IMG/VR virus record: IMGVR_UViG_3300002514_006559
Coordinates: 1-26,734 of that record
Strand: one strand, 5' to 3'
Length of the DNA: 26,734 nucleotides
Source of the DNA: a virus
Positions 1 to 26,734 of the stretch are shown piece after piece. The position numbers were made by a program, and so were the translations under genes. The notes below the pieces were generated by a model. That model saw only the letters and a program-made list of their open reading frames with translations, had not been told where the DNA came from and made no database searches. Numbering within the stretch: the first letter of the stretch is position 1; every line of letters starts with the position of its first letter.

Positions 1-852
1 TTTGCAAAAGTTTTAGTGGATGACCAAATTATAGATAGATTTTACGCGGGAGAACAAATCTTTTTATCTGATGCTGTTGACGAAAAGCCTGAATTATATG
101 CTAATCAATTTGTGATGTTAGTGTCTTCTTCTAATGAGAAGAAAACTGCAATTACTAGATTTATTGATACACTTATACCATTTAAAAAAATCCCAGATCG
201 AAAAGAAGAAGATGGATGGGGTATAAACCCTAAAAATAAAGAACAAAATTTTGCTCTTGATTTACTTTTAGATCCTGAGATTCCTATTGTTTCTTTAATT
301 GGAAAAGCAGGGAGTGGAAAAACCTTATGTGCTCTTGCTGCTGGATTGCAACAAGTAATGGGTGAAGATTCTGTTTATAATCGCATGATTGTTTCAAGGC
401 CCATTATGCCAATGGGTAAAGATTTAGGATATTTACCTGGAACAATGGAAGAAAAAATGGCACCTTGGCTTGCCCCTATTCAAGATAATCTGAGATTTCT
501 ATTTGGAGATGATAGTTTGATGCTTTATCAATATATGCAAAAAAAAATTATTGAAATAGAAGCATTAACTTATATAAGAGGGAGATCAATTCAAAAAGCT
601 TATATTATTATTGATGAATGTCAAAATTTGACACGACATGAGATTAAAACTATCTTAACTCGTGTCGGCCATGGAAGTAAAATTGTTTTGACTGGAGATA
701 TTGAGCAAATAGATAATGTTAATATAGATGAAACCTCAAATGGTTTAACTTATGCAATTGAAAAGTTAAAACCTTATGATATTACAGGCCATATTACATT
801 CTTGAAGGGAGAGCGGTCTAAAGTGGCAACTTTGACATCTAAAGTTCTTTAA
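1..852 (+). CDS. phoH: PhoH-like ATPase, probably the C-terminal part of a PIN-PhoH protein (5' end outside window)
   Basis: The reading frame is open to the left edge, so the gene begins outside the window; the GTG at 16 is only an internal candidate start. Counting from that GTG, a P-loop Walker A GKAGSGKT lies at residues 96-103 and a Walker B IIIDE at 197-201. Between them are typical PhoH segments (SRPIMPMGKDLGYLPG at 127-142, then EKMAPW). About 90 residues precede the P-loop, with the LYANQF/FKKIP linker look of PIN-PhoH (YlaK/PhoH2) proteins, so an upstream PIN nuclease domain is expected but not visible. PhoH proteins are cytoplasmic NTPases, and PIN-PhoH fusions are linked to RNA unwinding and cleavage. 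They are very common in marine phages, often outside any phosphate regulon. The family call is secure; the cellular role is not. Confidence 0.9.
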   Translation, partial: FAKVLVDDQIIDRFYAGEQIFLSDAVDEKPELYANQFVMLVSSSNEKKTAITRFIDTLIPFKKIPDRKEEDGWGINPKNKEQNFALDLLLDPEIPIVSLIGKAGSGKTLCALAAGLQQVMGEDSVYNRMIVSRPIMPMGKDLGYLPGTMEEKMAPWLAPIQDNLRFLFGDDSLMLYQYMQKKIIEIEALTYIRGRSIQKAYIIIDECQNLTRHEIKTILTRVGHGSKIVLTGDIEQIDNVNIDETSNGLTYAIEKLKPYDITGHITFLKGERSKVATLTSKVL

Positions 853-913
853 TTTTAAAAGAGTTTGAAAATGTGATATGATCTAATCAATATATTATAT
901 TGTATATTAAGAT

Positions 914-1603
914 ATGAAAAAATATTTAAAACATTCTGTTGAGAAATCCTTAAAAGAAAGAAAGGAATATCACTTATATGATATTCCTGTTTCTATTTTA
1001 AATCCACTTCCAGAACATATCAATATAGAAGATATTTTAAATAGAATAAAGGATTTAGTTCCTTATGAAATATGTTCTGATCTTGAAGGAATTTATATTG
1101 GTGAATTTTCTGAATTAAAAGATCGAAAAATTCAAGCGATGTTTAAAGAAGGTGCGATTTATCTTTCTTCTTTTAAAGATTTTCCTGATGTAACAGATAA
1201 AATTATTGTTAATGATATTATTCATGAGTTAGCTCATGTGTTTGAGGATAATTCTTATTTTGATATTTATGATGATAGTTCAATTGAAAATGAATATATT
1301 GGAAAAAAGAAGAAATTAGTTGCTTTATTAAGAGCTAATGAAATTTCGTTTGCTGGCATGGGTAAACTATTTTTTTCTGATGAATTTGTAGATGAATTAG
1401 ATGATTTTTTATTTAATAATTTAGGCTATGACAACTTAGCACTTTTAACTGCTGGTTTATTTATGTCTCCTTATTCAGTCACATCAATTAGAGAATATTT
1501 TGCTAACGGTTTTGAAGAATACATAAATGGAGATCAAAACTATCTAAAAGATATAAGCCCAGCTTTATATAATAAATTAGAAAATATTTTAAACACGGAG
1601 TAA
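914..1603 (+). CDS. Putative HExxH zinc metalloprotease (gluzincin-like), unrecognised family
   Basis: A 229-residue protein with no function I can name by overall similarity. Residues 104-108 read HELAH within a hydrophobic context (IIVNDIIHELAHVF), a zinc-binding HExxH helix. About 86 residues later comes REYFANGFEEY (193-203), resembling the helix that supplies the third, glutamate ligand in gluzincins such as anthrax lethal factor (E194 would be the ligand). This pairing is the only functional evidence. No signal peptide or membrane segment is seen, so a cytoplasmic or virion-packaged protease is most likely. It follows a 61-base AT-rich spacer after the PhoH gene, and no clear Shine-Dalgarno precedes the ATG. 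A phage protease could process virion proteins or host targets; that is inference. Confidence 0.6.
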   Translation: MKKYLKHSVEKSLKERKEYHLYDIPVSILNPLPEHINIEDILNRIKDLVPYEICSDLEGIYIGEFSELKDRKIQAMFKEGAIYLSSFKDFPDVTDKIIVNDIIHELAHVFEDNSYFDIYDDSSIENEYIGKKKKLVALLRANEISFAGMGKLFFSDEFVDELDDFLFNNLGYDNLALLTAGLFMSPYSVTSIREYFANGFEEYINGDQNYLKDISPALYNKLENILNTE

Positions 1604-1607
1604 AGAA

Positions 1608-1895
1608 ATGGAAGTTAATGTTAATAAAAAACAAGATCGTTTAGTGGTGGATGTTACTATAGATAATGATCCAGTAAGAAAAATCTCAGCAACCACAGCT
1701 AAAATTAAATTATGGTTATCTGAAAATGATTATACATATGGAGAATGCATCCAAGAATCAAGATTGTGTAATAGAAATAACACATTCTCAGGACAATGGG
1801 TGTTTCTTTTATCTAATAATAAAAAAACAGTTGACAAAACACCCCAACCTGTGGTATCATCAAATAGTGATAAGAAAACTAAAAAAAATTCTTAA
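1608..1895 (+). CDS. Small hypothetical protein
   Basis: A 95-residue protein that I do not recognise. The ATG is preceded by a good CGGAG site, and it starts four bases after the metalloprotease stop, so the two are probably co-translated. The N-terminal 70 residues are mixed alpha/beta with two cysteines (about 46 and 54). The last 20 residues are rich in Ser, Lys, Asn and Thr and look disordered. No membrane segment. An overlapping frame (1726-1932) is also open, but lacks a ribosome-binding site and would run into the next gene, so this frame is preferred. Confidence 0.6.
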   Translation: MEVNVNKKQDRLVVDVTIDNDPVRKISATTAKIKLWLSENDYTYGECIQESRLCNRNNTFSGQWVFLLSNNKKTVDKTPQPVVSSNSDKKTKKNS

Positions 1896-1912
1896 CTACA
1901 AGATGAGTAAAA

Positions 1913-2680
1913 ATGCCACATGTATCATTTAGTGCTTTAAAAAATTGGGATTTTTGCCCATTCTATCATAAGCTTACATATATCGACAGAATTAAGCTTT
2001 TCAAAGGAAATGTTTATACTGCTTTTGGCACAGCCCTTCATGAAGCATGTGAAAAGCTTACATTAAATGAATCTGTTGATTATAAAAATGTCTTTAAACA
2101 ATCATTTAAAGATGAACTCAGTAAATTAAAAGATATACCAGAAGAACATGCGCCAATGATCTTAGAAATGAAAGTTCAAGGTATTGAACTTGCTTCTATG
2201 GTTTTAGAAGCTCTTAATATTAAATTTCCAGGATATAAAGTTGTTTCCGCAGAAGAAGAAATCTTTGAACCAATTCTCGATTGTGCTGGTGAATATGATT
2301 ATAAAGGTTTTCTAGATCTCGTTGTTAAAACTCCAGATGGAAAATATCATATTATTGATTGGAAGTCATGCTCATGGGGCTGGGACATTCAGAGAAAGAC
2401 AGCAAAAATGACAACCTATCAATTAACTTTTTATAAAAACTTTTTTTGTGAAAAGCACAATGTTGACCCAAAAAATGTTGAAACTTATTTTGGCCTTTTA
2501 AAGCGAACAGCAAAGAAAAACAAGATTGAAATCTTCCGAGTTTCCAGCGGACCAAGAAAAATTAAAAATGCATTAAACATTTTAAATAAGGCGGTGTATA
2601 ATATCCATAATAATAACCACCCAAAAAATCGCCTAAAATGTGATAAGTGCGAATTTAATAGAACTGAGTGGTGCCCGTAG
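1913..2680 (+). CDS. PD-(D/E)XK exonuclease, Cas4/RecB-like, with predicted iron-sulfur cluster
   Basis: A 255-residue nuclease of the Cas4/RecB-C superfamily. It opens with SFSALKNWDFCPFYHKL, the usual N-terminal motif with the first cluster cysteine (C15). GTALHEACE supplies the metal-binding H43. GFLDLVV gives D135 and IIDWKS gives D149-x-K151, the PD-(D/E)XK core. A QxxxY-like helix (TTYQLTFY, 167-174) follows. The C-terminus carries C243, C246 and C254 (KCDKCEFNRTEWC), so the C...CxxC...C arrangement of a 4Fe-4S cluster is complete. Such enzymes degrade or trim DNA ends and are frequent in phages for recombination or replication. No Cas1/Cas2 or repeats are nearby, so a CRISPR role is unlikely. 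The start ATG lies 15 bases after the previous stop. Confidence 0.85.
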   Translation: MPHVSFSALKNWDFCPFYHKLTYIDRIKLFKGNVYTAFGTALHEACEKLTLNESVDYKNVFKQSFKDELSKLKDIPEEHAPMILEMKVQGIELASMVLEALNIKFPGYKVVSAEEEIFEPILDCAGEYDYKGFLDLVVKTPDGKYHIIDWKSCSWGWDIQRKTAKMTTYQLTFYKNFFCEKHNVDPKNVETYFGLLKRTAKKNKIEIFRVSSGPRKIKNALNILNKAVYNIHNNNHPKNRLKCDKCEFNRTEWCP

Positions 2681-2693
2681 GAGAAAAAATAAA

Positions 2694-4061
2694 GTGGTAG
2701 AAAAAGTTGTGGATTTAGAATTTGCACCACAAGATAATAAAAAGAAAATTAAAGTTTTAACAATATCAGATCATCCTCTCTCACCTTCTGGAGTGGGAAT
2801 CCAAACAAAATATTTTATTCATGGTTTGTTAAAAACAGGCAAATTTTCTTTTATTAGTTTAGGTGGAGCAATCAAACATGAAGATTATAAGCCTCTTAAA
2901 ACTGAAGAATTTGGAGATGATTGGATTCTTTTTCCTGTTGATGGATATGGAGGCCCAGACATTGTTCGATCTATGCTGAGAACTCATAAGCCAGATATTG
3001 TATGGTTTATGACAGATCCTCGATTTTTTCCCTGGTTATGGCAAATGGAGAATGAAATACGCTCTTTGTGTCCTTTGGTTTATTATCATGTTTGGGACAA
3101 TTTTCCATATCCTAGTTTTAATAAGGTTTGGTATGATTCGACTGATGTTATGGTAACTATTTCAAAATTAACATCAAATATTGTCCAGACTGTTTCTCCC
3201 GACACCGAAGAACATTATTTGCCACACACTTCACCACTTCATCTCTTTAAAAAAGTGCCCGAAGAACATCGAAGAAAAGTGAGAAAAGAACAGTTTAAAA
3301 TTGATGATGATCATCTTTTAGTTTTTTGGAATAGTCGGAATGCAAGGAGAAAACAAAGCGGTTCTTTAATTTTCTGGTTTAATGACTTTTTAAAGAAGCT
3401 TCAAAAGAAAAACAAAAACGCAAAAGCCTCTTTGTTGATGCATACTGAACCTAAAGATCCAAACGGTCAGGATTTATTTGCTATCATTGCAGAATTAGGT
3501 TTGAATAAAGGCGAAGTTTTAATATCATCGCAAAAAATGGATCCTCAAAATTTAATTGATATATATAATGCAGCAGATGTTACTGTTGGTATTTCCGATG
3601 CTGAAGGATTTGGGTTATCAACCTTTGAATCTTTAGCGTGTGAAACTCCTATTGTCGTAACGATGACAGGCGGATTGCAAGAGCAAGTAACTAAAATAAA
3701 CTCAGTTTCTCAAAAACAAATGTTAAAAAGAAATTCAACAACAAAATCAGTTACCCTATATGAACATGGAATTGGATTGGAGCCAACATCAAAAGCGATC
3801 ATTGGCTCTCAAGAAGTTCCATTTATTTATGAAGATAGAATATCAGGTGATGTTGTAGTAGATGCTTTAATGCAAATGTATGAAATGGGAAAAGAGAAGC
3901 GTGAAGAATTGGGTGCCGCTGGTCGCCAGCATATTGAAGAAAATTATAATTTTCAAAATTTTGAAAGAAAATGGGAAAAAATTATGTTAAACACTCATGA
4001 AAAACACGGATCATGGGATAATAGAAAAAATTATAAATCTTGGGAGTTGCGAACAGTATGA
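2694..4061 (+). CDS. Glycosyltransferase, GT4-type (GT-B fold)
   Basis: A 455-residue predicted retaining glycosyltransferase. The GTG at 2694 was chosen because an AGGAG site (2679-2683) sits 10 bases upstream. A longer form from an ATG at 2640 would overlap the nuclease gene by 41 bases and lacks a ribosome-binding site. The N-terminal domain begins with a Rossmann-like strand and glycine loop (VLTISDHPLSPSGVG, about 21-35). The C-terminal domain has the donor-binding EX7E signature (E304-GFGLSTF-E312), followed by ETPIVVTMTGG as in GT4 enzymes. No membrane segment is seen, so it should be soluble and cytoplasmic. It is the first gene of the island and overlaps the next glycosyltransferase by four bases (ATGA). 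Sugar donor and acceptor cannot be told from sequence. Confidence 0.85.
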   Translation: MVEKVVDLEFAPQDNKKKIKVLTISDHPLSPSGVGIQTKYFIHGLLKTGKFSFISLGGAIKHEDYKPLKTEEFGDDWILFPVDGYGGPDIVRSMLRTHKPDIVWFMTDPRFFPWLWQMENEIRSLCPLVYYHVWDNFPYPSFNKVWYDSTDVMVTISKLTSNIVQTVSPDTEEHYLPHTSPLHLFKKVPEEHRRKVRKEQFKIDDDHLLVFWNSRNARRKQSGSLIFWFNDFLKKLQKKNKNAKASLLMHTEPKDPNGQDLFAIIAELGLNKGEVLISSQKMDPQNLIDIYNAADVTVGISDAEGFGLSTFESLACETPIVVTMTGGLQEQVTKINSVSQKQMLKRNSTTKSVTLYEHGIGLEPTSKAIIGSQEVPFIYEDRISGDVVVDALMQMYEMGKEKREELGAAGRQHIEENYNFQNFERKWEKIMLNTHEKHGSWDNRKNYKSWELRTV

Positions 4062-5323
4062 AAAGAGTAGTTGTGAGAGGTCCAGCTTTAAGCCAAAGCG
4101 GATATGGAGAACACACTAGGTTTCTTTTAAGAGCTTTACGCTCGCGGACGGATCTTTTTGAAATATTTTTTATTAATACTAATTGGGGCCAAACTGGTTG
4201 GATCTGGGAAGACAATGAGGAACGAAGATGGATGGATCTTCTTCTTCAAAAAACAATTCAGTACACTCAGCAAGGCGGACAATTTGATATTTCACTGCAA
4301 ATAACAATTCCAAATGAATGGGAAAAGATTGCAACAACTAATATTGGTGTTACAGCTGGAATTGAAACAACAAAAATTGCCCCTCAATGGGTTGAAAAAT
4401 CCTTGCAGATGGATAAGATTATTGTTGTTTCCGAACATGCTAAATATGGTTTTGTCAATACAGAATACCCAGCGAAAAATAATGCCACTGGTGAAGATTT
4501 CATGGCTAAAACCACATGCCCTGTAGACGTTGTAAATTATCCGGTTAAAGAAATCGAACCTAAACCTATTTCTTTAGATTTAAAATATGATTTCAATTTC
4601 TTAACAATTGGAACTTGGATTCCAAGAAAAAATTTAGAAAATACTGTTAAATGGTTTGTTGAACAATTTTATGATGATGAAGTGGGACTCATTGTTAAGA
4701 CTTCTATGGCTAGAAATTGTTTACAGGATAGAGAGATAACTTCTATTAGATTACAAGAGCTATTAAATGAATATAAAGAAAGGAAATGTGAAGTTTATCT
4801 TTTACATGGAGACATATCCGAAGAAGAAATGACTGGTTTATATCAACACCCAAAGGTTCGGTCTTTTATTAGTTTATCTCATGGCGAAGGCTTTGGTCTT
4901 CCACTTTATGAAGCAGCTTATAATGCTTTGCCTATTATTGCTCCTGCATGGAGTGGTCATTGTGATTTTCTTTATGTTCCTAAAAAAGATAGTAAAGGAA
5001 AAGTTAAAAATACTGCTATGTTTTCGTCTGTTTCTTATGATCTTAAACCAGTACAAGAGAATGCTCTCTGGGAAGGTGTAATTCAAAAAGACTCAATGTG
5101 GTGTTTTCCTAAAGAGTGGGCTGCAAAAAAAGAAATGAAGGCAGCAATCAAAAACGAAAAAACCTTAAAATCAAAAGCAAAAAAACTTCAGAAATATTTA
5201 AAAGAAACATTTTCTGCTGAACAACAATATGAGAAAATGTGTTTCTCAGTTAATGGAAAAGAAGAAGCCTTGGATGATGATTGGTTAGAACAAATTGAAA
5301 GTATTGTTCAAGAATATGCTTAG
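4058..5323 (+). CDS. Glycosyltransferase, GT4-type (GT-B fold)
   Basis: A 421-residue glycosyltransferase starting at the ATG that overlaps the previous stop (ATGA); a GGGAG lies about 11 bases upstream. A TTG at 4040 in the same frame is less likely. The protein opens MKRVVVRGPALSQSGYGEH, a beta strand and glycine-rich loop much like its upstream neighbour. Its donor-binding motif is E277-GFGLPLY-E285, followed by LPIIAPAWSGHCDF, typical of GT4. The C-terminal 70 residues are Lys/Glu-rich and helical. There is no signal peptide or membrane anchor. The two neighbouring proteins share architecture but are clearly diverged, so they probably add different sugars or act in sequence on the same glycan. 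Confidence 0.85.
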   Translation: MKRVVVRGPALSQSGYGEHTRFLLRALRSRTDLFEIFFINTNWGQTGWIWEDNEERRWMDLLLQKTIQYTQQGGQFDISLQITIPNEWEKIATTNIGVTAGIETTKIAPQWVEKSLQMDKIIVVSEHAKYGFVNTEYPAKNNATGEDFMAKTTCPVDVVNYPVKEIEPKPISLDLKYDFNFLTIGTWIPRKNLENTVKWFVEQFYDDEVGLIVKTSMARNCLQDREITSIRLQELLNEYKERKCEVYLLHGDISEEEMTGLYQHPKVRSFISLSHGEGFGLPLYEAAYNALPIIAPAWSGHCDFLYVPKKDSKGKVKNTAMFSSVSYDLKPVQENALWEGVIQKDSMWCFPKEWAAKKEMKAAIKNEKTLKSKAKKLQKYLKETFSAEQQYEKMCFSVNGKEEALDDDWLEQIESIVQEYA

Positions 5324-5331
5324 GTTTTCGG

Positions 5332-7011
5332 ATGAATATAATTTTTATTGCCGATTATTTTGTTGAGCATATTATTGGTGGCGGAGAACTAAATAACGAA
5401 GAATTAATTACGATGTTGTCTGATAAAGGACACACTGTTAAAAAACATCAATCTCAGTTTATAACTCCACAATTTTTGAAGGCAAATTTAAGTAATTTTT
5501 TTATTGTTTCAAATTTTGTTAATTTATCTTTTAAAGCCAGAGAAGTTTTAACACAGAAATGTCGTTATATTATTTATGAGCATGACCACAAATATTTAAG
5601 TAAAAGAGATCCAGCAAAATACAAAGATTTTAAAGCGCCACAAACTGATATTATAAATTTTTATTTTTATAAAAATGCTCAAGCAGTCTTATGTCAATCC
5701 AAATTTCATAAAGATATTATTGAAAAAAATCTGCATCTTGATAACATTATTAATGTGGGTGGTAATTTATGGTCTTTAAAATCTTTAGAAAAAATGCGTT
5801 CTTTCGGCAATCGGCCCAAAAGCGATAAGTGTTCAATACTTAATTCATCTATCCCACATAAGAATACTGAGGGTGCAATACAATATGCTAATGCTAAAAA
5901 GATAAATTATGAATTAATAGCAAGTTCAAATTATGATCAGTTTTTGGAGAGCCTGGGAGAAAATAAAAAATTTCTTTTCTTGCCCAAAACACCAGAGACT
6001 TTATCAAGAGTTGTTGTTGAAGCTAGAATGATGGGTTGTTCAGTTCTTACAAATAATTTAGTTGGTGCCGCAAGTGAAGATTGGTTTAAGATAAAAGGTT
6101 CAGAGCTAATTGATTTGATGACAAGCAAGCGTGATGAAATCCAATCTATAGTCGAAAAATGTCTTCAATTTAAAAGAAAACAAGATCAAACCCCTCTAGT
6201 GTCTATAGTCACCACTTTTCACAAAGCTGATGAATATTTGGAAGATTATATGAAAAATATCACAGGACAAGACATGTTTGAACAGTGCGAGCTAATCATA
6301 TTAGATGCGGCATCACCAGGAAATGAACAAACTACAATAAACAAGTATTTAAAAAAATATCCCAATATAACATATAAAAGATTTTCTGAAAGATTATCCA
6401 TTACTTCATGTCTTAATAAAGGCATAAAACTTTCAAAAGGTAAATATTTAACATTTGGTTTTGTTGATGATATCAAAAGAAAAGATTGTATTGAGGTTTT
6501 ATACAAAAACATTATTAAAAATCCTGATATTAGTTTAGTCTATGGAGATGTTTTTATGACAGAACAACCTCATGAATCATATGAATCCAATTCTTCGGAT
6601 GGTAAAATGTTTGAACATTCTAGGTATGAATTTTCTAAAGAAAATATGGTAAAATGTTTGCCCGGTCCCATGCCTTTATGGGATCGAATAATACATGAAT
6701 CATGTGGATTTTTTGACGAAGAAAATTGTAATTTTGCAGATGATTGGGATATGTGGTTGAGAGCAGTTAGTGTAGGTCATAAATTTAAGAAAGTCAATGA
6801 AGTTGTTGGTTTATATTTTGGTGGTGGACGATCTCGTCAAGATAATAATTTAGAACAACAGAAAGAAGAAGCTCAAATCTTCTTTAAATATCGAAATATT
6901 TTTGGGAGAAGATTCGAGGAATACAAAACATATTTTATGCAATTTTTAACAGGAGAAAATAATAGTGAACAACGACAGGAAATATCTTCCGACTCTATCC
7001 GAGTTGGTTGA
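5332..7011 (+). CDS. Two-domain glycosyltransferase: GT4-like N-terminal and GT2 C-terminal domain
   Basis: A 559-residue protein with two glycosyltransferase modules. Residues 1 to about 275 resemble a GT-B enzyme: a strand plus IIGGGE loop (14-19), and near the end PKTPETLSRVVVEARMMG, matching the EX7E donor helix (E222...E230). From about 288 a GT2 (GT-A) domain starts with LVSIVTTFHKADEYLEDYM, continues with ILDAASPG (324-330), carries a VDD (378-380) in the DXD position, and has ADDWDMWLR (469-477), the usual GT2 acceptor or base motif. Such fusions often add two successive sugars. The ATG lies 8 bases after the previous stop with only a weak ribosome-binding site. The last 47 bases overlap the next gene. 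No membrane segments. Confidence 0.82.
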   Translation: MNIIFIADYFVEHIIGGGELNNEELITMLSDKGHTVKKHQSQFITPQFLKANLSNFFIVSNFVNLSFKAREVLTQKCRYIIYEHDHKYLSKRDPAKYKDFKAPQTDIINFYFYKNAQAVLCQSKFHKDIIEKNLHLDNIINVGGNLWSLKSLEKMRSFGNRPKSDKCSILNSSIPHKNTEGAIQYANAKKINYELIASSNYDQFLESLGENKKFLFLPKTPETLSRVVVEARMMGCSVLTNNLVGAASEDWFKIKGSELIDLMTSKRDEIQSIVEKCLQFKRKQDQTPLVSIVTTFHKADEYLEDYMKNITGQDMFEQCELIILDAASPGNEQTTINKYLKKYPNITYKRFSERLSITSCLNKGIKLSKGKYLTFGFVDDIKRKDCIEVLYKNIIKNPDISLVYGDVFMTEQPHESYESNSSDGKMFEHSRYEFSKENMVKCLPGPMPLWDRIIHESCGFFDEENCNFADDWDMWLRAVSVGHKFKKVNEVVGLYFGGGRSRQDNNLEQQKEEAQIFFKYRNIFGRRFEEYKTYFMQFLTGENNSEQRQEISSDSIRVG

Positions 7012-7372
7012 TAGATTATCAATTGCTCAATTAAAAGAAGTTTTTATTTCTGAGCATAAAAAAGAGTATTCTCAAGAGATAAAAGATATACTCCATGACA
7101 TTGATTTAATAATGGAACAAAAAAGTGCTAAAATAGATGCAAATGCTATTAGAGCAATTGTGGTTTTGTCTCAAATGAATTTACATATTTGGCACAATGA
7201 ATCCAATTATCGTAAAGGAATTAGAGATGGCAATGATTTAGAGCTTACTCACGGATTAAATGGTATTAGAAATACTGCAAAAAATAAAATTCAAGAGAAA
7301 GTCGGTGGCCGCAAAGATTATAAGATAGATTGTTTGGCGGCTGAATTTGAAGATTGGGAGATTAGTTGGTAG
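6965..7372 (+). CDS. Small helical protein of unknown function in the glycan island
   Basis: A 135-residue protein, mostly predicted alpha-helical. Start GTG with a good AGGAGA about 8 bases upstream, lying inside the end of the preceding glycosyltransferase gene. Noticeable segments are PTLSELVDRLSIAQLK (about 9-24) and MNLHIWHNESNYRKG followed by LNGIRNTAKNKI, with charged residues regularly spaced on helices. The N..LW..E...R and N..RN..K.KI pattern reminds me of small proteins such as DUF4254 found beside glycosyltransferases, but I am not sure of homology. No catalytic motif is evident. Placement between a glycosyltransferase and sugar-metabolism enzymes, with overlaps at both ends, suggests a role in the same pathway, perhaps as an accessory subunit. 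Confidence 0.6.
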   Translation: MNNDRKYLPTLSELVDRLSIAQLKEVFISEHKKEYSQEIKDILHDIDLIMEQKSAKIDANAIRAIVVLSQMNLHIWHNESNYRKGIRDGNDLELTHGLNGIRNTAKNKIQEKVGGRKDYKIDCLAAEFEDWEISW

Positions 7373-8466
7373 ATCTTGATGATGTATATAATTTTGATGT
7401 TGTAATTGTTGGAGCAGGGGTTGTTGGTTTAGCAACAGCTCATGAACTGGCTAAACATTACGAAAATATACTAATTGTTGAAAAAGAAAATTCCATAGGC
7501 CAACACACTTCTAGTCGCAATAGTGGAATTATTCATTCGGGTATTTATTATCCTCCCCGCACCCTAAAATCCTCTCTATGTTTAAAAGGCAATACATTGC
7601 TTTATGACTTCTTACTCAAACATGATGTCCCACACAATAAATGTGGAAAATTGATCGTAGCGTCCACATTTGATGAAATTGAAAAACTAGATGCCATCTA
7701 TCAAAATGGTATAGAAAACAAAGTTCAAGGATTACGTTTTCTTACAGTGGATGAAATTAAAAAAGCGGAGCCGAATATCAATGCTATTAAAGCCATTTAT
7801 GTTCCAACTACAGGAATTGTGAACGCGCACCAATTAATGAATCAAATAAGGCATAATATTATTGAGGATGATGTGGTTGTAATATATAACAACACTGTTT
7901 CGGCTATAAAATATAATGAAAAGCAATATACACTGTCTTTTACAGAAGTAGATTTTCATGTTCAGTCAAAGGTGGTTATTAATGCAGCAGGCTTATGGAG
8001 TGATAAGATTGCCCAAATGATAGGAATTAATGATTATGAATTGGAATGGTACAAAGGAGAATATTATAAAACAAATAAATATCGAGGAATGAAACATTTG
8101 GTTTATCCTTTACCAGATGAAAATTCATTGGGAATTCACACTGTTATAGATTTAGAAGGCAATCTTTCTTTTGGCCCAAATGCATATTTTGTAAATAAAG
8201 TTGATTATGATATAAATTTTTTAAATCATCAAGAGTTTTGTGATAAAATAAATAAGTATTTAAGCATATCTCATAATGACATTTGGCCTGACACTAGCGG
8301 AATCCGCCCTAAAATTAAACAGCAGAGTGGGTTTAGAGATTTTGTGATTGCAAACGAAGCAGATAAAGGTTATAAAAATTTTATTAATTTGATAGGCATT
8401 GAATCACCTGGATTAACTTGTTGTTTTTCCATAGCAGAATATGTTAAAAATATTATCGAAGAATAG
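7366..8466 (+). CDS. lhgO: FAD-dependent 2-hydroxyacid oxidase, LhgO/L2HGDH family
   Basis: A 366-residue flavoprotein of the D-amino-acid-oxidase superfamily, closest in pattern to L-2-hydroxyglutarate oxidase. The N-terminal FAD-binding GAGVVG is at 16-21, with an acidic ribose-binding strand end (LIVEKE). The L2HGDH hallmark SSRNSGIIHSGIYY (49-62) is intact. Further family segments are VNAHQLM, INAAGLWSDKIA and, near the end, WPDTSGIRPKI and NLIGIESPGLT. These enzymes oxidise an L-2-hydroxyacid to the 2-keto acid; in bacteria LhgO passes electrons to the quinone pool. The start is a TTG with GGGAG five bases upstream, overlapping the previous gene by seven bases; no ATG is available near it. 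In this island the natural substrate may be another 2-hydroxyacid. Confidence 0.85.
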   Translation: MVDLDDVYNFDVVIVGAGVVGLATAHELAKHYENILIVEKENSIGQHTSSRNSGIIHSGIYYPPRTLKSSLCLKGNTLLYDFLLKHDVPHNKCGKLIVASTFDEIEKLDAIYQNGIENKVQGLRFLTVDEIKKAEPNINAIKAIYVPTTGIVNAHQLMNQIRHNIIEDDVVVIYNNTVSAIKYNEKQYTLSFTEVDFHVQSKVVINAAGLWSDKIAQMIGINDYELEWYKGEYYKTNKYRGMKHLVYPLPDENSLGIHTVIDLEGNLSFGPNAYFVNKVDYDINFLNHQEFCDKINKYLSISHNDIWPDTSGIRPKIKQQSGFRDFVIANEADKGYKNFINLIGIESPGLTCCFSIAEYVKNIIEE

Positions 8467-8478
8467 AGGAGTGAAAGA

Positions 8479-9405
8479 ATGAATATATTAATCACAGGCG
8501 GCGCAGGATATATTGGAAGTGAATTAGTCAATCTTTTGATTTCTGAGCATGAGGTTACAGTTTATGATAATTTAATGTATGAGCCTACCTCGTTGTTACG
8601 CTATACAAATCATGAAAATTTTAAATTTGTTAAGGCTGATGTTAGAGATTTAAAAAAATTAGAGAAATACGTTAGCGAATCGGACATTATAATTCCTCTT
8701 GCAGCACTCGTGGGTTTTCCATTATGTGAAAGAGATCCGCGAGGAGCACAAGAAATTAATCATGATGTAAATACGTGGATCGCCAAAAATAAATCTAAAG
8801 AACAGAGGGTTGTTTATCCTTGTACTAATTCTGGCTATGGTATTAGCGTGGACGGTTCAGTTTGTACCGAAGAATCCCCTCTTAATCCCTTAACTTTATA
8901 TGGCAAAACTAAAGTTGCTGCTGAAAATGAATATAAAAATGTGGAAAATCATGTAACTTTTAGATTGGCTACAGTTTTTGGGCCTTCTTCTAGGATGCGG
9001 ACTGATTTGCTTGTTAATAATTTTGTTTTGAAAACTTTAAGGGAGCGTGTTATCCTTTTATATGAGTGCGAGTTTATGAGAAATTATGTGCATATTTTAG
9101 ACGTGTGTCGGGGCTTTAAATATGTTATAGATAATTGGAGCTTGTGTAAAAACGAAACATATAATTTAGGCAACGATTCCCTCAACATGAACAAATTACA
9201 ATTGGCTCAGAAGATTCAACAACATTTACCTTTAGAAATTATTCGTGCTGAAATTATGTCTGATCCTGATGTTCGTGATTATATTGTTAGCAGTGAAAAA
9301 TTTTATAATAAAGGATTTGAGTGCAAATTTGATTTAGACGATGGGATTAAGCAATTGCAAAAAGCTTATAGCATTATTGAATCTCCGTGGTATGCAAATT
9401 ATTAA
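8479..9405 (+). CDS. NAD-dependent nucleotide-sugar epimerase/dehydratase (extended SDR)
   Basis: A 308-residue extended short-chain dehydrogenase. The NAD(P)-binding loop TGGAGYIG is at 6-13, with D30 at the end of the second strand (VTVYDN), favouring NAD. ADVRD and PLAALVG follow as in sugar epimerases. The catalytic set is S118 (TNSGYG) with Y141-xxx-K145 (YGKTK), and FRLATVFGP is the substrate-domain motif. The family acts on nucleotide sugars (4-epimerisation, 4,6-dehydration or 4-keto reduction), and the exact reaction cannot be read. A strong GAGGAG precedes the ATG, 12 bases after the oxidase gene. It sits with an oxidase, a radical SAM enzyme and PanB, so its substrate may belong to that branch. 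Confidence 0.83.
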   Translation: MNILITGGAGYIGSELVNLLISEHEVTVYDNLMYEPTSLLRYTNHENFKFVKADVRDLKKLEKYVSESDIIIPLAALVGFPLCERDPRGAQEINHDVNTWIAKNKSKEQRVVYPCTNSGYGISVDGSVCTEESPLNPLTLYGKTKVAAENEYKNVENHVTFRLATVFGPSSRMRTDLLVNNFVLKTLRERVILLYECEFMRNYVHILDVCRGFKYVIDNWSLCKNETYNLGNDSLNMNKLQLAQKIQQHLPLEIIRAEIMSDPDVRDYIVSSEKFYNKGFECKFDLDDGIKQLQKAYSIIESPWYANY

Positions 9406-9410
9406 AATAT

Positions 9411-10931
9411 ATGAGAAGATTAGATATATTATTTATTCACCCTAATGCATCAAGAAAGATTTATCAGGGATTAAGTTCAGAACACTCCGCTATTGAGCCT
9501 CCAATCTGGGCTGGCATGTTAGCAAATCATTGTCGCTCCCGTGGTTTTGGGGTGGCTATATTAGATTGTGAAGCCGAACGTATCTCTATTGAAGAAGCGG
9601 CTACAGAAATTAAAGATCGAAATCCAAAGGTTGCATGTTTTGTTGTGTACGGCCAACAACCAAGTGCGTCAACCCAAAATATGCAAGGAGCAATTGAGAC
9701 TTCTAATACTTTAAAAAAACTGGATAGTTCTATTACTACTTTATTTGTAGGTGGCCACATCGCCGCCTTGCCCAGAGAAGTTTTAAAAACAGAGTCTTCT
9801 ATTGACTACATTTGCCAAAATGAAGGAGTGTATACAATAAGCAATTTTCTTTCTGCAATCAACTCAATTAATTTTGATGAATCTAAAATAGATGGATTAG
9901 GGTATCGGGATGAAAGCGGAAACATAATCTTAAACAGACCACAGTCCATTGTTCCTAAATCTTTATTAAGTATTGATTTACCAGGTGTAGCTTGGGATTT
10001 GCTTCCTAATATTAAAAAATATCGAACCGCTGGTTGGCACTCGTGGTCGAATGATTCCAACAAGGAACCGTTTGCTGCGTTGTATACAAGTTTGGGTTGT
10101 CCGTATAAATGTTCATTTTGTATGATTAACATTATTAATCGAACAAATCCCGAACCCACTATTGCAAGTGCGGATAGCAATGTTTTTAGGTTTTGGGAGC
10201 CTGAATTTATTATAAATCAATTTGATGAAATAGCTAAAATGGGCGTTAAGAATGTGAAAATTGCTGATGAATTATTTGTTCTTAATCCTAGACATTTTGA
10301 AAGTATATGTAACATTTTAATCGAAAGAGATTATGGGTTTAATCTTTGGGCTTATTCTCGTATCGATACATGCCGACCGAAATATTTAGACATTTTAAAA
10401 AAGGCTGGAATAAACTGGCTTGGGCTAGGAATAGAAAATCCTTCTGAAGCCTTAAGGCAAGAAATTCATAAAGATAGTTACAAAACCGTTAATATAACTG
10501 ATATAATGGATAATATTAGAAGTGCAGGGATAAATGTAGCTGCAAATTATATTTTTGGTTTGCCAATGGACACAGAAGAAAGTATGCAAGGCACTCTTAA
10601 CTTTGCGCTAGAAAATATGTCGGAAATGGTAAATTTATATTGTGCGATGGCATACCCAGGAAGTCCACTTCATTTAATAGCAAAAGGTCAAGGCTGGAGA
10701 CTCCCAGAAACATATTCAGGATATAGTCAACATTCTTATGATATTTTAAATTTGTCTAATTCTGCTTTATCTTCTAAACAAATTTTAGAATTTAGGGATA
10801 AAGCATGGATGAAATATCACACTGATCAAAAATACTTAAATTTGTTGGAAGATAAGTTTGGTGAAGCGGCCAAAAAAAATGTTGAAGAAACAACAAAAAT
10901 TAAGCTTAAGAGAAAATTATTAGGAGATTAA
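9411..10931 (+). CDS. Radical SAM protein with N-terminal B12-binding-like domain
   Basis: A 506-residue protein starting at ATG 9411; an in-frame GTG at 9387 would overlap the previous gene and has no ribosome-binding site either. The N-terminal 150 residues have the flavodoxin-like layout of a cobalamin-binding domain (LDILFIHPNASR, then LFVGGHIAALP at 111-121 and YICQNEG). The DxHxxG histidine that coordinates cobalt in some B12 proteins is not evident. The radical SAM motif is C230-xxx-C234-xx-C237 in LGCPYKCSFC, followed by elements such as GLGIENPSE and YIFGLPMDTEE. Such enzymes perform radical methylations, rearrangements or C-C chemistry. It ends two bases before panB, so both probably serve one pathway; the reaction is unknown. 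Confidence 0.85.
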   Translation: MRRLDILFIHPNASRKIYQGLSSEHSAIEPPIWAGMLANHCRSRGFGVAILDCEAERISIEEAATEIKDRNPKVACFVVYGQQPSASTQNMQGAIETSNTLKKLDSSITTLFVGGHIAALPREVLKTESSIDYICQNEGVYTISNFLSAINSINFDESKIDGLGYRDESGNIILNRPQSIVPKSLLSIDLPGVAWDLLPNIKKYRTAGWHSWSNDSNKEPFAALYTSLGCPYKCSFCMINIINRTNPEPTIASADSNVFRFWEPEFIINQFDEIAKMGVKNVKIADELFVLNPRHFESICNILIERDYGFNLWAYSRIDTCRPKYLDILKKAGINWLGLGIENPSEALRQEIHKDSYKTVNITDIMDNIRSAGINVAANYIFGLPMDTEESMQGTLNFALENMSEMVNLYCAMAYPGSPLHLIAKGQGWRLPETYSGYSQHSYDILNLSNSALSSKQILEFRDKAWMKYHTDQKYLNLLEDKFGEAAKKNVEETTKIKLKRKLLGD

Positions 10932-10933
10932 AA

Positions 10934-11854
10934 ATGGCAGCAAATGATAAAAATAAAGTTACTATCCTTAAATTAAGGAAACAAAAAAGAGAAGGAATCA
11001 AAACAGTTTTAGTTACATCATATGATTATCCACAAGCGCGGATTACGGATGGTTCAGGAGTTGATGCAATTCTTGTTGGCGATTCTTTAGGTATGACAAC
11101 CTTGGGACATAAAACTACAATTCCAGTAACAATGGGTGATATGATCTTACATTGTGAAGCGGTGGCAAGAGGGGCGAAGAACGCTTTTCTTATTGGAGAT
11201 ATGCCGTATATGTCTTATCAAACTTCTAATGAAGAAGCAGTAAAAAATGCTGGGCGATTTGTAAGGTCTGGAATGGATTGTGTTAAAGTTGAAGGAGCAA
11301 TGGTTGATAGAATTAAAGCTATCGCTGATTGTGGAATTTTGGTGATGAGCCACTTAGGTCTTACTCCCCACACACGAGCAAAATTAGGAGGATACAGAGT
11401 TCAAGGTAAGACTGCTGATCAAGCGGATATTATTTTGGAACAAGCCTTTAAACTACAAGAAGCCGGTTGTTCGTTTTTACTATTAGAAGCAATGCCAAAA
11501 GAGCCAGCAGAATTAATTGCCAAGAAATTATCCATACCTGTATATGGAATCGGCGCGGGAGACAAGGTGGATGGACAACTTGTTATTTTTCACGATTTGA
11601 TGGGATTGTTTTGGGAATTTAAATCTAAGTTTGTCAAAAGGTATTGTGAAGCTGGTAGGATTATGCAAGACGCAATGGCCGAATATGCTGATGAGGTTAG
11701 AAATGGTGTTTTTCCAGCCGACGAAAACTTTTATGAAATCAAAGATGAAGAATTAGAAAAACTTTTGGGTGATACAAAATGGAAATATGAAACAGACCAA
11801 GGCTTTCCCACAAATCATTGTCTAACTCCAAATACAGTTACTAGAAAAGATTAG
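10934..11854 (+). CDS. panB: Ketopantoate hydroxymethyltransferase (PanB family)
   Basis: A 306-residue protein with the PanB hallmarks in order: TSYDYPQARI (28-37), VGDSLGM with metal ligand D50, HKTTIPVTMGDMILH, IGDMPYMSYQ with D89, VKVEGA with E120, MSHLGLTPH, LGGYRVQGK, LLLEAMP with E185, and YGIGAG (204-208). By comparison with E. coli PanB, the Mg ligands and catalytic glutamate are present, so the enzyme looks active. The family adds a hydroxymethyl group from 5,10-methylene-tetrahydrofolate to 2-ketoisovalerate, the first committed step to pantothenate. At 306 residues it exceeds the usual ~264, through a C-terminal tail of about 40 residues. A good AGGAG precedes the ATG. Surrounded by sugar genes and without panC/panE, it may use another 2-keto acid here. 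Confidence 0.92.
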   Translation: MAANDKNKVTILKLRKQKREGIKTVLVTSYDYPQARITDGSGVDAILVGDSLGMTTLGHKTTIPVTMGDMILHCEAVARGAKNAFLIGDMPYMSYQTSNEEAVKNAGRFVRSGMDCVKVEGAMVDRIKAIADCGILVMSHLGLTPHTRAKLGGYRVQGKTADQADIILEQAFKLQEAGCSFLLLEAMPKEPAELIAKKLSIPVYGIGAGDKVDGQLVIFHDLMGLFWEFKSKFVKRYCEAGRIMQDAMAEYADEVRNGVFPADENFYEIKDEELEKLLGDTKWKYETDQGFPTNHCLTPNTVTRKD

Positions 11855-11862
11855 AAAACAAA

Positions 11863-13704
11863 ATGAATGTAGCTGATTATGTAATTAATCACTTATCCGA
11901 AATAGGTGTTAAAAAAGTTTTTGTTGTTTATGGTGCAGCCAATGGGAACTTGATCGATTCTTTTACTAGGAATGAAAAGATTGATTATGTTGCCACAATG
12001 CATGAACAAGGCGGTGGATTTGCTGCTGAAGGATACGCGAAAGTATCTAAAAATTTGGGTGTTGCCATTGCCACTAGTGGACCTGGAGGTATGAACTTTG
12101 TTACTTCTATGGGGAATTGTTTTTATGATTCTGTGCCTTGTCTTTTCTTGACTGGCCAAGTTAAAACTCGATATATGAGAAAAGATAAATCAGTTCGGCA
12201 AATTGGCTTTCAAGAAAGTGATATGGTGAGCATCACAAAGCCAGTTACAAAATATTCGAAGTTGGTGGAAAACCCGCTGGATATTAGATATGAATTGGAA
12301 AAAGCAATTTATATAGCAAAAAGTGGACGCCCAGGTCCAGTTCATTTAGATTTGCCAATTGATGTTCAAAAAGCCGAAATTGATTCGGAGGAACTTCTTG
12401 GGTTTGATGAACAACTTGAAGAAAAATGTTACAACGAGAACAAGATCGAGCACCAGATTGATAAATTTATTGATGATCTTTTGAACTCTAAAAGACCATG
12501 TTTGCTGATAGGAGGTGGCGTTCGGCTGGCTAATGCTGAAAAGGATATTTTAGAATTAGCAAAATTATTAAAAATTCCTTGTTTTCCGACTTGGAACGCA
12601 TTAGATATTATTTGTTCTGATTTTGAATATTATGGTGGTCGAGTTGGAACATATGGAGGCGCGGGCAGAAATTTTGGTATCCAAAATTCTGATTTGCTGT
12701 TAGCGATTGGTAGTAGAATTTCTGGACGAATTACGGGCGGTGAACCGCATTTATTTGCACGAGGTGCGAAAAAATATATGGTTGATGTCGATGGTTCTGC
12801 AATGCAAAAAAAGCTTCAACAATTGCCATTTGATGAATGTATTTTGTCAGACGCGAAAGTGTTTATAAACTTGATGCTAAAAAAATTAAAGAATATAAAA
12901 GTTCCAAATTTCCGTGCGTGGAATGAAAAAATAAAATATTGGAAAGAAAAGTATGATCCTGTTACAGATGACATGTTTGAACCATCAAAATATGTGAATC
13001 CTTATGCTTTTCTTAGAATACTATCAGAAGAAATGAAACCAAATGATATTTTTGTTGGTGATTGTGGTGGTAATATTGTAGCAATAAATCATGCCTTTAA
13101 AACAAAAACTGGTCAACATTATTTTACTAATAATGGAAATTCACCGATGGGATTTTCTTTTTCAGGAGCAATGGGCGCGTGGTTTGTGGGCGAAGACACT
13201 CGTGACGTAGTTTGTGTGATCGGTGATGGTGGAATGTGTATGAACATTCAAGAAATACAGACCATGTTGAACTATAATGTTAAGGTGAAAACAATTATTT
13301 TAAATAATCACATCTATGGTATCACAAAAGCATTTCAAGAAGTAAATTTTGAAGGCCGCAGCGAAGCCTGTGGACCAAAGGGTTATCGTCCCCCCGATTT
13401 TATTAAAGTTGCTAAAGCTTATGGTATGGATACGATGGTTATAGACGATGGGGCCGATTATGAAAAGGTAAGAAAACAAATTCGAAAATTTTTAGATCAT
13501 GATGATTCTATCATCTGTGATTTAAATTGTCACGAATGGCATACTTATGAGCCCAAAATTGTTGGTTGGTCCACACCAATTGAGGATATGTATCCTTATA
13601 TTCCTAGAGAAGAATTTTATGAAAACATGATAATTGAGCCGCTTGAAATTTCGAAGAATCCGCCAATGCCTAGTGTTTTTAATTCAACTGAGTCTATGGA
13701 ATAA
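11863..13704 (+). CDS. Thiamine-diphosphate enzyme, acetolactate-synthase-like
   Basis: A 613-residue ThDP enzyme with the usual three domains: pyrimidine-binding (1-170), central Rossmann-like (about 195-340) and diphosphate-binding (about 375-560). The catalytic glutamate is E48 in MHEQGGGFAAEGYAK. TSGPGGMN, FQESDMVSITKPVTKYS and SGRPGPVHLDLPIDVQ closely follow acetohydroxyacid synthase. The diphosphate/Mg motif runs from GDGG (454-457) to NN (481-482). It carries a C-terminal extension of about 50 residues (WHTYEP onward) not typical of IlvB. The family joins a decarboxylated pyruvate unit to a 2-keto acid or aldehyde. No small regulatory subunit (IlvN) is present. There is no clear ribosome-binding site, so translation may be coupled to panB eight bases upstream. 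In a glycan island it may build a branched sugar or acyl group instead of valine precursors. Confidence 0.85.
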   Translation: MNVADYVINHLSEIGVKKVFVVYGAANGNLIDSFTRNEKIDYVATMHEQGGGFAAEGYAKVSKNLGVAIATSGPGGMNFVTSMGNCFYDSVPCLFLTGQVKTRYMRKDKSVRQIGFQESDMVSITKPVTKYSKLVENPLDIRYELEKAIYIAKSGRPGPVHLDLPIDVQKAEIDSEELLGFDEQLEEKCYNENKIEHQIDKFIDDLLNSKRPCLLIGGGVRLANAEKDILELAKLLKIPCFPTWNALDIICSDFEYYGGRVGTYGGAGRNFGIQNSDLLLAIGSRISGRITGGEPHLFARGAKKYMVDVDGSAMQKKLQQLPFDECILSDAKVFINLMLKKLKNIKVPNFRAWNEKIKYWKEKYDPVTDDMFEPSKYVNPYAFLRILSEEMKPNDIFVGDCGGNIVAINHAFKTKTGQHYFTNNGNSPMGFSFSGAMGAWFVGEDTRDVVCVIGDGGMCMNIQEIQTMLNYNVKVKTIILNNHIYGITKAFQEVNFEGRSEACGPKGYRPPDFIKVAKAYGMDTMVIDDGADYEKVRKQIRKFLDHDDSIICDLNCHEWHTYEPKIVGWSTPIEDMYPYIPREEFYENMIIEPLEISKNPPMPSVFNSTESME

Positions 13705-13726
13705 ATAAATAACAATAAAAAACACC

Positions 13727-13987
13727 ATGATGACTTTTAAAGAAGAAAAACACCAACAAATTGAATTTCCATTAGCGATGGAAACAATTGACGCCGCCGA
13801 TATTGTTGCTTTGATTGAGTGGTTAAAATCATATCCTAGGCTCACAAAAGGAGAACTTACTTAAGAGAAAGTATATACTTTGGGTTTAAAAAATAGAACT
13901 GCGGGATTTCATAAAAAAGTAGACAATCTTCCTCCGTCTGCATCTAAAATTTCAAATTTTGTTTTGGGAATTATTAATGAAAAATAA
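13727..13987 (+). pseudogene. Remnant of a second ColD-like/DegT gene, interrupted by a stop and truncated
   Basis: This fills most of the spacer between the ThDP enzyme and the next gene. The ATG at 13727 opens a 45-codon frame. Its residues 11-45 (IEFPLAMETID..., then EWLKSYPRLTKGELT) match the first 36 residues of the intact PLP enzyme at 16011 (IKYPLAKETIN..., WLKSYPRLTKGELT). A TAA at 13862-13864 interrupts it exactly where similarity ends. The same frame then stays open for 40 codons to a TAA at 13985-13987 (LGLKNRTAGFHKKVDN..., ending GIINEK), a segment matching nothing else in the window that I can see. The simplest reading is a lost paralogue with an internal deletion, or a recombination scar joining two gene ends. 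The remaining part of the 13705-13976 spacer shows no promoter or terminator I would defend. Confidence 0.75.
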
Positions 13988-14960
13988 ATTATTGGTGGTT
14001 TATAACACATGTGGTGTGAAAGCAGAAAATATTGAATATTATACTGCCTCTATTGATTCTATTTTAAATCAAGATTTCGAAGATTATAGAGTTGTCGTTT
14101 CAATGTTTAAAAATTCTTTTGAATGCAAAAAAGCTTTAGCACAAAAATTTGGTAATAAAATATCCTATGTTTTTTATGACAAAGAGAGACTAACCGTTAA
14201 TCAAACATTTAACAAAACTGTTCAAATTTGCGTTGAAAAGTTTGGAAAATTTGAGGGTTATTTGTATGTTGATTCTGGAGTGATTTTTGGATCACTTATT
14301 AATGCTGGTAGTTTTAAACACAATCAACATGTATTAAAAAATATTTATGAATTATTTAAATCCGGACCTTATTCTATGGTCACATTACAAGTAGATCTAG
14401 ACGCAGGATATCAGCATATAGGGTATGAATACCAATCAAGAGCCACCGACACGCCCCAAATTCAGGGTCAAGATTTTATAGTTCCAGTTGGTAGTGCAGT
14501 TAATTTACATGCTCAAATTTTTTCTCATGAAATATATGAAAATTTTAATCATAAGTTAATTCCCGATGTTTTTGCTGCTTATTGCACAGAATCAACGTTT
14601 TCATTTTTAAATGCAATAGTTCATGAAAAATGGGTTATAATGAAAGATATTCTTATTAGCCACCTTCCTTCTTTGGAGGGCGCTTCTGTTTCGTTTTTCC
14701 ACCATTCTTTAATACACAGGAACTCATGGAACAATCTCTTATATGAAAGAAATGCATTGGATTTCATAAACGATCCAGAAGCCGTGGATGCTGGCTTGGG
14801 TTATGAAGAATGCAATAACATTATGATGCACAAAGAAGCCGCTTATGATGAGAATGGGTTTGCAAAATATCCCGAAAAATTAAAAGCTGTTATTAAAAAA
14901 TATTTATTTTTATCAAAAGAAGAATTAGATTATGATAAAATTGTTTACAAGACAATTTAA
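13977..14960 (+). CDS. GT-A-like glycosyltransferase, copy 1 of a tandem pair
   Basis: A 327-residue protein. The ATG at 13977 is chosen because the protein then begins MKNKLLVVYNTCGV, identical to its neighbour at 14972; a TTG upstream is not needed. The N-terminal half has a GT2-like order: first strand, then SIDSILNQDFEDYRVVVS (25-42), VNQTFNKTV (74-82), and YLYVDSGVIFG (95-105), where VDSG stands in the DXD place with D99 as candidate metal ligand. The C-terminal half contains NSWNNLLYERNALDFI and GLGYEECN, shared with the paralogue. I do not recognise a named family; the glycosyltransferase call is inferred from fold-like motifs and context. Its 3' end is nearly identical in DNA to that of the next gene. 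Confidence 0.65.
   Translation: MKNKLLVVYNTCGVKAENIEYYTASIDSILNQDFEDYRVVVSMFKNSFECKKALAQKFGNKISYVFYDKERLTVNQTFNKTVQICVEKFGKFEGYLYVDSGVIFGSLINAGSFKHNQHVLKNIYELFKSGPYSMVTLQVDLDAGYQHIGYEYQSRATDTPQIQGQDFIVPVGSAVNLHAQIFSHEIYENFNHKLIPDVFAAYCTESTFSFLNAIVHEKWVIMKDILISHLPSLEGASVSFFHHSLIHRNSWNNLLYERNALDFINDPEAVDAGLGYEECNNIMMHKEAAYDENGFAKYPEKLKAVIKKYLFLSKEELDYDKIVYKTI
14853..14941 (+). repeat. Direct repeat, copy 1 (3' end of tandem paralogue genes)
   Basis: These 89 bases match 15881-15969 with a single mismatch (gaatta versus gaacta), spaced 1028 bases apart. The identity covers the end of the coding sequence for the last ~30 residues (from NGFAKYPEK to ELDYDKI) and stops abruptly on both sides, while the rest of the genes has diverged. 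This points to gene conversion or recent recombination at the 3' ends. Confidence 0.9.
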
Positions 14961-14971
14961 GGAAGACGAAA

Positions 14972-15994
14972 ATGAAAAACAAATTATTGGTTGTTTATAA
15001 CACATGTGGAGTTTGTATGATGTCCTCAGACATTACCAACTATTATATAAAGTCAATTGAAGGTCTTTTAGATCAAGATTTTGAAGACTGTAAGATTGTG
15101 GTGTCAATGTTTAAAAACTCAGTTTCTTGCAAAAAAGCTTTGGCACAAAAATTTGGTAATAAAATATCTTATGTTTTTTATGACGAAGGCACTCTAAGCG
15201 TTAACCAGACATTTAATAAAACTGTTCAAATTTGTGTTGAAAAATTTGGTAAATTTGAAGGATATTTATTTATTGATTCGGGAATCACTTTCGGCCCTCA
15301 CCAAACAACACATCATCCAGCGCATGGAGCATCATATTATGAAAGAGATAGAACTGTTATAGGAAAATTATATAATACATTTAAGTCGGGAGTATATGGT
15401 ATCACAACCGCACAAGTTGATTGGGATGCTGGCTTTTCTACAATTGGTTTTAAATACGATTCCGGCCCACCTGCACAAATCCAAGGAGAGGATTTTATAA
15501 TTCCTCTTGGAAAGGCTGTAAATGGACATATTCAAATTTATTCTAATGAAATGTTTGAGGCTTTCGATAATAAAATGATGCCAGACGTTTTTGCAGCCGA
15601 ATGTTCTGAATCTGTATTTTCTTTTTTGTGTGCTGTGATTCATCAAAAATGGGTTATAATGAAAGATGCACTTGTTCATCATAAAGGGGGTTTAGAGGGT
15701 CACGGATCTGCTTCGGCGGCTTTTTCAAAATCATCGCTTACGTTTGGAAATTCATGGAACAATCTTTTGTTTGGAAGAAATGCCCTGGATTTTATTGATG
15801 ATCCGGATGCTATTGAGGCTGGTCTTGGTTATGAAGAATGTAATAGTATTATGTTACATAAAGAAGATGCGTTCGACGAAAATGGGTTTGCAAAATATCC
15901 CGAAAAATTAAAAGCTGTTATTAAAAAATATTTATTTTTATCAAAAGAAGAACTAGATTATGATAAAATATCATACAATACATTATTAAACTAA
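14972..15994 (+). CDS. GT-A-like glycosyltransferase, copy 2 of a tandem pair
   Basis: A 340-residue paralogue of the preceding protein. It starts 11 bases after that gene with a good AAGGAAG site. Shared segments include MKNKLLVVYNTCGV, QDFED, VVSMFKNS, KKALAQKFGNKISYVFYD, VNQTFNKTVQICVEKFGKF and FIDSGITFG (D102 in the DXD-like place). It differs by extra residues after the first strand (CMMSSDIT), and by a longer loop with four histidines (HQTTHHPAHG, about 110-119) and Gly/Ala/Ser-rich residues near 230-245. The differences lie in regions likely to shape the donor or acceptor site, so the two copies may have diverged in specificity. Soluble, no membrane segment. Family assignment is tentative. 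Confidence 0.65.
   Translation: MKNKLLVVYNTCGVCMMSSDITNYYIKSIEGLLDQDFEDCKIVVSMFKNSVSCKKALAQKFGNKISYVFYDEGTLSVNQTFNKTVQICVEKFGKFEGYLFIDSGITFGPHQTTHHPAHGASYYERDRTVIGKLYNTFKSGVYGITTAQVDWDAGFSTIGFKYDSGPPAQIQGEDFIIPLGKAVNGHIQIYSNEMFEAFDNKMMPDVFAAECSESVFSFLCAVIHQKWVIMKDALVHHKGGLEGHGSASAAFSKSSLTFGNSWNNLLFGRNALDFIDDPDAIEAGLGYEECNSIMLHKEDAFDENGFAKYPEKLKAVIKKYLFLSKEELDYDKISYNTLLN
15881..15969 (+). repeat. Direct repeat, copy 2 (3' end of tandem paralogue genes)
   Basis: Partner of the repeat at 14853-14941, with 88 of 89 bases identical by eye. It lies entirely inside the second paralogue gene. Homologous recombination between the copies would delete the second paralogue and leave one intact gene. Confidence 0.9.
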
Positions 15995-16010
15995 AAGGAA
16001 ACTAAAAATA

Positions 16011-17171
16011 ATGAACATAAAATACCCATTAGCAAAAGAAACCATTAACAATGAGGATATTGATGCTTTGTGTGACTGGCTTAAAAGCTATCCGAGGTTA
16101 ACAAAAGGCGAATTGACCCCAAAAGTGGAATCTAAATGGGCTGAATTTATTGGAACCAAACATGCGGTTTTTAACAATTCAGGATCATCAGCTAATTTAT
16201 TAATGGTTTATGCTGCAATCGCTGCCGGAAAAATTAAAAATAAAAAAATTGCTGTTCCATCAGTTGGTTGGGTAACAACGATTGCTCCAGCAATTCAATT
16301 TGGTTTGCATCCTATTATGGTTGGGGCAGATGAAAAAACTTATGGAATGGATTTAGATGCGTTAGAAGAAGTATGCAAAACAGAAAAGCCGGATGCCGTT
16401 ATTTTCGTTCAAGTTTTAGGCGTTCCACATTATAAAGAAAGAATTTTAGAACTTAAGCAAAAATATGGATTTTGTTTGCTTGAGGATTCATGCGCTGCTC
16501 TTGGTGCTTCTTATGCCGATGGGAGCAAGGTTGGAACTGTAGGAGATATGTCGTCTTTTTCTTTTTATTTTGGACACCAACTTTCGACAATTGAGGGCGG
16601 CATGGTAAATACAGATGATAAAGAATTATATAATACTTTGTTAATGTTAAGAAGTCACGGTTGGGCCAAAGACCTGGATTCTGATGATTATCAAAAATTG
16701 GTTAAAAAATATAATGTAGATGATTTTCATAAGCCATTTACTTTTTTTATTCCTGGTTTTAATTTGCGCTCTACAGATCTTCAGGCATTTATTGGGTTGA
16801 GACAGGTTGATAAAGCTGAATGGGCCACTACTCGAAGAAATGAAAATCATTTAAGGTATGCTAAAAACTTAAAAGGATGTGTTACATTTCAAGAATGGGG
16901 AGACAATGTTCCCGTTTCAATTTCTTTTGGTGCATTAGCACGAAATAATGATCATCGAAAAGAAATAGTTTCGCGCTTGGTTGCTCATGGAGTAGAAACA
17001 AGAATTTTTAGTGCGGGCAATCTAGGAAAACATCCCTTTTGGACCGATCTATATGAAACATTCGAAGACGAGGTGAGCGACAGGATTCATGCTTGTGGAT
17101 TCTTTTTACCCAATTATCCAGAATTATCATTAAATGAGATTGATATAATTTGTAATATTGTAAGAGGTTAA
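16011..17171 (+). CDS. PLP-dependent sugar 3-dehydratase, ColD-like (DegT/DnrJ fold, active-site Lys replaced by His)
   Basis: A 386-residue fold-type I PLP enzyme of the DegT/DnrJ/EryC1/StrS group. NSGSSANLL (56-64) binds the cofactor phosphate and LLEDSCAALG gives D159 for the pyridine nitrogen. In aminotransferases the next block reads like SFHPxK..TTGEGG; here it is SFSFYFGHQLSTIEGG, so the Schiff-base lysine is replaced by H189. The same swap defines ColD (His188, GDP-4-keto-6-deoxymannose 3-dehydratase) and the E1 enzymes of 3,6-dideoxysugar synthesis. The length matches ColD (about 388) and not the longer Fe-S RfbH/E1 type. Prediction: glutamate- and PMP-dependent removal of the C3 hydroxyl from a 4-keto-6-deoxyhexose nucleotide, giving a 3,6-dideoxysugar. 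It has a good AAGGAAA site. The remnant at 13727 is a broken relative. Confidence 0.85.
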   Translation: MNIKYPLAKETINNEDIDALCDWLKSYPRLTKGELTPKVESKWAEFIGTKHAVFNNSGSSANLLMVYAAIAAGKIKNKKIAVPSVGWVTTIAPAIQFGLHPIMVGADEKTYGMDLDALEEVCKTEKPDAVIFVQVLGVPHYKERILELKQKYGFCLLEDSCAALGASYADGSKVGTVGDMSSFSFYFGHQLSTIEGGMVNTDDKELYNTLLMLRSHGWAKDLDSDDYQKLVKKYNVDDFHKPFTFFIPGFNLRSTDLQAFIGLRQVDKAEWATTRRNENHLRYAKNLKGCVTFQEWGDNVPVSISFGALARNNDHRKEIVSRLVAHGVETRIFSAGNLGKHPFWTDLYETFEDEVSDRIHACGFFLPNYPELSLNEIDIICNIVRG

Positions 17172-17172
17172 A

Positions 17173-17706
17173 ATGAAATTGCATCTTGGCTGCTATGGTA
17201 AAAAAATAGAAGGCTTTGTAAATATTGATATTCGCGAAGAAGTTGAACCAGATCTGGTAGACAATGTTTTTGAGCTAAAAAAAGTAGAAAACAACAGTGC
17301 AGAACTGATTTATGTATCTCATGTTTTAGAACACGCAGATTATATAGAATCTGAAGCAGCATTAAAACGATGGCATCAAGTTCTTAAATCTGGCGGGATT
17401 TTGCGACTTTCAGTTCCAGACATGGAAGCCCATTTTGCTCACTATTTTTATCATAAAAATTTAAGAGCATTAAATTCTGCTTTGTGGGGAAGCCAACGCC
17501 ACCCTTATGATTATCATAAAAATGGATGGGATTTTAATCAGCTTAAAAAAGAATTGAGAGAAATAGGATTTACGGACATCAAAAGATATGATTGGCGTAA
17601 AACCGAGCATTGTTCCGTTGATGATTACTCTCAAGCTTATTTCCCTCATATGGACAAAGAAAATGGAAAATTAATGAGTTTAAATATAGAGGCTACAAAA
17701 ATATGA
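17173..17706 (+). CDS. Class I SAM-dependent methyltransferase-like protein
   Basis: A 177-residue protein with the compact layout of small methyltransferases common in surface-polysaccharide loci. KLHLGCYGKKIEGFVNIDI (2-20) covers the SAM-binding loop and acidic strand end, HVLEH is at 50-54, and LKSGGILRLSVPD (71-83) is the post-II segment. It is short for the class (often 200-250 residues) but appears complete, ending in a beta-hairpin-like segment. It may methylate a sugar hydroxyl, for example in the 3-deoxysugar branch, since it lies between the ColD-like and fucose-synthase-like genes. It starts one base after the upstream stop with a GAGG site, and its TGA overlaps the next ATG by four bases. 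Confidence 0.78.
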   Translation: MKLHLGCYGKKIEGFVNIDIREEVEPDLVDNVFELKKVENNSAELIYVSHVLEHADYIESEAALKRWHQVLKSGGILRLSVPDMEAHFAHYFYHKNLRALNSALWGSQRHPYDYHKNGWDFNQLKKELREIGFTDIKRYDWRKTEHCSVDDYSQAYFPHMDKENGKLMSLNIEATKI

Positions 17707-18644
17707 TTGATATTAAAGGGAAAAAAGTAATTGTAACGGGCGCAAATTCAATGATAGGCCGCAGCGTAATCAAAGAACTGCAAAAAAGAGAAGCAATTAT
17801 TGATCCTGTATATCATGAAGAATGTGATTTATTAAACTATGAGGAATGTTTGAGCAGATTTAAAAAATCAAATCCAGATTTTTGTATTCATGCAGCAGGA
17901 TATAATGGAAATATAAGTTTTAATAGAAAATACCCAGCAGATATTTTTTTCAATACAACTATTATGGGGCTCAATACTTTAAATGCTTGTACGAAAGTGG
18001 GGGTTAAAAAAATTGTTACTTTATTAGCCTCATGCGCTTATCGTGGCACTAGTCAAGAATTAAAAGAATGTGATTTTTTCTTGGGGATGCCTGATCCCAC
18101 AGTTGAAGGTCACGGTCTAAGTAAAAAAACGTTATTTTATTATTCTAAACAACTTTATAAACAACATGGTATTCGTGCAGTTTGCACTATTTTTAATACT
18201 GCTTTTGGCCCGTGGGATTCTTATGATCTTAACAAAACTAAAGTTGCCGGTGGCCTTATTAAGAAATTTGTGGATGCAGTTGAAAAAAACGAAGAAGAAG
18301 TTGTATGTTGGGGAACGGGCAAGCCACGACGGGAATTGATTTATTGCGATGACGCGGGCAAAGCAGTAGTTGAAGTATTGCAAAAATATGAAGATACTAA
18401 TTTACCTATTAATCTAGGATTTGGGGAAGATATTAGCATAAAAGATCTAGCTACTAAAATTGCAAACATTGTTCATTTTACGGGTAAAATCGTATGGGAT
18501 ACCAACCGCCCTGACGGACAATTTAGAAAATTATTAAATTCAGATAGATCTAGAGAATATAAAATAAAGATTAAAAATCCAAAAAATTTGGATGAGGGTT
18601 TGGTTGAAACAATTAAATGGTATCGGGAGCATAAAAATGGGTAA
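17703..18644 (+). CDS. GDP-L-fucose synthase/ColC-family SDR with altered catalytic residues
   Basis: A 313-residue extended SDR. Family marks are TGANSMIGR (12-20), CDLLNYE (41-47), IHAAGYNGNISFNRKYPA, NTTIMGLNTLNACTKVGVKK, FNTAFGPWDSYD and the strong WGTGKPRRELIYCDDAG. These align well with E. coli GDP-fucose synthase (Fcl), which does C3/C5 epimerisation and C4 reduction; ColC does the related last step to GDP-colitose. By eye, C109 and K140 of Fcl are kept (C111, K141). Three others differ: catalytic S107 is A109, Y136 is H137 (HGLSK instead of YAIAK), and H179 is K180. The reaction may therefore differ, or be epimerase-only or inactive. Its place after a ColD-like gene supports a role in 3,6-dideoxysugar synthesis. 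ATGA overlap with the methyltransferase gene. Confidence 0.78.
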   Translation: MIDIKGKKVIVTGANSMIGRSVIKELQKREAIIDPVYHEECDLLNYEECLSRFKKSNPDFCIHAAGYNGNISFNRKYPADIFFNTTIMGLNTLNACTKVGVKKIVTLLASCAYRGTSQELKECDFFLGMPDPTVEGHGLSKKTLFYYSKQLYKQHGIRAVCTIFNTAFGPWDSYDLNKTKVAGGLIKKFVDAVEKNEEEVVCWGTGKPRRELIYCDDAGKAVVEVLQKYEDTNLPINLGFGEDISIKDLATKIANIVHFTGKIVWDTNRPDGQFRKLLNSDRSREYKIKIKNPKNLDEGLVETIKWYREHKNG

Positions 18645-19539
18645 AAAATATGATTTATCGATTGTGATACCGGCGATACGCACAAATGCATGGCCGATAT
18701 TATATAAAAGCGTAGAAAATGCTTGTAAGAAATACGAGTGGCAATTGGTATTAATTTCTCCATTTGCTTTACCAGATGAATTAAAAGATAAAGACAATAT
18801 TCTCTTGATTAAAGAGTATGGAAATGTCCCGAGATGTGTTCAAAGAGGTGTAGAAAAGGCCGAAGCGCCTCTTTTCTTTTTAACTGTTGATGATTGTATT
18901 TTTGCAAAAGATTCAATTGATTTGGCGATGGATAAATATAAAGAAGTATGCAGCGAAAATGATGTTATAGCTATGATTTATGGTGAAGGTGGCAATAAGA
19001 TGGATAAAGAATACTGGACTGTCAAAGGTCCACCGGAACGTCCGGATATTGCTGCACCACTTCGATTACCAGGCATTAATAGAGAGTGGAGAATTGCTAA
19101 TCAATGTTTAATGAGCCGACAATATTTTATTGATCTTGGTGGTCTTGATTGCGAAAACTTTTCTTATTTAGATAAACCAATTCATGATTTCATGTTTAGA
19201 CTTCAACGTAATGGTGGAAAAATTTATTTTTCCCCGAAACATGTGTGTATCGCAACACATTTTCCACTTGAAACAGGGGATCATGGCCCAATTCATAATA
19301 CCGGCTCGAAGGATAGTTCTTATTTTAATATGATCTATTCTATCGAAAACTTTTATGCCAACCGAATTAAGTTGGAATATGATAATTGGAAAAAATCCCC
19401 TGTGGTTTGGAAAGCACGATTTACAAAGTCTGTTCCTAAAACATATGAAGATATGTGCATAATGGAGGGCTACGATCTTGGACCAATCAATGAGATGAAA
19501 AAAAAGCTTGAAGGATATTTAAAATGCGAGTTGATGTAA
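18637..19539 (+). CDS. GT2-like glycosyltransferase, first of a related pair
   Basis: A 300-residue protein. The ATG at 18637 has GGGAG seven bases upstream and overlaps the previous gene by eight bases; a longer version from 18592 has no such site. It opens with DLSIVIPAIRTNAWPILYKSV, a GT2-type first strand and helix. A short strand, EYGNVPRCVQRGVEKA, then leads to FFLTVDDCIFAKD, where VDDC is the DXD-like metal site (about 83-86). The second half has LGGLD (about 167-171) and GDHGPIHNT, and ends in a Lys-rich tail. It shares order and several motifs with the next gene (RCxQxG, DDC, GDHGP, NWxxSPxxWxxRF). No membrane segments. Donor and acceptor unknown. Confidence 0.75.
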   Translation: MGKKYDLSIVIPAIRTNAWPILYKSVENACKKYEWQLVLISPFALPDELKDKDNILLIKEYGNVPRCVQRGVEKAEAPLFFLTVDDCIFAKDSIDLAMDKYKEVCSENDVIAMIYGEGGNKMDKEYWTVKGPPERPDIAAPLRLPGINREWRIANQCLMSRQYFIDLGGLDCENFSYLDKPIHDFMFRLQRNGGKIYFSPKHVCIATHFPLETGDHGPIHNTGSKDSSYFNMIYSIENFYANRIKLEYDNWKKSPVVWKARFTKSVPKTYEDMCIMEGYDLGPINEMKKKLEGYLKCELM

Positions 19540-20342
19540 CTATAATCTTACCAGGTTTAAGAAGATATATGTGGGATGAATTTTATGAGAGTGTAAAAAA
19601 AACACTTGATAAAACATTCGAAGTAATAATTGTGTCACCTCACAAAACTTTAACAGAAAAATTAAAAGACGTTCCTAATATTAAACTTATAACAGATTAT
19701 GGTTCGCCTGCGCGATGCCAACAAATTGGTTTATGTCATGCTACTGGAAAATATGTTACGTGGTGTGCAGACGATTGTGTATATTTCAAAGATAAGTTAG
19801 GAGAAATTGTTGATTTTTACGAAAAGAACAGAAATTCTTATAAAGATATAGCTATTTTTAAATATTTTGAGGGAGAATGTGGTGCCAACGGTTTAAAACA
19901 TACTTCTGGTCAAACTGAAATGTCTACATGGGATTATTATAGACTTAAAAATTCATGTCCATGGCTTAATGATACTCATATTCCCGATAGTTATTGGCTT
20001 CTTAATTCGGGAATTCTTGATACTAAATATGCTAAAGAATTAGGTGGCTGGGATACACAATTTGAAACTATGTTTTGTGCTCATACTGATTTTGCGATTA
20101 GAACTCAAAATAACGATTCAACTTATTTACTGTTTGAAGATCCTATTGTAAATTGTTCTCACACTCCTGGGACTAGTGGGGATCATGGACCAGTGCATTT
20201 TGCTCAACTATTACATGATGAACCATTACTTAAGCAAATATATTGGGACAAAGATAGTTTAAAACGAATTAAAATTGATTTAAATAATTGGGAAAATTCT
20301 CCCAAGTTATGGACCAGACGATTCAAAAAGAGTGGAATCTGA
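19524..20342 (+). CDS. GT2-like glycosyltransferase, second of a related pair
   Basis: A 272-residue relative of the preceding protein, starting inside that gene's end (16-base overlap) with GAAGGA as ribosome-binding site. It reads DVTIILPGLRRYMWDEFYES, then ITDYGSPARCQQIGLCHATGK and YVTWCADDCVYFKD, with ADDC in the metal-binding place. ELGGWDTQFETMF and SGDHGPVHF follow, and it ends with NWENSPKLWTRRFKKSG. The parallel GDHGP and NW..SP..W..RF motifs in both proteins point to a tandem duplication that has diverged well beyond nucleotide identity. Its stop shares one base with the next start (TGATG). Confidence 0.75.
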   Translation: MRVDVTIILPGLRRYMWDEFYESVKKTLDKTFEVIIVSPHKTLTEKLKDVPNIKLITDYGSPARCQQIGLCHATGKYVTWCADDCVYFKDKLGEIVDFYEKNRNSYKDIAIFKYFEGECGANGLKHTSGQTEMSTWDYYRLKNSCPWLNDTHIPDSYWLLNSGILDTKYAKELGGWDTQFETMFCAHTDFAIRTQNNDSTYLLFEDPIVNCSHTPGTSGDHGPVHFAQLLHDEPLLKQIYWDKDSLKRIKIDLNNWENSPKLWTRRFKKSGI

Positions 20343-21088
20343 TGGATAAGAAAAAAATAAAGATTTTAGTTATTGGAGAAAGTTGCAGGGATATTTTTAA
20401 TTATGGCTATTGTGAAAGATTGTGTCCTGAAGCTCCGGTTCCTGTTTTTAATTTAATAAGAACTGCCGAGAATGGTGGGATGGCTAGAAATGTGTATTCA
20501 AATTTATTAGCGATGAACGCTGATGCTTTTTTATATACAAACAAAAATTGGAAAAATATAACTAAAACCAGATTTGTTGAAGAAAAAAACAATCATATGT
20601 TTATGCGACTTGATATTGGGGATAAAGATTATGGTAAAGTTAATTTGAAAAAAATAAAATTTTCTAATTATGACGCTGTTATAATATCTGATTACAACAA
20701 GGGATTTTTAACAGAAAAGGACATAGAAGATATTTCTGATAAGCACCCCAATACATTTTTAGACACAAAAAAACAGCTTGGTGATTGGTGTAGAAAAATT
20801 AAATTTATAAAAATAAACAATTTTGAATATAATAGAACCAAACATCTAGTAGATGAAAATATGGAAGAAAAATTAATTATTACTATGGGACCAGAAGGTT
20901 GCAAATATCAAAATATAATTTTTCCTGTTGAAGAAGTTGAAATAAAAGATTCATCCGGTGCTGGCGACACATTTATTTCAGCGTTTACTTTAAGATATTT
21001 GGAGACTGAAAATGTTCATGAGGCATTGAAGTATGCAAGCAATTCGGCAACAAAAGTAGTCCAAAAGCGCGGAGTTAGTACGGTATAA
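20342..21088 (+). CDS. PfkB-family sugar kinase like the N-terminal domain of HldE (heptose-7-phosphate kinase)
   Basis: A 248-residue ribokinase-fold kinase. The start ATG overlaps the previous TGA by one base; a longer form from 20288 is unlikely. VIGESCRDIFNYG followed by ERLCPEAPVPVFNL (25-38) is the HldE/RfaE N-terminal signature. ENGGMARNV (43-51) replaces the usual GGAANV. SDYNKGFL (116-123) and FLDTKKQ match the mid-domain motifs. DSSGAGDTF (203-211) carries the catalytic base D209 and anion hole. At 248 residues it is shorter than the ~315-residue HldE kinase domain but has all key motifs. Predicted activity: phosphorylation at C1 of a sugar 7-phosphate, likely a heptose. The matching nucleotidyltransferase lies 816 bases downstream as a separate gene. 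Confidence 0.83.
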   Translation: MDKKKIKILVIGESCRDIFNYGYCERLCPEAPVPVFNLIRTAENGGMARNVYSNLLAMNADAFLYTNKNWKNITKTRFVEEKNNHMFMRLDIGDKDYGKVNLKKIKFSNYDAVIISDYNKGFLTEKDIEDISDKHPNTFLDTKKQLGDWCRKIKFIKINNFEYNRTKHLVDENMEEKLIITMGPEGCKYQNIIFPVEEVEIKDSSGAGDTFISAFTLRYLETENVHEALKYASNSATKVVQKRGVSTV

Positions 21089-21091
21089 AGG

Positions 21092-21907
21092 ATGAAATCA
21101 AATATTTTAATTACAGGCTCTTCGGGCTATTTAGGTAAATATTTTTTAAGAAAAATAATTTCCACTAAAGATTATAATATAAATTTACTTTTTGAGGATA
21201 TAAATAATTTTGAGAGTATTAGAGATTATTTTTCTTCAAATAGAATTGACGTAGTTGTTCATTTAGCTGCTTTAGTTGCTTCTAGGGCGAATCAAAATGA
21301 GATGATGAAGACTAATTTAGAAGCAACTAAAAATTTGGCTAACTTAATTGATAAAAATACTCATTTTATTTTTCTATCATCCGATCATGTATTCAAAAGT
21401 GATAAAGAAAAAATATATAAAACGGAGGACATTAAAGATCCTGAAACTCTTTATGGAAAATCCAAACACCTTGCAGAAGAATATTTGTCTAAGAATGTGG
21501 AAAAATTAACAGTTCTAAGAACATCCATGTTATACGGATATAATGACCCAAAGAGAAATAATTTTTTTAAGTTTCTTATTGATAATTTAAAGGTGTTAAA
21601 AAAAATAGATATTTATTCAAATGTGTGCAATCAACCAACTCACGTCAGTGATGTAAGTGATTTTATTATTAAAATAATAAGAGAGAAAAAGTTTGGATTT
21701 TTTCATGCATTAGGTGATGAATACCTAAATCGTTTTGAGTTGGGTAAAATGTTTTGTGAAATTCATGGGTATGATGTTGAATATTTGAATTCTGTAAAAC
21801 AACAAGAAGGTGGAAGAATTCCTAATTATTTAAATTTACAACCAAGTCAATGTTTTTTGGAGAATAAAAAATATTCGCTCGAAATGGGTTTGAAACAATA
21901 TTCATGA
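21092..21907 (+). CDS. RmlD-like NAD(P)-dependent sugar reductase/epimerase (SDR)
   Basis: A 271-residue SDR resembling dTDP-4-dehydrorhamnose reductase (RmlD). It has ILITGSSGYLGKYF (NAD(P)-binding G9, G12, G15), VVVHLAALVASRANQNE with TNLEATKNLA, FLSSDHVF (95-101, in place of RmlD's STDYVF), YGKSK (Y121-xxx-K125), LRTSMLYGY, and FFHALGDEYLNRFEL, the usual RmlD C-terminal region. It is predicted to reduce a 4-keto group of a nucleotide sugar. It sits between the two HldE-like genes, which suggests a role in finishing the same heptose-type sugar. AAAGG lies directly against the ATG, an unusually tight spacing. The gene overlaps the next ATG by four bases. Confidence 0.82.
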   Translation: MKSNILITGSSGYLGKYFLRKIISTKDYNINLLFEDINNFESIRDYFSSNRIDVVVHLAALVASRANQNEMMKTNLEATKNLANLIDKNTHFIFLSSDHVFKSDKEKIYKTEDIKDPETLYGKSKHLAEEYLSKNVEKLTVLRTSMLYGYNDPKRNNFFKFLIDNLKVLKKIDIYSNVCNQPTHVSDVSDFIIKIIREKKFGFFHALGDEYLNRFELGKMFCEIHGYDVEYLNSVKQQEGGRIPNYLNLQPSQCFLENKKYSLEMGLKQYS

Positions 21908-22293
21908 AAATTTTCGCCAATGGTTGTTTTGATATTTTACATCGAGGACACATCGAACTTTTTAAATATGCTAAATCTTTAGGAAACAAATTAATAGTCG
22001 GAATAGATTCAGATGAAAAAGTTAAGCGAGATAAAGGCCAAGATCGTCCATTCAATTACTTGAAGGATAGAATAGCTATGTTGGAAGCGATTAAGTATAT
22101 TGATGAGGTGGTTTCTTTCGACACACGACAAGAATTGGAAGATTTAATTAAAACTCACAATCCCGACGTTCTTGTGGTAGGATCTGATTGGAAAGGAAAA
22201 GAAGTGGTGGGAGACATTTTTGCAAAAGAAGTGAAATTTTTTGATAGAATAGGTGATTATTCTACAACAAAGATATTGGAGAACAACAAATGA
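21904..22293 (+). CDS. HldE C-terminal-like nucleotidyltransferase (heptose-1-phosphate or related)
   Basis: A 129-residue cytidylyltransferase-fold enzyme. FANGCFDILHRGH (4-16) contains the HxGH catalytic motif (H13, H16). RPFNYLKDRIAMLEAIKYID follows the HldE C-terminal domain (RPLxxLxxRxxVLxAL). GSDWKGKEVVG (93-103) matches its GGDYKPEEIxG, and YSTTKI (119-124) takes the place of the SST/STTxI nucleotide-binding motif. The length equals that domain alone. Predicted: transfer of AMP (or another NMP) to a sugar 1-phosphate made by the kinase at 20342. A glycerol-3-phosphate cytidylyltransferase is a less likely alternative, since the GSDWKGKE segment is of HldE type. ATGA overlaps on both sides indicate tight co-translation. 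Confidence 0.85.
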   Translation: MKIFANGCFDILHRGHIELFKYAKSLGNKLIVGIDSDEKVKRDKGQDRPFNYLKDRIAMLEAIKYIDEVVSFDTRQELEDLIKTHNPDVLVVGSDWKGKEVVGDIFAKEVKFFDRIGDYSTTKILENNK

Positions 22294-22610
22294 TTTATGT
22301 ATTTGATATAGATGGAACCATTTGCAATAATACCTATGGTGATTATGATAATGCTGAACCATTTAGAGATAGAATTGAAAAGAATAACGAATTATATGAT
22401 GAGGGAAACACTATAATCTATCAAACTGCTCGCGGCATGGGCCGAACAAACAACAATGTTATTAAAGCCTATCAAATATTTTATAATTATACGGCAAAAC
22501 AACTTGATAGGTGGGGCGTTAAATACCATGATTTATTTATGGGAAAACCAAATGGAGATGTTTACGTAGATGATAAAGGAATTAAAGATGGAAACTTCTA
22601 TACCAATTAA
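22290..22610 (+). CDS. Small HAD-family phosphatase
   Basis: A 106-residue HAD enzyme without a cap domain. Motif I is FDIDGT (5-10; D6 nucleophile, D8 acid/base). Motif II is the threonine in YQTARGM. The lysine of GKPNGD is motif III, and VYVDDKG supplies the acidic motif IV. This arrangement (TARGM ... QLDRWGVKYHDL ... GKP.GD.YVDDK) is typical of small capsule- or LPS-linked HAD proteins. In a heptose module it could remove the 7-phosphate, the step GmhB performs in ADP-heptose synthesis, although it is much shorter than GmhB (about 190 residues). It overlaps the upstream gene by four bases and the downstream cupin by 23. Confidence 0.82.
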   Translation: MIYVFDIDGTICNNTYGDYDNAEPFRDRIEKNNELYDEGNTIIYQTARGMGRTNNNVIKAYQIFYNYTAKQLDRWGVKYHDLFMGKPNGDVYVDDKGIKDGNFYTN

Positions 22611-22947
22611 ATTTGTACCCAAAGGATGGGGTTTTGAAAAATGGATTGTTAATTGTGAACAATATTGTGGCAAACTTTTATATTTTGTAAAGGATCGTCG
22701 TTGTTCTTGGCATTATCATAAGATTAAGGATGAAGTATTTTACATTCAATCAGGTAAAATCGTAGTTAAATATGCGAATCATGATGATTTAGAACAAGCC
22801 GAAGAAGTAGTGTTGGGTCCGGGTGATAATTTTCATGTATATACTGGCTTAAGGCATCAAATGATTGCTCTTGAAGATACAGAATTATTTGAATTCTCGA
22901 CACAACATTTCGATTCGGATAGTTATAGAATAAAAAAAGGAGATTAA
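22588..22947 (+). CDS. Cupin-domain protein, possible sugar isomerase/epimerase
   Basis: A 119-residue single-domain cupin. ATG 22588 is chosen because AAGGA lies seven bases upstream; an ATG at 22570 is the alternative (125 residues). Metal-binding motif 1 is WHYHKIKDEVFYIQSGK (H42, H44, E49) and motif 2 is GPGDNFHVYTGLRHQM (H90 as the last ligand). FEFSTQHFDSDSYRI ends the barrel, as in mannose-6-phosphate-isomerase-like cupins and small sugar cupins. It could isomerise or epimerise a sugar phosphate or nucleotide sugar. It is the last recognisable gene of the carbohydrate island, and the next gene starts two bases later with phage-type content. Confidence 0.8.
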   Translation: METSIPIKFVPKGWGFEKWIVNCEQYCGKLLYFVKDRRCSWHYHKIKDEVFYIQSGKIVVKYANHDDLEQAEEVVLGPGDNFHVYTGLRHQMIALEDTELFEFSTQHFDSDSYRIKKGD

Positions 22948-22948
22948 A

Positions 22949-23140
22949 ATGGAACTTAAATTATCTAATCAAGCGATTGGTGCAATAATGCTCGCACTAC
23001 AAAGAGGAATTATGGAACAAGAAGACATTACAAATGTTTTAAAGGAATTTAAATTAGTGGTTTCAGATGAAGGATTGGTGGTAGAAAATCCACCAGTAAT
23101 TCAGGTAGATGAAAACACTGAAAATACTACAAATGCCTAA
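22949..23140 (+). CDS. Small conserved phage-type hypothetical protein
   Basis: A 63-residue acidic protein with a strong AAGGAG site eight bases before the ATG. The first half, LSNQAIGAIMLALQRGIMEQ followed by EDITNVLKEF, looks like a compact amphipathic helical domain; the rest is acidic and probably flexible. I recall similar short proteins in marine T4-like phages, but cannot name a function. It overlaps the zinc-ribbon gene by eight bases. Confidence 0.7.
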   Translation: MELKLSNQAIGAIMLALQRGIMEQEDITNVLKEFKLVVSDEGLVVENPPVIQVDENTENTTNA

Positions 23141-23405
23141 ATATGTTTATTTCTGTAAAAAATGTGAGGGTATTTTTGAAGTAAATCATTCTTTGCAAAA
23201 AACATGCACATTGTGCGAAATTTGTGAGACAGAAGGTCAACTTGAGCGGAAGCCTTCATCGTTTTTTTTAAGCAAAAAACAAGCTAAATTAGCAGGAAAA
23301 AATCAACCTGGCGCTCTTGTGAAGGAAACCATTGAAGATACGCGCCAAGAGTTGAGGGTTGAAAGAGAAAAATTAGGCAACAGGGAGTTTAAGGATGTTA
23401 AGTAA
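23133..23405 (+). CDS. FmdB-type zinc-ribbon protein
   Basis: A 90-residue protein. The start at 23133 is chosen because MPKYVYFCKKCEGIFEV is the canonical FmdB opening (MPxYxYxCxxCGxxFE); an upstream ATG at 23109 would break this pattern. C8 and C11 form the first zinc knuckle. C25, C28 and C31 supply the second (TCTLCEIC), one cysteine more than usual. ERKPS ends the ribbon, as in the family. The last 45 residues are charged and helical. FmdB-like ribbons are presumed regulators or nucleic-acid binders, common in phage genomes; here the gene lies just upstream of the late sigma factor region. No clear ribosome-binding site, so translation is probably coupled to the overlapping upstream gene. 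Confidence 0.83.
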   Translation: MPKYVYFCKKCEGIFEVNHSLQKTCTLCEICETEGQLERKPSSFFLSKKQAKLAGKNQPGALVKETIEDTRQELRVEREKLGNREFKDVK

Positions 23406-23763
23406 TAATGTGGAGTGGATATTATTGGTGGCCATTATATCCGTTATATTAAATATAGTTTTTTTTATATATGCCCGCAGGATTTTGTTTCGTGTGTTTT
23501 TTGCATCAGAAGCAGCATCTGAAATTTTTACACGACTGGATTCTTTTCAAGAACATCTTCAATCAATTTATGAATTACCCACCTTTTATGGAGATGACAC
23601 TTTACAAGGTCTTTTGGAACACATTAAATCATTAACAAGTTATTTGGGTCAATATGAAGAAGTGTATTCTTTTACACAACCGGATTTAATGGAGCAATTA
23701 GAATCTGCTTCAGAAGAATTACAAGAGATATATGAACAAGAAACGCAAGAAAAAGAAGAATAA
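23395..23763 (+). CDS. Single-pass membrane protein with coiled-coil-like tail
   Basis: A 122-residue protein with one hydrophobic segment (about 8-27, WILLVAIISVILNIVFFIY) followed by ARRILFR. By the positive-inside rule this suggests N-out, C-in topology, with about 90 cytoplasmic residues. The tail is acidic and helical (FQEHLQSIYEL, MEQLESASEELQEIYEQ) and could form a coiled coil. Function unrecognised; small anchored proteins of this kind occur near late-gene regulators in T4-like phages. GGGAG lies about eight bases before the ATG, the start overlaps the zinc-ribbon gene by 11 bases, and the end overlaps the sigma gene by 32. Confidence 0.65.
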   Translation: MLSNNVEWILLVAIISVILNIVFFIYARRILFRVFFASEAASEIFTRLDSFQEHLQSIYELPTFYGDDTLQGLLEHIKSLTSYLGQYEEVYSFTQPDLMEQLESASEELQEIYEQETQEKEE

Positions 23764-24415
23764 TAATTACTTTACTAAAGTTCACGAGAATGCAATCCTT
23801 GAATATATTAATTCCGAGGATCAAGCTTTCCGTAATGAAATTTATAGAGATGTAATTCAGCCAGTTTTCACAGAAATGATCAACAAGATCGTTTTTACTT
23901 ATAAATTCACCAACCTTCCTAATGTCGATAGTCTTAAATCCGAATGCGAAATGCATCTCGTAACAATTTTAAGTAACTTTGATCCCTCCAAAGGCTCCAA
24001 AGCATTTTCTTATTTTAGCGTTATAACAAAAAATTGGTTTATAGCAAAGGTTAAAAAAACCGCAATTCAATTAAAAAGAGAAGCTCATTATGATGAAATC
24101 TCTAAACGAATAGAAATGGAACACCTTTCCATTTATAATAAATACGATAAAGAGCGCGAGCAGAAAGAGTTTATAGAACATTTGTGGAAAGAAATAAAAA
24201 AATGGGAAGGTCAAAATTTAAAAGACAACGAAAGAAAGGTACTTGAAGCAATTAAGATTTTGTTTACTGATGCCGACTCCATTGAAATTTTTAATAAGAA
24301 AGCTATTTATTTGTACATTAGAGAGATCACTAATTTAAACACCAAACAGGTTTTAAACAACCTTAATAAGTTTAGAAGTGAATATGCTAATTTTAAAAAG
24401 AAATGGAACAATTAA
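23732..24415 (+). CDS. 55: Late-transcription sigma factor, T4 gp55-like
   Basis: A 227-residue protein. The N-terminus is strongly basic (KKRKKKK). A sigma region-2-like core occupies about 68-108: LKSECEMHLVTILSNFDPSK followed by GSKAFSYFSVITKNWFIAK. This is the pattern of gp55 proteins in T4-like and cyanophage relatives (FN..K..NAFAYFT.I....F). The C-terminal segment (about 185-220, AIYLYIREITNLNTKQVLNN) looks like a helix-turn-helix seen in the longer cyanophage-type gp55. gp55 directs host RNA polymerase to late promoters, usually with the sliding clamp gp45 and coactivator gp33, neither of which is in the window. This gene is one of the best indications that the sequence is a T4-supergroup phage. 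Confidence 0.8.
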   Translation: MNKKRKKKKNNNYFTKVHENAILEYINSEDQAFRNEIYRDVIQPVFTEMINKIVFTYKFTNLPNVDSLKSECEMHLVTILSNFDPSKGSKAFSYFSVITKNWFIAKVKKTAIQLKREAHYDEISKRIEMEHLSIYNKYDKEREQKEFIEHLWKEIKKWEGQNLKDNERKVLEAIKILFTDADSIEIFNKKAIYLYIREITNLNTKQVLNNLNKFRSEYANFKKKWNN

Positions 24416-24702
24416 ATAAAAATTTTGACTCTCTCACCGAAGAAGCGATTGATAATGTCCGAGCTGATCGCAATCAAACAAAAGAATTACTAAAAGATTT
24501 AGTTAAATATCTTTCAAACGATGAACATCGACACAAAGAAGTTGGTATAATTGCTGCCAAATATGTCGAAACCCTTCAAAGATCAAATGAACAACTTGTT
24601 AAAATTGCTGCTTTAAAGCAAAAAGAAGTGGCAAATAATACTGGCCTTACAGATGATGAAAGGTCTGAAATATTTGATAAATTAAATGAGGGGAATAAAT
24701 AA
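24403..24702 (+). CDS. Small helical phage protein, unrecognised
   Basis: A 99-residue, highly charged, mostly helical protein. The central part, HRHKEVGIIAAKYVETLQRS followed by NEQLVKIAALKQKE, is a likely coiled coil, and DRNQTKELLKDLVKYLS precedes it. No catalytic motif. It overlaps the sigma gene by 13 bases and shares one base with the next start (TAATG). A small terminase-like or structural chaperone role is possible by size and position, but nothing in the sequence proves it. Confidence 0.65.
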   Translation: MEQLNKNFDSLTEEAIDNVRADRNQTKELLKDLVKYLSNDEHRHKEVGIIAAKYVETLQRSNEQLVKIAALKQKEVANNTGLTDDERSEIFDKLNEGNK

Positions 24703-26108
24703 TGGTTAAAAAATTCAAGTATGATCTTGATCTGGACGATACTGCATCTCCCCGCACATTTAGATTTGATGAGTCTGAACATAGACAAGCTCTTATAAAT
24801 AATTTTCTTAAAACAGATTCTGATGTATTGAACTTAGTAGGCGCAACCGATCCATTTATGGCACAAGCTCAGTCTATGAGAAAGATGATGCAAGAATATA
24901 ATCATATGCGAGCGGTGACACCTACAGATCACATCGCCCGCGCATTAAAGGTTGAGATATTAACTGGTGTTCAAGCTGGAGTTGGGCCTGAACAAATGGC
25001 AGGTTCAAAAAAGCCACGATTTAAGGTGTATGCTCGACGTATTGGCCCCACCGCTGATATGTCACAACCTGCTAGTGTTGATTGGTGTAAAATAACAGGA
25101 AAAGACGCAATTAACAAGGCGATAGCACAACATCCAGTTTATTATCCAGTTCCCGGCGCTGAACAACCTTCAGTTGGTGATATAATAAAAGTTTCGGTTT
25201 TTGAATCTACGGAATTTGGAAGGTCTAATCTATATCATGGAATTTTGCAATCTGAGTTATTAAAACCTAGAAAAAGCGCACAGAATAAAACCAACAAAGG
25301 ATTAAGACCTGCAACACCAGAAAACAAAAAAGAGCCAATAGATTGTAAAAATAGAAATAAACTTAGAAAGAAAGCAGAAAAATTTCCCACAAATAAATTC
25401 CTTAGAGGAAAGGGTAATGCCCTTACTGATTTGATAGAATATAATGGTCATATTACTGATAAAAATGCCGAAAAGCTCCCTGGATCTGTAAAATTGTTTT
25501 TGACTAAACTTAATGAAATAGCTCCCAATGAGACACGGACAGGAGTTCCAGGCGGCATTGGCGGAGGCGGCAAAATCCGTTTTACCGATTTTGATAGGAC
25601 TGGTAAAGACCAAGCAGAAAGAATGTATAAAAATTGGGTGAGCGTGGCAGAAAATGTACAAGGGGACACTGGTCGCCCGCCACTGTCTCCTTTGAGAAAC
25701 CCGTCAGATTGGTGGAAAGATTTAACACAAGCTAACGTATCATTAGACAAATATAGTAACAAAGTAGTTATAGGAAAAATAAAAGGAATATTTAAAGATA
25801 ATTATAGAAACGAAGCGATTAAACAAGCACAAGCGTTGCTAGAAAAAACCCCTGTATCTAAACACCAAAAAGGCAAATCGATTGACATTGGTTTGCTTAA
25901 ATCAGATAAGATTCTCGTTAAACAAGCCGCTAATCTCGGGCTCTTTAAAATACTTAAAGCGGTGGCTCAAGAAACTTGTTCATTTATTTTAGTTGAAAAA
26001 GATCACTTTCATATAAACACAGATGCAAAGGAATTTGGTTGGAAAAAAGATTCAGGTCTGGGCGCATGGGCTGATGTCATTCCACCAAAAGGGCCACCAA
26101 AAAAATAA
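24702..26108 (+). CDS. Virion-associated protein with C-terminal M15-like peptidoglycan peptidase domain (gp5-like hub candidate)
   Basis: A 468-residue protein preceded by a good GAGGGG site. The N-terminal ~190 residues contain predicted beta strands (RALKVEILTGV, RFKVYARRIG, SVGDIIKVSVFES), compatible with an OB-fold of baseplate hub proteins such as gp5; this is inference. A basic linker (190-230) follows. The C-terminal part resembles M15 D,D-/L,D-peptidases: KIRFTDFDRTGKDQAERMY (291-309) corresponds to the IRxTSGYRTxxDQ region, SKHQKGKSIDI (386-396) is the SxHxxGxAxD zinc motif (H388, D395), and DHFHI gives H435 and H437. That is the complete ligand set. T4 gp5 carries a lysozyme at this sort of position, so a peptidase replacing the glycosidase is plausible. 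GGIGGGG (284-290) is a flexible loop. Confidence 0.72.
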   Translation: MVKKFKYDLDLDDTASPRTFRFDESEHRQALINNFLKTDSDVLNLVGATDPFMAQAQSMRKMMQEYNHMRAVTPTDHIARALKVEILTGVQAGVGPEQMAGSKKPRFKVYARRIGPTADMSQPASVDWCKITGKDAINKAIAQHPVYYPVPGAEQPSVGDIIKVSVFESTEFGRSNLYHGILQSELLKPRKSAQNKTNKGLRPATPENKKEPIDCKNRNKLRKKAEKFPTNKFLRGKGNALTDLIEYNGHITDKNAEKLPGSVKLFLTKLNEIAPNETRTGVPGGIGGGGKIRFTDFDRTGKDQAERMYKNWVSVAENVQGDTGRPPLSPLRNPSDWWKDLTQANVSLDKYSNKVVIGKIKGIFKDNYRNEAIKQAQALLEKTPVSKHQKGKSIDIGLLKSDKILVKQAANLGLFKILKAVAQETCSFILVEKDHFHINTDAKEFGWKKDSGLGAWADVIPPKGPPKK

Positions 26109-26120
26109 GGACAAAACACT

Positions 26121-26734
26121 ATGGAACCAAGCAAAAAAGCAAGAACCCGCGAGGGATTATGTCAAGAGATTCTGGATCAATTAGACGAGACTGATAATTC
26201 TCAAATTATTTACACTGGCGTTGGCTTGGCTGGTGGCGAAATGGTCGAGCCATTACCCATTTATAATAAAGCTGATTGCGAAGAAGTAATTTCTGGCAAA
26301 AATAATACTTGGATTGTTCTTGGTAGAGACAGACCATCGGGCATTACATCAGGCCGAAATGCCAATACTCAAGCTGGAGCAATTGATATTGTTGTGGGGC
26401 GAATGGGGCCAAATGTTGTAGAGTGCGAAAAAGGTGGCAAAAAAGTTTTTGTGGATCCGATTTTTTCTGCTGATGCTGCTCGAATTTATATAAGTCAAAA
26501 AACTGATATTGATAAGAATTTTAATTTAGCACCTGGATCTCTTGGAAGTCCTGGGCTTTATCATTCCGATACTTTCGCAAAGAAAATACCAGGCGTTCCT
26601 GAACTTCATCCTAAATCTGGTATTGCTATTAAAGCCGATGATGTTCGATTGATTTCAAGGAGAGGAATTAAGTTGGTTACAATGCAACCCGGCGCAGAAT
26701 CTATTTCAACCAATAAAGACAAAACCCGAAGCAT
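26121..26734 (+). CDS. Conserved phage structural-type protein (3' end outside window)
   Basis: The ATG at 26121 opens a frame that stays open to the right edge (204 complete codons), so the C-terminus is missing. It begins MEPSKKARTREGLCQEILDQ and contains WIVLGRDRPSGITSGRNA followed by TQAGAIDIVVGRMGPN, then IYISQKTDIDKNFNL and SGIAIKADDVRLISRRGIKL. Repeated short beta strands with glycine turns suggest a virion beta-rich protein. I recall proteins with the GRDRPS/TQAGAIDIVVGR pattern in marine T4-like phages annotated only as structural or hypothetical. The start lies 12 bases after the peptidase gene with AAGGA upstream. No enzymatic motif is seen. Confidence 0.72.
   Translation, partial: MEPSKKARTREGLCQEILDQLDETDNSQIIYTGVGLAGGEMVEPLPIYNKADCEEVISGKNNTWIVLGRDRPSGITSGRNANTQAGAIDIVVGRMGPNVVECEKGGKKVFVDPIFSADAARIYISQKTDIDKNFNLAPGSLGSPGLYHSDTFAKKIPGVPELHPKSGIAIKADDVRLISRRGIKLVTMQPGAESISTNKDKTRS

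Follow-up and report, generated by a model that had tools for sequence, protein, structure and literature searches.

Gene content of the island

The window, that is, the whole stretch of 26,734 nucleotides that was analysed, is the first 26.7 kb of a viral metagenome record of 62,382 bases that belongs to an uncultured phage of marine type. It carries a long island on one strand with glycosyltransferase (GT), epimerase, radical-SAM, PanB, TPP-enzyme, ColD-like, kinase and cupin genes. DNA matches of the region to named phages were not found. The order is radical-SAM, PanB, TPP enzyme, a frame composed of a ColD start and an E1-beta end, two GT genes and, further downstream, an intact ColD gene. 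The PanB, TPP-enzyme and first GT genes, the composite frame and the intact ColD gene lie on the plus strand.

A PanB-like ketopantoate hydroxymethyltransferase (10934-11854; Pfam PF02548, E = 3e-98) is the first gene of the present ThDP module. The second encodes an acetolactate-synthase/YerE-like TPP enzyme (11863-13704) with the Pfam domains TPP_enzyme_N/M/C. Its nearest relatives are the proteins of the phage contigs L103 and L126 (79-80% identity), and the top PDB match is 8rph. Homology thus assigns the gene to the acetolactate-synthase-like ThDP enzymes, with a putative YerE-like branching activity.

The first GT-like gene (13977-14960) is followed by a second (14972-15994). The tandem genes share 67% protein identity and belong to a family that is common in such islands; a Pfam match with E < 10 was not found for the pair. 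The intact ColD-like 3-dehydrase (16011-17171) matches ColD in the PDB (2gms, E = 2e-52), has a histidine where a lysine is expected and contains the PLP/PMP site. No other complete DegT gene is present in the 62-kb record, and relatives, too, normally have a single one. Further downstream, an RfaE-like kinase (20288-21088) and a nucleotidyltransferase (21904-22293) are encoded by separate genes with an RmlD-like gene (21092-21907) in between. In L126, a small gene of a different kind (4848-5135) separates kinase and nucleotidyltransferase.

A frame with an internal stop codon

Between the TPP enzyme and the first GT gene lies a frame at 13727-13987. It starts with an ATG at 13727 or 13730, the latter giving a scrap of 258 bases. 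Translation confirmed the layout given in the original prediction: 45 codons encoding MMTFKEEKHQQIEFPLAMETIDAADIVALIEWLKSYPRLTKGELT precede a TAA at 13862-13864, and 40 sense codons reading EKVYTLGLKNRTAGFHKKVDNLPPSASKISNFVLGIINEK continue in frame into the next gene up to a second TAA at 13985-13987. The frame thereby ends 11 nt within the GT gene starting at 13977. The codon usage of each half is typical of the genes of this phage and was matched by none of 2586 false open windows of 40 codons. A 37-codon open stretch by itself is only mildly unusual (chance P about 0.065). According to the codon-usage scores, both halves therefore derive from coding sequence in the same frame.

The N-terminal part is the start of a ColD-like gene

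The first part of the frame (13730-13867) represents codons 1-46 of a former gene for a ColD-like PLP 3-dehydrase of the DegT family. Residues 1-46 share 72% identity with the 395-aa protein of L126, with one TAA inside the match. The L126 protein belongs to DegT_DnrJ_EryC1 (E = 3e-66). L103 and L126 were found by scanning viral contigs for the motif WLKSYPRLTKG. Both have full-length genes of 395 aa, and the L103 protein begins with MTFKKEREKEIKFPLAMETIDNSDIDALCNWLKSYPRLTKGSLT. From its second methionine, the remnant is 71-73% identical to the two proteins over 44-45 aa. This includes an MTFKxE extension that is common to the remnant, L103 and L126 and is missing in the copy at 16011. In L103 and L126, too, the ColD gene follows a TPP enzyme gene, separated from it by a single gene. 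The homology to a ColD-like N-terminus is clear; the full-length fold and the PLP/PMP site (His for Lys) are absent, as the frame stops after 45 codons. The L103/L126 homology and the stop codon thus bear out the original description as a fragment beginning with a ColD-like N-terminus. In an exact pattern search of viral contigs, no other ColD N-terminus followed by TAA was found.

The first 45 codons had been described as matching the PLP enzyme at 16011. This holds for residues 12-45, of which 25 of 34 amino acids (74%) and 71% of the nucleotides are identical (dN 0.26, dS 1.16). Residues 1-11 match orthologues in other phages but not the local copy. The DNA identity of 71% and the high dS agree with the earlier view that a recent duplication is not involved. 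The remnant DNA is closer to L103/L126 (74-76%) than to the local copy. With the nearest relatives in L103/L126 for both protein and DNA, the N-terminal part represents a lineage of its own from an L103/L126-like phage. The proposed origin from a paralogue within the genome is thereby contradicted: the N-terminus was copied from another phage lineage.

All 14 residues that are invariant across 61 unique ColD family N-termini are retained in the remnant. One strongly conserved site, with D or N throughout the 61 sequences, has changed to valine. The fragment status stands, but the word "decayed" in the original prediction is too strong for a remnant with 14 of 14 invariant residues and one changed conserved site. 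Given this pattern of residues, the gene loss looks young.

The tail is the end of an E1-beta gene

The second part (13868-13987) is a remnant of the last ~39 codons and the stop codon of an E1-beta (Transket_pyr) ThDP-enzyme gene. It overlaps the next gene by 11 nt. A parent gene other than ColD had been postulated, with a search of the tail against phage and bacterial proteins as the route to its identity. Searches of the tail against named phages, plasmids, Pfam, PHROGs, the PDB and an initial group of related contigs gave no significant match. In the island of the relative G002, the same GT is preceded by an E1-alpha/E1-beta pair, and this led to 80 further contigs. The match was then found in the 315-aa E1-beta of phage contig L221, which ends with LGLADKTAGFHPAVDNLPPSAADITKHVIATLQDK: 54% identity over 35 aa (tblastn E = 1e-8). 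This protein belongs to Transket_pyr and resembles the E1-beta subunit of pyruvate dehydrogenase.

A profile of 10 E1-beta relatives gave 34.5 bits for the tail, and 1000 shuffled sequences reached at most 3.7. In the alignment with the 10 relatives, the tail has the E1-beta C-terminal pattern ..GL.(N/D)(R/K)(T/S)AGF...DNLPP...I... The Transket_pyr domain is absent, since the last ~39 codons only are present. By these homologies, the tail (about 13868-13984) is assigned to the C-terminus of a phage E1-beta, a pyruvate-dehydrogenase-like ThDP subunit. A search of the whole 62-kb record with the L221 E1-beta detected the tail (E = 5.8e-8) and no further E1-beta pieces.

Several candidates for the tail parent were rejected. 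The best phage match, to Vibrio phage PS34B.1 (E = 3), spans two small hypothetical genes and was judged to be due to chance. A similarity to the RmlD-like gene at 21092 (25 aa, 44%, score 50) was not upheld by profile tests, and an RmlD-like family of ~170 aa that abuts the GT in L021 failed in them as well. The short E1-beta180 beside the GT in L167 gave a lead, yet the parent is its 315-aa cousin. Pyruvate dehydrogenase E1-beta is matched over most of its length by two GenBank records of 1.5 and 4.1 kb, OR850426.1 and OR847274.1, which are named as Staphylococcus and Listeria phage. They probably represent host DNA inside phage records.

The joint

The two homologies meet in a short interval. 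ColD homology extends to 13867, and the E1-beta match starts between 13856 and 13871. Overlapping match ends, DNA comparison and GC content place the recombination joint in 13856-13871. The in-frame TAA that ends the translation of the remnant (13862-13864) is located within about 8 nt of the joint. A whole-record search with the L126 ColD and the L221 E1-beta recovered the intact ColD at 16011 and the pieces 13730-13867 and 13856-13984, with one TAA in each of the two pieces. GC content is 0.357 in the TPP gene and 0.355 in the ColD piece, versus 0.274 in the E1-beta piece and 0.303 in the GT. Exact matches between 13701-14000 and any locus do not exceed 18 nt. Among viral contigs, the same joint was not found in other records. 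Each side is homologous to a different intact gene of relatives.

According to the identities of the nearest hits, the flanks are closest to different phage lineages. On the left, L103 (or L126) is nearest for radical-SAM (78%), the TPP enzyme (80%) and the ColD piece; PanB is the exception, with L028 as nearest relative. On the right, most of the nearest hits belong to E1-type or E1-lineage contigs, for example, L003/L116, L081/L170, L181 and L183. The start of the GT family is overlapped by E1-beta-type genes in L003 and L221 as well.

Alternative ThDP modules after the radical-SAM gene

In the compared loci, the gene directly after radical-SAM is PanB, followed by the TPP enzyme, in 11 loci, and E1-alpha203/E1-beta180 in 68 loci. 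E1-alpha275/E1-beta315 is present in 9 loci, with one short gene separating E1-alpha275 from radical-SAM. The loci were gathered with the same queries and the contigs are partial, so these counts describe alternatives, not frequencies. A TPP enzyme and an E1-beta did not occur together in any compared locus. On the level of whole contigs, 14 TPP-type records lacked E1-beta180 and 20 E1-type records lacked the TPP enzyme. Among the records seen, only the window combines parts of both kinds of module. Gene replacement in the sugar pathway, as suggested earlier, is supported by this alternation of modules at one slot; the serotype-like switching proposed along with it, and any change of the host surface, would be conjecture.

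The slot corresponds to 9387-13987 of the window and is also seen in L003/L167, L103, L221 and L250-L259. In L030 (7874-9061) and L027 (2890-4077), a gene of another DegT subfamily (395 aa) separates the TPP enzyme from the GT and thereby takes exactly the position of the remnant in the window. L221 also encodes a 463-aa fusion of HAD/acid-phosphatase-like and E1-alpha domains (1147-2538), adjoined by a second E1-alpha/E1-beta pair.

Origin of the composite frame

The frame is very probably a recombination scar that formed when two phage segments with different ThDP modules were joined. One segment, from an L103/L126-type phage, would have ended with PanB, TPP enzyme and ColD. The other, from a phage of the E1-alpha/E1-beta type, would have started inside E1-beta and continued into the two GT genes and, further on, ColD. 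The joint would have cut both genes, ColD after about 46 codons and E1-beta before the last ~39 codons. One ThDP module, together with the start of its own ColD, may thus have replaced the other. The truncated ColD would be redundant because an intact ColD lies 2 kb further on in the GT block and relatives normally carry one. The loss of E1-beta would be tolerable because the TPP module now stands where the E1 module would be. We infer this direction of transfer as well as a functional equivalence of TPP and E1 modules in these phages.

Some observations speak against this account. As the exact parents are absent from the collections, the position of the joint has a precision of no better than about 15 nt. 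L103 and L126 have one extra gene between TPP enzyme and ColD. In L221, the only relative whose GT-type island contains E1-beta315, the E1-alpha203/E1-beta180 pair separates this gene from the GT; an additional deletion may therefore have been required for the parental order.

An assembly chimera, that is, a wrong joining of two metagenome phage genomes at this position, is unlikely. It would suit a joint that is present in a single metagenomic record and absent from others, and the fall in GC across it. However, a long shared word is missing at the joint, where the longest has 18 nt. The parent families are non-homologous there, which makes a shared assembly word improbable, and the right half retains its natural overlap with the GT start.

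A functional small gene, in which the peptide of 45 aa or a readthrough product of 86 aa has its own role, is highly improbable. Coding-like codon usage in both halves and the 14 invariant residues in the N-terminal part would be expected of such a gene, but the frame has a stop at codon 46 and lacks the purine-rich ribosome-binding context present at the starts of the L103/L126 genes. Searches including viral contigs found no homologue of the combined frame, with ColD start and tail as one protein, and profile searches with Pfam and PHROGs gave no match that would mark the remnant as a separate family. Neither piece is long enough to contain the cofactor site of its parent enzyme. The remnant is almost certainly non-functional and presumably silent.

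An internal deletion within a single ColD-like gene, with both halves from the same aminotransferase-fold gene, would suit the full-length DegT between TPP enzyme and GT in L027/L030 but has hardly any likelihood left: the closest full-length relatives of the N-terminal part end with CGFFVPNYPELTNENIDFICQVIKGE, unlike the tail, whose score against ColD C-termini does not exceed that of shuffled sequences and whose E1-beta match refutes a single parent.

Relation to known phage islands and sugar-branching enzymes

As a truncated-gene scar in a mosaic phage island, the frame belongs to a known kind, of which it is a well-resolved case. Variable LPS or host-recognition islands of T4-like marine phages, the pelagimyophages, are known for cassette exchange (PMC7029224). 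They likewise have many glycosyltransferase, radical-SAM and LPS genes that are exchanged as cassettes. In contrast, the joint itself is preserved here, with remnants of two identifiable, non-homologous genes. The scar is of value in that the gene of origin can be given for each broken end; the splice point of two phage lineages is thereby fixed. Compared with ColD/E1 PLP-dependent 3-dehydrases (DegT; PDB 2gms), the N-terminal part is a true family N-terminus; it holds 46 of about 395 residues, without the cofactor site.

ColD/E1-type 3-dehydrases are expected to yield products such as CDP-3,6-dideoxy-4-keto-glucose. This compound is branched by YerE (PMC12247030). As for YerE, the intact acetolactate-synthase/YerE-like TPP gene sits with a 3-dehydrase gene; the transfer of an activated aldehyde onto a keto-deoxysugar would be its putative activity. 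Keto-deoxysugars are branched both by YerE-like enzymes and by two-subunit alpha-keto-acid dehydrogenases (E1-alpha/E1-beta, alphaKADH2; PMC12247030). The tail resembles alphaKADH2 as the C-terminus of a phage E1-beta, but keeps about 39 of 303-315 residues, and a sugar role of the phage enzymes would follow by analogy. The slot thus harbours two sorts of thiamine enzymes that are both sugar-branching elsewhere (PMC12247030) and were never found together in the loci compared here. Tentatively, the slot after radical-SAM might serve marine phages specifically for the exchange of ThDP enzymes, either YerE-like ones with PanB or two kinds of E1-alpha/E1-beta, that would add a carbon branch to a ColD-made keto-deoxysugar. 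Swaps would then change the branched sugar, and the scar would be the trace of one swap. This is a concrete hypothesis on how phages might diversify unusual sugars.

The PanB gene at 10934-11854 shares 92% protein identity with L028:7861-8778, far exceeding the values of the neighbouring genes. This hints at a separate recent exchange of PanB.
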